Origin: a bacterium
Lineage (GTDB): Bacteria > Pseudomonadota > Gammaproteobacteria > Nevskiales > OUC007
Length of the DNA stretch: 45,979 nt
Assembly: GCA_018222345.1 (NCBI GenBank)
Contig: JAAFAL010000007.1
Span: forward strand, 1-45,979
Direction: 5' to 3'
In this document: one piece after another, positions 1 to 45,979 of the stretch
How positions within the stretch are numbered: position 1 is the first letter of the stretch
Layout: each line of letters opens with the position of its first letter
Notes under the pieces: model-generated
What the model was told of the DNA's origin: nothing
Database searches by the model: none
The model's input: only the letters and a program-made list of their open reading frames with translations
Translations under genes and position numbers: made by a program

Positions 1-171
1 CTCGCTTGCCTCCCGAAATACGCTGCGCGCGCCGGCTGCGCCAAAGGCGCACGTGAGACGGGCTTCCTGCCCTTTTGTCGCAAGCAGTATTTCCTTGGTG
101 CAATTAGCCGCAGCCTGCCAACGTGATGACAAGGTGGTTGCAGGCAGTCGCGCTTAGGTGCATAAAACCAC
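1..171. other. Non-coding stretch left of the glnA terminator
   Basis: I see no gene here. On the minus strand, downstream of the glnA terminator, this would be the leader of a gene outside the window. TGGTGCAA at 96-103 resembles half of an NtrC site, but the partner half is poor, so I do not call a regulatory site. Confidence 0.4.
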
Positions 172-199
172 AAAAAAGCCCGCCGAAGCGGGCTTTTTT
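172..199 (-). terminator. Rho-independent terminator of glnA, symmetric
   Basis: A perfect 12-bp stem (172-183 with 188-199) has loop CGAA. The stem has a GC-rich inner part (GCCCGC/GCGGGC) flanked by A6 and T6, so it can terminate transcription in either direction. It starts 19 nt after the glnA stop codon. Confidence 0.9.
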
Positions 200-217
200 G
201 TGCGGTGATGCGTCGCC

Positions 218-1627
218 TTACAGCGAGTAGTACATCTGGAATTCGACCGGGTGGGTTGTCGAATTCAGCAGCGTCACTTCCTCGTTCTTGAGCGCGATGT
301 AGCCGTCGATCAGGTCGTCGGTAAACACGCCACCAGCCGTCAGGAAGGCGCGGTCCTTGTCCAGCTCGGCCAAGGCCTGCTGCAGGCTGTAGCAAACCTG
401 TGGGATGGCCTTTTCTTCTTCCGGCGGCAGGTCGTACAAGTCCTTGTCCATGGGCTCGCCCGGGTGGATCTTGTTCTGAATACCGTCGAGGCCGGCCATC
501 ATCATGGCGGCAAAGGCAAAGTACGGGTTGGCGGTGCTGTCGGGGAAGCGCACTTCAACACGGCGGCCCTTGGGGTTGGCGATGTACGGGATGCGGATCG
601 ACGCCGAGCGGTTGCGGGCGCTGTAGGCCAGCAACGTCGGTGCTTCAAAGCCCTTCACCAGGCGCTTGTAGCTGTTGGTGGAGGCGTTGGCGAAGGCGTT
701 GATGGCCTTGGCGTGCTTGATGATGCCGCCGATGTAGAACAGCGCGGTTTCGCTCAGGCCGCCAACCTCGTCACCACTGAACAGATTGTTGCCGTCTTTG
801 GCCAGCGACATATGCACGTGCATGCCATTGCCGTTGTCACCAACCAGCGGCTTGGGCATGAAGGTGGCGGTTTTGCCGTACATGTGGGCAACGTTTTGCA
901 CGGCATATTTGAGCGCCAGCACTTCGTCGGCCTTTTTCACCAGGGTGTTGAATGCCACGCCAATTTCGCACTGGCCGGCGGTTGCAACTTCGTGGTGGTG
1001 CACTTCGGTTTTGATGCCCATCTCTTCGATGGCCAGGCACATGGCGCTGCGCAGGTCGTGCAGGCTATCGACCGGCGGCACGGGAAAGTAACCACCTTTC
1101 ACGCCCGGGCGGTGGCCCAGGTTGCCGTCTTCGTATTCTTTGCCGCCGTTCCAGGCGCCTTCTTCACTGTCGATGCTGTAGAACGCGCCCTGCATCTGTG
1201 CGCCGTACTTGACGTCGTCGAAGACAAAGAATTCGTTCTCAGGGCCAAAGTAGGCGGTATCGGCAATGCCGGTGCTGTTCAGGTATTCGATGGCACGCTT
1301 GGCACAACTGCGCGGGTCGCGCTCGTAGCCTTGCATGGTGCTGGGCTCGACCACGTCGCAGCGCACGATCAGCGTGTTTTCTTCCATGAACGGGTCCATC
1401 ACGCAGGACTCGTTGTCCGGCATCAGGATCATGTCGGACTCATTGATGCCCTTCCAGCCGGCGATCGACGAGCCGTCGAACATCTTGCCGCCTTCCAGCT
1501 CATCCTCATCAACGGTGTGGGCAGGCACGGTCACGTGCTGCTCCTTGCCCGAGGTGTCTGCGAATCGGTAGTCAACGAACTTGACGTCGTTGTCCTTGAT
1601 CATCTTGATAACGTCTGAGGATTTCAT
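218..1627 (-). CDS. glnA: Glutamine synthetase, type I (GSI-beta)
   Basis: This cytoplasmic dodecameric enzyme makes glutamine from glutamate, ammonia and ATP. The start is the ATG at 1627, preceded by GGAG 7 nt upstream, which gives 469 residues, the usual enterobacterial length. In-frame codons reach back to 1759 but run through the promoter. Visible signatures are FDGSSI near residue 50, the ammonia and metal region EVHHHEVA near 208, NGMHVHMS near 267 and NRSASIRIP near 339. DLYDLPPEE places a tyrosine at residue 398, equivalent to the adenylylated Tyr397 of the GSI-beta class, so GlnE control is expected. The gene is single, with a terminator straight after it and a sigma-54-like promoter in front. 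Confidence 0.97.
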
Positions 1628-1706
1628 CAATGGCTCCAGTATTTGCCAGTCAGTTTGTTTGTACACACCACGGGCCGCACGCCCGCGAAAATAGGGTGAC
1701 GTAGAG

Positions 1707-1724
1707 AAGCAGGATTTATGCCAG
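1707..1724 (-). promoter_or_regulatory. Sigma-54 (-24/-12) promoter of glnA
   Basis: On the minus strand the sequence reads CTGGCATAAATCCTGCTT. The GG (1721-1722) and GC (1709-1710) dinucleotides have the exact spacing of YTGGCACGrNNNTTGCW, and the mismatches are at non-invariant positions. Transcription would start near 1697, giving a leader of about 70 nt. RpoN/NtrC control is standard for glnA in this group. I found no convincing NtrC pair upstream, where it would lie inside glyQ. Confidence 0.65.
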
Positions 1725-1744
1725 CTTGCAAGTCGCCGCACCGC

Positions 1745-1772
1745 TTCGCCTGCCCGCACACACCGTTATACT
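1745..1772 (+). promoter_or_regulatory. Probable sigma-70 promoter of glyQS
   Basis: TATACT at 1767-1772 is a good -10 element. TTCGCC at 1745-1750, 16 nt upstream, is a weak -35. The start codon of glyQ lies 34 nt after the -10. Confidence 0.5.
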
Positions 1773-1805
1773 CGCGCGCTGTTTCACACCGACTACAGGG
1801 CCATC

Positions 1806-2723
1806 ATGGAGCGCCTGAGCTTCCAAGACCTGATATTGCGGCTACAAAGCTTCTGGGCCGCACGCGGCTGCGCCATCGTCCAACCGCTGGACATGGAAGT
1901 GGGCGCAGGCACCTTCCACTGGGCGACCTTTTTGCGCGCCATCGGCCCCGAGCCGTGGAATACGGCCTACGTGCAGCCCAGCCGCCGCCCCACCGACGGC
2001 CGCTACGGCGACAACCCCAACCGCCTGCAGCATTACTACCAGTTCCAGGTGCTGATGAAGCCCAGCCCGCCGGACATCCAGCAGGCCTACCTGGACTCGC
2101 TGGTCGAGATCGGCATTGACCCGCAAATCCACGACATCCGCTTTGTGGAAGACAACTGGGAAAGCCCCACGCTCGGCGCCTGGGGCTTGGGCTGGGAGGT
2201 GTGGCTCAACGGCATGGAAGTCACCCAGTTCACCTACTTCCAGCAATGCGGCGGCATGCCGTGCAAGCCGGTGAGCGGCGAGATCACCTATGGCCTGGAA
2301 CGTCTGGCGATGTATTTGCAAGATGTCGAGAGCGTTTACGACCTGCTTTGGGCGCAAACGCCACAAGGCCCTGTGACTTATGGCGATGTGTTTCACCAAA
2401 ACGAGGTCGAGCAGAGCACCTACAACTTCGAGCACGCCAACACCACGGCGCTGTTCGAGCAATTTGACGAGTGCGAAGCGGCCTGCGCGCGGCTGATCGA
2501 AGCCAAGCTGCCTTTGCCGGCCTACGAGCAAATGCTCAAAGCCAGCCACCTGTTCAATCTGCTCGACGCCCGCAAAGCAGTGTCGGTGACCGAGCGGCAA
2601 AATGTCATTCTGCGCGTACGCAAGTTGGCCCGTGATGTAGCCAAGACCTACTTTGAAGCGCGCGAGGCGCTGGGCTTTCCGATGTTGCGGGACGCAGCCA
2701 CCTCCGGGGAGGCCGCAGCATGA
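1806..2723 (+). CDS. glyQ: Glycyl-tRNA synthetase alpha subunit
   Basis: This is the catalytic subunit of the alpha2-beta2 bacterial glycyl-tRNA synthetase, which charges tRNA-Gly in the cytoplasm. The 305 residues match the family length (about 300). The start ([17 protein letters not shown]) and the segments [33 protein letters not shown] and FTYFQQCGG are typical. The ATG at 1806 is the family start. Its stop codon overlaps the glyS start as ATGA at 2720-2723, so the two subunits are translationally coupled. Confidence 0.97.
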
Positions 2724-4759
2724 CCACCGCCCCACTCCTATTCGAAATCGGCTGCGAAGAGCTCCCGCCCGCCTGGGTTGAACGCATGGCCAGTGAACTG
2801 GCCCAGCGCATCACCGACGGTCTGGACACAGCTGGCGTGTTGCGCGGCGACGCCACGGTGTTCGCCAGCCCGCGCCGCCTGGCCGTGCTGGTGGCCGCCG
2901 TCGCCAGCGAACAGCCCGAGCAACACATCGAAAAGCGCGGCCCGGCCGTCAAAGCGCCCGCCAAAGCGGTCGAAGGCTTCGCCAAGTCCTGCGGCGTGTC
3001 GGTCGATGCGCTTGAGCAGATCGAAACCAAAAAAGGCACGTACTACCAGTACAGCGGTACCGAAGCCGGCCAAGCCTTGGCCGAGATTCTGTCGCCACTG
3101 CTGGAAGATGCGCTGAACAAACTCACCACCCCCAAGCGCATGCGCTGGGGCGATGGCGACGCGCAGTTCCTGCGTCCCGTGCAATGGCTGGTGCTGCTGC
3201 ATGGCGAGGCCGTGTTGCCGTTCTCCATGTTTGGGCTGGATGCCGGCCGTGAAACGCTGGGCCACCGCGTGCATGCGCCATTCCCGTTGGAACTGACCAG
3301 CCCGGATGATTACGAGATGACGCTGTTCGAGGCGCAAGTGATTGCCCGCTTCGACCAGCGTCGCGATATCGTCCGCCAGCAAGTCACCCGTGCGGCCGAA
3401 AAAGCCGGCGGCACAGCGCGCATCAGCACTGCGTTGCTCGACGAAGTCACCGCCCTGGTCGAATGGCCCGTGGCCATCAGCGGCAGCATCGACGCGCACT
3501 TCATGGCGCTACCGCCCGAGGTGCTGGTGACCACCATCGAGAGCCACCAGCGCTACTTCCCGGTGGAAGATGGCAACGGCGGCCTGCTGCCCAAGTTCAT
3601 CACGGTGACCAACATCGAGTCGATGGACAGCCAGCGAGTCATCGCCGGCAACGAGCGCGTGGTGCGCCCGCGCCTGGACGACGCGCTGTTCTTCTGGAAC
3701 AAGGATCGTAAGCAACCGCTGGCCGACTACGCGCCGAAACTCGCCGATGTCACCTTTCAAAAAGGCCTGGGCAGCTACGCCGACAAGGCCAAGCGCTTGG
3801 TCGAAATCGTTCACGTGCTGGCCAAGCCCTGCGGCGCCGATGCTGCGGCGGCCAAGCGTGCTGCAGCTTTGGCCAAAGCCGATCTCGTCACCGACATGGT
3901 GTTCGAGATGACCGAACTCGAGGGCATCATGGGCGGCTACTACGCCCGCGAATCCGGTGAAGATGCCAAGGTGGCCGACGCCATTGCCGCGCACTACCAA
4001 CCCCGCGGCCCGTCGGATGAGATTCCGCCTACAGCGGAGGGCCGCGCCGTTGCCCTGGCAGACAAACTGGATGCTCTCGCCGGGCAATTCGCGCTGGGCA
4101 ACACGCCCACTGGCGACCGCGACCCGCTGGGCCTGCGCCGTGCGGCGCTGGGCATGATCCGGATTGTTCTTGAATCTGAAATCAGCCTGCCGCTGGGCGA
4201 TGCGCTGCGCATTGCAGCACACGCACAGCCCATCGACTGCGATGTGGACGCCGTCGTTGAAGCACTCAACAGCTTCCTTGCCGACCGCTTGCGTGGCGTA
4301 TTAGCCGACTCGGACATTGATACCGGCGTCTTCAACGCCATCACCAGCACCGGCATCAAAGATTTGCTCGATACCCGTCGCCGCGCCGAGGCAGTCGCAG
4401 CGTTTCGCGGCAGCGCTGCCGCCGAGAGCCTGGCCGCCGCCCACAAACGCGCCCGCAACCTGCTCAAGAAAGTTGATGGCGCGCCCGGCAGCGTGAAGGC
4501 CAAGCAATTCACCGACGATGCCGAACGCGCCCTGTTCGACAAAATCACTGAGATCGAAAGCAGCGTCGCCAGCAAGGTCAATGACAAGGACTACGCAGCC
4601 GCGCTGGAACTGCTCGGCAGCCTGCAAGCGCCCGTCGATCAGTTCTTCGAGGACGTCATGGTCATGGCCGACGACGAGGCTGTGCGCGACAACCGGCTGG
4701 CACTGCTGGCGCGACTCGATGGCCTGTGCACCAGCGTTGCGGACTTTTCGCTGTTGTAA
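2720..4759 (+). CDS. glyS: Glycyl-tRNA synthetase beta subunit
   Basis: This is the tRNA-binding subunit of the tetrameric glycyl-tRNA synthetase. It is 679 residues long, against about 690 in E. coli. It opens with the family motif [12 protein letters not shown], has SPRRLAVLV near residue 50, an HD-type central region ([22 protein letters not shown], then [16 protein letters not shown]) and a C-terminal anticodon-binding-like region ending VADFSLL. It starts inside the glyQ stop codon. gmhB follows 9 nt downstream. Confidence 0.96.
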
Positions 4760-4768
4760 GCTGCGAGC

Positions 4769-5305
4769 ATGAAACTCGTAATTCTCGGTCGTGACGGCGT
4801 CATCAACGAAGTTGTTGACGGCGGCGTTGCCGAGCCCAAGCAACTGCGCTTCATCCCCGGCGCGCTGGAAGCCATCGCCCGCATGAACCACAACGATGTG
4901 CGCGTGTGCCTGGCCACCAACCAGCCGGGCGTGGGCGAGGGCCGCTTTGACTACGACGCGCTGTTTGCCGTGCACGAATCAATCGCCAAGGCACTGCACA
5001 AGGTGGGCGGGCACATCGACGCCATCGCCTTTTGCCCGCATGCCGACAACGAAGGCTGCGACTGCCGCAAACCGCGGTCGGGGCTGTTCAAGGAACTAAG
5101 CCGCCGCCTACAGCACAGCCTGGATGGCGTGCCGGCCGTGGGCCATAATCTGGTCGATATTCAGGCCGCTGCGGCGGCGGGTGCCAAGCCTGTGCTGCTG
5201 CGCACGGGCGGTGGCCAAGCTGCGCTGGCCGATGATCACGCTGACCTGAAGCAGGCCAAGGTGTATGACGACTTGGCAGCGTTTGCGGATATGTTGATCG
5301 CTTAG
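4769..5305 (+). CDS. gmhB: GmhB-like HAD phosphatase with degenerate active site
   Basis: By overall sequence this is D-glycero-D-manno-heptose-1,7-bisphosphate 7-phosphatase of LPS heptose synthesis (HAD IIIA; 178 residues, usual 180-190). The zinc ligands are present (C89, H91, C97, C99 in CPHADNEGCDCRKP), as are the motif II threonine (T50 in ATNQPG) and motif III lysine (K101). However, motif I reads LGRDG instead of LDRDG, so the aspartate nucleophile is Gly7. Motif IV reads VGHNLVD instead of VGDxxxD, so a metal-binding aspartate is His126. D9 and D130 remain. Known chemistry of the fold predicts loss of phosphatase activity. Its place after glyQS is that of gmhB in several gammaproteobacteria. 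A pseudoenzyme is likeliest; a changed specificity is possible. Confidence 0.85.
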   Translation: MKLVILGRDGVINEVVDGGVAEPKQLRFIPGALEAIARMNHNDVRVCLATNQPGVGEGRFDYDALFAVHESIAKALHKVGGHIDAIAFCPHADNEGCDCRKPRSGLFKELSRRLQHSLDGVPAVGHNLVDIQAAAAAGAKPVLLRTGGGQAALADDHADLKQAKVYDDLAAFADMLIA

Positions 5306-5341
5306 CGGGTCTCGCGGGCAGCTCGACTCCGATATCAGGCG

Positions 5342-5438
5342 GTCATTGCGATTCTTGCGCGCGAATGGGCGCGGCAATCTCGTGATGCTGGTGCGAACGT
5401 GATGAGATTGCCGCGGCGCTAAGCGCCTCGCAATGACA
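5342..5438. repeat. Palindromic repeat, copy 1 (TCATTGCGA family)
   Basis: This roughly 97-bp element has outer inverted ends GTCATTGCGA and CTCGCAATGAC and inner arms GCAATCTCGT and TGAGATTGC. It lies between the convergent ends of gmhB and folK. Its left arm is the most diverged of the full-length copies. Confidence 0.85.
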
Positions 5439-5442
5439 GCGT

Positions 5443-5931
5443 CTATTGGCTGAATGAGATGTCGGTGCGCTTCAATGGACACTGCGCACTGATTTCCGGC
5501 TCCAAGCGATGCCACAGCACGCCAAGCGCGTCGCCAAGCTGCGGATGCACAATCGTCGGTGCCAATTCTGCCAGCGGCCGCAACACAAACGCATCACGCA
5601 AAATATCGGCCCGTGGTAACTGCGGCGATTCCTCGCGCACGATGTCTCCCACCAGCAGCAGGTCTAAATCCAACGCGCAGGCCGGGCCGCCGCGCGTGCG
5701 GCCGGCACCGGCCTCGATACTGCGCAATTGTTGGTGTAACTGCTCTGGCGTCGCCGTGCTGTCAAAGCCGAACACGGTGTTCAGATACGGCGCGCCGCCG
5801 TTGCGGGACGGGCTTTCATACACCGGTGCGATACGTAGCGAGCCGAATTGCGCGCGGCATTGCTGGGCAGCAAATCGCAACATCTCGCGCCGTTGATGAT
5901 TGCTGCCCACGCCAACATAGACCGCCGCCAT
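5443..5931 (-). CDS. folK: 6-hydroxymethyl-dihydropterin pyrophosphokinase
   Basis: It transfers pyrophosphate from ATP to 6-hydroxymethyl-7,8-dihydropterin in folate synthesis. From the ATG at 5931 the protein is 162 residues (E. coli 158) and opens with the family motif AAVYVGVGSNHQ. The segment PVYESPSRNGGAPYLNTVF and the ATP/Mg loop GRTRGGPACALDLDLLL are the HPPK signature, though the final part is usually DRxLDLDLL with PRxxLDLDIL. An alternative start at 5988 would overlap folB and adds residues outside the family. It follows folB by 7 nt on the same strand, making a folB-folK pair behind tsaD. Confidence 0.92.
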   Translation of the reverse strand: MAAVYVGVGSNHQRREMLRFAAQQCRAQFGSLRIAPVYESPSRNGGAPYLNTVFGFDSTATPEQLHQQLRSIEAGAGRTRGGPACALDLDLLLVGDIVREESPQLPRADILRDAFVLRPLAELAPTIVHPQLGDALGVLWHRLEPEISAQCPLKRTDISFSQ

Positions 5932-5938
5932 AGGTGTA

Positions 5939-6334
5939 TCAGCCGCTGATGGGGCCACGCGCTGGGCGCTCGGCGGCGGTGCGCACAATCACCACACCCA
6001 CGTCGCGGGCATTGGATAACGCGCCGGGTTTGGCTACGCGCAGTTGCACGCGCGGGGTGTTGAACTCTTCGAGAATCAGTGCGGCCACGTACTCGGCCAA
6101 GGCCTCGACGAGATGAAAGTTGCTGTCGCGCACGACGTCGGCCACGCGTGTGGCAACAGCGTTGTAATCAACCGTTTTGGCCAACGCATCGCCGGCTGCC
6201 GATGGCCGGATGTCGGTATCGATCTCGATGTCCAGCACCACGTCCTGGCGAATGTCGCGCTCCCAGTCGTAATCACCGATCACGGTATCGACACGCAGGC
6301 CGCGGATGAACACTGTATCTGGTGGTGTTGTCAT
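5939..6334 (-). CDS. folB: Dihydroneopterin aldolase
   Basis: It cleaves 7,8-dihydroneopterin to 6-hydroxymethyl-dihydropterin and glycolaldehyde, the step before FolK. The 131 residues match the family (about 120). [19 protein letters not shown] is the FolB N-terminus, [11 protein letters not shown] and [11 protein letters not shown] are the central conserved blocks, and VAKPGAL is the C-terminal block. The start at 6334 is set by an ATGA overlap with the tsaD stop codon, so tsaD-folB-folK form one operon. Reading further upstream would run through tsaD. Confidence 0.94.
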
Positions 6335-7353
6335 GGAGCGGATGTTCCGGGAGCTTGCAAGGCGTCTAGCGGCCAGCGGGCGCGGGCTGCCATGTCGGTG
6401 GCGGGGCACACACCATCGGCCAGCCGCAGCCCGCCAACGTGGGCGATCATCGCACCATTGTCGGTGCACAGTGCGGGCGGCGGGAACAGCACGCGCGTAC
6501 CTGGCAAGCCGTTCAAGCCTTCGCGCAGCCGCTGGTTGGCGGCTACGCCACCGGCCACAACCAGCGTGTCACAGTCGGTTTGTTCCAGCGCGCGGCGGCA
6601 TTTGATCAGCAGGGTTTCAACCACCGCTAGCTCGAACGCAATGGCAATGTCTGCAGCGGCATCCGGATGTTTTTGGTGCAGCGTGTAAACGGCTGTTTTC
6701 AGGCCCGAGAACGAAAACTCCAACCCGGGCCGGTCGGTCATGGGCCGCGGCAGGCGGAAACGTTCGGGATCACCGCCCAAGGCCAATTTGGCAACGGCCG
6801 GGCCGCCGGGGTAGCCCAGGCCGAGCAGTTTCGCGGTCTTGTCGAAGGCTTCGCCCACGGCGTCATCGCGCGACTCGCCCAACACGGCGTAGTCCCCGAG
6901 CCCGCGCACAAGCACGAGCAAGGTGTGGCCGCCCGACACCAGCAGCGCCACGAACGGAAATTGTAGATTTTGGGCCGGTGCATCGCCGCCCAGCAAGGGC
7001 GCCAACAAGTGGCCCTCCATATGGTGCACCGGGATCACCGGCACGCCCCAGGCATTGCCCAAGCCCACGGCCACACCAGCGCCCACCAGCAGCGCGCCCA
7101 GCAGGCCGGGGCCAGCGGTGTAGGCGATGGCATCGGTGCGCGGCAGGCCCGCATCAGCAAGTGTTTGTTCGATCAACGGTGCGAGCTTTTTGACGTGATC
7201 GCGCGAGGCCAGCTCAGGCACCACGCCGCCGTGTTGGGCGTGCAGCTCAATCTGGCTATATAACCGCTCGGCCACAATGGCGCCGCGATCTGTATCAAAG
7301 ATCGCCACGCCGGTTTCGTCGCAAGAGGTTTCAATGCCGAGGACAGTAGGCAT
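6331..7353 (-). CDS. tsaD: tRNA threonylcarbamoyladenosine transferase subunit
   Basis: It transfers threonylcarbamoyl to A37 of ANN-decoding tRNAs with TsaB and TsaE; it is universal and usually essential. From the ATG at 7353 the protein is 340 residues (E. coli 337) and starts [12 protein letters not shown]. The iron-binding motif is seen as [17 protein letters not shown] and [13 protein letters not shown] are further ASKHA-fold signatures. The longer reading to 7419 adds a non-family leader. It is divergent from rpsU, as in many proteobacteria (tsaD/rpsU/dnaG region), and heads the tsaD-folB-folK operon. Confidence 0.96.
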
Positions 7354-7404
7354 GGCGGTATTGTGCCGCAACGACATTGGCCCGGTCTCCAACGCCGAGC
7401 CCCC

Positions 7405-7433
7405 TTGTACAAACGCCACGTAATCCCTACAAT
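7405..7433 (+). promoter_or_regulatory. Probable sigma-70 promoter of rpsU
   Basis: TTGTAC (7405-7410) and TACAAT (7428-7433) are separated by 17 nt. The start codon of rpsU is 53 nt beyond the -10. Confidence 0.6.
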
Positions 7434-7486
7434 CCGCGTCCCATTTTCACCTGCCCGTGGTTTTCGGGCCCCGAGGTCGATCCTGC

Positions 7487-7702
7487 ATGCCTAGCGTTCG
7501 CGTCAAAGAAAACGAGCCTTTCGAAGTTGCCCTGCGCCGCTTCAAGCGCACCTGTGAAAAAGCCGGTGTGCTGGCTGATGTGCGCAAGAAAGAGTTTTTC
7601 GAAAAGCCCAGCCAAGAACGCAAGCGCAAGAAGGCCGCTGCCGTGAAGCGCAGCGCCAAGCGTCTGTCGCGTGACGTCACGCGCCGCACGCGCATGTACT
7701 AG
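7487..7702 (+). CDS. rpsU: 30S ribosomal protein S21
   Basis: This small basic ribosomal protein of the 30S platform helps initiation. The 71 residues match the family exactly: [18 protein letters not shown] at the start, then [17 protein letters not shown]-like [10 protein letters not shown] and a lysine/arginine-rich tail. The ATG at 7487 has GAGG 10 nt upstream (7473-7476). yqeY follows after a hairpin-rich gap. In many relatives dnaG and rpoD come next; neither is here. Confidence 0.97.
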
Positions 7703-7742
7703 TTCTTCTGCGGCATCGGCCATCCTTGGCCGAACCGCAGAC

Positions 7743-7771
7743 GCAACCAGAAAACGCGGTTTTCTGGTTGC
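7743..7771 (+). terminator. Strong hairpin 3' of rpsU
   Basis: A perfect 12-bp stem, GCAACCAGAAAA with TTTTCTGGTTGC, surrounds a 5-nt loop. No U-tract follows it. It may be an attenuator or an RNA-processing hairpin that sets rpsU against downstream expression, or a 3'-end stabiliser. Confidence 0.5.
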
Positions 7772-7826
7772 TCTGGCGCCTAGCGCCGTTGGCCCGTCCT
7801 TGGGCCAAACACAACACAAGTGATTG

Positions 7827-7855
7827 CCAGCGGCCCAGTGCCGCTGGTTTTGTTT
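7827..7855 (+). terminator. Rho-independent terminator between rpsU and yqeY
   Basis: An 8-bp stem, CCAGCGGC (7827-7834) with GCCGCTGG (7840-7847), has a 5-nt loop and is followed by TTTTGTTT. It sits only 27 nt before the yqeY start. Transcription of yqeY therefore either reads through it or starts inside this gap. Confidence 0.75.
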
Positions 7856-7882
7856 CCAGTCCAATACGCGATAGGTAGTCCA

Positions 7883-8329
7883 ATGTCCGAACTCAAAGCA
7901 AAAATAACGGCCGACATGAAGCAGGCCATGCGCGACAAGGACAAGGACAAGCTGCAGACGATCCGCATGCTCACGGCCGCCATCAAGCAGCGCGAGGTCG
8001 ATGAGCGCACCGAGCTGACCGACGCCGACGTGCTCGGCATTGTCGAGAAGCTGGTCAAGCAACGCCGCGAGGCCGAAAAGCAGTACATCGACGGTGGCCG
8101 CCCGGAATTGGCTGCGCAGGAAGTGGCCGAGGCCGAACTACTCACGGCCTACCTGCCCGAGCAGTTGTCGGACGATGAACTGACCGCGCTGATTGAAGAC
8201 GCCATTGCCAAAACCGGCGCCGAGTCCATGCGCGACATGGGCAAGGTGATGGGCGTGGTGCAAGGCCAGGCCAAGGGCAAGGCTGATATGGGCAAAGTGT
8301 CGGGTTTGGTGAAGGCGCGGTTGGGCTAA
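7883..8329 (+). CDS. yqeY: GatB/YqeY domain protein
   Basis: This is a YqeY-family protein of 148 residues, the usual family length; the fold is shared with the tail domain of GatB amidotransferase and suggests tRNA-related binding, though the cellular role is not settled. SELKAKITADMKQAMRDKDKDKLQTIRMLTAAIKQ at the N-terminus, the KQRREAEKQYIDGGRPELA helix, AYLPEQLSDDEL and the GKVMGVVQGQAKGKADMGKVSGLVKARL end are typical. The ATG at 7883 has AGG at 7873-7875. The gene ends 10 nt before a palindromic repeat and converges with parB. Confidence 0.93.
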   Translation: MSELKAKITADMKQAMRDKDKDKLQTIRMLTAAIKQREVDERTELTDADVLGIVEKLVKQRREAEKQYIDGGRPELAAQEVAEAELLTAYLPEQLSDDELTALIEDAIAKTGAESMRDMGKVMGVVQGQAKGKADMGKVSGLVKARLG

Positions 8330-8339
8330 CCGCCCCCAC

Positions 8340-8425
8340 TGTCATTGCGAGCGTAGCGAAGCAATCTCGTCACGCTGGCGCCAAAATCACGAGATTGCCG
8401 CGGCCCTACGCGCCTCGCAATGACA
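8340..8425. repeat. Palindromic repeat, copy 2
   Basis: This 86-bp copy has ends TGTCATTGCGAG and CTCGCAATGACA and inner arms GCAATCTCGT and ACGAGATTGC around a 20-nt centre. It is the clearest full copy in this orientation. It lies between the convergent yqeY and parB, where it could also act as a stem-loop terminator. Confidence 0.9.
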
Positions 8426-8449
8426 AAACGTTTTTCGGCTCCGCTGACA

Positions 8450-9337
8450 TTACGTCAACTCGCTGAGAATGCTCTCCAACTGCTCCAGCGAGTCGTAACG
8501 AATCACCACCTGCCCGGCACCCTTGCCCTTGGCCTGCAGGTCAACCTTGGCATTCAGGCGCCCGCCTAAGGTGCGGCCCAGGCTAGTGAGGCGGTCGGGC
8601 AATTGCGCCGGATTGGAGTCTGGCTTGGCCTTGTTCTGGCCACCTTTCTTGCTCGCTGCCCGCACCAGTGCTTCGGTTTGACGCACGCTCAAGCCTTTGG
8701 CCACGACCTCGGCGGCAATCGCGCTACGCACATCATCCGGCGCGCCCAGGATGGCCCGCGCATGGCCCATTTCCAGCTTGCCATCACGCACCATGGCCTG
8801 CAGCTCGGTGTCGAGCTCCAGCAAGCGCAGCAAGTTGGACACGGCCGCGCGTGAACGCCCAACCGAATCGGCGCATTCCTGATGCGTCAGCCCGCAATCA
8901 TCGATCAGCCGCTTGAGCGCCAGTGATTCTTCGATCGGGTTGAGCGCCTCGCGCTGAATGTTCTCGATCAGCGCAACGGCCAGCGCCACCTGATCGGTCA
9001 TCGGCTTGACGACCGCCGGAATGACCGCAAGGCCTGCAAGCTTTGATGCTCGCCAGCGGCGCTCACCGGCGATCAGTTCAAATTCCTTGCCAGCCTCTCG
9101 TACGACGATAGGCTGGATCACGCCCTGGGCGCGGATGGACTGCGCCAGCGACTCCAGCGCCTCGTCGTCAATGTCGCGCCGGGGCTGGAACTTGCCGGGG
9201 ATGATCTTGTGCAGTTGGATTTCGCGCAGCGTGCCCTCGGCTTCTGCGTCTTCGCGGCTAACCTCGACCGATTCGACGCCACCCGAAAGCAATGCGTCGA
9301 GGCCTCGGCCAAGGCCGGCTCGGCGTTTCGTAGCCAT
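8450..9337 (-). CDS. parB: Chromosome-partitioning protein ParB
   Basis: This CTP-dependent parS-binding clamp protein segregates the chromosome origin with ParA. The 295 residues match chromosomal ParBs. It starts with the ParA-binding end (KRRAGLGRGLDALL). LREIQLHKIIPGKFQPRR and the CTP-binding GERRWRAS follow. The helix-turn-helix lies in the stretch GLTHQECADSVGRSRAAVSNLLRLL, and the dimerisation domain ends LESILSELT. It is the last gene of rsmG-parA-parB; a short palindromic repeat separates it from parA. Confidence 0.96.
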   Translation of the reverse strand: MATKRRAGLGRGLDALLSGGVESVEVSREDAEAEGTLREIQLHKIIPGKFQPRRDIDDEALESLAQSIRAQGVIQPIVVREAGKEFELIAGERRWRASKLAGLAVIPAVVKPMTDQVALAVALIENIQREALNPIEESLALKRLIDDCGLTHQECADSVGRSRAAVSNLLRLLELDTELQAMVRDGKLEMGHARAILGAPDDVRSAIAAEVVAKGLSVRQTEALVRAASKKGGQNKAKPDSNPAQLPDRLTSLGRTLGGRLNAKVDLQAKGKGAGQVVIRYDSLEQLESILSELT

Positions 9338-9359
9338 CAGGTGCGCCCTCCAACCCGGT

Positions 9360-9394
9360 TGTCATTGCGAGCGGCATGGCCGCCCGCAATGACA
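9360..9394. repeat. Palindromic repeat, short form (copy 3)
   Basis: This 35-bp element keeps only the outer arms of the family, TGTCATTGCGAGCGGC and GCCGCCCGCAATGACA, and has lost the inner CAATCTCGT/ACGAGATTG pair. It fills the 79-nt gap between parA and parB and would form a hairpin in their shared mRNA. Confidence 0.85.
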
Positions 9395-9416
9395 GGTTCT
9401 TGTGTTGGCGCTGCCA

Positions 9417-10193
9417 TTACGCGGCCCTCTTGATCGCTTGCTGCACAATCTCTTCGGCCAGCAGCAAGTAGGCCTGTGCGCCTTTGGATTGCTCGTCATA
9501 TATCAGTGCCGGCACGCCGTGGCTGGGCGCTTCGGCCAGGCGTACATTGCGCGGCACGATGGTGCGATAGACCTGATCCGGAAAGTGCGCCAGCAGCTGC
9601 GCCGACACGTCGTTGGCCAGGTTGTTGCGCGGGTCGAACATGGTGCGCAGCACGCCTTCGACCTCCAGCTTGGGGTTGAGCACGGCCTTGACCTTGCGGA
9701 TGGTGTCGAGCAGCGCGCTGAGGCCTTCCAGCGCGTAATACTCGCACTGCATGGGGATAATGACGCCGTCGGCCGCGACCAGTGCGTTGACAGTGAGCAT
9801 GGACAGCGCCGGCGGGCAGTCGATGATGATGTAGTCGTAGTCGAAATCGATGTCCGCGACCAGGTTCTTGAGCGCTTTTTCGCCACCCTTTTGCTGGCGC
9901 AAGCCGACCTCGGCAGCGGTCATGTCGGTGTTGCTGGGCAACACGTCCAGGCCCAGTTCGTCCAGCTTGACGATCGCGGCGCGCGGCTCGGCCTCGCCCA
10001 GCAGCACGTCGCAACCGGTGTGCTTCAAGCCATCCTTGCTCACGCCCACACCCATGGTGGCGTTGCCTTGGGCGTCGATATCCACGAGCAGCACGCGTTG
10101 CTTGCTGGCGGCTAATGATGCGGCCAGGTTGACGGCGGTCGTGGTCTTGCCCACGCCACCTTTTTGGTTGGCAATTGCCAGCACGCGTGCCAT
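9417..10193 (-). CDS. parA: Chromosome-partitioning ATPase ParA
   Basis: This Walker-type ATPase (ParA/Soj) moves ParB-parS complexes over the nucleoid. It is 258 residues long. The deviant Walker A motif NQKGGVGKTTTAVNLA is at residues 9-24, Walker A' is VLLVDIDAQGNAT, and the switch region is YDYIIIDCPPALS. The ATG at 10193 overlaps the rsmG stop as TGATG, so translation is coupled to rsmG. Confidence 0.97.
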   Translation of the reverse strand: MARVLAIANQKGGVGKTTTAVNLAASLAASKQRVLLVDIDAQGNATMGVGVSKDGLKHTGCDVLLGEAEPRAAIVKLDELGLDVLPSNTDMTAAEVGLRQQKGGEKALKNLVADIDFDYDYIIIDCPPALSMLTVNALVAADGVIIPMQCEYYALEGLSALLDTIRKVKAVLNPKLEVEGVLRTMFDPRNNLANDVSAQLLAHFPDQVYRTIVPRNVRLAEAPSHGVPALIYDEQSKGAQAYLLLAEEIVQQAIKRAA

Positions 10194-10816
10194 CAGGTGG
10201 CCAACTCCATCACGACAACACAGCGCTCGGCATCCAGGCCGGGCACTTGCAGGGGAATGATCTCGGAAACTGTCACGTCCGTATCCAGGCCTTTAATTTC
10301 GTCATCGGGCGGCCGGCCTTTCATGGCCAACCAGCGGCCGTCAGCGGCCAGTAAATGGCGCGTCTGACGGGTGAAGTCGGCCAGGCTGGCGAATGCCCGG
10401 CAGGTGACGGTAGCGAAACCGGCGCTGCTTTGGAAGTGTTCGACACGCTCGGCGGCCACTGTCGCGTTATCCAGCGCCAGCAAGCGTTTGATATGGCGTT
10501 GAAAACGTGCCTTTTTGTCCACCGCCTCCACCGAGGTCACCGCCAGCTCGGGCTGCACAATCGCGAGCAACAGGCCGGGCAGGCCCGCACCGCTGCCCAC
10601 GTCGAGCAGCGGCCCGCGCACGTGGGGCAACAAGGCCAGGCTGTCGGCCAGATGCGCCGTCAACATGGCGTTTGGATCGCGTATCGCCGTCAGGTTGTAA
10701 GTGCGGTTCCATTTGGCGAGTTCGTCACGGAATTGCAGCAGCCGGGCAATCGTATCGTCCGGCAGTTGCAATGCTAGCGCCTGCGCATGTGCGGCAAGCG
10801 CCGCTGCGTCATCCAC
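10193..10816 (-). CDS. rsmG: 16S rRNA m7G527 methyltransferase
   Basis: It methylates N7 of G527 in 16S rRNA using SAM; loss gives low-level streptomycin resistance. The protein is 207 residues (E. coli 207). The early block WNRTYNLTAIRDPNAMLTAHLADSLALL, the SAM motif LLDVGSGAGLPGLLLA and VEAVDKKARFQ are the GidB signature. The start is GTG at 10816, directly after the TAA of acuI (TAAGTG); there is no usable in-frame ATG nearby. The usual partner mnmG is not upstream; acuI takes that place. Confidence 0.95.
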   Translation of the reverse strand: MDDAAALAAHAQALALQLPDDTIARLLQFRDELAKWNRTYNLTAIRDPNAMLTAHLADSLALLPHVRGPLLDVGSGAGLPGLLLAIVQPELAVTSVEAVDKKARFQRHIKRLLALDNATVAAERVEHFQSSAGFATVTCRAFASLADFTRQTRHLLAADGRWLAMKGRPPDDEIKGLDTDVTVSEIIPLQVPGLDAERCVVVMELAT

Positions 10817-11818
10817 TTAGCCTTCACCACCAATCTCGACCAAATAACGGCCAGTCACGGCGCCATCCATGATTTGCGAACAGGCGTCGAATACGCCGTC
10901 CAAATCTGTGGTGTGACTGGCGATCTGGTCGAATGCCGTTGGCTTCCAGTCGCCGGCCAAATGGTTCCAGACACTCAGGCGCTGATCCATGGGGCAGCCC
11001 ACCGAATGCACGCCCAACAGCGACACGCCGCGCAGAATGAACGGCATGACAGTGGTGCTCAATTTGAAGCCGCCGGCGAGGCCAATGCTGGCAATGTTGC
11101 CGTGCTCGTTGATCACCCGCGTCAGGCTGGACAGCAAGTCGCCGCCGACGTTATCGATAACGCCGCCAAATTGGCCCGACTCCAGCGGCCGTTCACCCAG
11201 CTCCAGGGCATCCGGGGTGACGATGTCATCCGCGCCGACTGCCGTCAGGTAATCGCGCGCCGAATCCTTGCGGCTGATCGCGGTGACCGAAAAGCCCGCC
11301 TGCGACAAAATGTTGACTGCAAACGAGCCGACGCCACCGGTTGCGCCAGTCACGGCAACTGGCCCGAGTTCAGGCGTCTGCCGGTTCTCAACCATGCGCT
11401 GCACGGCCAAGCCCGCAGTAAAACCAGCGGTGCCCAACTGCATGGCCTGACGCATGCTCAGCCCCGCAGGCAGAGCGACCAATTTATCGCCATGCACACA
11501 GGCAGTTTCTGTTAATCCACCATCAACCGTTTCTGAAAGCATGTATCCAGTGGCCAGAATTTGGTCACCCGCTTTCCATTTGGCATGCCGTGATTCTGTC
11601 ACAGTGCCTGACAGGTCGATTCCAGCAATCAATGGAAAGGCTTTCGCGATCTTGCCCTTGCCGGTAATCGCCAATGCGTCCTTAAAGTTGAGGCTGGAGT
11701 ACGCCACCGCAATTTTCACCTCGCCATCGGCGGGCGTAGGTTCGGGCAGCTCGACCAGTTTGCCTTGCACCCGCTTGTCGTCGTCCCGGTGCAGTTGAAT
11801 CGCACGTATGCTTGTCAT
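10817..11818 (-). CDS. acuI: Acrylyl-CoA reductase (NADPH), AcuI/YhdH family
   Basis: This medium-chain (zinc-free) oxidoreductase reduces acryloyl-CoA to propionyl-CoA, a detoxification step in acrylate, DMSP or 3-hydroxypropionate metabolism. The start at 11818 (MTSIRAIQLH) gives 333 residues (E. coli YhdH 324); a longer reading runs into pdxH. SSLNFKDALAITGKGKI and PLIAGIDLSGTV are family blocks, and GATGGVGSFAVNILSQ is the NADPH-binding loop. It is divergent from pdxH across only 34 bp and abuts rsmG, so it may be the promoter-proximal gene of the rsmG-parAB operon. Confidence 0.9.
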   Translation of the reverse strand: MTSIRAIQLHRDDDKRVQGKLVELPEPTPADGEVKIAVAYSSLNFKDALAITGKGKIAKAFPLIAGIDLSGTVTESRHAKWKAGDQILATGYMLSETVDGGLTETACVHGDKLVALPAGLSMRQAMQLGTAGFTAGLAVQRMVENRQTPELGPVAVTGATGGVGSFAVNILSQAGFSVTAISRKDSARDYLTAVGADDIVTPDALELGERPLESGQFGGVIDNVGGDLLSSLTRVINEHGNIASIGLAGGFKLSTTVMPFILRGVSLLGVHSVGCPMDQRLSVWNHLAGDWKPTAFDQIASHTTDLDGVFDACSQIMDGAVTGRYLVEIGGEG

Positions 11819-11852
11819 CCTTGATCCGTATTCGTTGAATTTCACTCCTATT

Positions 11853-12479
11853 ATGGCGCAGTACGACTTGCATGAAGACCGTGGCCTGACTACCGAGGAT
11901 TTGGGCGCCGACCCGATCGCGGCGTTCGAACGCTGGCTCGGCGAGGCTGCCGACGCCGGCCAGATCGAGCCCACGGCCATGAGCCTGGCAACCGCCACGG
12001 CCGACGGCGCGCCGTCCAACCGCATGGTGTTGTTCAAGGGCCTTAAGGACGGCGGGTTTTGCTTTTACACCAACTTCGACAGCCGCAAGGGCCACGAACT
12101 GGCAGATAACGCCCGCGTGGCGCTGCTGTTTTGGTGGGACAAGCTGCAGCGGCAAGTGCGGATCGACGGCACGGCCGGCCGAATCCCGCAGGACGAAGCC
12201 AACGCCTACTACCAAACCCGCTCCCGCGGCAGCCGCATCGGCGCCTGGGCATCACGGCAATCGCAAGTTGTCACCGATCGCGCTGAACTGGAAGGCCGCG
12301 TTGCGCATTACGAGGCGCAATTCGACGGCAAGGATGTACCCATTCCGGACTTTTGGGGCGGCTACCGCGTGGAACCCAGCGCGATCGAATTTTGGCAAGG
12401 CCGCGACAGCAGATTGCACGATCGCATTGTGTTCAGCCGCAGTGGACACGCGTGGCTGACGCAGAGATTGGAGCCTTGA
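11853..12479 (+). CDS. pdxH: Pyridoxamine 5'-phosphate oxidase
   Basis: This FMN-dependent enzyme oxidises PNP and PMP to PLP in vitamin B6 synthesis and salvage. From the ATG at 11853 the protein is 208 residues (family about 210-220). It has ATADGAPSNRMVLFKGL (FMN site), FYTNFDSRKGHEL, RQVRIDGTAGRI, SRGSRIGAWASRQS and the C-terminal signature WGGYRVEPSAIEFWQGR followed by LHDRIVF. The upstream reading to 11808 overlaps acuI and adds non-family residues. Confidence 0.95.
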   Translation: MAQYDLHEDRGLTTEDLGADPIAAFERWLGEAADAGQIEPTAMSLATATADGAPSNRMVLFKGLKDGGFCFYTNFDSRKGHELADNARVALLFWWDKLQRQVRIDGTAGRIPQDEANAYYQTRSRGSRIGAWASRQSQVVTDRAELEGRVAHYEAQFDGKDVPIPDFWGGYRVEPSAIEFWQGRDSRLHDRIVFSRSGHAWLTQRLEP

Positions 12480-12551
12480 GGGCAGGCGTCATTCTGCAGT
12501 GCAACATCGATCCCTGTACCCTGCGCGCACACTCAACGCATTCAAGTATTA

Positions 12552-13034
12552 ATGGAAATTGCCGAAAACACCGTCGTGAGCTTCGACTACACCTTGCAAA
12601 ACGACGCCGGCGAAACGCTGGACTCATCCGCCGACCGCGCGCCGCTGGACTACCTGCACGGCCACGGCAACATCGTGCCGGGACTGGAAAAAGCCATGGC
12701 TGGCAAAGCCGTCGGCGACAGCTTCACGGCCAAGATTCCGCCGGAAGAAGGTTATGGCGAGCGCCACGATGCGCTGGAACAAGCCGTGCCGCGTAGCGCT
12801 TTTGAAGGTATCGACAAAATCGAGCCGGGCATGATGTTCCAGGCCGAGACGCCCAACGGGCCGGCACCCGTCACCGTGACTGCCGTTGCCGAAGACACAG
12901 TAACCGTCGATGGCAACCACGCCTTGGCCGGTGAGACCCTGCACTTCGACGTGACCGTGCGCGAAGTGCGCGCCGCCAGTGCCGAAGAAATCGAGCACGG
13001 CCACGTGCACGGCCCGGACGGCCACGCGCACTAA
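12552..13034 (+). CDS. slyD: FKBP-type prolyl isomerase, SlyD class
   Basis: This cytoplasmic peptidyl-prolyl isomerase and metallochaperone has 160 residues. The FKBP core (VVSFDYTLQNDAGETLDSS, LDYLHGHGNIVPGLEKAMAGK) is interrupted by the insert-in-flap chaperone domain (about residues 70-125), as in SlyD. The tail GHVHGPDGHAH is a short histidine-rich nickel-binding end, much shorter than in E. coli. No strong Shine-Dalgarno sequence is seen. It is convergent with the aminotransferase across a repeat. Confidence 0.92.
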   Translation: MEIAENTVVSFDYTLQNDAGETLDSSADRAPLDYLHGHGNIVPGLEKAMAGKAVGDSFTAKIPPEEGYGERHDALEQAVPRSAFEGIDKIEPGMMFQAETPNGPAPVTVTAVAEDTVTVDGNHALAGETLHFDVTVREVRAASAEEIEHGHVHGPDGHAH

Positions 13035-13041
13035 GGGGAGA

Positions 13042-13184
13042 CCCTCATCCGGCGCTTCGCGCCACCTTCTCCCGCAAGCGGGAGAAGGGTCTATGTGCTC
13101 CGCACTTTCCATGGGGAGAAGGCAGAGCATTCACCTCTCCCATGGGGAGAGGTCGCCAGCGCGTAGCGTTGGCGGGTGAGGGGA
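13042..13184. repeat. Composite palindromic intergenic repeat (CCCTCATCC type)
   Basis: The element begins CCCTCATCC and ends GGGTGAGGG. Inside are two hairpins: an 11-bp stem CCTTCTCCCGC/GCGGGAGAAGG at 13065-13088, and CCTCTCCC/GGGAGAGG at 13134-13152. It fills almost all of the gap between the convergent slyD and aminotransferase genes. Similar CCCTCATCC...GGGAGAAGG elements are common in proteobacterial intergenic DNA. It is unrelated to the TCATTGCGA family. Confidence 0.8.
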
Positions 13185-13190
13185 GCGTGC

Positions 13191-14309
13191 CTATGCGTTC
13201 AGCGCCTCGCCCAGCGCACCGATGCACAGATCGACATGACGCTGGGTGCAGCTTTGACCCATTAGGCCGATACGCCAGATCTTGCCGGCCATCGGGCCAA
13301 GCCCAGCGCCAATCTCAAGGTTGTGGCGCTGTAGCAACTGTGCACGCACGCCGGCTTCGTCAACTCCGTCGGGCACCATCACCGCATTGAGCTGCGGTGT
13401 GCGCTCGCCGGCGGGCACAGCCATGTGTAGGCCCAGTGACTCCAAGCCCTCGACCAACTTCAAATGCGTGTCGGAGTGGCGTTTCCAGGCCGCTTCCAAG
13501 CCTTCCTCAAGCAGCATCACCAGCGATTCATGCAAGCCATACAGTGCGTTCACTGGCGCAGTGTGGTGATACGCGCGCTTGGCGCCACTCCAGTAGCCGG
13601 TGAGCAAGCTGAGGTCCAAAAACCAGCTTTGCACCGGAATCTTGCGCGCGTCCATGGCCTCGCGAGCACGCGGGCCGAAGGTGACCGGTGACAGGCCGGG
13701 CGGGCAACTGAGGCATTTCTGCGTGCCCGAATAGGCGGCATCGATTCCCCACTCCTGAATCTTGACTGGAACGCCGCCCAGCGATGTGACCGTGTCGGCC
13801 AGCGTCAATGCACCAAACTCTTGCGCCACAGCCGCGATGGCCTGCGCGTCGGACAGCACGCCTGTCGATGTTTCGGCATGCACAAAACCCACCAGCTTCG
13901 TCGTCGGGTTTTGCTTGAGCGCGTCGCGCAGCGCTTCCACATCAATGGCGCGGCCCCACTGCTGCTCGACCTTGACCACCTTGGCGCCAGCGCGCTCGGC
14001 CATGACGGCCATGCGGCCGCCGAACACGCCGTTGACGCAGGCAATAAAGGTGTCGCCCGGCTCCAGCAGGTTGACGATCGCGGCCTCTTGGCCAGCTGAG
14101 CCCGGCGCCGAAATTGGCATCGTCAATTGGTAATCAGTGCAAAAAACCTCGCGCAGGCCGCCCATGATTTGATCCATCAGTGTGATGAATTCGGGGTCGA
14201 GGTGGCCGATGGTGTCGCGCGCCAGCGCTAGTCGCACACGCTCGTGCACATCGGACGGGCCGGGGCCCATAAGAACGCGAGTGGGCGGGGCAAACGGTGT
14301 CATTGGCAT
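13191..14309 (-). CDS. Class V aminotransferase, alanine/serine-glyoxylate type
   Basis: This PLP enzyme resembles alanine-glyoxylate, serine-glyoxylate or serine-pyruvate aminotransferases. VLMGPGPSDVHERV opens the family, SAPGSAGQEAAIVNLLEPGD binds the cofactor phosphate, HAETSTGVLSD follows, and SGTQKCLSCPPGLSPV contains the PLP lysine. It is about 372 residues, usual length. Candidate starts are ATG at 14309 or 14303, or TTG at 14318; I chose 14309 because GAG lies at a fair distance upstream. The exact amino donor cannot be read from sequence. It is divergent from the fasciclin gene. Confidence 0.85.
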   Translation of the reverse strand: MPMTPFAPPTRVLMGPGPSDVHERVRLALARDTIGHLDPEFITLMDQIMGGLREVFCTDYQLTMPISAPGSAGQEAAIVNLLEPGDTFIACVNGVFGGRMAVMAERAGAKVVKVEQQWGRAIDVEALRDALKQNPTTKLVGFVHAETSTGVLSDAQAIAAVAQEFGALTLADTVTSLGGVPVKIQEWGIDAAYSGTQKCLSCPPGLSPVTFGPRAREAMDARKIPVQSWFLDLSLLTGYWSGAKRAYHHTAPVNALYGLHESLVMLLEEGLEAAWKRHSDTHLKLVEGLESLGLHMAVPAGERTPQLNAVMVPDGVDEAGVRAQLLQRHNLEIGAGLGPMAGKIWRIGLMGQSCTQRHVDLCIGALGEALNA

Positions 14310-14484
14310 AGGCTGCAAGCTCGGCGCTGTGAATGAATGGGGGCAGGAACATAGACCATTGCGCGGTGGATCGCGAGTCTCGCGCGGCTTTAGTGCATCT
14401 GACCGCCGGATGAATGCGAACTATTCAATACACGCGCTGCGCACTTGTGCGGCGCGCTCTACAGTCGTATTCATGGAGGAATCG

Positions 14485-15054
14485 ATGCTCGCACGCACAT
14501 CTCGCAAATTTTTCGCCCCGCTGGCAGCCGCACTGATCGGGCTGGGCGGTGCCGTTCTACCGGCCAGCGCCGCCGACACTGTCATGGTTGGGGGCGAGGA
14601 CATGTTCCCCAGCAAAAACATTATCGAGAACGCGGTTAATTCCAAGGCCCACACCACGCTGGTCGCCGCCGTCAAGGCAGCCGGCTTGGTCGAAACACTG
14701 TCTGGCCCTGGCCCGTTCACGGTGTTTGCACCCACCAACGACGCATTCGAAAACCTGCCCGAGGGCACCGTCGAGACGCTGCTGAAGGAAGAAAACAAAG
14801 ACCAGTTGACCGGCGTGCTGACTTATCACGTCATCCCCAGCCGTGTGGACAGCACGACGCTTGAAAACGCGATGGCCAAACGTGGCAGCGTGCGCTACAA
14901 GACCGTCAATGGCGGCTTGCTCACGTTCAAGGCCAATGGCAACAACGTCATCGTCGAAGACGCAAACGGCAATGTGGCCAACATCTCGATTGTTGACGTC
15001 TTTCAAAGCAATGGCGTCATCCACGTGATCGACACCGTGTTACTGCCAGAATAA
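14485..15054 (+). CDS. Secreted fasciclin (FAS1) domain protein
   Basis: This is a 189-residue exported protein. A Sec signal peptide covers residues 1 to about 29 (LARTSRKFFAPLAAALIGLGG, cleavage after ASA). One FAS1 domain follows: TLVAAVKAAGLVETLSGPGPFTVFAPTNDAFENLP (H1 region), the YHVIPS motif, and the H2 region NGVIHVIDTVLLP. FAS1 proteins act in adhesion or in the periplasm with unknown partners. The ATG at 14485 follows GGAGGA at 14475-14480. An upstream in-frame reading has no signal peptide and overlaps the divergent gene. A terminator follows. Confidence 0.92.
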   Translation: MLARTSRKFFAPLAAALIGLGGAVLPASAADTVMVGGEDMFPSKNIIENAVNSKAHTTLVAAVKAAGLVETLSGPGPFTVFAPTNDAFENLPEGTVETLLKEENKDQLTGVLTYHVIPSRVDSTTLENAMAKRGSVRYKTVNGGLLTFKANGNNVIVEDANGNVANISIVDVFQSNGVIHVIDTVLLPE

Positions 15055-15120
15055 TGTCCCCGTAACAGGCCGCAAAGAGCCTGCTCAGGTTGCCCGATCC
15101 CCGATCACAGGCAACTGACT

Positions 15121-15153
15121 GCGCCGACACCGCATGGTATCGGCGCTTTTTTT
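15121..15153 (+). terminator. Rho-independent terminator of the FAS1 gene
   Basis: The stem GCGCCGA(c)ACC / GGT(a)TCGGCGC encloses a short loop and is followed by seven T residues at 15147-15153. It lies 67 nt after the stop codon and just before the end of the convergent GST gene. Confidence 0.85.
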
Positions 15154-15166
15154 GTTTATGCGGCCA

Positions 15167-15790
15167 TCACTCCGCAAACGCCGCCTGCGCTGCGGGCCGC
15201 TCGGCCATGCTGTCGAACCAGCGGCGCAGGTTGGGCTGGTCATCTGCCGGTTTGTAGCCCATGAAGCGGAAAAAGCGCAGCCCGCAATAGGCGGTGATGT
15301 CGGCCACCGACAGCGCATTGCCGGTGATGAAATCCTTGTCGGCCAACTCGCGGTCGAGGCGGCGCAGGCGGCTCTCGGTAACGCTGCGTTGCTTCTCGCC
15401 AAAGTCAGAGAACTGCGGGTTTTCCAGCAGCTTTGCGGTCTCATGGGTGTGGCGATAGCTCATCGCCATGGGCATGAACAATTCCAGTTCCATCATTCGC
15501 TGCCACATTTCCACCTGCGCCTGAGCGATGGGCGTGTCGCCAAACAAGGTGGGCGTGGGGTGGCTGGCCTCGAAGTAGCGGCAAATAGCGATGGATTCGC
15601 AAATCACCGTGCCATCATCGAGTTCCAGCGCAGGGATACGGCCGTTGGGCACGCGGGCGCGGTATTCAGGTGACTTGTGCTCGCCTTTCATCAGCGCAAC
15701 CTGCTCGCGCTCGATGTCGATGCCCTTCTCGGCGAGGAAGAAATCCACCCGCGCGGCGCTCGGGGTTTTGTTGGTGGTCAGCAATTTCAT
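15167..15790 (-). CDS. Glutathione S-transferase
   Basis: This 207-residue cytosolic GST has the N-terminal thioredoxin fold: LLTTNKTPSAARVDFFLAEKG, then the cis-proline block NGRIPALELDDGTVICESIAICRYF with the glutathione-binding E-S pair. The C-terminal helical domain contains LSVADITAYCGLRF. No canonical catalytic serine or cysteine can be assigned with confidence; T6 or S11 are candidates. It sits 22 nt downstream of the SDR gene, so the pair may be one transcript with the DUF899 gene. Confidence 0.9.
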   Translation of the reverse strand: MKLLTTNKTPSAARVDFFLAEKGIDIEREQVALMKGEHKSPEYRARVPNGRIPALELDDGTVICESIAICRYFEASHPTPTLFGDTPIAQAQVEMWQRMMELELFMPMAMSYRHTHETAKLLENPQFSDFGEKQRSVTESRLRRLDRELADKDFITGNALSVADITAYCGLRFFRFMGYKPADDQPNLRRWFDSMAERPAAQAAFAE

Positions 15791-15811
15791 AAACAGGGTT
15801 TCCAGTCGGAT

Positions 15812-16564
15812 TTACGAATCAAATTCTTTCGCCAGGCGCTTGCGCATTTGACGCATGTAGGCCTGCGGCGCCAAGCGCGACAGCCACCATGCCAGATGTG
15901 CAGTGGCGCCGATGCGCTGCAACGGCTTGCGCGCCAGCATGGCAGCAACAGCGCGTTGCGCAACCGCCTCAGCATCCAGCAAACCGCCACTGGTGCCGCG
16001 CGGTGTTTGCGCGGCTTGGCCGTCGCCACCCAGCGCATTCTGGGCGATGGCGGTATCGATGAAGCTGGGGCATACCATGGTGACCGAGATGCCCGCCGGC
16101 ACGAGCTCGGCGCGCAGGCTGTCAAAGTAGCCATGCAAGGCGTGCTTGCTGGCGGCATAACCGCTGCGGCCGAGCACGCCGGCGTAACCTGCTACCGATG
16201 ACACCACGCCGATGCAGCCGGCGCTGGCCTGCAGTGCGGGCAGCGCGGCGGCCACAATATTGACCGCACCCCAGTAGTTCACATCCATGACTTTGCGCAG
16301 CACCTCGGGTGCCGTATTGGCCGCCAGGCTGCGGTGGGTGATGCCGGCGTTGGCGATCACCATGTCCAAGCCGCCGTGGGTTTCGACGGCGGCTTCGACA
16401 ACGCGGTGGCAGGCAGCGGCATCTGTCACGTCCAATGCGTGGCCCGCTGGCGGCGGCTTCAGGTCGGTTGCAACGACGGTCCAGCCGGCGTCCGTGAGCG
16501 CACGGCTCAGCGCTTGGCCCAACCCACCGGCTGCGCCTGTAATGAGGACGACCGGCACGCTCAA
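15812..16564 (-). CDS. Short-chain dehydrogenase/reductase
   Basis: This classical SDR has about 250 residues. The NAD(P) motif is TGAAGGLG near the N-terminus, ANAG is at the middle of the Rossmann fold, VVSSVAG carries the catalytic serine and YAASK the catalytic tyrosine and lysine. The C-terminal part contains PSFIDTAIA and a hydrophobic region (LAWWLSRLAPQAYMRQM), as in SDRs that act on lipids or at membranes. I chose TTG at 16564, which overlaps the stop codon of the preceding gene as TTGA; GTG at 16558 is an equal alternative. The substrate is unknown. Confidence 0.85.
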   Translation of the reverse strand: MSVPVVLITGAAGGLGQALSRALTDAGWTVVATDLKPPPAGHALDVTDAAACHRVVEAAVETHGGLDMVIANAGITHRSLAANTAPEVLRKVMDVNYWGAVNIVAAALPALQASAGCIGVVSSVAGYAGVLGRSGYAASKHALHGYFDSLRAELVPAGISVTMVCPSFIDTAIAQNALGGDGQAAQTPRGTSGGLLDAEAVAQRAVAAMLARKPLQRIGATAHLAWWLSRLAPQAYMRQMRKRLAKEFDS

Positions 16565-17250
16565 TAGTTCAGCTTGGGCTCGGCGTCGCCGCGGCCCTCC
16601 GGCGTGAGGTCGAGCAAATTCCACAACGGCCAGACCAAATCAACATGCCGCGGATGGCCTTCAACATCTGCCCAGAGCAACTCCGACGCCCAGAAATGGC
16701 GGATTTCACCGTTGCGCTTGGTAAATACATTGAGCACCGGCAGTTGCTTGTCGGCATCGTCGCCAGACTGGGCGTGGTAGTCCCGCTGATAATTGCTGCC
16801 ATGCGCCGACAACAGGCGCAGGTCGTGGTCCTGCCAGCCGCGATCTACGGCTAGCGCCTTGAGCTTGCCCGGCGGCGCCTGGCTGACGACGGCGAAGTTT
16901 GCCCGCGCTGCCACGTGCGGCGCCAGGCCGGAAAATCCATCGGTAATTGATGTGCAGGACGCGCAGGGTGCATCCCAGCCCGGCCCGTACATCAGGCTGT
17001 AGAGAATCAATGCCGCGTCGGGCTTGTCGAACAGCGCAGATAGTTTGACGTGCCGCGTGCCGCCGTCGGGCAGCAGCTCCTGGAATTCGTAATCTTCAGG
17101 CGGCGGGCCACCATCGGGCAACTTGCGGCGCATGTCGGCAACCCGCTCGATCTGCGCGCGCAGGTCGATCTCGGCCTGTAGCAACTGCTCGCGCGCAGCG
17201 CGGTAGTCGGCGCTCTCGCCCGGCAAGGCTTTGTTGTGCAGTGGTGGCAT
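16561..17250 (-). CDS. DUF899 family thioredoxin-like protein
   Basis: It matches the DUF899 pattern: DYRAAREQLLQAEIDLRAQIERVADMRRKLPDGG, then DYEFQELLPDGGTRHVKLSALF, the CASC-bearing stretch MYGPGWDAPCASCTSITDGF and a late WP-rich end. These proteins have a thioredoxin-like fold; their function is not known, and C-x-x-C here may be redox active. The start at 17250 removes a non-family leader that extends to 17340; GAG stands 6 nt before it. About 229 residues. Its stop overlaps the SDR start. Confidence 0.8.
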   Translation of the reverse strand: MPPLHNKALPGESADYRAAREQLLQAEIDLRAQIERVADMRRKLPDGGPPPEDYEFQELLPDGGTRHVKLSALFDKPDAALILYSLMYGPGWDAPCASCTSITDGFSGLAPHVAARANFAVVSQAPPGKLKALAVDRGWQDHDLRLLSAHGSNYQRDYHAQSGDDADKQLPVLNVFTKRNGEIRHFWASELLWADVEGHPRHVDLVWPLWNLLDLTPEGRGDAEPKLNY

Positions 17251-17348
17251 GGCGGTCTCGGCCCCAACCCGGTCCGGCAAACAGCCTGACAGCGTATCGA
17301 CTTGGCCGCCCGCCCGCCAGCGGGGCTGACGAGCGGGCATGCGATGCC

Positions 17349-18041
17349 TCAGTCAATCAGATTGGCCTGCGTCTGTTCGGTGTAAGCCTGCAGCCCGAAA
17401 TGCCCATAGGCAAAGGTATATGTGGCAGTTTCGCCAGCGATACGGCTGCTATGCACGCCGCCAACATTGCACGTGCCCGACGAGCACACCACTTGATCCT
17501 GATACGACTTGATGGAATACACCCGGTCGGCCAGCGGTTTACCGTACAGCCAATCCAGGAACGGGCTGGATACGCTCAGGCCCCAGTAGCCACAAGTGCT
17601 GTTTTGCACGTTGTACGGGTAGGCACCGCAGGACCACAAGCCGCGGTACGCACCGGCCACGCCAACAAAGGCATCCACGTCGTCGTCAACACCCAGGTCA
17701 ACAATCTGCTTGGCGGCCAGAGTGACGCCCATGGAATGGCCGATGACGTCGATCTTGCCGCTGCATGAGCCGGCAATGGCGTCCTGGATGGCATTGCGCA
17801 CCGGGGTTTCTTCCCACCCACTGTGGTTGTTGCAGGCCGGACAACTCTTGTAGCCCCAATTGGGCAGGTACAGGTCGCTGCTGGAATAACCGCGCGAGTA
17901 CAGCTCGCTGACGGTGTTGTCCCAGTCGGACGTATAGCCGGCATTGCCGTGCACCAGCACCACCGGATCCTTGCAGGCCCAGGCCCAAGCGGGCGCAGCC
18001 AGCAGGGCCAATGCGGCCAGAATGTGTTTGCTTGTTTTCAT
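17349..18041 (-). CDS. Secreted lipase, class 2 / PhaZ7-like alpha/beta hydrolase
   Basis: This 230-residue exported esterase has a signal peptide (MKTSKHILAALALLAAPAWA), the oxyanion segment DPVVLVHGNAGYTSDWD and the nucleophile elbow IGHSMG (Ser103). The segment VGVAGAYRGLWSCGAYPYNV recalls the extracellular PHB depolymerase PhaZ7 and class 2 lipases, and a late histidine is in YGHFGL. Several cysteines (CPAC, SCG, CSSGTC) suggest disulfides outside the cytoplasm. The ATG at 18041 follows GAGGAGA. It lies downstream of the symporter gene and is a distant relative of the lipase at 20.2-21.7 kb. The substrate (triglyceride or polyester) is inferred only. Confidence 0.85.
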   Translation of the reverse strand: MKTSKHILAALALLAAPAWAWACKDPVVLVHGNAGYTSDWDNTVSELYSRGYSSSDLYLPNWGYKSCPACNNHSGWEETPVRNAIQDAIAGSCSGKIDVIGHSMGVTLAAKQIVDLGVDDDVDAFVGVAGAYRGLWSCGAYPYNVQNSTCGYWGLSVSSPFLDWLYGKPLADRVYSIKSYQDQVVCSSGTCNVGGVHSSRIAGETATYTFAYGHFGLQAYTEQTQANLID

Positions 18042-18125
18042 CGTTGTCTCCTCGATGTTGTTGTCATCCATGATTGACGCGACAGGCTCTGATGGCCCTT
18101 GGGCGTCAGTGCAATCAGAAAAGGG

Positions 18126-19592
18126 TCAGGCGTTCATCACCGCCTTGATGTCGTCGGGCAAGTTGCGTGGTGACGTGGCAAAGCTCACGCCGATAAACAC
18201 GATGAAGCTGGCCACGAAGCTCACTGCGGCGCGATACACGTGCCCCGGCAGCAGCTCGGGCAGCCAGCCCATGGCGTTGTTCAGTTCCAGCAGCAATTGC
18301 AGACTGACGCCCACGATCAGGCTGGCGATTGCGCCGGCCGTGGTGGCGCGCGCCCAGTTCAGCCCCAGGCCCAGTGCAGGCGCCAAAGCCGCGGCAAACG
18401 TACCCCAGCCAAAGATGCCGAGAATGGCAATCAGCTGGCCCGAGAACACCGCCACCAAACCGCTGGCCACGGCCAGCAAGACGGTAAAGATGCGCCCCCA
18501 TTTGAACTGGAAGTCGGCGCTGGTCTCGCGGCCAAAAGCCATCGGCAGGTCGCGCACAAAGGCCGCGGCGCCAATGTTCAGGAAACTGTCGGCGGTGCTC
18601 ATCGACGCCGCCGCCACACCGGCAAAGAACACCCCGGCCAACAGGCTGGGCGCGTACTGCAGCATGAACAGTGGCGCCGCATCGTCCGGGCTGGCCAGGC
18701 TGATGTCGCCAATATCGGCCAGATAGCGCATCACCGTGCCCACGCTCAACCACACCAGGCTGGTGACCATGGCGGCGGCAGCGGCAACCACGGCGCCCCA
18801 TTTCATGCGCCGCGGCTCGCGGATCATGTAGAACTTGTGGGCCACTTGCGGCTGGCCGAGGATGCCCAGCGAAAACACGAAGTACCAGCCAATCACCACG
18901 CCGGGCCCCAGCCCGCCCCAGGGCGACACCCAGTCCGGATTATTCGCTGCGATGACCTGCGTCATGTTCGGCAGGCCGCCGCCCACATCAATGGCCAGGT
19001 ACGCAGTGATCAACGCCGCCAACAACATGATGCCGCCCTGCACCACGTCGGTATAAATGCCGGCAATCATGCCGCCGGCCGTGGCATAGACCGCCACGAT
19101 GGCCACGCCCAGCGCCACACCCATCCACAGCTCGATGCCGAAGATCTGCCCCAGGATCACGCCCATGGCCAGGGTTTGCGTGGCGAGGTAACCAACCACG
19201 CCGAGCAAGATGGCGATAGCCGACAAGCCGCGCGCGAGGTTCGAGTCATAGCGCGCATGGATGGCGTCCGGCACGGTCATCATCGGCCGCACCGCAGCCA
19301 GCAGGCGCATGCGCTTGGCCAGCATGTACCAGGCCAGCGCAAAGGACACCGCGGCCGGGAAGGTGAGCATCAGCGTGCCCATGCCAAAACTGTAGTGAAT
19401 GCCCGGCCCGCCAATAAACAGGAAGCCGCTCATGGCCGACGACATCGTCGCCAGCGCAATGGCCCACATTCCGACGCCTTTGCCGGCGACAAAGTAGTCC
19501 TCGGAGGTTTTGGTCTTGCGTGCCGCCCATAGGCCGATGGCGATCATGCCGGCAAAGTAGATCGCTGCAATGGTGACGATGGTGGCGTTCAT
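18126..19592 (-). CDS. Sodium:solute symporter (SSS family)
   Basis: This 488-residue inner-membrane carrier has about 13 hydrophobic segments. The opening IAAIYFAGMIAIGLWAARKTKTSEDYFVAGKGVGMWAIALATMSSAMSGFLFIGGPG is the SSS signature, with the ATMSSAMSG region near the sodium site. VYATAGGMIAGIYTDVVQGGIML and FFAGVAAASMSTADSFLNIGAAAFVRDL are the two other family signatures. It resembles organic-acid and pantothenate members, but substrate cannot be read. The gene lies behind lipase, ligase and membrane-protein genes, so a carboxylic acid released by the hydrolases is the best guess. Confidence 0.92.
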   Translation of the reverse strand: MNATIVTIAAIYFAGMIAIGLWAARKTKTSEDYFVAGKGVGMWAIALATMSSAMSGFLFIGGPGIHYSFGMGTLMLTFPAAVSFALAWYMLAKRMRLLAAVRPMMTVPDAIHARYDSNLARGLSAIAILLGVVGYLATQTLAMGVILGQIFGIELWMGVALGVAIVAVYATAGGMIAGIYTDVVQGGIMLLAALITAYLAIDVGGGLPNMTQVIAANNPDWVSPWGGLGPGVVIGWYFVFSLGILGQPQVAHKFYMIREPRRMKWGAVVAAAAAMVTSLVWLSVGTVMRYLADIGDISLASPDDAAPLFMLQYAPSLLAGVFFAGVAAASMSTADSFLNIGAAAFVRDLPMAFGRETSADFQFKWGRIFTVLLAVASGLVAVFSGQLIAILGIFGWGTFAAALAPALGLGLNWARATTAGAIASLIVGVSLQLLLELNNAMGWLPELLPGHVYRAAVSFVASFIVFIGVSFATSPRNLPDDIKAVMNA

Positions 19593-19617
19593 GCGCGCAC
19601 CGACGGACAGACTTGAC

Positions 19618-19704
19618 TGTCATTGCGAGCAACGCGAAGCAATCTCGTCACCTTGGCGGAACATGACGAGATTGCCGCGGGCGCTGCGCGCCCTCGCAAT
19701 GACA
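19618..19704. repeat. Palindromic repeat, copy 4
   Basis: This 87-bp copy has perfect ends TGTCATTGCGAG and CTCGCAATGACA and inner arms GCAATCTCGTCA and TGACGAGATTGC. It lies inside the catabolic operon, between the 144-residue membrane protein and the symporter, where it may lower downstream expression or stabilise the upstream mRNA. Confidence 0.9.
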
Positions 19705-19725
19705 TACTTGTGTTGTTTCGTGGGC

Positions 19726-20160
19726 TCATTGCTTCTGATCCCGAAACTGCTCGATTGCTTCCCAATCGGCATCCGACAACACATGGCGATCAAACAAGAA
19801 CGCGTAAGGCAGCGTCACCAACAGGAACGGCGCCGGCCACAGCAGGTAAACCGCCGCTGCCGTGGCCTCGGTGAAACCAAACATCAGGCGTGTGGCGTCA
19901 TTGCTGGCAGCGTGCATGAGCGCAAACGCCAGCAACCAGACCACCAGCGCTGCAATCAGCCAAGGTTTGAACGGGCCCAGCCGGCCCTGCCGGCGCGCAC
20001 CCAAGGCCAGGCACAGCGTCAGCACCAGGCTCATACCCCAGGCAAACAACATGGTCATGCCCGCCAGCATGGTGATGCCCGTCATCAAGAAGGCAACGCC
20101 CAGTAGGCCCACCAGTTGGTCGGTGCCGCGGTCGGCAGTTTGTTGAGTGCGGGTGGTCAC
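19726..20160 (-). CDS. Small integral membrane protein, function unknown
   Basis: I do not recognise a family for this protein. It is 144 residues with four hydrophobic segments (about residues 15-36, 38-55, 66-87 and 100-120), a basic loop ALGARRQGRLGPFKPW and an acidic C-terminus (DADWEAIEQFRDQKQ). It starts with GTG inside the stop codon of the lipase gene (GTGA) and is followed by the symporter gene. Small membrane partners encoded before SSS carriers are known for some members, so an accessory role in transport is plausible but unproven. Confidence 0.7.
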   Translation of the reverse strand: MTTRTQQTADRGTDQLVGLLGVAFLMTGITMLAGMTMLFAWGMSLVLTLCLALGARRQGRLGPFKPWLIAALVVWLLAFALMHAASNDATRLMFGFTEATAAAVYLLWPAPFLLVTLPYAFLFDRHVLSDADWEAIEQFRDQKQ

Positions 20161-21686
20161 CGGCCTTTCTTCCGCAGGCCTTCGTAGATCACCGGCGCCT
20201 CCGGGTCGAGTTGGCGCAGCAAGGTATTGCGCGCTTCGAGCAATTCAAGACTAATGTCGAACTCGCGCGTGACTGCTGGCGAGGTCTTGCCGTTGGGCGA
20301 GATGGCCATGGCGGTCAGCGTGACCGGGCCGGCGATGTAGATGGGGTCGGTGTAAAGCGGGCTGCCGCTTTCGATCGGCGTGCCGCTGGTGTTGTAAACA
20401 ATGTAGGCGTCGGGGTCGTCCGACTCCAGCGTCACCCGCTGCGGGTGCTCGAACACGCCGCCAACGGGGGTGAAGCGCAGCGTGGGTGCCGGGCGCTCCG
20501 GCGCATCATCTTTTGCACGCTTGAAGCGCTCGATACGGCCAGGCAGCTTGGTTTGCGCGTTGTAGGCATAGCAGGTGTACAACACGTCAGGAGCCATCTC
20601 CACTGTCGGGACGGCGGCTACGTCTGGCCCCGGCAGGCTGCCGTCATTGGTGCAACGCAGCGTGGCGGCATCCGAATCGGGTTTGATGACCTTGTTCATC
20701 CGGATGATGCCCGGGCGCTCGGCCGTGAAGTCGGGTTTCGGCCCCTTTGCCAGCCAGTCGATCATGGCATCCATGGTTTCCGGTTCGCGCGGCAGTTCCA
20801 GGTGGCCGTAGTTGGTGCCGTGCACACGGTTGTAGGGCAGGTTGTAAGCGCCTTCCAGCGCACCGCTGTCCTCGTTGGGTTTGGGGAACAGCACATCGCC
20901 CCAGCCGGTGCCGTCGTACAGCGTCATGTAACGGGTCGGGCCGGGTGTTTCGTCGCCGCGGTTGAGTTGCTGGAGCCATTCGCTGTTGGGGTAGAGCTCC
21001 CAACTCACACCGCGCTGTTGGCCGCGGGTGTCGTTCCAGGCCGTCCACACGCCGTCGCTGGCGCCAGCGGTGCCGATGAAGCTGCGCACGCGGTGGTAGC
21101 TGTTGGTTTGCTTCATCCACTGCCGTGTCAGGGTCACGCCCAGGCTGTGGCCGATGATATCGACCTGATGCACGGTCTTGCCGGTCTTATCGGTGAGATA
21201 ATTCGTCACGCTGTTGACGATGCGCTCCAGGCTAGGCACCGACAGGTCGTTGGAATCGAAGTAGCGAACGTTGTTCCAGCCATACGACAAGGCCCACAAC
21301 TCGTCGCCGCTGTAGCCCTGTTGCATGAAGTATTGGCGCGGCCCGTTCCAGTAGGCGGCCGACACCGTGTTGCCGTGTACGAAGATCACGGGGACGCGAT
21401 TGACCCCGCCGCCACCGCCACCCCAGCCAGGCATCGGTTGGTCGGTTTCGTGCGAGATCGGTGGCTGAAAATCGGCGGGGAAGTCGTGCTGGCGTGGCGC
21501 TTCCAGGCCAATCGCCGGGAACAGAATCTCGCGTGGGGCGCAGGCGGCGAGCAACAACACTGTCATCGCGAGTGCCAAAGGCGCGCGGCGATCTCGTGAC
21601 GCGGGTGCCGACGTGTCGAGATTGCCGCGGGCGCTGCGCGCCCTCGCAATGACAGGGGAACTTGGGAGTCTTGCATTCATCATCAT
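20157..21686 (-). CDS. Lipoprotein lipase/depolymerase with chitobiase-like C-terminal domain
   Basis: This 509-residue envelope hydrolase has a long N-region, then the hydrophobic stretch APLALAMTVLLLA and lipobox LAAC (Cys49). The alpha/beta-hydrolase domain (about 95-330) has VIFVHGNTVSAAYWN, the nucleophile elbow IIGHSLGV (Ser181) and a candidate catalytic histidine in NYGHLELP. Residues from about 400 to 485 (FTPVGGVFEHPQRVTLESDD, then IYIAGPVTLTAMAISPNGKTS) form a CHB_HEX_C-like beta domain, often found in extracellular enzymes. The hydrolase part resembles class 2 lipases and PhaZ7. The ATG at 21686 overlaps the preceding stop as ATGA. Residues 11-42 are encoded by a palindromic repeat copy. 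Confidence 0.88.
   Translation of the reverse strand: MMMNARLPSSPVIARARSARGNLDTSAPASRDRRAPLALAMTVLLLAACAPREILFPAIGLEAPRQHDFPADFQPPISHETDQPMPGWGGGGGGVNRVPVIFVHGNTVSAAYWNGPRQYFMQQGYSGDELWALSYGWNNVRYFDSNDLSVPSLERIVNSVTNYLTDKTGKTVHQVDIIGHSLGVTLTRQWMKQTNSYHRVRSFIGTAGASDGVWTAWNDTRGQQRGVSWELYPNSEWLQQLNRGDETPGPTRYMTLYDGTGWGDVLFPKPNEDSGALEGAYNLPYNRVHGTNYGHLELPREPETMDAMIDWLAKGPKPDFTAERPGIIRMNKVIKPDSDAATLRCTNDGSLPGPDVAAVPTVEMAPDVLYTCYAYNAQTKLPGRIERFKRAKDDAPERPAPTLRFTPVGGVFEHPQRVTLESDDPDAYIVYNTSGTPIESGSPLYTDPIYIAGPVTLTAMAISPNGKTSPAVTREFDISLELLEARNTLLRQLDPEAPVIYEGLRKKGR
21561..21654. repeat. Palindromic repeat, copy 5, inside a lipoprotein gene
   Basis: This 94-bp copy has ends TGTCATCGCGAG (one change from the consensus) and CTCGCAATGACA and inner arms GCGATCTCGTGA and TCGAGATTGCCGC. 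Unlike the other copies it is within a coding region: it supplies codons 11-42 of the lipase lipoprotein, including the basic residues before the hydrophobic core and the first part of that core. Confidence 0.88.
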
Positions 21687-22894
21687 GGCGCCCAGAACAA
21701 GTGAACAAGCCGAAGCTCCAGATACGGCGACGCTGAAACAGCGCCGGCCTCCTGCACGGCAAACAACTCAGCATCCACCGTCGAGACACTATTGTCCGGC
21801 CCGCATGGCTGGCTCAGGCAGACGTCATACGTGGCGGTGAACTGCCCGCCCCGACCACCAACTGGCTGCGCCACGCGCATCTGCAACACGCTGGACGTGC
21901 GATAGACGTAGTAGATACCCATGGTGAGCAAGCGGCCACGAATGCCGTTGTCGCTATAGGGGCCTGGGCGCGGGTTTAGAAAGAATTGATCCGACGCCGG
22001 GTTGTCGCACAACTCCTGGCTGATCACTTCCAGGCCCAGGTTGTTATTGGTGTTGTCGCAGGCACTTTGCGGCGACAGCGGTTGGTCCTTGAAGTTGACG
22101 GTGAGTTGGTCGTAGTGGTTCGACCCCACCGACTCGCGGTAGCTGTAGCCGATATCGACGAACCAGTGCTCGGAGAACTTCCAGGCAAAGTTCATCTCCA
22201 GGTTGCGGTAATTGGCAATACGCGTCGGCGTCAGGCCGCCAAAGCTGGGCTCGTCGTTGTTGTCGTTGAACTGGTAGGCAAAGGTGCCGTCGATGTAAAG
22301 GCGGCCCCACAACTCGGCGTGCCATGCGAACTGCGGGATGTAGGTCCAGTAATTGGTGCCGATGTTCAGCGCGGCGTCGGTGTCGTAGTCGCCAATCGGG
22401 AACTTGACGGTGGTGGCAAACAGGCCATTGAACTTCAGCGGCCCCCAGCGATGCTCCTTGCCGTAAATGCCGCACAGGCCGAAGAAATCACCAATGCCGT
22501 TGGCGCCAGGCCGGTGCCCGAACAAACGAACCCGGGCGGCAATGTTGCCGGTGTTCTGCTGATAACCGAGCACGCCGATGCCGCGACAAAATTGGTTGCG
22601 GTCCTTGAGGATCGGCACGTTGGTGTCGCGGAACACATTGCCGACCCACAGGTACTTGAACAGGCCTAGCGCCGCATCCGTGCTGTCACCCGCGGGCACG
22701 AACGGCCGGCCGAGTTCGATCTCCTCGCCATCGCGGTCGTAGATTTCCTCAATCTCGGTGGTGATAAACGTCAGCTCGGCATAGGGGCCGGCCGGCAGGA
22801 TGGAGTATTCCGACAAATGCGGCGTAAACACGATGGCTGCATGCGCGGCTGAACAGGCGAGCATCAGCGTGCATATAAGGATTAATCGTCTCAT
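21683..22894 (-). CDS. Outer-membrane beta-barrel protein, phenol-MetA-pathway-like (second of pair)
   Basis: This exported protein of about 403 residues starts MRRLILICTLMLACSAAHA (signal peptide) and has many alternating aromatic strands ending in VHLFWAP. It resembles putative outer-membrane transporters of the phenol-degradation MetA group. FGGLTPTRIANYRNLEMNFAWKFSEHWFVDIGYSYRES shares the FGGLTPT motif and layout with the preceding gene product, so the two are paralogues. ATG at 22894 overlaps the previous stop as ATGA; the lipase start overlaps its own stop. A role in taking up hydrophobic products is inferred. Confidence 0.72.
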   Translation of the reverse strand: MRRLILICTLMLACSAAHAAIVFTPHLSEYSILPAGPYAELTFITTEIEEIYDRDGEEIELGRPFVPAGDSTDAALGLFKYLWVGNVFRDTNVPILKDRNQFCRGIGVLGYQQNTGNIAARVRLFGHRPGANGIGDFFGLCGIYGKEHRWGPLKFNGLFATTVKFPIGDYDTDAALNIGTNYWTYIPQFAWHAELWGRLYIDGTFAYQFNDNNDEPSFGGLTPTRIANYRNLEMNFAWKFSEHWFVDIGYSYRESVGSNHYDQLTVNFKDQPLSPQSACDNTNNNLGLEVISQELCDNPASDQFFLNPRPGPYSDNGIRGRLLTMGIYYVYRTSSVLQMRVAQPVGGRGGQFTATYDVCLSQPCGPDNSVSTVDAELFAVQEAGAVSASPYLELRLVHLFWAP

Positions 22895-24132
22895 CGCCGT
22901 TCGCACCCCACGCAGGTAAAGGTGTCGCCTTCGCCAAACTGGAAGCGGGCTGACACGGTGAACCGGTCGGTGGCAAATACCCGCGCCGGGCCGTAGGCAT
23001 CGACGAACACGGTCTCACCGTCGCTGGTCATGCAGCCTGTTGCGCCCACGGTGCAGCCCGGCGGCGTGCGGTTGGTATAGGGCAGATCGAACTGGCCGCT
23101 GCGGCCGGCGGTCGGGTGTGTCCATTGCAGGCCCAATTGCCAGCGCTGGCCGGCGAACACGTCCAGCGCCAGGCCCATGGTCTGCAACTCGGTACCACCA
23201 TCGGAATAAATGCCGGTGGACGGGAAGTTGTCGCTGTTGGGCGGCGGCTCGGGTGGGTTGGGTGCAAACAACACCGGCGTGTACTGGTTGGAATCGCCAC
23301 TGCGGTCGTAGTAAAACGCCGTCAGAAAGAACCGGCCGCCCAATTGCTGAGCCAGGCTCACGTCGAACCAGGTGTCGTCGCCCTGCTGTGTGGGCGTCAG
23401 GCCGCCGAAGGCTGGGTCTTGATTCTTGAGATAGGCGCGGCGGCCAATGCCGACATCGACAAAACTGCCCTTCCACGGCTGTGCATGCACACCCAGCACG
23501 GCGTGGAATGCCGGCGTGTTGGTGCCGGCACTGGTGGGTGCATCGCGGTCATAGCTGCCAAAGTTGAGGCGCAGCCCAGCCTTGAACAACACCGCCAGTG
23601 GGCTGCCCTGGCGGGTGCGCCAATTGTCGGCGCCATACAAGAAGCTGCCGCCCTCGACCGTCACATCGCCAATGCCGCTGCCTTCGTTGCGCAAGTCGTC
23701 AGCGTTGGTGCTCGCATCATCGCTATCGTCGGCGATAAACGCTGCCAAGGGGCCTTCAGTACGCGTGTCGGCATAGCGCAGTTGCACACGCAGCAGATGC
23801 GTGGTGCTGGAGATGAACGGTATGTCGTAGTCCTCGAACAAGGGCAGATGCCAGGTCAGACCTGCAACCACATCCGTGCGCGGGAACTTGGTCTGGCCCG
23901 GCAAGGTGGGCACCGCGCTGTCGCGCTCATTACCCGCGGCGTCGAAGCTGCTGTCGCGGGTGTCTCGCTGCACCGCCAAGTCGCCATACTGGCCGGGATA
24001 CAGCGGCATGTAGCGCGCGAAGCGCGGCGATGGCTCGGGCACGTCCTGCGCTGCGGCCAGTTGCGCCACCAGCAGCGACACAACGGCAAGCACTAGCGCG
24101 GCGGCGTCAAGCGGCCGATTTCGAGTCAACAT
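22891..24132 (-). CDS. Outer-membrane beta-barrel protein, phenol-MetA-pathway-like (first of pair)
   Basis: This exported protein of about 413 residues has the signal peptide LTRNRPLDAAALVLAVVSLLVAQLAAAQ. The mature part has strand-like repeats (VAGLTWHLPLFEDYDIPF, FLTAFYYDRSGDSNQY, FTVSARFQFGEGDTF) and the shared motif FGGLTPTQQGDD. A C-terminal CVGC pair and C-x6-C in CTVGATGC may form disulfides. ATG at 24132 has GGA 8 nt upstream; 24141 is the alternative. Both overlap the end of the ligase gene by 26-35 nt. Same operon and likely same job as the following paralogue. Confidence 0.7.
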   Translation of the reverse strand: MLTRNRPLDAAALVLAVVSLLVAQLAAAQDVPEPSPRFARYMPLYPGQYGDLAVQRDTRDSSFDAAGNERDSAVPTLPGQTKFPRTDVVAGLTWHLPLFEDYDIPFISSTTHLLRVQLRYADTRTEGPLAAFIADDSDDASTNADDLRNEGSGIGDVTVEGGSFLYGADNWRTRQGSPLAVLFKAGLRLNFGSYDRDAPTSAGTNTPAFHAVLGVHAQPWKGSFVDVGIGRRAYLKNQDPAFGGLTPTQQGDDTWFDVSLAQQLGGRFFLTAFYYDRSGDSNQYTPVLFAPNPPEPPPNSDNFPSTGIYSDGGTELQTMGLALDVFAGQRWQLGLQWTHPTAGRSGQFDLPYTNRTPPGCTVGATGCMTSDGETVFVDAYGPARVFATDRFTVSARFQFGEGDTFTCVGCERR

Positions 24133-25609
24133 GTTGGTCATCCAATGCAAAGCTTGTAATGGCGCGTGCCTTGAGCGCCGGTTTGTCGATTTTTCCGGCG
24201 CCGGTCTTGGGCAAGGCATCCATGGCCAAAACGTGATGCGGAATCTTGTAGCCGGCCAGTTGCGGCTGCAGGTGGGCCTTGAGGGCGCCATGGCCCAGCC
24301 CAGCCGGTGCAATGGCGGCTACGCCCACTTCGCCCCAGTGCGGATGCGGTACGCCGAACACCGCCACCTCGGCAACCTGCGGGTGAGTGGCGATGGCGGC
24401 CTCGACTTCGGCCGGGAACACGTTCTCGCCGCCGGAAATGAACATCTCCTTGCGGCGCCCAACGATGGTGAACAAGCCCTGCGTATCTTGTCGCGCCAGG
24501 TCGCCGGTCCACAGCCAGCCATCACGCAGGGCCTTGGCAGTTTCGGCTTGGTTGCCAAGATAGCCGGCGAAGACGTGCGGGCCAGCAAGCGTCAATTCGC
24601 CTACCTCGCCCAGCGCGACCGGTGTGCCGTCAGCATCGCGCAGCACGGCTTGGGTGTTCAGCATCGGGCGGCCCACCGATTGCGGTTGGTTGGCGGCCTC
24701 ATCGGCGGAGATTGCAAAGCAGTTCACGCCGGCCTCGGTGAGGCCGTAGCCTTGGCGGAAGCCGATGCCGCGCTCAGCGAAGCGCTGACGCAATGCCTCG
24801 TCGCAAGCTGCGCCGCCGGATATCGCGAAACGCACGGCATGCAGGTCGGCGGACTGAAAATCAGGGTGGTCAGCCAGCATGCGGTACATGGTTGGCACCA
24901 TGAACAACGCGCTGGCGCGGTGCGTTGCCACGGCGGCCAAATAGGCGCCAGCATCAAACCCATCCATCAGCACAACCCGGCCGCCAATGGCCAGCAACGG
25001 TGTCGCCAAAACATTGATGCCCGCGTGAAACGCTGGCGAGGCCTGGACGACGCAATCGTCTGGTTCTAGCCCCCAGGCGGCTACGGTGTTGTCGATATTG
25101 GCGTCGATCTGGCGCCGCGGAATCATTGCCGCCTTGGGTGTGCCAGTGCTGCCGCCGGTCAGCAGCAGCATGGCAATGCGCTCCGGGGCGCGGTCATCAG
25201 CCGGTGGGCGGCCACTGCCCACGTCGGCAAGTAGTCGCTCGTAGGCATCGAGCGCGACGGGTGCCGGCGTGCTGTCGGGCAGTAGCGGCTTGCAGCCGGC
25301 ACCCACCAGCACCACCTTAGGTTTTATCACCGCCAGTATTTGGGCCTGCTCGGCAGCGCTTAGCCGGGTGTTGAGCGGCGCGTAACAGGCGCCCAACCAG
25401 TCCGCCGCAGCAATCAGGTCAAGATGCGCAATGTGGTTATTGGCCAGAATGCTAACCGCGTCGCCTCGGCCGACTCCCTGCGCGGCCAGCCACGTAGCCA
25501 ACGCCGAAGCACGCTGGGCCAGCTCGCCATAGCTGAGCCAACACCCGCGCCAGAACACTGCGGGGCGTTGCCGCGGCTGCGCGTCGTAACGGTCGATCCA
25601 GGCCGTCAT
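24107..25609 (-). CDS. AMP-dependent acyl-CoA synthetase/ligase
   Basis: This ANL-superfamily enzyme would activate a carboxylic acid to its CoA thioester with ATP. The AMP-binding P-loop is MLLLTGGSTGTPKAA; QGYGLTEAG is the A5 motif; GWLWTGDLARQDTQGLFTIVGRRKEMFISGGENVFPAEVE contains the ATP-binding aspartate and hinge; the C-terminal catalytic lysine is in LPKTGAGKIDK. From the ATG at 25609, which overlaps the preceding stop as ATGA, it is 500 residues. The acyl substrate (fatty, hydroxy or aromatic) is unknown; neighbours suggest acids released by the secreted hydrolases. Confidence 0.93.
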   Translation of the reverse strand: MTAWIDRYDAQPRQRPAVFWRGCWLSYGELAQRASALATWLAAQGVGRGDAVSILANNHIAHLDLIAAADWLGACYAPLNTRLSAAEQAQILAVIKPKVVLVGAGCKPLLPDSTPAPVALDAYERLLADVGSGRPPADDRAPERIAMLLLTGGSTGTPKAAMIPRRQIDANIDNTVAAWGLEPDDCVVQASPAFHAGINVLATPLLAIGGRVVLMDGFDAGAYLAAVATHRASALFMVPTMYRMLADHPDFQSADLHAVRFAISGGAACDEALRQRFAERGIGFRQGYGLTEAGVNCFAISADEAANQPQSVGRPMLNTQAVLRDADGTPVALGEVGELTLAGPHVFAGYLGNQAETAKALRDGWLWTGDLARQDTQGLFTIVGRRKEMFISGGENVFPAEVEAAIATHPQVAEVAVFGVPHPHWGEVGVAAIAPAGLGHGALKAHLQPQLAGYKIPHHVLAMDALPKTGAGKIDKPALKARAITSFALDDQHVDSKSAA

Positions 25610-26619
25610 GCGGCGCCCCACTGAACGCAAACCGCATTCCATACGTAACCGATGCCAGCGGCGACCAGAAGCGCGTGATCATCGCGCTTGAGCGTGCCGG
25701 CATCACGCGCCAAACACAGCGACAAGATCTGATCGACTTGGCCGAGGTGGCCGTAGTCGCTGAGGTAAATGGAGTGTGCGTGAGGGATTTGCAGACGGCG
25801 CAGCACCTCATCATGCGCGCTGCGCTTCATGTGCAACATGGCCACATGGGCGATGTCGCTAGTGCGCAGTTCGCTACGCGCCATGGCATCCTCCATGACG
25901 CCAACAAAGTGTTGCAGCGAGCGCTCTTCAAGCCGCGCCTTCATGCCCGCCGGGTCGGGCACTTGCAGCCGATATTCGTGCACATTGTCTGGGGTCAGCG
26001 GGGCGCGGGTTCCGCCCACCGGCACGATGACGTCCTCGGAGAAGCTACCGTCGGTGCGGATGGCGCTACCCAGAATCGTGTGCCCTGCGCCTTGCCGCTG
26101 CACAACTGCTGCACCGCCCCCCGCGCCCAGGTTGAACAGAAAGCGCACATTCGGGTCGGTGTAATCAATCAGGTCGCAATTGCGGTAGCCGCCGGCAATC
26201 AACACCGTGTTGACCGAATCGTCGGCAACGATCAAGTCGCGGGCCTGCTTTAGCGCCAGCACCGCAGTGCCACACTTCTGGCCCAGGTCGTAGGCCCAGG
26301 CGCGCGTCGCGCCCAGGTCGTGGGCCAGCTTGATGCCGGAAGTCCACACCGGATAGTCCTTGTGTTCCTCGTTGATCGAGATCACGACGTCGATATCACT
26401 GGCGCTTACGCCTGCGTCGGTCAATGCCACCTCGGCAGCGCGTACACCCATGGCCACGGTGTGGTCGCCTGGCCCCGGCACCGGCTTTTGGGTGATTCCG
26501 AGCTTGTCGGTGACCACCCACTCGGGTAGCCCGCTGGCCTTGGCGATGTCCGCCGCCGTCATGCGGCCATCCGGCAGGTAGGTGCCCAAGCCGGTGATAT
26601 GTGCTTGCACCACTGTCAC
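25606..26619 (-). CDS. 3-oxoacyl-ACP synthase III-like (thiolase-fold) enzyme
   Basis: The 337 residues have the FabH fold: ITGLGTYLPDGRMTAADIA at the N-terminus and the nucleophile Cys116 in DLGQKCGTAV. His263 in MLHMKRS corresponds to the catalytic histidine. The usual Asn motif (YGNTSAAS in FabH) is DYGHLGQVDQ here, with His291 in its place, so the chemistry may differ from the decarboxylating condensation of FabH. It starts with GTG overlapping the TetR stop and is coupled to the acyl-CoA ligase. That context suggests acyl-CoA handling in a catabolic route rather than fatty acid initiation. Condensation, thiolysis or acyl transfer are all possible. Confidence 0.82.
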   Translation of the reverse strand: MTVVQAHITGLGTYLPDGRMTAADIAKASGLPEWVVTDKLGITQKPVPGPGDHTVAMGVRAAEVALTDAGVSASDIDVVISINEEHKDYPVWTSGIKLAHDLGATRAWAYDLGQKCGTAVLALKQARDLIVADDSVNTVLIAGGYRNCDLIDYTDPNVRFLFNLGAGGGAAVVQRQGAGHTILGSAIRTDGSFSEDVIVPVGGTRAPLTPDNVHEYRLQVPDPAGMKARLEERSLQHFVGVMEDAMARSELRTSDIAHVAMLHMKRSAHDEVLRRLQIPHAHSIYLSDYGHLGQVDQILSLCLARDAGTLKRDDHALLVAAGIGYVWNAVCVQWGAA

Positions 26620-27239
26620 CGCGGCGCCATCCCATGTTCGAGCAGGCGCATGATCTCGTCCACCACGGCCTCAGGCGCCTTGCGGCCCTCCCACACGGCA
26701 TAACGCAGGCCAAGGAAGTGGCCAATACCCATGATGGCCCAGGCGCGGGTTTCACCGTCGCCAGGCAGTAGTTCGCCGCGCGCGGCGGCGGCATTCAACG
26801 CTGCGGCATAACCCTCGGCAATACCGCGGTAATAGCCACGAAACAGCGCCTCATCGACAAACTGTGATTCCTGGACGATGCGGTACAAGTGCGGATGCTC
26901 GTGTACATAACGCACAAACGCCTCTAGGCCGCGGCGCTCGGCGTCCATTTGATCCGACGTGGCGGCAACCGCCTGCGCCATGGCGCGGCGTACACCGGCG
27001 CCAATGTCCTGCACCAAATGGCGGAATGCGTCTTCCTTGCTTTTGAAATACAGGTACCAAGTGCCCTGGCCAACTCCGGCCTCGTTAGTAATGCCCGCCA
27101 CGGATGCAGCGTGATAGCCCTTTTGGCCGAACTCGGCTTCGGCGGCGGCCAGCAAGCGGGCGAGCGTCGCGCGGCCGCGCGATGTCGCTGGCGGCTTGAG
27201 CGGCACGACCTTTTCGGCACTTTCGGTCTGCTTGGACAC
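26616..27239 (-). CDS. TetR-family transcriptional regulator
   Basis: This 207-residue repressor-type protein has its helix-turn-helix near residues 28-72 (RLLAAAEAEFGQKGYHAASVAGITNEAGVGQGTWYLYFKSKEDAFRHLV pattern), a textbook TetR N-terminus, and a large alpha-helical ligand domain. It starts with GTG at 27239 behind GGGAG. It is the first gene of the minus-strand operon and divergent from the PhaB-like gene. A perfect 11-bp palindrome lies between, so it probably represses itself, its operon and the divergent reductase, released by an acyl-CoA or similar ligand. Confidence 0.92.
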   Translation of the reverse strand: MSKQTESAEKVVPLKPPATSRGRATLARLLAAAEAEFGQKGYHAASVAGITNEAGVGQGTWYLYFKSKEDAFRHLVQDIGAGVRRAMAQAVAATSDQMDAERRGLEAFVRYVHEHPHLYRIVQESQFVDEALFRGYYRGIAEGYAAALNAAAARGELLPGDGETRAWAIMGIGHFLGLRYAVWEGRKAPEAVVDEIMRLLEHGMAPR

Positions 27240-27309
27240 TGTGTCTCCCGCGCAATGGCGACGGCCGGCTTGAAGCTGGCTCTGTTGATTGGAGCCACCC
27301 GCAGGCCAA

Positions 27310-27320
27310 ACCTGACAGGT
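27310..27320. promoter_or_regulatory. Probable TetR operator
   Basis: ACCTG-A-CAGGT is a perfect 11-bp palindrome. It overlaps the -35 of the rightward (phaB-like) promoter and lies just after the predicted start of the leftward (tetR) transcript. One bound dimer could block both. Confidence 0.55.
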
Positions 27321-27340
27321 GATTCATGTTTCAGTAAACT
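27312..27340 (+). promoter_or_regulatory. Probable promoter of the PhaB-like gene
   Basis: CTGACA (27312-27317) and TAAACT (27335-27340) are 17 nt apart. The coding start is 53 nt beyond the -10. Confidence 0.5.
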
Positions 27341-27364
27341 AGCCATCACGCACTGGGCTGTCAA
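27336..27364 (-). promoter_or_regulatory. Probable promoter of the tetR-led operon
   Basis: On the minus strand a perfect TTGACA (27364-27359) is followed after 17 nt by TAGTTT (27341-27336). Its -10 overlaps the -10 of the opposing promoter, so the two promoters compete for the same DNA. Confidence 0.55.
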
Positions 27365-27393
27365 GCCTTTTCACAACACAAGAAACACTCCGC

Positions 27394-28131
27394 ATGAGCA
27401 AATCATCACTCGCGATCGTCACCGGCGGCACCGGCGCCATTGGCACCGCCATCTGCGCGGCTCTACATGCCGATGGCCACAGCGTGGCCGCCATTGGCCA
27501 CCCCAGCGAAGCCGAGAAAATCGACACTTGGCGCAATGGCCTGGCGTTCGAGGCCCATGTTTATCTGGCCGATCTGGCCGACTTCGAGGCAACCACGGCT
27601 TGCTTAGCCAGTATCGAGGCCGAACTCGGCCAAGCTGCCGTGGTGGTTAATGCAGCAGGCATCACCCGCGACGCGCCGCTGAAGAAAATGGATGCGCAAG
27701 CCTGGCGCGCGGTGATGGGCGCGAATCTCGACAGCGTGTTCAACGTCACACGGCCACTCATCACAGCGATGATCGAAAATGCTCATGGGCGCATCATCAA
27801 TATTGCTTCCATCAACGGCCAGAAGGGCCAGTTTGGCCAGACCAACTACTCGGCCGCCAAGGCCGGCATGCATGGCTTCACCATGGCGCTAGCCCAGGAA
27901 GTAGCCAAGCACGGCATCACGGTCAATACGGTGTCGCCGGGATATATCGACTCGCCAATGATCCGGGCGGTACCGGAGCCGATTCGCGACAACATCCTCA
28001 GCGGCATTCCGGCCGGACGCTTCGGCACGCCCGAGGATATTGCGCGGGTGGTGGCCTTTCTCGCAGCGCCCGAATCAGGCTATCTGACGGGTGCGAATAT
28101 TCCAGTGAATGGTGGGCAGTTCATGCACTAG
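27394..28131 (+). CDS. phaB: Acetoacetyl-CoA reductase-like SDR (PhaB type)
   Basis: This 245-residue classical SDR has TGGTGAIGTAI (cofactor loop), VNAAGITRDAPLKKM, the catalytic region IINIASINGQKGQFGQTNYSAAKAGMHGF (Ser, Tyr, Lys) and the end YLTGANIPVNGGQFMH. INGQKGQFGQTNYSAAKAG is characteristic of PhaB, the NADPH acetoacetyl-CoA reductase of PHB synthesis; FabG is the alternative. No PHA synthase or thiolase gene is adjacent. Divergent transcription from tetR suggests it interconverts 3-hydroxyacyl- and 3-oxoacyl-CoA in the catabolic route encoded opposite. Confidence 0.85.
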   Translation: MSKSSLAIVTGGTGAIGTAICAALHADGHSVAAIGHPSEAEKIDTWRNGLAFEAHVYLADLADFEATTACLASIEAELGQAAVVVNAAGITRDAPLKKMDAQAWRAVMGANLDSVFNVTRPLITAMIENAHGRIINIASINGQKGQFGQTNYSAAKAGMHGFTMALAQEVAKHGITVNTVSPGYIDSPMIRAVPEPIRDNILSGIPAGRFGTPEDIARVVAFLAAPESGYLTGANIPVNGGQFMH

Positions 28132-28150
28132 CGCGCCACCGAAATACGAC

Positions 28151-28242
28151 TGTCATTGCGAGCGGCATAGCCGCGCGGCAATCTCGTCACCGAAGTCGCC
28201 ACCCAATGAGATTGCCGCGGCCCTTCGGGCCTCGCAATGACA
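28151..28242. repeat. Palindromic repeat, copy 6
   Basis: This 92-bp copy has ends TGTCATTGCGAG and CTCGCAATGACA and inner arms GCAATCTCGT and TGAGATTGC. It lies between the convergent ends of phaB and plsC and may serve as a terminator for both. Confidence 0.9.
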
Positions 28243-28245
28243 GGC

Positions 28246-28896
28246 TTAGCCTTTTGACGGCGATGTCTTTGCGTCAACAATTTGGCGCAGCGGCTCGGAC
28301 ATCCGCTCCGGATGCTTCGGCGTCGCCTGGGCAAAGAATCGCTGCACTTGCCGCACGTCAGCCTGCACATCCTCACCAGCCATTCGCGGCGCGCCGATTA
28401 GTAGCCGCTTCTGGCCGTAATCCATGGCCACCGGCAGCATGGGCACGCCGGCGCGGGCGGCAATGCGGTGGAATCCCGTCCGCCATGGGCCATTTGCACC
28501 GCTACGCGTACCCTCGGGTGCGATCACCATGAATATCGGCTCAGGCTGCCGCAGGCGTGCGGCGCATTGCGCCACCATGCCGCCGGGCGCGGCCCGGTTC
28601 ACCGGGAAAAACCCGAGACCGCGCACGATGGGGCCCAGCGGGCCGCGAAACAGCGAATGCTTGGCCATGGTGCGCGCCGGCAGGTTCAGCGCCATGGCGC
28701 CAAGCACCACATACAGGCCGTCCCACAAGGACGTATGCGGTGCGCCGATCAACACTGCGTGACTGACCTGTGGCATCTCGCCCTCGACACGCCAACCCAA
28801 GGCTCGCAACAGCAACTTGCCCAAGCTGACCCGTAGGCGCGCCCTTAGCGTCATCGGAGTCGGTTGCTTTACAACTGTTCGCGCAACTGTGGTCAT
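28246..28896 (-). CDS. plsC: 1-acyl-sn-glycerol-3-phosphate acyltransferase family protein
   Basis: This membrane-associated acyltransferase has the HX4D motif in APHTSLWDG and the substrate motif APEGTRSGANGPWRTGFHRIA. The block GFFPVNRAAPGG follows. It is 216 residues from the ATG at 28896, which overlaps the desaturase stop as ATGA; 28854 is a possible inner start. It would acylate lysophosphatidate or a related lipid. Coupling to a desaturase gene fits phospholipid remodelling. It may be an accessory paralogue rather than the housekeeping PlsC. Confidence 0.85.
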   Translation of the reverse strand: MTTVARTVVKQPTPMTLRARLRVSLGKLLLRALGWRVEGEMPQVSHAVLIGAPHTSLWDGLYVVLGAMALNLPARTMAKHSLFRGPLGPIVRGLGFFPVNRAAPGGMVAQCAARLRQPEPIFMVIAPEGTRSGANGPWRTGFHRIAARAGVPMLPVAMDYGQKRLLIGAPRMAGEDVQADVRQVQRFFAQATPKHPERMSEPLRQIVDAKTSPSKG

Positions 28897-29765
28897 TGCG
28901 CGGCTGTGGCAACGGGCTTGCGCTGCGCTGGCAACTGAAAGTCGCCAACCAAGCCCACCCAACTCAGGCTGCGTAGCGCCCACCAGGTCGGGTCGAACTG
29001 CCACCAGCGCTCACCTGCCTTGGCCGAACGGGGGTGCTTGTGGTGGTTGTTGTGCCAACCCTCACCCAGCGTCACCAGTGCCACCAACCAATTGTTGCGG
29101 CTGTTGTCACGGGTGTCGTGGTCACGGCCGCCCCATCGGTGGCCTGCAGAATTGACCAAAAATGTCGCGTGCCACAGCAAAACCGTGCCCACGAACAGGC
29201 CCCAAGCAAGCATTTGCAGGCCTGACGTGCCCAGGCTCGGTGCCCAGATCGCCAGCGCGTGACCCAACCCGAACAAGGCGCCTGCCTGAGCAATCAGCAG
29301 CGCAAGATAATGCCGCTGCAAGAACAGCAACTCGGGGAATCTAGCCAGGTCAGTCAGACGAAAACGCGGCGAATTGAACGAACTCGGCGCAATCATCCAG
29401 CCCATGTGGGCGTACCAAAAGCTTTGCGACACGGGTGAATGCACGTCCTTGTCGGTATCGGTGCCGGCATGGTGATCGCGGTGATGCGAAACCCACCAGA
29501 ACAAGCCGCCCTGAACCGCCAGGCTGCCGGCCAACGCCAGCAGGAACTGCACCACCCGATTGGCTTTGTAGGCGCGGTGCGCAAACAAGCGGTGATAGCC
29601 GGCGGTAATGCCGAAACCGCGCACCAGGTACAGGCCAAGCGCCACCCACAACGCCACCGGGCTCCAGCCCACCCACAGCGGCAACAGCGCGCCCAGATGG
29701 AACAACACGAACATCACCGCAACGGTGAGCGCCAGCGCCTTGCGCCGGCGGGCAGCAACAGCCAT
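28893..29765 (-). CDS. Acyl-CoA (delta-9) fatty acid desaturase
   Basis: This integral membrane di-iron desaturase has 290 residues from the ATG at 29765. The three histidine boxes are HRLFAH, HHRDHH (in WVSHHRDHHAGTDTDKD) and HNNHH (in GEGWHNNHHKHP). Hydrophobic pairs precede and follow the first two boxes, as in the DesB/stearoyl-CoA desaturase group. AAGG-like SD (AAGG, 8 nt before ATG) supports the start; GTG at 29774 is less likely. It is divergent from fabR and coupled to plsC, so it likely makes unsaturated acyl chains under FabR-type control. Confidence 0.93.
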   Translation of the reverse strand: MAVAARRRKALALTVAVMFVLFHLGALLPLWVGWSPVALWVALGLYLVRGFGITAGYHRLFAHRAYKANRVVQFLLALAGSLAVQGGLFWWVSHHRDHHAGTDTDKDVHSPVSQSFWYAHMGWMIAPSSFNSPRFRLTDLARFPELLFLQRHYLALLIAQAGALFGLGHALAIWAPSLGTSGLQMLAWGLFVGTVLLWHATFLVNSAGHRWGGRDHDTRDNSRNNWLVALVTLGEGWHNNHHKHPRSAKAGERWWQFDPTWWALRSLSWVGLVGDFQLPAQRKPVATAAQ

Positions 29766-29783
29766 ATCAAGCACCTTTTTAGA

Positions 29784-29795
29784 TTACAATTGTAA
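29784..29795. promoter_or_regulatory. Probable FabR-type operator, divergent control region
   Basis: TTACAATTGTAA is a perfect 12-bp palindrome with the ACA-N2-TGT core that I associate with FabR/DesT-like sites. A perfect TATAAT (29798-29803, plus strand) and TATTAT (29804-29799, minus strand) overlap just beside it, giving back-to-back promoters for fabR and the desaturase gene. Confidence 0.6.
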
Positions 29796-29890
29796 ACTAT
29801 AATAGCAGTGAATCAGTTGGGCGCAAGCTACATCAGCCAGATGACCGTTCTATGGCAAGCAGTTCCCACGTATCATCAGCCGGCAAAACC

Positions 29891-30523
29891 ATGAACACGC
29901 GTCAACAACAAAAACGCCAAACTCGCCGCGCGCTGATGGATGCCGCGCTGAATTTGCTCGCCGATGGGCGCCCATTCGCATCACTGGGTTTGCGCGAGAT
30001 CACACGCGGCGCAGGGCTGTCTGCGCCGGCGTTTTATCGCCACTTTGACGACATGGATGCGCTGGGCCTGGCACTGGTGGATGAAGCCGGCGTGGCACTG
30101 CGCCAATTGATGCGTGATGCGCGCCAGCGGGTGTCGGAAGATGGGCAAGCCATTCCCACATCGATCAAAACCTTTGTCGAATATCTCGACCGGCGCGCGC
30201 CCGAATTCCGCCTCATCGTCAGCCAGAGCCACGGTGGCAGCCCGGCATTCCGCCAGGCCATCGCCCGCGAGCGCGATGACTTCGCCAAGGAACTCGCCGA
30301 TGACCTGCACCGCATGGCCGAGCACCGCGGCCGCCCGGTTCGTGGCCGCCACGCCCTGGCCGAAGCCATGGTTACGTTGGTGTTTGCGGCTGGCGCACGA
30401 ATGCTCGACGAAGACCGCGATGAGCGCGCCCGGCACATGGCACAGTTGGCGCTGCAATTGCGCATGGCGCAGCTCGGTGCTGAAACGCTGGCCGCGCGTG
30501 ACGCCACGGTAACCGGTGACTAA
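29891..30523 (+). CDS. fabR: FabR-like TetR-family regulator of unsaturated fatty acid genes
   Basis: The 210 residues align with E. coli FabR over most of the length: QQQKRQTRRALMDAAL, FASLGLREITRGAGLSAPAFYRHFDDMDALGLALVDEAGVALRQLMRDARQR, and EAMVTLVFAAGARMLD. FabR and its relative DesT sense the unsaturated to saturated acyl ratio and repress desaturase genes. The ATG at 29891 (MNTRQQQ) fits the family start; 29852 is possible, and neither has a clear SD. It is divergent from the desaturase with a palindrome between them. Confidence 0.9.
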   Translation: MNTRQQQKRQTRRALMDAALNLLADGRPFASLGLREITRGAGLSAPAFYRHFDDMDALGLALVDEAGVALRQLMRDARQRVSEDGQAIPTSIKTFVEYLDRRAPEFRLIVSQSHGGSPAFRQAIARERDDFAKELADDLHRMAEHRGRPVRGRHALAEAMVTLVFAAGARMLDEDRDERARHMAQLALQLRMAQLGAETLAARDATVTGD

Positions 30524-30821
30524 CGCCCGCAGGCTCGACGCGGCGCTACGCCAAAGGCTGCAGGACCTTCCGCCCGGCAGCAGCACGGTGATACACAACG
30601 GGCAACGGTACCGCGTTACACGCCAGAACCGCGCCGGCGGCCGGGCAATCGCTGTGCAGGCCGAGGCCACCGATGGCAGCGACTGGATCAGCTTCAATGC
30701 TTACGCGCTAGACGACGGCATCGAATTGCGCCCCTGCGAAATGCCCCTAGAAACAGTGTTGGAGTTTCTCGCTGGGTACAGCGTCATCAACAACAGCGGC
30801 CGTCCAGATAAGCAGCCGTGA
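30516..30821 (+). CDS. Small protein of unknown function downstream of fabR
   Basis: I do not recognise this protein. It is 101 residues, starts with GTG inside the end of fabR (8-nt overlap) and is soluble by composition, with no signal peptide or membrane segment. The middle (VIHNGQRYRVTRQNRAGGRAIAVQAEATDGSDWISFNAYALDDGIELRPCEMP) looks like a small beta-rich domain. Its last 35 nt overlap the convergent end of pstB. It is not the membrane protein YijD found next to fabR in E. coli. Codon use and overlap support a real gene. Confidence 0.6.
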   Translation: MTNARRLDAALRQRLQDLPPGSSTVIHNGQRYRVTRQNRAGGRAIAVQAEATDGSDWISFNAYALDDGIELRPCEMPLETVLEFLAGYSVINNSGRPDKQP

Positions 30822-31605
30822 TGGCCTGCTTGGGGCTGTCGAAAATAGCCCCGGCAGGGCCTTGCTCGACCAGGCAACCAGCGTCGCCGCTAGTCCAGAA
30901 CACTGCCAGATGGTCGGCAATGCGCCGCGCCTGCTGCAAGTTATGGGTGACGACCACGACGGTGTAGTCGCCGCGGAGTTCTTCGATCAAGCCTTCAACC
31001 ACGCCGCTGGCAATGGGGTCGAGCGCGCTGCAGGGTTCGTCCATGAGCAAAATGTCCGGCTCCAACACCAACGCGCGGGCAATGCATAACCGTTGCTGCT
31101 GGCCGCCGGACAATTGCTGCGCCGGCATGTCTAGCCGCTGCGCGACCTCGTCCCACAGGCCGACACGGCGCAACACAGCTTCGATGCGGCCGGCGCGCTC
31201 ATCAGCGTTGCGCACACCTTGATCGCGCAGCGGCAAGTCGAGGTTGCGGGCGATGGACAGTGGGAAGGGATTGGGCTTTTGAAACACCTTGCCCACCCGG
31301 CGGCGCAGCGCCACGGGGTCGTAAGCCGGCCAGAGCACGTCGGCACCGTCGATCAATATTTGGCCGCTGACGCGCGCCCCCGGAATCAAATCAGTCAGCC
31401 GGTTCAGGCTGCTGAGCACGCTGGTTTTGCCGCAGCCAGAGGGCCCAATGATGGCGGTGATCTGCTGCTGCGGCACCTGCAGCGATACGCCGCGCACCGC
31501 GCATAGCGCGCCATAGTGCACAGCCAGGTCTTTGGTCTGAATGGCCAAAGCTGGCGGGGCGCTTTCGGCAACGACGGATCGTATGGGTGTAACAGTGGAT
31601 TTCAT
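30787..31605 (-). CDS. pstB: Phosphate ABC transporter ATP-binding protein
   Basis: This is the ATPase of the high-affinity Pst phosphate importer, 272 residues. Walker A is GPSGCGKTS, the Q-loop is KVFQKPNPFPLSIARNL (typical of PstB), the signature is LSGGQQQRLCIARAL, Walker B is ILLMDEPCSALDP and the H-loop is VVVTHNLQQARRIAD. The start overlaps the pstA stop as ATGA. phoU does not follow: the locus ends here, convergent with the 101-residue gene. Confidence 0.96.
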   Translation of the reverse strand: MKSTVTPIRSVVAESAPPALAIQTKDLAVHYGALCAVRGVSLQVPQQQITAIIGPSGCGKTSVLSSLNRLTDLIPGARVSGQILIDGADVLWPAYDPVALRRRVGKVFQKPNPFPLSIARNLDLPLRDQGVRNADERAGRIEAVLRRVGLWDEVAQRLDMPAQQLSGGQQQRLCIARALVLEPDILLMDEPCSALDPIASGVVEGLIEELRGDYTVVVVTHNLQQARRIADHLAVFWTSGDAGCLVEQGPAGAIFDSPKQAITAAYLDGRCC

Positions 31606-32432
31606 GCGGGGTTGATCCTGGATGACAACAGCCGCTCAGACAAGCTGATAGCGGTGAGATTGACCACGGCCAGCGCAACAATCAGCACCAGCGCGGCGGC
31701 GTAGGCGCGGGGCTCGCCGCCGGCAACATTGAGCGCCAGGTCGAAAATGTGTACCGACAGCGAGCGGCCTGAATCGAGCAGCGAGTCGGGCATGCGCGCC
31801 ACGTAGCCGCTGGTGAACAGCAGTGCCGCAGTCTCGGCCGCCGCGCGGCCGATGCCCAGCACGACGCCAACCAATACGCCCGGCGCGGCAGCGGGTAGCA
31901 GCACGGCGACCAAAGTCCGCCAGCGTTGCATGCCCAGCGCCGCCGCAGCATGGCGAATGTCGATGGGCACGGCGCGCAGGCCTTGCTCGATGGAGCGAAT
32001 GAGGATGGGCAGCACCATGCAAGCCAGCGTCAGCCCGCCCGACAAGATGGAAAACCCCAGGCCCAGCGCCAAGCCGAACACCGCGTAACCGAACAAGCCG
32101 AAGACAATCGACGGCACGCCGGCGAGTACGTCCAGGCTGCGGCGCACCAGGCGCCCGAACCAGCGCTCGTCATCAGCTTCGGACAACACAATCGCCGTGG
32201 CCAGGCCCAGCGGCAAGCTGACGCTGAGGCACACGACCAGGATCAATGACGTCGAGACAATCACCGGGCCAATGCCACCGGCACGCCCGGCGTCGGCCAC
32301 CGGCATCAGCAGATACATCAGGTTGATCTGCCCCAGGCCATTCATGACGATGTCGCCCAGCAGCCAAGCGAAACCACCGGCCACAATGCCTGCAGCCAAC
32401 CAACACACGCCTGCCAGCAGCCGGTCACCCAT
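31602..32432 (-). CDS. pstA: Phosphate ABC transporter permease PstA
   Basis: This inner-membrane permease has 276 residues from the ATG at 32432, which overlaps the pstC end by 8 nt. It has about six membrane segments, and the conserved cytoplasmic EAA region is AAAALGMQRWRTLVAVLLPAAAPGVLVGVVLGIGRAAAETAALLFT. SLDVLAGVPSIVFGLFGYAVFG is the family block shared with PstC. It is slightly shorter at the N-terminus than E. coli PstA. Confidence 0.94.
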   Translation of the reverse strand: MGDRLLAGVCWLAAGIVAGGFAWLLGDIVMNGLGQINLMYLLMPVADAGRAGGIGPVIVSTSLILVVCLSVSLPLGLATAIVLSEADDERWFGRLVRRSLDVLAGVPSIVFGLFGYAVFGLALGLGFSILSGGLTLACMVLPILIRSIEQGLRAVPIDIRHAAAALGMQRWRTLVAVLLPAAAPGVLVGVVLGIGRAAAETAALLFTSGYVARMPDSLLDSGRSLSVHIFDLALNVAGGEPRAYAAALVLIVALAVVNLTAISLSERLLSSRINPA

Positions 32433-33315
32433 GGGCGGTTCGCCGCGCGTTTGCGCCGCGGCCAAGCTCGGCCACGAGCACCAGTGCGATGACCAGCAAA
32501 GTCAGCACCAAACCGGTGAGGAACAAGGCGCTGCGGTGGTCGCCATAGGCATAGGCCATTTCCAGCGCAATATTGGCGGTGAGTGTGCGCACGGGCTCAA
32601 ACACACTCGCCGGCACCTGCACCACGTTGCCACAAACCATGAGCACGGCCATGGTCTCGCCAATCGCGCGCGCCACGCCCAGGATGATGCCGGTGACCAC
32701 ACCGCCGCGCGCTGCGGGCAAAGCCACCTGCAGGGCCGTACGCCAGCGCGACAAGCCCAACGCCGCTGCGGCCGACAGGGTGGCGCGCGGCACACTGCGC
32801 AGGGCCGAGTCGGCCAGCAAAGCGATGGTGGGCAGAATCATCAGCCCCAGCACCAAAGCGCCGGCCAACACGCTGGCCCCCGGCGGCTGCCAGCGGTTGA
32901 TGAGCGGCACTAGCACCACCAAGCCCCAAAAGCCGAACACCACCGACGGCACGCCCGCCAACACTTCCAGCATGCGCCGGAACAGTTGGCCGATGCGCGG
33001 CGGTGCAACAAAGCGGCAGAACACTGCCGAAGCAATGGCCAGCGGTGCTGCGAGCACCGTGGCACCAAACGCCACCGCGCCGGAGCCGGCCAGCAGCGCG
33101 ACAATACTGAACTGGCCGGCGGCGGCAGTATCCGCCGGGAACCAACCGTCGTCAGCAAATAGCCGCCACGGGCCGATGGCGTCCAGCACCGGGCCGGCCT
33201 GCAGCAATAAGAAGATCACGACCAAAATCAGCAGCGCGGCGGAAAATGCCGCGCACAGTCGCAAACCGCCGGTCAGCAGCCGATCCGGATCCAGCCGGGA
33301 TGCACTGGCTGGCAC
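32425..33315 (-). CDS. pstC: Phosphate ABC transporter permease PstC
   Basis: This second Pst permease has six membrane segments. MLEVLAGVPSVVFGFWGLVVLVP and the EAA-type loop SAAAALGLSRWRTALQVALPAARGGVVTGIILGVARAIGETMAVLMVCGN are the PstC signatures. I placed the start at GTG 33315, 7 nt after the pstS stop; TTG at 33354 would overlap pstS by 32 nt and has no better ribosome site. The protein is 296 residues. It is coupled by overlap to pstA. Confidence 0.92.
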   Translation of the reverse strand: MPASASRLDPDRLLTGGLRLCAAFSAALLILVVIFLLLQAGPVLDAIGPWRLFADDGWFPADTAAAGQFSIVALLAGSGAVAFGATVLAAPLAIASAVFCRFVAPPRIGQLFRRMLEVLAGVPSVVFGFWGLVVLVPLINRWQPPGASVLAGALVLGLMILPTIALLADSALRSVPRATLSAAAALGLSRWRTALQVALPAARGGVVTGIILGVARAIGETMAVLMVCGNVVQVPASVFEPVRTLTANIALEMAYAYGDHRSALFLTGLVLTLLVIALVLVAELGRGANARRTAHG

Positions 33316-33322
33316 TCGCTGC

Positions 33323-34138
33323 TCAGCGCGCTGGGACAAAAGCCTGCGCCTCAATCAGGTCATGCACGGCGGGTGACAGGGCGTAGTCCAGCACTTGTTT
33401 GGCAGCCGGCGCCAAGTCATCGCGGGTCACCAGAATCAACACGCGGCTCATCGGAAAACTGCCATCGGCCACGGTCTGGCTAGACGCGGGCACGCCGGCC
33501 AGCGGCAGTAGCTTGATGGGCACGCCGGCCTGCTGGTCGGTCTCGGCTGTGCCGATAGACATGTAGATGATGGCATCCGGATTGCCAGCCACCAGCTTGA
33601 TGCCTTGCTGGTTTTCTCCGGCGATCAGGTCGGGCTTGATCTGCCGCTCAGCAACATCAAAGTAGTCCTGAAAAATGTTCAGTTCAGAGCGCCCATTGGC
33701 ACGGCTGATGGCGGTAATCGGCGCGTCCTTGCCACCCACTTGTTGCCAGTTGCTGATGCGGCCCAGGTAGATATCGCGCAGTTGATCGTCGCTGAGACTG
33801 TCCACCGGGTTGCTGGCATGCAGCAAAAACGCCACCCCATCACGCGCCAGAATATGTTGATTGGCGCCCTCAGCCTCGGCGGGTTTGAGTGCGCGCGACG
33901 ACATGCCGATGTCGGCCAATCCGGTGCGTGCATCCTGAATACCGCGAGACGAGCCGCCGGTTTGCACATCTACGCGGATAGTCGGATTCGCCGCCTCGTA
34001 GCGGCGCGCCACCTCGGTCATCACCGGGCCGATGGTGCTGGAGCCAGTCAGCGTGACCGTGGTGGTGGTCTGCCCATTACCGCAGGCGGCAAGCACGACC
34101 GCGGACAAAACAAGGAGCAGGCGCCAGATTGGCAACAT
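33323..34138 (-). CDS. pstS: Phosphate-binding lipoprotein PstS (short type)
   Basis: This 271-residue periplasmic phosphate-binding protein is anchored as a lipoprotein: LLLVLSAVVLAAC, lipobox cysteine at 19. Phosphate-contacting loops are seen as TGSSTIGP near residue 31 and QTGGSSRGIQDA near 60, with ISRANGRSELNIFQDYF later. It belongs to the short PstS/PBP-like-2 group rather than the 340-residue E. coli type. It lies 80 nt downstream of the TPR gene and is followed by pstCAB. Confidence 0.93.
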   Translation of the reverse strand: MLPIWRLLLVLSAVVLAACGNGQTTTTVTLTGSSTIGPVMTEVARRYEAANPTIRVDVQTGGSSRGIQDARTGLADIGMSSRALKPAEAEGANQHILARDGVAFLLHASNPVDSLSDDQLRDIYLGRISNWQQVGGKDAPITAISRANGRSELNIFQDYFDVAERQIKPDLIAGENQQGIKLVAGNPDAIIYMSIGTAETDQQAGVPIKLLPLAGVPASSQTVADGSFPMSRVLILVTRDDLAPAAKQVLDYALSPAVHDLIEAQAFVPAR

Positions 34139-34167
34139 GAGCGGCTCAGCAGCAAATGAGGCGCTCG

Positions 34168-34173
34168 ATTATA
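34168..34173 (-). promoter_or_regulatory. Possible -10 of a pstS promoter
   Basis: A perfect TATAAT lies 30 nt before the pstS start on the minus strand. No good -35 stands 16-18 nt upstream, as expected for an activator-dependent promoter, but I do not see a convincing Pho box here. Confidence 0.4.
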
Positions 34174-34218
34174 GGCAGGTCACTGTGCACGACATCGGAA
34201 TGTCTGCCATGCCTTTCG

Positions 34219-35538
34219 CTATCCGCTAATGTCGATGGCGTCCTGGTTGTTTTCGTCGGCTTCCAGCGCTTCTTCGGTGCGCTTTTCCAGTTCCAGCTTG
34301 GCTTTTTCCAGCGCGCGGATACGCTTGAGCTCGGCGGTGGTGTAGCTCTCCCACTTGGCTGCGGCGCGGAAGCTGCTCTTGTCCTGCTTGGCGCGCCGGA
34401 AAGACTGCAAGGCGCCTTCGAACTGCTTGGTATTGAACTGCGCCATGCCCATCAACATGAGATTGTTGGCAGGGTTTTTCAGGCCACCTTTCTGGTCTGC
34501 CAGCTTGGCGGCTTTTACCGCCTCGTCGAAGTCACCCGCATTGAAATGCACGCCGGCCAAGCGGGCGAAGAGCACGCCATCGTCAGACTGTTGCGCCGCG
34601 CGCTCCAGCGCCGGCACGGCCTTCTTGTGCTCGTTGGCGGCGGCCCAGGCATTGGCCAGCGTGGTGATGTTCTTCTGGTTGTCTTCGATCACGCCGGCCT
34701 GCATGCCGGTTTCGATGATTGTGCCGGCTTTGTACGGCACGTCCTGGCCCAGGTACATGTACGCCAGGTTGAGCAGTTCGGTCTCTTTGCTCAGGCCGCC
34801 GTGTTCGTAGATGGCGTCATAGACCGCCAGGCGCTTTTTGTTCTCGCCCAGCTCGGAATAAATGCCGGCCAGTTGGCGCATGTAACTCAGCTTGGGATAC
34901 AGCGCGATGAGCTGCTCGTAGGTTTCGGCAGTGGCCTTGTAGTCCTTCTTGGAGAAGTACAGCGCTGACTTGAGCCGCAGCCATGACTCGTTGATGGGCT
35001 TGCCTTCGGCCTGCTCCAAATCGATAGCGGTGTTGACGTTGCTCAGCGCGCGGTCGTACTGCTCGGTTTGGTAGTACGCCTGCGCCAGCATGATGTGCGC
35101 GGTGGGCGTGGGTTTATCGACCTCGGACAACCAGCTTTGCATGAAGCGGATGCAGTTGCTGTAGTCCTCGATCTGGAAGTACATCTGCGCAATGGTGTAC
35201 TTGGCGTTCGACTTCAAGCCCTCGGTGGCATCGCGCTGCGACAACACCTTGCGATAGGCGCCGATGGCTTCCTTGTACTGGTTGTTGCTGGCGTAGATGA
35301 AGGCGTAGAAATTCCACATCTGCGACTTGGCGTAGCTGTTGAGCTTGTCGCTGCCCTTGAGCTTGTCCAGCGTGGCGAGGGCTTGGGCCGTCTCGCCTTG
35401 CTCAGCCAGCTCTTGCGCCTTGGTCAATGCCTCGAAGGTTTTGGCGTCAATCGCACCTTTTTGCGCCAGCACCAGGCCGGGCAGCGCCAACAAGGCAATG
35501 GCGATGATTTTTGCAAACGAACGGCGCATGGCAGGCAC
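34219..35538 (-). CDS. TPR protein of the Ton system (TtpB-like position)
   Basis: This 439-residue exported protein has a signal peptide (RRSFAKIIAIALLALPGLVLAQ) and a long series of tetratricopeptide repeats, e.g. YAFIYASNNQYKEAIGAYRKVL, IMLAQAYYQTEQYDRALSNVNTAI, FARLAGVHFNAGDFDEAVKAAKLA and MGMAQFNTKQFEGALQSFRRAKQD. The C-terminus is charged coiled coil (ELKRIRALEKAKLELEKRTEEALEADE). It is the TPR component encoded after tonB in multi-part Ton systems of vibrios and relatives, where it sits in the periplasm. Only a short gap separates it from tonB. Confidence 0.88.
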   Translation of the reverse strand: MPAMRRSFAKIIAIALLALPGLVLAQKGAIDAKTFEALTKAQELAEQGETAQALATLDKLKGSDKLNSYAKSQMWNFYAFIYASNNQYKEAIGAYRKVLSQRDATEGLKSNAKYTIAQMYFQIEDYSNCIRFMQSWLSEVDKPTPTAHIMLAQAYYQTEQYDRALSNVNTAIDLEQAEGKPINESWLRLKSALYFSKKDYKATAETYEQLIALYPKLSYMRQLAGIYSELGENKKRLAVYDAIYEHGGLSKETELLNLAYMYLGQDVPYKAGTIIETGMQAGVIEDNQKNITTLANAWAAANEHKKAVPALERAAQQSDDGVLFARLAGVHFNAGDFDEAVKAAKLADQKGGLKNPANNLMLMGMAQFNTKQFEGALQSFRRAKQDKSSFRAAAKWESYTTAELKRIRALEKAKLELEKRTEEALEADENNQDAIDISG

Positions 35539-35540
35539 TC

Positions 35541-36155
35541 CTACTTGGCGAGCTCGAACTTGATGACGGTTTGCACGTTGGCCACTTCGACGGCTTGGCC
35601 GTCCACCACGCGCGGCTTGTATTTGTAGCGCGAGGCTGAATCCACGGCGGCGCGGTCAAACACGCTGTTGGTCGATTGCACCACCTGCGGATCACGCACT
35701 GAGCCCTGCTTGGTAACCGTGTAACGCACCAGCACTTCGCCTTCCAGCCCGCGGGCCAGGGCGCGGCGCGGGTATTGCGGTGCTACCTTGACGATAGGCA
35801 GGTATTCGCCGTCGGTGGCAGCCAGGCCGCCACCCATGTTCAGGTCCAGCCGCGCATTGACCTGGTTGGGGCCGCTGATTTGGCCCACGGCAGCATTGCC
35901 GTCGATCTGGTCGAAATCTTGCTGCGGCACGTCCGGTGGCGGCGTGTCGTCCAGCTCGGGCTTGTCGGGTTTCTCGACCGAGCGCTGGGTTTGGATGTCC
36001 TGCTTGGGCATGAAGATGTCGGGCAGCTTCACCACCTCGCTCTTGTCCAACCCGCGGTCGGCGAACTCGATCAGCGACACCATGGTCAGGATCAGGCCAC
36101 CTGTGACTATCGCGGCGGGCGGCACAACCAGTGCACTACGAATCACGGCATTCAT
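35541..36155 (-). CDS. tonB: Energy-transducing protein TonB
   Basis: This 204-residue TonB has a single N-terminal membrane anchor (ALVVPPAAIVTGGLILTMVSLIEF) and a short proline and acid-rich linker (EKPDKPELDDTPPPDVPQ). The C-terminal TonB domain has PQYPRRALARGLEGEVLVRYTVTKQGSV, then VFDRAAVDSASRYKYKPRVVDGQAV. The short linker resembles Vibrio TonB2-type proteins, which rely on partner proteins to reach the outer membrane. ATG at 36155 uses GAGG in the end of the 145-bp inverted-repeat element. The gene's stop is 2 nt before the TPR start. Confidence 0.93.
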   Translation of the reverse strand: MNAVIRSALVVPPAAIVTGGLILTMVSLIEFADRGLDKSEVVKLPDIFMPKQDIQTQRSVEKPDKPELDDTPPPDVPQQDFDQIDGNAAVGQISGPNQVNARLDLNMGGGLAATDGEYLPIVKVAPQYPRRALARGLEGEVLVRYTVTKQGSVRDPQVVQSTNSVFDRAAVDSASRYKYKPRVVDGQAVEVANVQTVIKFELAK

Positions 36156-36156
36156 A

Positions 36157-36301
36157 ATGAGGCCTCTGAAAAGCGTTGCGAGCGCAGCAAGGTCGGGAGC
36201 GCCCGGAGCGCAGGAACCGGAGCGTATGTGGCTATACGTGAGGATTTCGAGCACCGGACGCGCCCGAGATTGCAAGCGCAGTAGCTTTTCAGGGGCCTCA
36301 T
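36157..36301. mobile_element. MITE-like element between exbD and tonB
   Basis: This 145-bp stretch is bounded by inverted repeats of 18 bp with one mismatch: ATGAGGCCTCTGAAAAGC (36157-36174) and GCTTTTCAGGGGCCTCAT (36284-36301). Inside is a smaller hairpin, CGTAT/ATACG, around 36223-36238. It has no coding capacity of its own. The right end supplies the exbD stop codon and the left end the tonB Shine-Dalgarno GAGG. It could be a non-autonomous transposable element or a structured mRNA spacer. Confidence 0.7.
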
Positions 36302-36714
36302 GCTGAGTCCTCCGTTGCCAGCGACACTCTTTCCGGCGGTACAACCTGGCGGGCTTGGTCTAGCACCTCGGCAAAGGTTTTCATCGACGACAGCTCGTCG
36401 GCCTGGATGACCACGCCGCCTTCAGGGTTTTCGGCAAACAGGCGCTCGACATTGGCGCGCACCGAGCGGATATCCACGCGGCGGCCGTCCATATAAACGC
36501 TGTTGTCGGCCTGGATGGCGATCAGCACCGAGGGGTTGTTCTTCTGCTCGGCAGTCGAACTTTGCGGCCGGTTGACCTCAACGCCGGTCTCCTTGACGAA
36601 GGTGGCCGTGACGATGAAGAAGATGAGCATGATGAACACCACGTCCAGCATGGGCGTGAGGTCAACTGCGCCTTCTTCTTCGATCTCTTCCTGCGAGGAA
36701 AATGAACGTGCCAT
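36298..36714 (-). CDS. exbD: Biopolymer transport protein ExbD
   Basis: This 138-residue membrane protein has the ExbD/TolR pattern: a cytoplasmic acidic start (EEIEEEGAVDLTPMLDVVFIMLIFFIVTATFV) whose membrane helix carries the proton-translocating aspartate (D24 in PMLDVVF). A periplasmic domain follows (VLIAIQADNSVYMDGRRVD, VVIQADELSSMKTF). The ATG at 36714 is the family start; the longer reading lies in exbB. It forms the proton channel with ExbB. The stop codon TGA lies in the end of the inverted-repeat element. Confidence 0.94.
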   Translation of the reverse strand: MARSFSSQEEIEEEGAVDLTPMLDVVFIMLIFFIVTATFVKETGVEVNRPQSSTAEQKNNPSVLIAIQADNSVYMDGRRVDIRSVRANVERLFAENPEGGVVIQADELSSMKTFAEVLDQARQVVPPERVSLATEDSA

Positions 36715-36733
36715 GAGCGAATCTCGGTAGTGG

Positions 36734-37261
36734 TCAGTGGGCCGGCGGCAGCACGGCTTGCACCCGTGCGCGGCGGCGCGTGACCAGTTGTGACAGATAA
36801 ATATTGGCGAACAGGCCAGACAATGCAGCGACCATGCCGGCCATGGTGGGGATGGTGGCGCGCGACACGCCGCCGGCCATGGACTTGGCATCGCCACCGC
36901 CGGTGATCGACAGCACCGTGAACACTTCGATCATGCCGGTGACGGTGCCCAGCAAGCCGAACAGCGGGCACAGCGCGATCATCACCTTGATGAGCCGCAG
37001 GTTGGCCTCGATCTTGACGCCCATCTCGGACACCAACTTGCGGCGCACCGACTCGCCAAACCACGAGGTTTTGTCGCCACGGTCGGCCCAAGCCTGCTGC
37101 GCTTGGCTCAGGTCGCCTCTGAACGCGATCAGGCAATAGGTGAAACGCTCGAGAATCAGCACCCACATGATGAAGGTGAGCACGGCGATCAGCGACAGCA
37201 CGAGCCCGCCGCTGGCAAAGAAATTGCCGATGGCTTCTTGGGCGTCGAGTAGAAACAGCAT
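36734..37261 (-). CDS. exbB: MotA/TolQ/ExbB proton channel protein (ExbB2 type)
   Basis: This 175-residue ExbB has three membrane helices: FFASGGLVLSLIAVLTFIMWVLIL, then after the cytoplasmic loop ALCPLFGLLGTVTGMIEVF and ATIPTMAGMVAALSGLFANIYL. GLLGTVTGMI is the family signature. It is the short form that pairs with ExbD in TonB2-type systems. exbD follows after 19 nt. A palindromic repeat separates it from the longer ExbB paralogue upstream. Confidence 0.93.
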   Translation of the reverse strand: MLFLLDAQEAIGNFFASGGLVLSLIAVLTFIMWVLILERFTYCLIAFRGDLSQAQQAWADRGDKTSWFGESVRRKLVSEMGVKIEANLRLIKVMIALCPLFGLLGTVTGMIEVFTVLSITGGGDAKSMAGGVSRATIPTMAGMVAALSGLFANIYLSQLVTRRRARVQAVLPPAH

Positions 37262-37283
37262 GACTAACTCCCGACCCTAAAGC

Positions 37284-37370
37284 TGTCATTGCGAGGGCGC
37301 GCAGCGTCCGCGGCAATCTCGTCACGTATCGCCACCGTGACGAGATTGCTTCGCTGCGCTCGCAATGACA
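37284..37370. repeat. Palindromic repeat, copy 7 (opposite orientation)
   Basis: This 87-bp copy has ends TGTCATTGCGAG and CTCGCAATGACA and inner arms GCAATCTCGTCACG and CGTGACGAGATTGC. Its CCGCGG side is on the left, so it is inverted relative to copy 2. It sits inside the Ton operon between the two ExbB-family genes. Confidence 0.9.
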
Positions 37371-37396
37371 TGACGTTAACGGGATGCATCTGCGGC

Positions 37397-38773
37397 TCAG
37401 CGCCCAGCGCGTTCGGCGACGATGCCGGCGCTTTGCTCCTCAAGCACATGCAGGATGCGCTTGGAGCGGGCAAACAACATGCTGTGTGCCAGCAACATCG
37501 GAATCGCCACAACCAAGCCCAGCACCGTGGTCACCAGCGCGCTGGAGATACCGCCAGCCATGGCTTTGGGATCGCCCGCACCATAAATGGTAATGGCCTG
37601 GAACACGATAATCATGCCGGTGACGGTGCCCAGCAGGCCCATCAGCGGTGCAACCATGGAGATGATCTTGATCATCGGCAGTCCGCGGTTGATGGCCGGG
37701 CGTTCCTTGATAATGGCCTCGCCGAGTTTCAACTCCAGCGTTTCAACATCGTCGTTGGCGTGCTTTTGGCCCACCTGGATGATGCGACCAAGAGGGTTAT
37801 TGTCGCTGGCCTCGCCGGCCTTGCGCTGCTTGCTCACCTTGGCCGACAGCGCGGTGAGTGCGAGGAAGCGCCACAGTGCGACCAGCAAGCCGAAGACGCC
37901 GACCGCAGTGATCACGTAGCCCACCAGCTTGCCTTGCTTCCAGCGCTCGGCAATCGTTGGCGAGTTGATCAGCGCTTTCAGGTAACCACCGCCGGCAGCG
38001 CCCGTGGGGTCCATGCCCACAGGGGTAAACCCTGCATTGGCGTTTTGCAGCTTGGCGGCGCCGCTGCCATAGCCCTGCGGCTGACGCGGCAGCACCGACA
38101 CGCTTTGGGTGTTGTCGTCGTAGGCCAGGTAGTCGCCGTTCGACAGCAACTGAAACTGGCCAACGCGGACGACCTCGCGATTTTGCTCGGTGCCCACTTG
38201 TGTGGCGTATTTGACGACATCGCCAGAGGCGGTCATCTCGCGGTGCAGTTCGAACCACAGGCCTTCGATTTCTTCCACCGTGGGTAGGTCGGTGTCGTCG
38301 GTCATCTTGGCAATCAAGTTGCCGAGGAATTCCTGGCGGCCGTCGAATTGGCTGGTGGTAATCGACGCCTTGAGGCGGCCACGCAAGTCACCGGCGGCAC
38401 CGGTGAGGTGGCCGAACAACTCTTTCAGCGAGCCCAGGCGGTCATCGCGCTGCTGGCGCTTTTCTTCCACCTTCAACTCATTGGCGTTGAATTCTTTCTC
38501 AAGCTGCGCCGAGCGCGACTCTAGCTGGGCGATCTTGGCCTTGGCTTCGCGGATCAGGCGATCCTGCTGCGCCTGGTCGGCCAAAAACTCGGCCTCGCGG
38601 CGCTTGTTCTCCTGCGCATCGCGGGCGCGGCCCTGGCGCACTTCGTTGAGCAGCTCGCGCATCGACAAATCGTCAGACGTCGCAGCGGCGCGGTCGCTCT
38701 GTGCGGCGGCCGGAGCAGCCAGCGCAGCGCTGGCCAAAGCAGCGGACACTGCAACTAATTTAAGGGCGCGCAT
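37397..38773 (-). CDS. TtpC-like ExbB-family protein with periplasmic coiled coil
   Basis: This 458-residue protein has a signal peptide (LVAVSAALASAALAAPAAA), then a long coiled coil of about 90 residues (ELLNEVRQGRARDAQENKRREAEFLADQ, ESRSAQLEKEFNANELKVEEKRQQRDD) and a periplasmic domain. A C-terminal MotA/TolQ/ExbB channel domain follows (GYVITAVGVFGLLVALWRFLALT, then ISMVAPLMGLLGTVTGMIIVFQAI and ALVTTVLGLVVAIPMLLAHSML). This layout matches TtpC, an essential part of the TonB2 systems of vibrios that bridges inner membrane and periplasm. The ATG overlaps the preceding stop (TAATG). Confidence 0.9.
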   Translation of the reverse strand: MRALKLVAVSAALASAALAAPAAAQSDRAAATSDDLSMRELLNEVRQGRARDAQENKRREAEFLADQAQQDRLIREAKAKIAQLESRSAQLEKEFNANELKVEEKRQQRDDRLGSLKELFGHLTGAAGDLRGRLKASITTSQFDGRQEFLGNLIAKMTDDTDLPTVEEIEGLWFELHREMTASGDVVKYATQVGTEQNREVVRVGQFQLLSNGDYLAYDDNTQSVSVLPRQPQGYGSGAAKLQNANAGFTPVGMDPTGAAGGGYLKALINSPTIAERWKQGKLVGYVITAVGVFGLLVALWRFLALTALSAKVSKQRKAGEASDNNPLGRIIQVGQKHANDDVETLELKLGEAIIKERPAINRGLPMIKIISMVAPLMGLLGTVTGMIIVFQAITIYGAGDPKAMAGGISSALVTTVLGLVVAIPMLLAHSMLFARSKRILHVLEEQSAGIVAERAGR

Positions 38774-39558
38774 TAGTTCACCTCCGGCGTGGTCGGGGCG
38801 GGGATGGGCAGGGTCACCAGGTCAATGGAGGCCTGCTTTTTCGACATCTTGATGCCCTCGCGCACGCTGTTGCGGTAGGTGCCGGCATCCAAGGTTTGCC
38901 ACTGCTTGGCATCGTGGTCCCAAACCGCGGTGGTCGCGGCGTCGCGGGTTTGCGCCACCAGTGCCACGCGGCCAAAGCGCAGCACATCAACTTCGCGCTG
39001 CTCACCGTCGATCTCGACGATGTCTTGATAGGTGTCGATCTTGCGGCCGTAATCGTTTTCGATCTGATAAGCCTCGAGCACCTGGCGGAATTTCTCGGCG
39101 ACGTTCACATCGGCTTTTTGCAGCGTGTCCTGCACAAAGGCCAGGCGTTCTTGGCGCTCAATTTCGTGGAACGGCAGGTCGATCTCGACAAAGGTGCTCA
39201 GCGCTTCGACCATGCGGGTGGTCAGCGGCAGCATTTGGCGCTCGATCTTGGCCACTTGAGTAATCGAACTATCGAAGCGCTCGATCAGCGCAACCTGGCT
39301 TTTGACCTGCGTGGACAGTTGCTCGTTGTACTGCTCCAGGCCGTCCTGCTGCTTAAGCAAGGCGCGGTATTCGATCAGCTTGGCTTGCTGGGCATCGACA
39401 ATCTTGTCGATCTTTTCTTGCGACTGCTGGCCATCGGCCACTTTCTGCTCGCCAATATCAACGGCTTGGTTGAGCTGCTGGCTTTGAGCAAATGCAGGCA
39501 CAGCAAGGCCAAACAGCGCCGCGCAAGCAATTGGCCCGAGGGCTATGGAGACTTTCAC
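38773..39558 (-). CDS. DUF3450 family periplasmic coiled-coil protein of the Ton system
   Basis: This exported protein of 261 residues has signal peptide KVSIALGPIACAALFGLAVPAFA and then long coiled coil (GEQKVADGQQSQEKIDKIVDAQQAKLIEYRALLKQQDGLEQYNEQL). A compact domain follows with PFHEIERQERL, EAYQIENDYGRKIDTYQ and RFGRVALVAQTRD, the DUF3450 pattern. In marine gammaproteobacteria DUF3450 genes precede ttpC; function is unknown. I chose GTG at 39558, 8 nt after GAGG; the ATG at 39606 adds a non-signal leader. It is the first gene of the Ton operon and has a strong Pho box upstream. Confidence 0.88.
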   Translation of the reverse strand: MKVSIALGPIACAALFGLAVPAFAQSQQLNQAVDIGEQKVADGQQSQEKIDKIVDAQQAKLIEYRALLKQQDGLEQYNEQLSTQVKSQVALIERFDSSITQVAKIERQMLPLTTRMVEALSTFVEIDLPFHEIERQERLAFVQDTLQKADVNVAEKFRQVLEAYQIENDYGRKIDTYQDIVEIDGEQREVDVLRFGRVALVAQTRDAATTAVWDHDAKQWQTLDAGTYRNSVREGIKMSKKQASIDLVTLPIPAPTTPEVN

Positions 39559-39650
39559 AGGGCGATTCCTCGTCGTGAAATGAGTTTGTTGGGAGATGGG
39601 CGGCATGCAACAAGCAGCGCCTCAACGGGCGCGTAGCCTGCCAGCGCGAT

Positions 39651-39668
39651 GTGACAAATCAATGACAG
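39651..39668 (-). promoter_or_regulatory. Pho box (PhoB-binding site) before the Ton operon
   Basis: On the minus strand CTGTCAT-TGAT-TTGTCAC has two direct 7-mers 11 bp apart. It matches CTGTCAT-N4-CTGTCAY at 13 of 14 defined positions. I recall a near-identical box in front of E. coli pstS. It stands 93 nt before the DUF3450 start codon. The -10 behind it is poor, so the exact promoter is uncertain. Confidence 0.75.
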
Positions 39669-39679
39669 ATGTCAGAAAC

Positions 39680-39707
39680 AACATGGCGGCCCGGAGGCCG
39701 CCATGTT
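39680..39707 (-). terminator. Hairpin terminator after the beta-helix lipoprotein gene
   Basis: A perfect 12-bp stem AACATGGCGGCC/GGCCGCCATGTT with a 4-nt loop lies 27 nt past the stop codon. The following minus-strand bases GTTTCT make a weak U-tract. It separates the receptor/lipoprotein pair from the Ton operon. Confidence 0.65.
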
Positions 39708-39733
39708 GCTTTATGCGAGGTTGGTGTTTGCCT

Positions 39734-41206
39734 CTAAGGGGCGACCACCGTGCCATCAAGCGTCCAGCCGTCCCACCATGCAGTGGTCGCGTCCGGATCA
39801 ACTGCGCCGATGTAGTCCGTCTCTTCCAAGAACGTCGTGTCAGCGTTCGCGTTGGAGAACGTGCCATTGAACGTCGTGAAGTTGGTCGGCGTGATGTTGT
39901 TCGCTTCCGCCGCAGTTGACGCGAACAGTGCGTTCAGCGCTGGGTCAACTTGCGAGACCGTCGTCGTGTCAATCGCTGCGGCCACAACCGGGTCGGTGGT
40001 CGTTTCAAACGTGGTGGCGTCACAGATGAATTGATTCACGGCCAAACGGTTGTTGCGTTGTGCTTGCGTATCAGCACCATCCACCAACAGACACACATCA
40101 GGCGAGGCGACGGAATCCGCCACATCGACGATGGTGTGGTGGAAGAAGCCGCCCGTGTTTTCTTTCAGGTTGAACGCTTCGCCTTCAGGATCGCCGGCGC
40201 AGATGAAGGTTGCATTCGCGATATTCGGCACCGAGAACGGCGGCGTGGTGGAACCACCCGACAGGGTGTCGGCCTCGAGGCAGAAGTCGCCTGCGCCCGC
40301 TGCTTGGATGACCAGCAGGTACTGGATATTGCCGGAATAACCTTCGTCCCAATCCACGGTGTCGTCTTGATTGGCTGTGAGCACGAGATAACGTGCGTTT
40401 ACGGTGCCGCCGTAGAACTCCACACCATCATCAGCGTTGCCGTGCACCTGCACGTACTCGACGACCGTACCGTCGCCAACCGCGTTGAACGAAATACCGT
40501 TGATCTCGTCGCCGTCGTTGTTGATGATCTCGCCGGCTTCAGCGACGATCACGTAACGCAGCACGCCGCTGTCGTCATTGGGGTCATCGCCGCCGATGAA
40601 CCCGGCATTGGCTTCGCCGTCAACGTTACAGGTTCCGGCACCACAAACGTTATGCGGCGCGAAACCCGAAATCACCAGGCCGCCCCACTCTTGGTTGCCA
40701 TCAAAACCTTCGTCTTCTGATGAAAAGATGATGGGATCTGACTCTGTACCGTTAGCCACGATTCGCGAGCCACGCGTGATGTTCAAGTTCGAGAACGTGG
40801 CTGGCGTGAACGCGTCCGCACCCACCAACTGCGTGCCGGGGTTAATCGTCATCGTCACATTGAGCAGCGGGTCCCCGTTGACCAACGTAGTGGCGTCTTG
40901 CAGTTCGTTGTCGCCGTTACCCACTGTCACACGGCCATTGATGCGCCAGACAATGTTGTTGGTCAGCGTGACGTCACTGACAATGACGTTGTTCAACTGG
41001 CAGACGTCCTGCCCATCATCAGTACGCGGACGCGCTGTGGTGAATGAATCCGGACATCCGGTAGAAATGGTGTTGTTTCCGGTGTTGTCATTACCGGAAG
41101 TGCTATTAAGCGCAATCGATGTTTGATCGCCTTCGGTACACCCGTGCAGGCCGCCCATGGCGACTGCTGCGACGGTGCCCATCAGCAACAGCTTAGAGAT
41201 TTTCAT
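39734..41206 (-). CDS. Surface beta-helix lipoprotein paired with the TonB receptor
   Basis: This 490-residue lipoprotein has a signal peptide ending in LHGC (Cys23). It then shows the pattern of a right-handed beta-helix: WRINGRVTVGNG, NPGTQLVGADAFTPATFSNLNITRGSRIVANGTESDPIIFSSEDEG, QEWGGLVISGFAP, DDPNDDSGVLRYVIVAEAGE, DEINGISFNAVGDGTVVEYVQVHGNADDGVEFYGG and DTVDWDEGYSGNIQYLLVIQ. Acid-rich DD pairs suggest calcium binding. The WGGLVI...NDDSGxLRYV pattern is also familiar from Bacteroidetes surface proteins. It follows the receptor gene by 69 nt; GGAG stands 6 nt before ATG. A substrate-binding or processing role at the surface is inferred. Confidence 0.8.
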   Translation of the reverse strand: MKISKLLLMGTVAAVAMGGLHGCTEGDQTSIALNSTSGNDNTGNNTISTGCPDSFTTARPRTDDGQDVCQLNNVIVSDVTLTNNIVWRINGRVTVGNGDNELQDATTLVNGDPLLNVTMTINPGTQLVGADAFTPATFSNLNITRGSRIVANGTESDPIIFSSEDEGFDGNQEWGGLVISGFAPHNVCGAGTCNVDGEANAGFIGGDDPNDDSGVLRYVIVAEAGEIINNDGDEINGISFNAVGDGTVVEYVQVHGNADDGVEFYGGTVNARYLVLTANQDDTVDWDEGYSGNIQYLLVIQAAGAGDFCLEADTLSGGSTTPPFSVPNIANATFICAGDPEGEAFNLKENTGGFFHHTIVDVADSVASPDVCLLVDGADTQAQRNNRLAVNQFICDATTFETTTDPVVAAAIDTTTVSQVDPALNALFASTAAEANNITPTNFTTFNGTFSNANADTTFLEETDYIGAVDPDATTAWWDGWTLDGTVVAP

Positions 41207-41275
41207 ATTTACTCCGATGGTTTACTAAATAACTGTGCAGCAACGCTTGAATCAACCTGCACGCGAGTGCGGCGT

Positions 41276-44200
41276 TCAGAAGCTCCAATCAATACCGGCT
41301 TCAAACGTCACACCCTGCTCAAACTCCTGAATGGTTTGGCCGCCTTGCGTAAATTCGACCTTTTCGTCCAGGAGATTTCCAACCTTGGCTTTAAACACCA
41401 AGGAATCCGTTAAATACGCTTTGTAGTTCAAATCGACATCGAGACGCGGCTCTTCGACGACATTGGGCAAGCCGCCTAGTCCGACATCGATAATCGTCTC
41501 GCCCGCCTGGTTAAACAGCGCGGTCACTTCGTGGCGTACTGAGCCAGCGAAATCGTCATAGCCCAGCGCGAGGTTGAACGTGTAGTCCGGCTGGCCCTGC
41601 AACTGGCGCGTGTCGCCACCGTCATCGACCTGAATTTCTGAATCAATCAAACTGGCGTTGACACTGACAAACAAAGTTCGAGAGCCCACGTTATTGATGT
41701 CAAAGTCTCGACGACCGTCGAATTCGATGCCCATGACGTCGGCATCGTCGTCAGCGTTTTCGAACGACCGCGTATTCGAAGCGGTTCCAGAAGCTGGCAC
41801 GACCGTGCGCTCGATCGCATCCTCAACAACCTTCTGGAATAGCGCGACGCTGACACTTTCAGTATCGGACCAGTACATCTCCCAGCGCAGATCCAGGTTT
41901 GTGATGTCGGAAGTCTCCAGAAACGGATTGCCGCGCACCCGGAAGTCGAACTGATCGTCGGTGAACGTCGAGAACGCAGTCTCCTTAAAGTCAGGGCGAG
42001 ACACCGTTCGGCTAGCCGCAAAACGCAACTGCTGCGCCGATGAAATTTCCCAGTTGATCGAAAGACTCGGAAGAACTACGTCATCTTCAATCAACGACTG
42101 AACCGGCCCGCCCGCGCCGAACACACTGAACGTGTCGGTCTGTTGGCGATAGTCCTCGTATCGCACACCAAGAATGACTTGATAGACATCGGCAAAGCGC
42201 TGCGTAAATGATGCATACAAGGCATCAAGTTCCAGCTCGGCGGTGTAGTTGTCGCTGGGTGAGGACAAGCTGGTGAAAGTCAAACCGGTATTGCTGTCGC
42301 CAGTAATCACCTCAGGGCGAATGACATCATCAACGCGAACATTCGGCGCGTTCGAGTCGTAGGCATCGCGGTTGCCCGCAAAGCCGTAGATTTCGGTGTC
42401 TGAATCGCGTTCTCGTCGAATGGACTGCACGCCAAGCTCGGCCGTCGATTCGCCGAAGAGGTTGTCCGACAGGTAGTCCAGGTCGCCCGAAATATCGAAA
42501 CTGTCGTCGGAGAGGTCTTCGTAGCGGCGAGCGAGGTTGGCAATGAGCAGGTCGAACACGCCGTCCTCGCCTTCCAGGTCGAAACGAACATCTCGCCGGT
42601 CAGGTGCGTAACGACGAGCCTGGCTGCCTGTCAGTTGCCAATTGGCAATCAAATTGCCGCCTGCGCCCAGCAGATGCTCGCCCGCAAACTGCTGCGACAG
42701 GAACTGCCGCTCTTCCCATTCGATGGAGTAGCGAATCGACTCGGCGCCGGAGTCTCCACCAATACCCTGCGACACCCGCACTTTCGACTCGGTGGCACGT
42801 GACACCAGCGTGTTCGCCTGATAGCTGCTATCGCCAACGTTCAAGCCCAAGGCGACCAAACCACTGGCATCGACCGTGTTGCTCGACTCTTCAAAGGTGA
42901 AATCGTCCAGAATCAACCGCGATGCGCTCAAGGTGCGGCGGATGCCAGACGCCTTCTGACTCCAACCGTTCTTGAAGTTACCGGCGATAAAGAAGCCCGC
43001 TTCATTGCCGCCGATGTCGAACACGTCACCGTAGTTGGCACCCAAGGACAGGTTCGGAAGTGCCGTCGCGCTGTCCAGATCAAGATTGTCAGTGAGCTGG
43101 ACGGCGGCAATCTGAGACAACGCTTGGCGCTGGCTCGGAGAGATTGAGAACTCACAGGCTTCGCATGCCAACAACGATGCAATCGCACTGACGCCAGCGG
43201 GCACGTCGCGGGTTCCGTCATCAAATCCGAAAAAGTCATAACTACCGCTACTCGGGTCGGCAGCAACGTCCTCGCCGGTGAGGCCAGATGTATAGCCCAA
43301 GCTGATGGACAACTTGCCCGCCGTTTCCTCGGGGAACGTGCGGGTGTTGATCACCAAGTTACCGCCCGTGCTCTCACCCGGCATCGACGCAAGAAACGAC
43401 TTCTTGATGTCGAGTTGCTTGACGATGTTGCTAGGGAACAAATCCAGCGGCACTTCACGCTTGGTGGGGTCGGTACTAGGCAGCGTCGCACCGTTAAGCG
43501 TTGTGGTGATGTAGCGCCCACCCAAGCCGCGAATGAACACGAAACGACCACTTTGCACCGTCACGCTAGGCACGCGAACGACCGAGGCAGCAACGTCGGA
43601 ATCGCCAAAACGGGCGATTTCTTCAATGCCCAGCGTCTCGATAATGTTTACCGAGAACTGCTCCGACTCGCCAAAGGCGGTGGGATCAAAGGTGCCGGTA
43701 ACGACAACCTCCTCAACATCGCCCGCCGCGTCGCCCAGGCCGCCGTAAGCCAAGCGCAAGCCTTTGGTGATACCGCTGACAACGCGGATTTGCTCGGTTT
43801 GCGGGCCGTCGAGTTCGGGATGCGTAATCGTCAACGTATAAACACCGCGTGGCAGCTCGGCGGCAAAGCTGCCGTCATCACCGGTCGTAAGTGTGGTGCC
43901 AACTTTGGATACAGCCACCGTTGCGCCAGCAAGCGCCGCGCCATCGTTGCGCACGACACCGCTCAAGTTGCCCTTGGGCGCTGCGGCCCGGTCGCGGGCG
44001 GTTTCGGTCGGGAAGTATGTTTCGACAAAATGCTCGGCCTCACCGGTTGCCGACAGCGACACGGTGATATCGACCAACTGCCCGGCGGCTACGCTGAAGC
44101 TGAACTGGTGCACCTCGATGCCGGCCAGCAGCAACTCCATGGTGTGCGGCCCGGCGCCAATATCAAACGTTGCCGTGCCCTTGTCGTTCAGAAACTCGGT

Positions 44201-44347
44201 GATCTCACCGTCCAGCACAGCCTCCAGGCCGGAGGCGGGCGAGCCATCTTCGAAAGCGTTGAGCACCAGTTCATCTGCTGCAGAGGCCATGCTGCTCACA
44301 AAGACCAGCATCAGCGTGGCAAACGCTTTCAAGTTCGGCAATTTCAT
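41276..44347 (-). CDS. TonB-dependent outer-membrane receptor with N-terminal regulatory-like domain
   Basis: The 1023-residue receptor has a signal peptide (LPNLKAFATLMLVFVSSMASA), an unusual N-terminal domain (residues 24-120), a carboxypeptidase-regulatory-like domain (about 128-200: GNLSGVVRNDGAALAGATVAVSKVG, GVYTLTITHPELDG) and a TonB box EEVVVTG at 212-218. The plug follows (FVFIRGLGGRYITTTLNGATLP) and a long beta-barrel ending in FEAGIDWSF. The start at 44347 has GGGGAAG upstream. Size and extra domain recall Oar/SusC-like receptors rather than siderophore receptors. A Pho-box-like site in front and the nearby pst genes point to phosphate or organophosphate as substrate. Confidence 0.92.
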   Translation of the reverse strand: MKLPNLKAFATLMLVFVSSMASAADELVLNAFEDGSPASGLEAVLDGEITEFLNDKGTATFDIGAGPHTMELLLAGIEVHQFSFSVAAGQLVDITVSLSATGEAEHFVETYFPTETARDRAAAPKGNLSGVVRNDGAALAGATVAVSKVGTTLTTGDDGSFAAELPRGVYTLTITHPELDGPQTEQIRVVSGITKGLRLAYGGLGDAAGDVEEVVVTGTFDPTAFGESEQFSVNIIETLGIEEIARFGDSDVAASVVRVPSVTVQSGRFVFIRGLGGRYITTTLNGATLPSTDPTKREVPLDLFPSNIVKQLDIKKSFLASMPGESTGGNLVINTRTFPEETAGKLSISLGYTSGLTGEDVAADPSSGSYDFFGFDDGTRDVPAGVSAIASLLACEACEFSISPSQRQALSQIAAVQLTDNLDLDSATALPNLSLGANYGDVFDIGGNEAGFFIAGNFKNGWSQKASGIRRTLSASRLILDDFTFEESSNTVDASGLVALGLNVGDSSYQANTLVSRATESKVRVSQGIGGDSGAESIRYSIEWEERQFLSQQFAGEHLLGAGGNLIANWQLTGSQARRYAPDRRDVRFDLEGEDGVFDLLIANLARRYEDLSDDSFDISGDLDYLSDNLFGESTAELGVQSIRRERDSDTEIYGFAGNRDAYDSNAPNVRVDDVIRPEVITGDSNTGLTFTSLSSPSDNYTAELELDALYASFTQRFADVYQVILGVRYEDYRQQTDTFSVFGAGGPVQSLIEDDVVLPSLSINWEISSAQQLRFAASRTVSRPDFKETAFSTFTDDQFDFRVRGNPFLETSDITNLDLRWEMYWSDTESVSVALFQKVVEDAIERTVVPASGTASNTRSFENADDDADVMGIEFDGRRDFDINNVGSRTLFVSVNASLIDSEIQVDDGGDTRQLQGQPDYTFNLALGYDDFAGSVRHEVTALFNQAGETIIDVGLGGLPNVVEEPRLDVDLNYKAYLTDSLVFKAKVGNLLDEKVEFTQGGQTIQEFEQGVTFEAGIDWSF

Positions 44348-44686
44348 TTGCAATCTTCCCCAAAATTGAAGATGGCGGGCCTGCTGCGCCGTCGTCGGCA
44401 GCCAATTCAAAACCCGTTGGGCGGCGCCGCCAGTGGCGCCACTGAAAACTTTTGGTGCGCCGAACCGCGCCACCGGATTGCCCCAAGTTGGGCAACGCGG
44501 CTACGCTCGCTCGAGCACTGACGCGGCGCACAATAGGCACCGAAAATGACACTTCGATGAATTCACGGCGGTTGTCATAGAAAATTCATAAACGCCGCAC
44601 CGGCGATCACGCGTTAGGCTGCGTGCTCGCATCCACGGCAGTCGCTTTGAACGAAACCTAAGCCCGAGCACTGAGGAATCATTGGC
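44348..44686. other. 339-bp divergent intergenic region
   Basis: No gene is seen. It holds the receptor's leader and promoter, with a perfect palindrome CAGTGGCGCCACTG at 44431-44444 and a hairpin TTGCCC/GGGCAA at 44478-44495 in the predicted 5' leader. A Pho-like box lies at 44546-44563. A second one, in plus orientation (TTGTCAT-AGAA-AATTCAT, 44572-44589), has no -10 at the right distance for the DUF1295 gene. GAGG at 44672-44675 serves that gene. Confidence 0.6.
44530..44563 (-). promoter_or_regulatory. Pho-box-like promoter of the TonB receptor gene
   Basis: On the minus strand AATTCAT-CGAA-GTGTCAT (44563-44546) matches CTGTCAT-N4-CTGTCAT at 10 of 14 positions. A -10 (TATTGT, 44535-44530) lies exactly 10 nt further, the spacing I recall for E. 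coli pstS. The leader to the ATG would be about 175 nt. Confidence 0.5.
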
Positions 44687-45472
44687 ATGACATTTCCGAT
44701 CACGATGTTTTTGATGGGCCTGGCCGCCATCACGGTCATCCTGGTGGCCACATGGCTGCTGCAGCTAAAAACCCGCAACGCTGGCCATGTCGATATCACC
44801 TGGTCGTTTTCGCTGGGCGTCGCTGCTGTCATCTATGCCGTGTTGGCCGACGGTGCGCTGGAGATGCGCCTGGCCGCAGGCGTGTTCGGCTTTGTCTGGT
44901 CAGCGCGGCTGGGCGGATATTTGTATCTGCGCAACGTCGGCACACCCGAAGACAAGCGCTACACCGCACTGCGCGAAAAGTGGGGCGACAAGCAAGACCG
45001 CAACATGTTGCTGTTCTATTTGTTCCAAGCACTGATGGCGTGGATCCTGTCGCTGCCGTTCTTAATCGTGGCGATTCAGCCCGAGGTGGCTCCGGCGCCG
45101 CTGTTCGTGCTGGGTGGTCTGATCTGGGCCATCTCGGTATGGGGCGAAGCCACCGCTGACGTGCAGTTGATGCGCTTTTTGGCCAAGCCCGAAAACCGGG
45201 GCACGGTCTGCCGCGAGGGCCTGTGGCACTACTCGCGCCACCCCAATTATTTTTTCGAGTCGCTGCACTGGGTGGCGTACATTCCGCTGGCCTTGGGCGG
45301 CCCATGGTGGTGGCTGACGCTGATCAGCCCGGTGCTGATGGCGTGGTTGCTACTCAAAGTATCCGGCGTGCCCGGCGTCGAGACCGAAGACAGCAGCAGC
45401 AAACGCAAGGGCCATGACGAATACGTGCGTACGACCAGCGTGTTTATCCCCTGGCCGCCGAAGAAATCCTGA
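44687..45472 (+). CDS. DUF1295 (steroid 5-alpha-reductase-like) membrane protein
   Basis: The 261 residues have about six membrane segments and the family end: REGLWHYSRHPNYFFESLHWVAYIPLAL, then GVETEDSSSKRKGHDEYVRTTSVFIPWPPKK. This C-terminal block (RHPNYF...KR-x-EYxRTTSxFxPW) is the DUF1295/methyltransferase-like signature. Members are often encoded beside cyclopropane-synthase-like methyltransferases and are thought to act on membrane lipids as reductases. ATG at 44687 has GAGG upstream. It is 22 nt before the methyltransferase gene, so the two are likely one operon. Confidence 0.88.
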   Translation: MTFPITMFLMGLAAITVILVATWLLQLKTRNAGHVDITWSFSLGVAAVIYAVLADGALEMRLAAGVFGFVWSARLGGYLYLRNVGTPEDKRYTALREKWGDKQDRNMLLFYLFQALMAWILSLPFLIVAIQPEVAPAPLFVLGGLIWAISVWGEATADVQLMRFLAKPENRGTVCREGLWHYSRHPNYFFESLHWVAYIPLALGGPWWWLTLISPVLMAWLLLKVSGVPGVETEDSSSKRKGHDEYVRTTSVFIPWPPKKS

Positions 45473-45494
45473 ATCAATTATTAGAGACTCCTTC

Positions 45495-45979
45495 ATGGCA
45501 ATCCCCACTTCCGGCATCGAACTCTGCGAGCGCGGCCTGATCCCCGACGGCCTAGCCCGCGCCGGCATGCGCCGGCTGATCGCCACGCGGCTGCAAAGCC
45601 CTGAGGCGCTGGACGTTGAAAAGCGCGCCGAGAATATCCGCAACTTGGTAGCCGACTGGTCGCGCGGCCCGATTGCCGAGCAAACCGTCGAGGCCAATGC
45701 CCAGCATTACGAAGTGCCGTCCGAATTCTTCCGCCTGAGCCTGGGCAAGCGGCTGAAATATTCCTGCTGCTTGTATCCCAACGGTGACGAATCGCTGGAT
45801 CAAGCCGAGGAGGCGATGCTGGCGCTGTATGCCGAGCGCGCCCAACTGGCCGACGGCCAGCGCGTGCTCGACTTGGGCTGCGGCTGGGGCTCGCTGACCC
45901 TGTGGCTGGCCGAGCACTACCCCAACATGGATATCGTGTCGGTGAGCAACAGCGCCGGGCAACGCGCGCACATCGAGAG
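45495..45979 (+). CDS. Cyclopropane-fatty-acid-synthase-like methyltransferase (5' part)
   Basis: The reading frame is open to the window edge, giving 161 residues of a longer protein. NAQHYEVPSEFFRLSLGKRLKYSCCLYPNGDESLDQAEEAMLALYAERAQL matches the region before the SAM site in CFA-synthase relatives, and VLDLGCGWGSLTLWLAEHYP is SAM motif I. The early part (GIELCERGLIPDGLARAGMRRLI) is that of the shorter SAM-methyltransferases rather than true Cfa, which has a longer N-terminal domain. It probably methylates an unsaturated acyl chain together with the DUF1295 protein. Confidence 0.85.
   Translation, partial: MAIPTSGIELCERGLIPDGLARAGMRRLIATRLQSPEALDVEKRAENIRNLVADWSRGPIAEQTVEANAQHYEVPSEFFRLSLGKRLKYSCCLYPNGDESLDQAEEAMLALYAERAQLADGQRVLDLGCGWGSLTLWLAEHYPNMDIVSVSNSAGQRAHIE

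Follow-up and report, generated by a model that had tools for sequence, protein, structure and literature searches.

The native-PHB depolymerase PhaZ7 of Paucimonas lemoignei (NF050060; PDB 2vtv, 4brs), the outer-membrane channels of the COG4313 type (e.g., Pput2725, PDB 4rl8; TcpY; SphA), the classical BdhA route of 3-hydroxybutyrate utilisation and the PRK06840/NF005308 family of 3-oxoacyl-ACP synthases are the described systems closest to the gene cluster reported here. A role in the uptake of hydrophobic molecules has been implicated for the COG4313 family, and its channels have been tied to aromatic degradation through TcpY and the neighbourhood of Pput2725 (PMC4493636). For the NF005308 family, the literature searched held no experimentally described function. 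Descriptions of a locus with the exact gene set found here, or of a homologous locus, were likewise not found in the open-access literature searched, as the preliminary description had surmised; the conserved set, read as a complete ester-utilisation kit, is apparently undescribed.

We propose that this cluster, which lies within a window (i.e., the whole stretch of DNA analyzed) of 45,979 nucleotides, is an operon, repressed by TetR, for the catabolism of an ester found outside the cell. The acid part of this ester would be a 3-hydroxy acid, and the likeliest substrates would be polyesters of the polyhydroxyalkanoate type, their oligomers or 3-hydroxyacyl esters. We hold this specific reading with about even confidence; that the operon serves the catabolism of esters or carboxylates is well supported.

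Profile searches confirmed the positions and family identities that the preliminary description had given for ten genes. On the minus strand, tetR (26616..27239; PF00440, 52.4 bits) is followed by the genes for a KAS III-like thiolase-fold enzyme (25606..26619), an AMP-forming acyl-CoA ligase (24107..25609; PF00501, 241.5 bits; PF13193, 68.4 bits), outer-membrane barrel 1 of the Phenol_MetA_deg/COG4313 type (22891..24132), outer-membrane barrel 2, a COG4313-type channel (21683..22894), lipase 1, a lipoprotein with a Lipase_2 and a C-terminal CHB_HEX_C_1 domain (20157..21686; PF13290, 47.8 bits), a 144-aa membrane protein (19726..20160), a sodium:solute symporter (SSS; 18126..19592; PF00474, 167.1 bits, cut-off 22.8) and lipase 2, a secreted single-domain Lipase_2 enzyme (17349..18041). 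The divergent sdrB (27394..28131, plus strand) encodes a PhaB-like (R)-3-hydroxyacyl-CoA dehydrogenase/acetoacetyl-CoA reductase.

All junctions from tetR through the 144-aa gene are overlapping. Five of them are the ATGA or GTGA overlaps that had been described for this whole run of genes, i.e., GTGA, in the minus-strand reading, at tetR/KAS (26619-26616) and lipase 1/144-aa protein (20160-20157), and ATGA at KAS/ligase (ligase start at 25609), barrel 1/barrel 2 (barrel 2 start at 22894) and barrel 2/lipase 1 (21686-21683); the ligase/barrel 1 junction, on the other hand, is an overlap of 26 to 35 bp with no ATGA. As gaps of 133 nt and 84 nt precede the symporter and lipase 2 genes, respectively, these two same-strand genes are more loosely joined. 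The 133-nt gap carries a REP-like repeat (19661..19704, minus strand) that is 95% identical to a second copy (21611..21654, minus strand) within the 5' portion of the frame of lipase 1, for which an alternative internal start exists at 21566.

The order tetR-KAS-ligase-barrel 1-barrel 2-lipase 1 was retained in five other genomes (G061, G048, G056, G065 and G002), and a fragment of the same order was found at a contig end in a sixth (G017), with protein identities of 40-77%. Carriers of the ordered set are found in other Nevskiales, among them the cultured Fontimonas thermophila, and sdrB lies within the cluster in relatives too. Of the relatives examined, only G061 and G002 retain lipase 2 (84% and 70% identity, respectively). 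The operon is real, and its conserved order exceeds chance; together with the shared operator, this bears out the earlier view of a single functional unit. We make no case for strict co-inheritance of all genes as one block, as pairwise identities correlated for KAS and sdrB (0.81) and for barrel 2 and lipase 1 (0.60) but not for every pair, in a comparison of six genomes only.

A predicted promoter, read from the sequence as TTGACA-17-TAGTTT (27336..27364, minus strand), and a predicted TetR-type operator-like repeat, TGAAACATGAATCACCTGTCAGGTTTGG (27306..27333, minus strand), containing the inverted repeat ACATGAC-N6-GTCATGT, lie between tetR and sdrB. The operator-like repeat is conserved across six genomes and perfect in loci L051 and L053, and TTGACA or TTGACG is similarly placed upstream of tetR in L050, L051, L052, L053, L054 and L060. 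When up to 3 mismatches were allowed, the operator pattern matched once in the 3.0-Mb genome and the reversed-pattern control did not match; a regulon beyond the operon was therefore rejected, the pattern occurring only once in its own genome. In Stagnimonas-type genomes, where the loci are split, this operator was not found upstream of both barrel 1 and tetR, and other palindromes were found upstream of tetR.

Both hydrolases exceeded the gathering cut-off (20.3) of PF01674, Lipase class 2 (59.6 bits for lipase 1 and 72.5 bits for lipase 2), and both missed the PhaZ7 cut-off of 450 in NF050060 (53.1 and 51.7 bits, respectively). The predicted fold of lipase 1 matched PhaZ7 with a Z of 20.9 (215 residues, 3.3 A, 21% identity), tied with class 2 lipases (Z of 19.9; lipase A, Z of 19.7). 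Candidates for its Ser/Asp/His triad are invariant, and its lipobox, ..AC-P-RE, is conserved among close relatives. The preliminary assignment of the two enzymes to the PhaZ7/class 2 lipase group, which the fold comparison did not refute, is thus supported; hydrolysis of PHB, mcl-PHA or any other polyester remains a putative activity.

An alternative, for which the equal closeness of the lipase 1 fold to class 2 lipases and to PhaZ7 speaks, is that the operon scavenges lipids: the lipases would split ester bonds of triacylglycerols, waxes or phospholipids, fatty acids would enter by way of the barrels and the symporter, a FadD-like ligase would activate them, and the SDR and KAS enzymes would aid fatty-acid metabolism. 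The earlier call of a CoA ligase is supported by its PF00501 and PF13193 matches, and its best NCBIfam scores are with long-chain FadD models, as lipid scavenging would predict; its nearest solved structures are 8weu and 8wev, and its closest solved relatives, a feruloyl-CoA synthetase and a fatty-acyl-CoA synthase, are not decisive for substrate. The genome also encodes four ordinary thiolases. However, the clusters examined yielded no acyl-CoA dehydrogenase, and ordinary beta-oxidation needs no (R)-specific PhaB-like reductase. Moreover, in an acidobacterial locus (L110; tetR, TonB receptor, SDR, PhaZ7, NF005308 KAS, ligase, SSS), the same types of KAS and ligase genes directly follow a nearly complete PhaZ7 gene (400 bits against the cut-off of 450), with a PhaB-like reductase and an SSS carrier close by. 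We thus regard lipid scavenging as unlikely.

The sdrB product, which had been described as a PhaB-type reductase, scored above the TIGR01829 cut-off (324.7 vs. 302.1 bits) and below that of the PhaB equivalog NF042966 (184.4 vs. 436 bits). It is the only protein in its genome above the TIGR01829 cut-off, the runner-up reaching 245 bits. PHA synthase (PF07167) had no match in this genome, which is 98.4% complete, and is also absent in 9 of the 10 genomes with both KAS and lipase 1, a modest depletion of phaC (P = 0.04, Fisher's exact test uncorrected for kinship; P = 0.14 when Nevskia-type variants are included). A PHA storage cycle is ruled out by this absence from the genome itself. A 3-hydroxybutyrate dehydrogenase of TIGR01963 was not detected at E <= 1e-60 in this genome and was absent in 14 of 14 genomes. 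As the host lacks both PHA synthase and a 3-hydroxybutyrate dehydrogenase of the curated type, the reductase, its only PhaB-type one, probably acts catabolically.

Both barrels are of the PF13557/COG4313 type by profile score (40.7 bits for barrel 1 and 57.6 bits for barrel 2; cut-off 22), and the model of barrel 2 (pLDDT 80) matched Pput2725 with a Z of 26.1 (267/268 residues aligned, 2.8 A). The symporter is conserved in loci L050 (81%) and L071 (67%), where it adjoins the 144-aa protein (56% and 45%, respectively); the latter had no family match in Pfam and NCBIfam profile searches. In relatives, an MFS carrier occupies the symporter position, which supports the import role earlier suggested for barrels and symporter. 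This substitute carrier is nearest to the subfamily of aromatic acid/H+ symport, whose cut-off it does not reach. Together with the reported link of COG4313 channels to aromatic degradation, with feruloyl-CoA synthetase among the nearest solved ligases and with ECH and MaoC enzymes near KAS in one relative, this could point to an operon for aromatic, cinnamic or terpenoid esters, in which the cell would import an aromatic or branched acid freed by esterases, join it to CoA and shorten it. Against this, genes for ring hydroxylases, ring-cleavage enzymes or demethylases were not identified in the clusters examined, and PhaZ7 leads the fold matches of lipase 1; we judge such an operon quite improbable.

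The KAS III-like enzyme is a member of NF005308/PRK06840 (460.7 bits, cut-off 315). Cys112, His259 and His287 (numbering of alignment A1) are invariant across 12 Nevskiales KAS sequences; compared to the canonical Cys-His-Asn triad of FabH, Asn is replaced by His287, and every aligned member of NF005308 has His at this position. Two actinobacterial members lack Cys at the position of the nucleophile. Cys-His-His is also the triad of the condensing enzymes KAS I/II. Biosynthesis or signalling, with a beta-keto or butenolide-type product that arises from ligase and KAS, is reduced by the SDR and sensed by TetR, and has its ester edited by the lipases, would fit this condensing-like site on a KAS III fold and the best NCBIfam match of TetR, the ScbR family, but that score is far below its cut-off (55.9 vs. 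150 bits), neither exporter nor acyl carrier protein was seen, and importers (SSS, MFS, liv ABC, TonB) and several hydrolases recur in the company of these genes, making this very unlikely.

Under the proposed catabolic reading, the ester would be hydrolyzed by lipase 1 at the outer membrane and by secreted lipase 2, the products would cross the outer membrane through the two barrels, and the symporter with its 144-aa partner (or the MFS carrier in relatives) would bring the carboxylate into the cell. The ligase would form the CoA thioester, the PhaB-like SDR, running in reverse, would convert (R)-3-hydroxyacyl-CoA to 3-ketoacyl-CoA, and the KAS III-like enzyme might cleave or otherwise process the latter; TetR, at its single operator, may sense the acid or the acyl-CoA. 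The thiolase role of KAS is the least certain step of this scheme, and it is not required, as the genome has four ordinary thiolases. Further points against this reading are the distance of both lipases from the PhaZ7 cut-off, the tie between PhaZ7 and lipase A in fold, and the nearest solved ligases.

Related modules in independent contexts favour this reading, as in L189 (tetR, hydrolase, KAS, SDR, hydrolase, ligase, SSS) and the actinobacterial L190 (tetR, hydrolase, KAS, ligase, Lipase_2). Nevskia-type variants lack KAS and carry another SDR after lipase 1; in the one scanned (L075), this is a YdfG-type 3-hydroxy acid dehydrogenase (400 vs. 411 bits). Plasmid-borne KAS copies are haloarchaeal only and 38-43% identical, and the three that were examined lie next to liv-type ABC transporters. 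As KAS-ligase modules pair with differing hydrolases and carriers, the substrate may vary. The operator, the broad spread of the KAS-ligase core and the Cys-His-His site had no place in the preliminary description. It is tempting to speculate, and we do so with considerable doubt, that NF005308 enzymes are FabH-fold degradative 3-ketoacyl-CoA thiolases (Cys-His-His) that, together with a ligase partner, make up the core of interchangeable loci for extracellular esters or polyesters in Proteobacteria, Acidobacteriota, Actinomycetota and haloarchaea, using a CoA-first 3-hydroxy-acid route that bypasses 3-hydroxybutyrate dehydrogenase.

If the proposed function holds, the locus would by itself cover the whole path of a bioplastic-like ester, from the hydrolase outside the cell to a central metabolite, and one of its carriers, F. 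thermophila DSM 23609, can be cultured; the locus would also suggest a testable function for tandem COG4313 channels and for NF005308, a '3-oxoacyl-ACP synthase' family of sparse distribution, and provide marker genes for polyester degraders in metagenomes.

Compared to the described systems, lipase 1 shares with PhaZ7, its best match among alpha/beta-hydrolase folds, the conserved Ser-Asp-His residues and export, but it is a lipoprotein, has a CHB_HEX_C_1 domain added at its C-terminus and scores far under the family cut-off (53 vs. 450 bits). The operon barrels have the fold and PF13557 in common with COG4313 channels, barrel 2 being 15% identical to Pput2725, whereas two distinct members stand here in tandem with other enzymes as neighbours. 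The KAS belongs to PRK06840/NF005308 by score, with a proposed activity here on 3-ketoacyl-CoA. Finally, the BdhA route would break down the same kind of acid, but employs its dehydrogenase first and then activates acetoacetate, whereas the operon would activate the acid first and then oxidize the CoA ester.

On the basis of gene anatomy and context, we consider it highly probable that the operon carries out ester hydrolysis, carboxylate import and CoA activation. On the minus strand, it comprises (with Pfam/NCBIfam families in parentheses) tetR at 27239-26616 (TetR), a KAS III-like gene at 26619-25606 (ACP_syn_III; "KAS"), an acyl-CoA ligase at 25609-24107 (AMP-binding), outer-membrane barrels 1 and 2 at 24132-22891 and 22894-21683 (both Phenol_MetA_deg), a lipase-like lipoprotein gene, lipase 1, at 21686-20157 (Lipase_2), a gene for a 144-aa membrane protein at 20160-19726, an SSS symporter at 19592-18126 (SSF) and lipase 2 at 18041-17349 (Lipase_2); sdrB (27394-28131; adh_short) is divergent from the operon. 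Genes from tetR to the 144-aa gene overlap at every junction, five of these overlaps being of the ATGA/GTGA type and that between ligase and barrel 1 spanning 26-35 bp, while gaps of 133 nt and 84 nt precede the symporter and lipase 2, respectively. Downstream of lipase 2, a DUF899 gene and a further SDR lie on the same strand (15812-17340); in the relatives inspected, neither was found next to the operon.

In the host order (NCBI Nevskiales, with named records of Fontimonas, Stagnimonas and Nevskia), high-scoring lipase 1 matches were found in 14 of 85 genomes, own genome counted, and a KAS above the NF005308 cut-off in 12 of 85. The order tetR-KAS-ligase-barrel 1-barrel 2-lipase 1 was kept in five loci (L050 to L054), and L055 is a contig-end fragment of the same cluster; the lipase 1 copy at this contig end (L011/L055, genome G017) carries one in-frame TGA, possibly reflecting a pseudogene or an assembly error. 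sdrB is divergent in L050, L053 and L054 and directly downstream of lipase 1 in L051 and L052. Stagnimonas-type genomes carry two separate pieces, tetR-KAS-ligase and barrel 1-barrel 2-lipase 1-sdrB, i.e., the regulator/CoA half (L061-L063) and the outer-membrane/hydrolase half (L056-L058) occupy different loci. Nevskia-type genomes are without KAS, and two of their loci (L075, L078) have another SDR directly 3' of lipase 1; the one scanned (L075) is YdfG-like, matching a 3-hydroxy acid dehydrogenase model with 400 of 411 bits. The 144-aa protein and SSS symporter follow the hydrolase or sdrB in the window, L050 and L071, whereas an MFS carrier takes their place in L054, L070, L072 and L069 (the same Fontimonas thermophila DSM 23609 locus as L051); such an exchange of carrier class favours a role in import.

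The KAS and ligase genes form a reusable core joined to varied ester hydrolases and importers, as they are paired with different hydrolases and importers in other contexts. This core is rare (3 of 369 genomes in the class sample, own genome counted; 9 of 247 and 6 of 246 in the acidobacterial and actinobacterial phylum samples). Acidobacterial contig L110 carries tetR, a TonB receptor, a FabG/PhaB-like SDR, a FabH-like enzyme, a hydrolase, PhaZ7 (400 of 450 bits) and, in a frame overlapping its stop, an NF005308 KAS (455 bits), followed by a ligase, a hydrolase and SSS. A second acidobacterium (L189) shows tetR, hydrolase, KAS, SDR, hydrolase, ligase, SSS, hydrolase and TonB receptor, and an actinobacterium (L190) tetR, hydrolase, KAS, ligase and a Lipase_2 enzyme. 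Of the Nevskiales genomes without lipase 1, one (L059) joins KAS, ligase and a PhaB-like SDR to a carboxylesterase and a TonB plug protein; in another (L060) an ECH gene separates KAS from the ligase, and a MaoC protein lies further out. Liv-type ABC transporter genes adjoin KAS in other Acidobacteriota and on haloarchaeal plasmids, several of these loci also having an alpha/beta hydrolase or ligase. On three such plasmids (L153, L154, L155) the NF005308-like gene ends the transporter operon, with ligase, hydrolase and MaoC genes also upstream in L155. Near their NF005308 gene, several Acidobacteriota encode a second FabH-like enzyme (L110, 7468-8532; L184, 14216-15241; L188, 4241-5233), with 65-71% identity to the L110 copy.

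The lipase 1 model (mean pLDDT 72.8, core higher) was compared with known structures by VIA-align 2, where PhaZ7 led (Z 20.9 over 215 residues, 3.3 A) and class 2 lipases came second (Z 19.9), tied with PhaZ7; both were also near the top in Foldseek. Against the PhaZ7 family profile, lipase 1 scored below membership. Its GHSLGVT/AHSLGVT motif is invariant, as are the Asp and His completing the triad by position. Lipase 1 is probably a lipoprotein, as close relatives share the N-terminus of the mature protein (..AC-P-RE). An in-frame REP-like palindromic repeat lies within the 5' end of its gene (in 21566-21686), flanked by the ATGA overlap and the lipobox. Part of the signal peptide may derive from such repeats, as L054 and L070 seemingly bear a different repeat-derived sequence there (..WVPAFAGTT.. 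type). Lipase 2 is smaller and belongs to the same Pfam family.

KAS is a clear NF005308 member whose Cys and His align with those of FabH; the FabH Asn position is His in all members aligned, and two actinobacterial members (L190, L193) lack the Cys with both His retained. The own genome has four ordinary thiolases, so KAS need not be one, and we regard a thiolytic role as rather doubtful. The operon SDR passes TIGR01829, and the cluster SDR is the best match to this model in 9 of 10 cluster-bearing genomes (seven above cut-off, two just under), none of which has a passing copy outside the cluster. No PHA synthase was found in the own genome, and a strong one occurs in 1 of 10 genomes with KAS and lipase 1 versus 35 of 75 others (P = 0.04, Fisher's exact test, uncorrected for kinship); TIGR01963 3-hydroxybutyrate dehydrogenase was found in 0 of 14 genomes at E <= 1e-60. 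The missing synthase and dehydrogenase make it likely that the reductase works oxidatively on CoA esters. The PhaB-like SDR and the missing dehydrogenase support a 3-hydroxy acid as the acid, as do the link to PhaZ7 and the YdfG-type substitute, and we give this roughly an even chance.

Upstream of tetR, TTGACA-17-TAGTTT is followed by TGAAACATGAATCACCTGTCAGGTTTGG, which is best read as a putative operator of the local TetR. Similar sites occur at the equivalent place in L050, L051, L053, L054, L060 and L068, those of L051 and L053 holding the perfect inverted repeat ACATGAC-N6-GTCATGT. The consensus pattern (<=3 mismatches) matched once in the 3.0-Mb genome, versus zero matches for a control pattern.

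Searches of open-access literature turned up no described locus of this kind. Barrel 2 (model pLDDT 80.1) resembles the COG4313 channel Pput2725 (Z 26.1 over 267 residues), with FapF well below (Z 20.6); uptake of hydrophobic molecules has been proposed for COG4313 channels (PMC4493636).

Follow-up and report, generated by a model that had tools for sequence, protein, structure and literature searches.

The lipase gene in this stretch of DNA raises the question of how a copy of a dispersed palindromic repeat came to lie in frame within a lipoprotein signal peptide, and whether the protein can still be exported with the repeat in place. The window (the whole 45,979-nt stretch that was analyzed) corresponds to contig C56 of G000, a draft genome of 3.0 Mb made up of 220 contigs, and the features on which the argument turns are the following:

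20157..21686, minus strand: coding sequence of a class-2 lipase lipoprotein of 509 aa with Lipase_2 and CHB_HEX_C_1 (chitobiase C-terminal) domains
21684..21686, minus strand: ATG start of the lipase, overlapping the TGA stop of the upstream gene as ATGA
21683..22906, minus strand: upstream gene (Phenol_MetA_deg), overlapping the lipase by 4 nt, with its stop 29 nt from the repeat
21656..21686, minus strand: MMMNARLPSS, the native beginning of the signal peptide, which precedes the repeat
21561..21654, no strand assigned: palindromic repeat copy, codons 11-42 of the lipase; 96 nt when taken as 21560-21655, CTGTCA...TGACAG
21540..21559, minus strand: native remainder of the hydrophobic core and lipobox, LLLAAC, with VLLLAAC common to orthologue G001

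The domains of the lipase are recognized by Pfam (PF01674, E = 4.1e-16; PF13290, E = 1.4e-12), and the junction between the end of the upstream protein and the start of the lipase reads FWAP*/ATGATGATGA. The initial annotation described the repeat as codons 11-42 of this gene, and the coordinates, frame, and residues proved exact: bases 21654-21561 encode P11 to T42, with RDRR as residues 31-34 and APLALAMT as residues 35-42, followed by the native VLLLAAC as residues 43-49, the GTG codon of V43 straddling the junction between repeat and lipase. The N-terminus in G000 reads MMMNARLPSS-PVIARARSARGNLDTSAPASRDRRAPLALAMT-VLLLAACAPRE, in which the middle block, PVIARARSARGNLDTSAPASRDRRAPLALAMT, is repeat-encoded. 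Its description as a copy of a dispersed repeat also held, since a profile built from 28 other copies, with the lipase copy left out, finds 21561-21654 over the full length of 94 nt (E = 2.7e-16), but the size had to be revised, as the symmetric unit spans 96 nt rather than 94. This length is of consequence, because the element together with its flanking C and G amounts to exactly 32 stop-free codons and the lipase frame is thereby kept, whereas an insert of 94 nt would shift it. The lipase copy is 79% identical to the copy at 19618, and full-length identity to single other copies is only 63-79%, as might be expected if an Arg- and Ala-rich signal in G+C-rich DNA merely resembled the repeat by chance; that explanation is ruled out by the leave-out profile, and a stretch of 44 nt is 95% identical to the copy at 19661, leaving it practically no probability. 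The lipase copy folds at -59.0 kcal/mol (z -5.67 versus shuffles), and an Rfam search of window positions 18000-24000 found nothing. In the arm that encodes part of the h-region (21561-21607), two bases depart from the family: a T to C change where 107 of 108 other arms have T, which is silent, and an A to G change where 98 of 102 have A, which replaces Cys with Arg. These two positions pair with each other in the stem of the arm (T:A to C:G), and as a compensatory pair they are no evidence of selection on the protein; the Cys-to-Arg change was rejected as a sign of such selection.

The repeat is abundant in this genome, with the core TGTCATTGCGAG found at up to one mismatch at 132 + 126 sites, or about 258 half-sites, compared with 3 + 2 for the reversed control. 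Copies read CTGTCATTGCGAG...GCAATCTCG...CGAGATTGC...CTCGCAATGACAG, forming two hairpin arms in opposite orientation, and most are 80-99 nt long. This two-arm pattern has 102 matches in G000 (56 + 46, with some copies matched on both strands) and none in the other 99 genomes that were searched. At window positions 9360-9394, the two ends of the repeat (TGTCATTGCGAG...CCGCAATGACA) form a solo hairpin of 35 nt, apparently an internally deleted copy. We examined 88 copies, about two thirds of the number implied by the half-sites: 70 from the first 100 listed half-sites in contig order, 11 of which were fragments shorter than 70 nt, and 18 more in 12 of 30 loci. With gene calls made by a simple codon score, for which the window served as training data, rather than by a published gene finder, 71 of the 88 copies were intergenic and 17 touched a called ORF, namely one at a 3' end, 14 at 5' ends with the start codon at or downstream of the copy, the lipase copy, and one in a second exported protein, L027. 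At three loci of G000 (L078, L080, and L105), the terminal ATGACA of the repeat may be the start codon of the next gene. Around 58 full-length copies, the lipase copy excluded, 69 flanks were gene 3' ends (median distance 19 nt, 44 within 30 nt) and 40 were gene 5' ends (median 23 nt, 22 within 30 nt); nearness to starts is also common, and the bias toward stop codons lies mainly in the flank numbers.

Such a distribution is familiar from the GTAG/CGTC REPs, described in the available text of Di Nocera 2013 (PMC3733652) as short palindromes found mostly just downstream of coding regions, some of them in frame inside genes. Compared with CGTC-1 to -4 as that text presents them, the G000 element is alike in its tag and in the AT at the beginning of its stem and differs in its short stem with an internal loop and in its tail, and thus belongs to none of these four families (PMC3733652). 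The terminal tag is TGTC, which fits the CGTC type (in the two-arm matches by construction of the pattern), and the first two stem positions are A-T pairs (ATTGC...GCAAT). Instead of a stem of 8-9 bp with a loop of 4-5 nt, there is a 5-bp ATTGC/GCAAT stem, an internal loop, an inner stem of 2-5 bp, and a 3-nt loop, and CTC stands in place of the CCA tail. The RAYT transposase family that mobilizes REPs, Y1_Tnp (PF01797), had no matches in G000 versus matches in 5 of 14 control genomes, a weak absence in a draft of 220 contigs.

What the signal looked like before the repeat can be judged from orthologues. A search of all 85 available genomes of the order at E <= 1e-60 found 14, including that of G000 and one from a Nevskiaceae MAG, and 369 genomes sampled evenly across the class yielded no further orthologue at the same threshold. 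Eleven of the 14 have ordinary lipoprotein signals, such as MKLEQRLVVAAAVLLLAAC in the nearest repeat-free orthologue, G001 (65% identity), and MSRSRFVALLLLPLLAAC in G004, and none of the orthologues compared has the N-terminus of the G000 lipase without the repeat. Joining the flanks of the repeat gives MMMNARLPSSLLLLAAC, which is short for a lipoprotein signal but plausible as one. The repeat-free orthologues and the joined flanks together support an earlier proposal that the repeat was inserted into an existing signal, and they suggest that the direction of change was from repeat-free to repeat-bearing. A further claim, that the ATGA overlap fixes the lipase start, gained support: in 12 of the 14 orthologues, the lipase has an in-frame start that shares an ATGA, GTGA, or TTGA with the stop codon of the upstream gene. 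The two exceptions are exactly the two other repeat-bearing orthologues, with the ATG of the G069 lipase located 4 nt after the beginning of the upstream stop; in G007, the stop codon of the upstream gene is in frame with the lipase, whose start is shifted downstream.

A lipoprotein signal for the Sec pathway and signal peptidase II consists of a charged n-region, a hydrophobic core, and a lipobox ending in Cys. Judged by hydropathy, charge, and lipobox, the repeat-bearing signal has all three, with an n-region of +5, a core of 14 residues (APLALAMTVLLLAA, mean KD 2.27), and the lipobox LAAC. For the joined flanks, the corresponding values are an n-region of +1 and the 10-residue core LPSSLLLLAA with a mean KD of 1.94, while the core means of the other orthologues range from 1.35 to 3.07, and the n-region is net positive in all 13 of them. 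The n-region with the repeat is 34 residues long, compared with 2-22 in repeat-free orthologues. The suggestion that the repeat has become the signal peptide therefore needs to be narrowed: the n-region is mostly repeat-encoded and so is half of the core, but the native VLLLAAC end with the lipobox was kept. Likewise, to call the repeat recruited implies selection, which the paired stem changes do not support. Tat signals carry the motif S/T-R-R-x-F-L-K, and a Tat signal was rejected, as RDRRAPLAL has the twin Arg but neither F-L-K nor a preceding S/T.

A repeat of a different kind occupies the same place in two relatives. The lipase of G069 (L034) begins MKHIILLFAVIRQRFSWVPAFAGTTFIVAMTVAC and that of G007 (L039) begins MKKSHWVPACAGTTMLILSIVAC, or has a longer form from an earlier ATG, and in both the WVPAxAGTT part is a unit of another dispersed palindrome, in frame at the site of the G000 insert. 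In the 10 of the 14 orthologue genomes covered by site counts, TGGNTNCCNGCNTNCGCNGGNANGAC at up to one mismatch has 133 sites in G007, 125 in G069, 45 in G000, 34 in G004, 8 in G071, 1 in G038, and 0 in G001, G024, G013, and G056 (controls 0); for the other four, a separate similarity search gave 35 match rows in G049, 4 in G060, 3 in G068, and 1 in G054. The idea that inserts are confined to the three repeat-rich genomes was softened, as G004 and G049 have moderate repeat numbers yet clean lipase signals. The dispersed units of G007 and G069 have the CGTC tag, an 8-bp stem beginning with AT, a 4-nt loop, and a CCA tail, based on site patterns and, for stem and loop, the fold of one typed unit, and they match CGTC-1 in tag, stem, loop, and tail as given in the available text of PMC3733652. 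In the G069 lipase unit, GT replaces AT and is paired through a compensating change, and an exact search of the G069 genome with this unit matches no other site, while allowing 2 mismatches adds one. Among 20 stretches of G007, 20 of 28 other copies of the CGTC-type repeat are intergenic. One in-frame copy in G007 sits close to the C-terminus of an ORF of 477 aa, with 54 nt remaining to the end of that ORF (L117 447-1880; G007:C113).

The lipase tree needs at least two changes to account for the presence of repeats, and an AU test rejects a single clade of the three repeat-bearing lipases (p 0.0004), which excludes one ancestral insertion for all three. One signal peptide was probably hit at least twice independently, by different repeats in separate relatives, although this recurrence was noticed after the fact and no P value is given for it. 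In the best tree, the G069 and G007 lipases group as sisters with support of only 54/87. Because a rare variant, GTCCC...GGGAC, is shared by their units, and each unit stops 25 nt short of the Cys codon, a single event is the favored explanation for these two inserts.

A second case in G000 involves L027 (G000:C166:791-1684, plus strand), a protein with matches in 77 of the 85 genomes of the order and no family at the cut-off in a Pfam search. Here, the reading frame runs from a repeat copy at 848-941 straight into SLLWFAACVLAIVIAPAALAETTTK, placing a repeat-derived n-region immediately before SLLWFAACVLAIVIAPAALA. The orthologues in G001 and G002 have ordinary starts (MGRLLPVLAAALLAAVTG and MRLVACLLVLCALSPALA, respectively), and nine more (L129-L137) each have an ATG and a basic residue before the core. 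Since starts behind the repeat are limited to TTG codons with no basic residue, and since an AAGGGGG stretch precedes TTG 854 within the repeat, the n-region of the predicted L027 signal is repeat-made, and its start codon is probably repeat-made as well.

Several other explanations for the lipase insert need to be weighed, one being that the repeat is never translated and forms a 5' leader, with the lipase starting at ATG (Met41) or TTG (Leu37). According to the available text of PMC3733652, REPs at N-termini are often mis-annotated starts, and the 14 other G000 copies at ORF 5' ends, all with starts at or downstream of the copy, fit this pattern. However, these starts would give MTVLLLAAC and MALAMTVLLLAAC, with only 8 or 12 residues before Cys and no basic residue, in contrast to the net positive n-regions of the other 13 orthologues. 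Inspection of the lipase 5' region found no start inside or after the repeat that leaves a charged n-region and no ribosome-binding site before Met41 or Leu37; the ATGA start farther upstream is conserved. Initiation within the repeat was rejected on these uncharged n-regions, the initial annotation's own refuting case of a start within or after the repeat finds nothing usable, and we consider it quite improbable that the repeat is untranslated. The insertion might instead have damaged the signal, with the lipase mis-targeted or not made and the open frame reflecting a recent accident. The insert is seen in one genome lacking a same-genus relative and may be recent, harmful, or silent; its n-region is unusually long, and a stable hairpin so early in the gene may slow ribosomes. 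Against such damage, the frame is open over 509 codons with the family domains intact, the charged n-region, 14-residue core, and LAAC lipobox remain, and two genomes with lipase DNA 75% alike both have the CGTC-type insert in frame and keep WVPAxAGTT. We therefore regard it as unlikely.

It is also conceivable that the element is kept for its RNA, with the hairpin behind the upstream stop protecting the mRNA or damping coupled translation of the lipase and the encoded residues merely tolerated. Copies are found chiefly a short distance after stop codons, the lipase copy folds far more stably than its shuffles do, and such RNA roles have been proposed for REPs in the available text of PMC3733652. 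However, the hairpin lies inside the frame and is probably translated by coupling, which should melt it, and an RNA role would be compatible with the insertion reading rather than exclusive of it. As the explanation in its own right, it has a fairly small chance of being correct.

The reading we prefer, with a probability of roughly 0.8, is that a lineage-specific REP-like element was inserted into the existing signal of the lipase lipoprotein and is translated, with the predicted export signal kept. The palindromic element would have landed a short distance past the upstream gene's stop codon, and because the two genes overlap by 4 nt, this spot falls inside the lipase signal peptide. The 32 stop-free codons of the unit explain why the start stays at the ATGA and the native lipobox remains in frame. 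Translation is expected to begin at ATG 21686, and the precursor would consist of MMMNARLPSS, 32 repeat-encoded residues, and VLLLAAC, the arginine-rich part of the repeat lengthening the n-region and APLALAMT joining VLLLAA to form the 14-residue core. With a charged n-region and a core of this length, Sec export and cleavage by signal peptidase II before Cys49 should still work, and the repeat-encoded residues would be discarded with the cleaved signal. Insertion at a spacer-free gene junction would be tolerated because signal n-regions are permissive, and the combination of stop-proximal insertion and n-region tolerance could explain why the same locus was hit in other lineages while copies are otherwise hardly ever in genes. 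More broadly, n-regions could be a general safe harbor, in which, in repeat-rich genomes, repeats at spacer-free junctions repeatedly rebuild downstream export signals and leave orthologous lipoproteins with unrelated, repeat-made signals; the repeat-bearing lipase signals in 3 of 14 orthologues and L027 in G000 point this way, and we put this extension forward as a tentative possibility.

In-frame insertion of a palindrome is of an already known kind, and the fresh part is the repeated hits on one signal peptide. Work by Ogata from 2000 and 2002 is said to have described Rickettsia palindromic elements in coding genes. In the available text of a review (PMC10969869), these are selfish palindromes that have entered coding genes in frame; compared by description, they are often found in genes, whereas the G000 repeat is mainly intergenic and its two clear coding cases are signal peptides. 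A literature search joining repeat and signal-peptide terms gave one direct precedent for a repeat in an exported protein, YPO1552 of Yersinia pestis with the RU-2/YPAL repeat (Delihas 2007, PMC2759123). As far as the available text describes it, the repeat there forms the very N-terminus, whereas the copy in the lipase is internal to a lipoprotein signal, with a conserved start ahead of it and the native lipobox after it; a further difference is that orthologues of the lipase received another repeat independently. The available text of PMC3733652 mentions two Xanthomonas whose recB genes carry REPs at roughly matching positions, and its main text contains no occurrence of "signal peptide". 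Within the literature searched (one library), no account was found of a single signal peptide receiving insertions more than once, and a search with the letters of the repeat gave only unrelated papers among the matches listed.

The lipase offers a before-and-after case of mobile DNA turning into protein, in which the orthologues represent the old signal and the joined flanks the presumed pre-insertion signal, and the other lineages provide a rerun of the experiment with a different element. It suggests a simple rule for coding palindromes, involving insertion near stop codons, spacer-free junctions, and permissive n-regions, and it carries a warning for annotation, as repeat-encoded N-termini are not always start-site errors.
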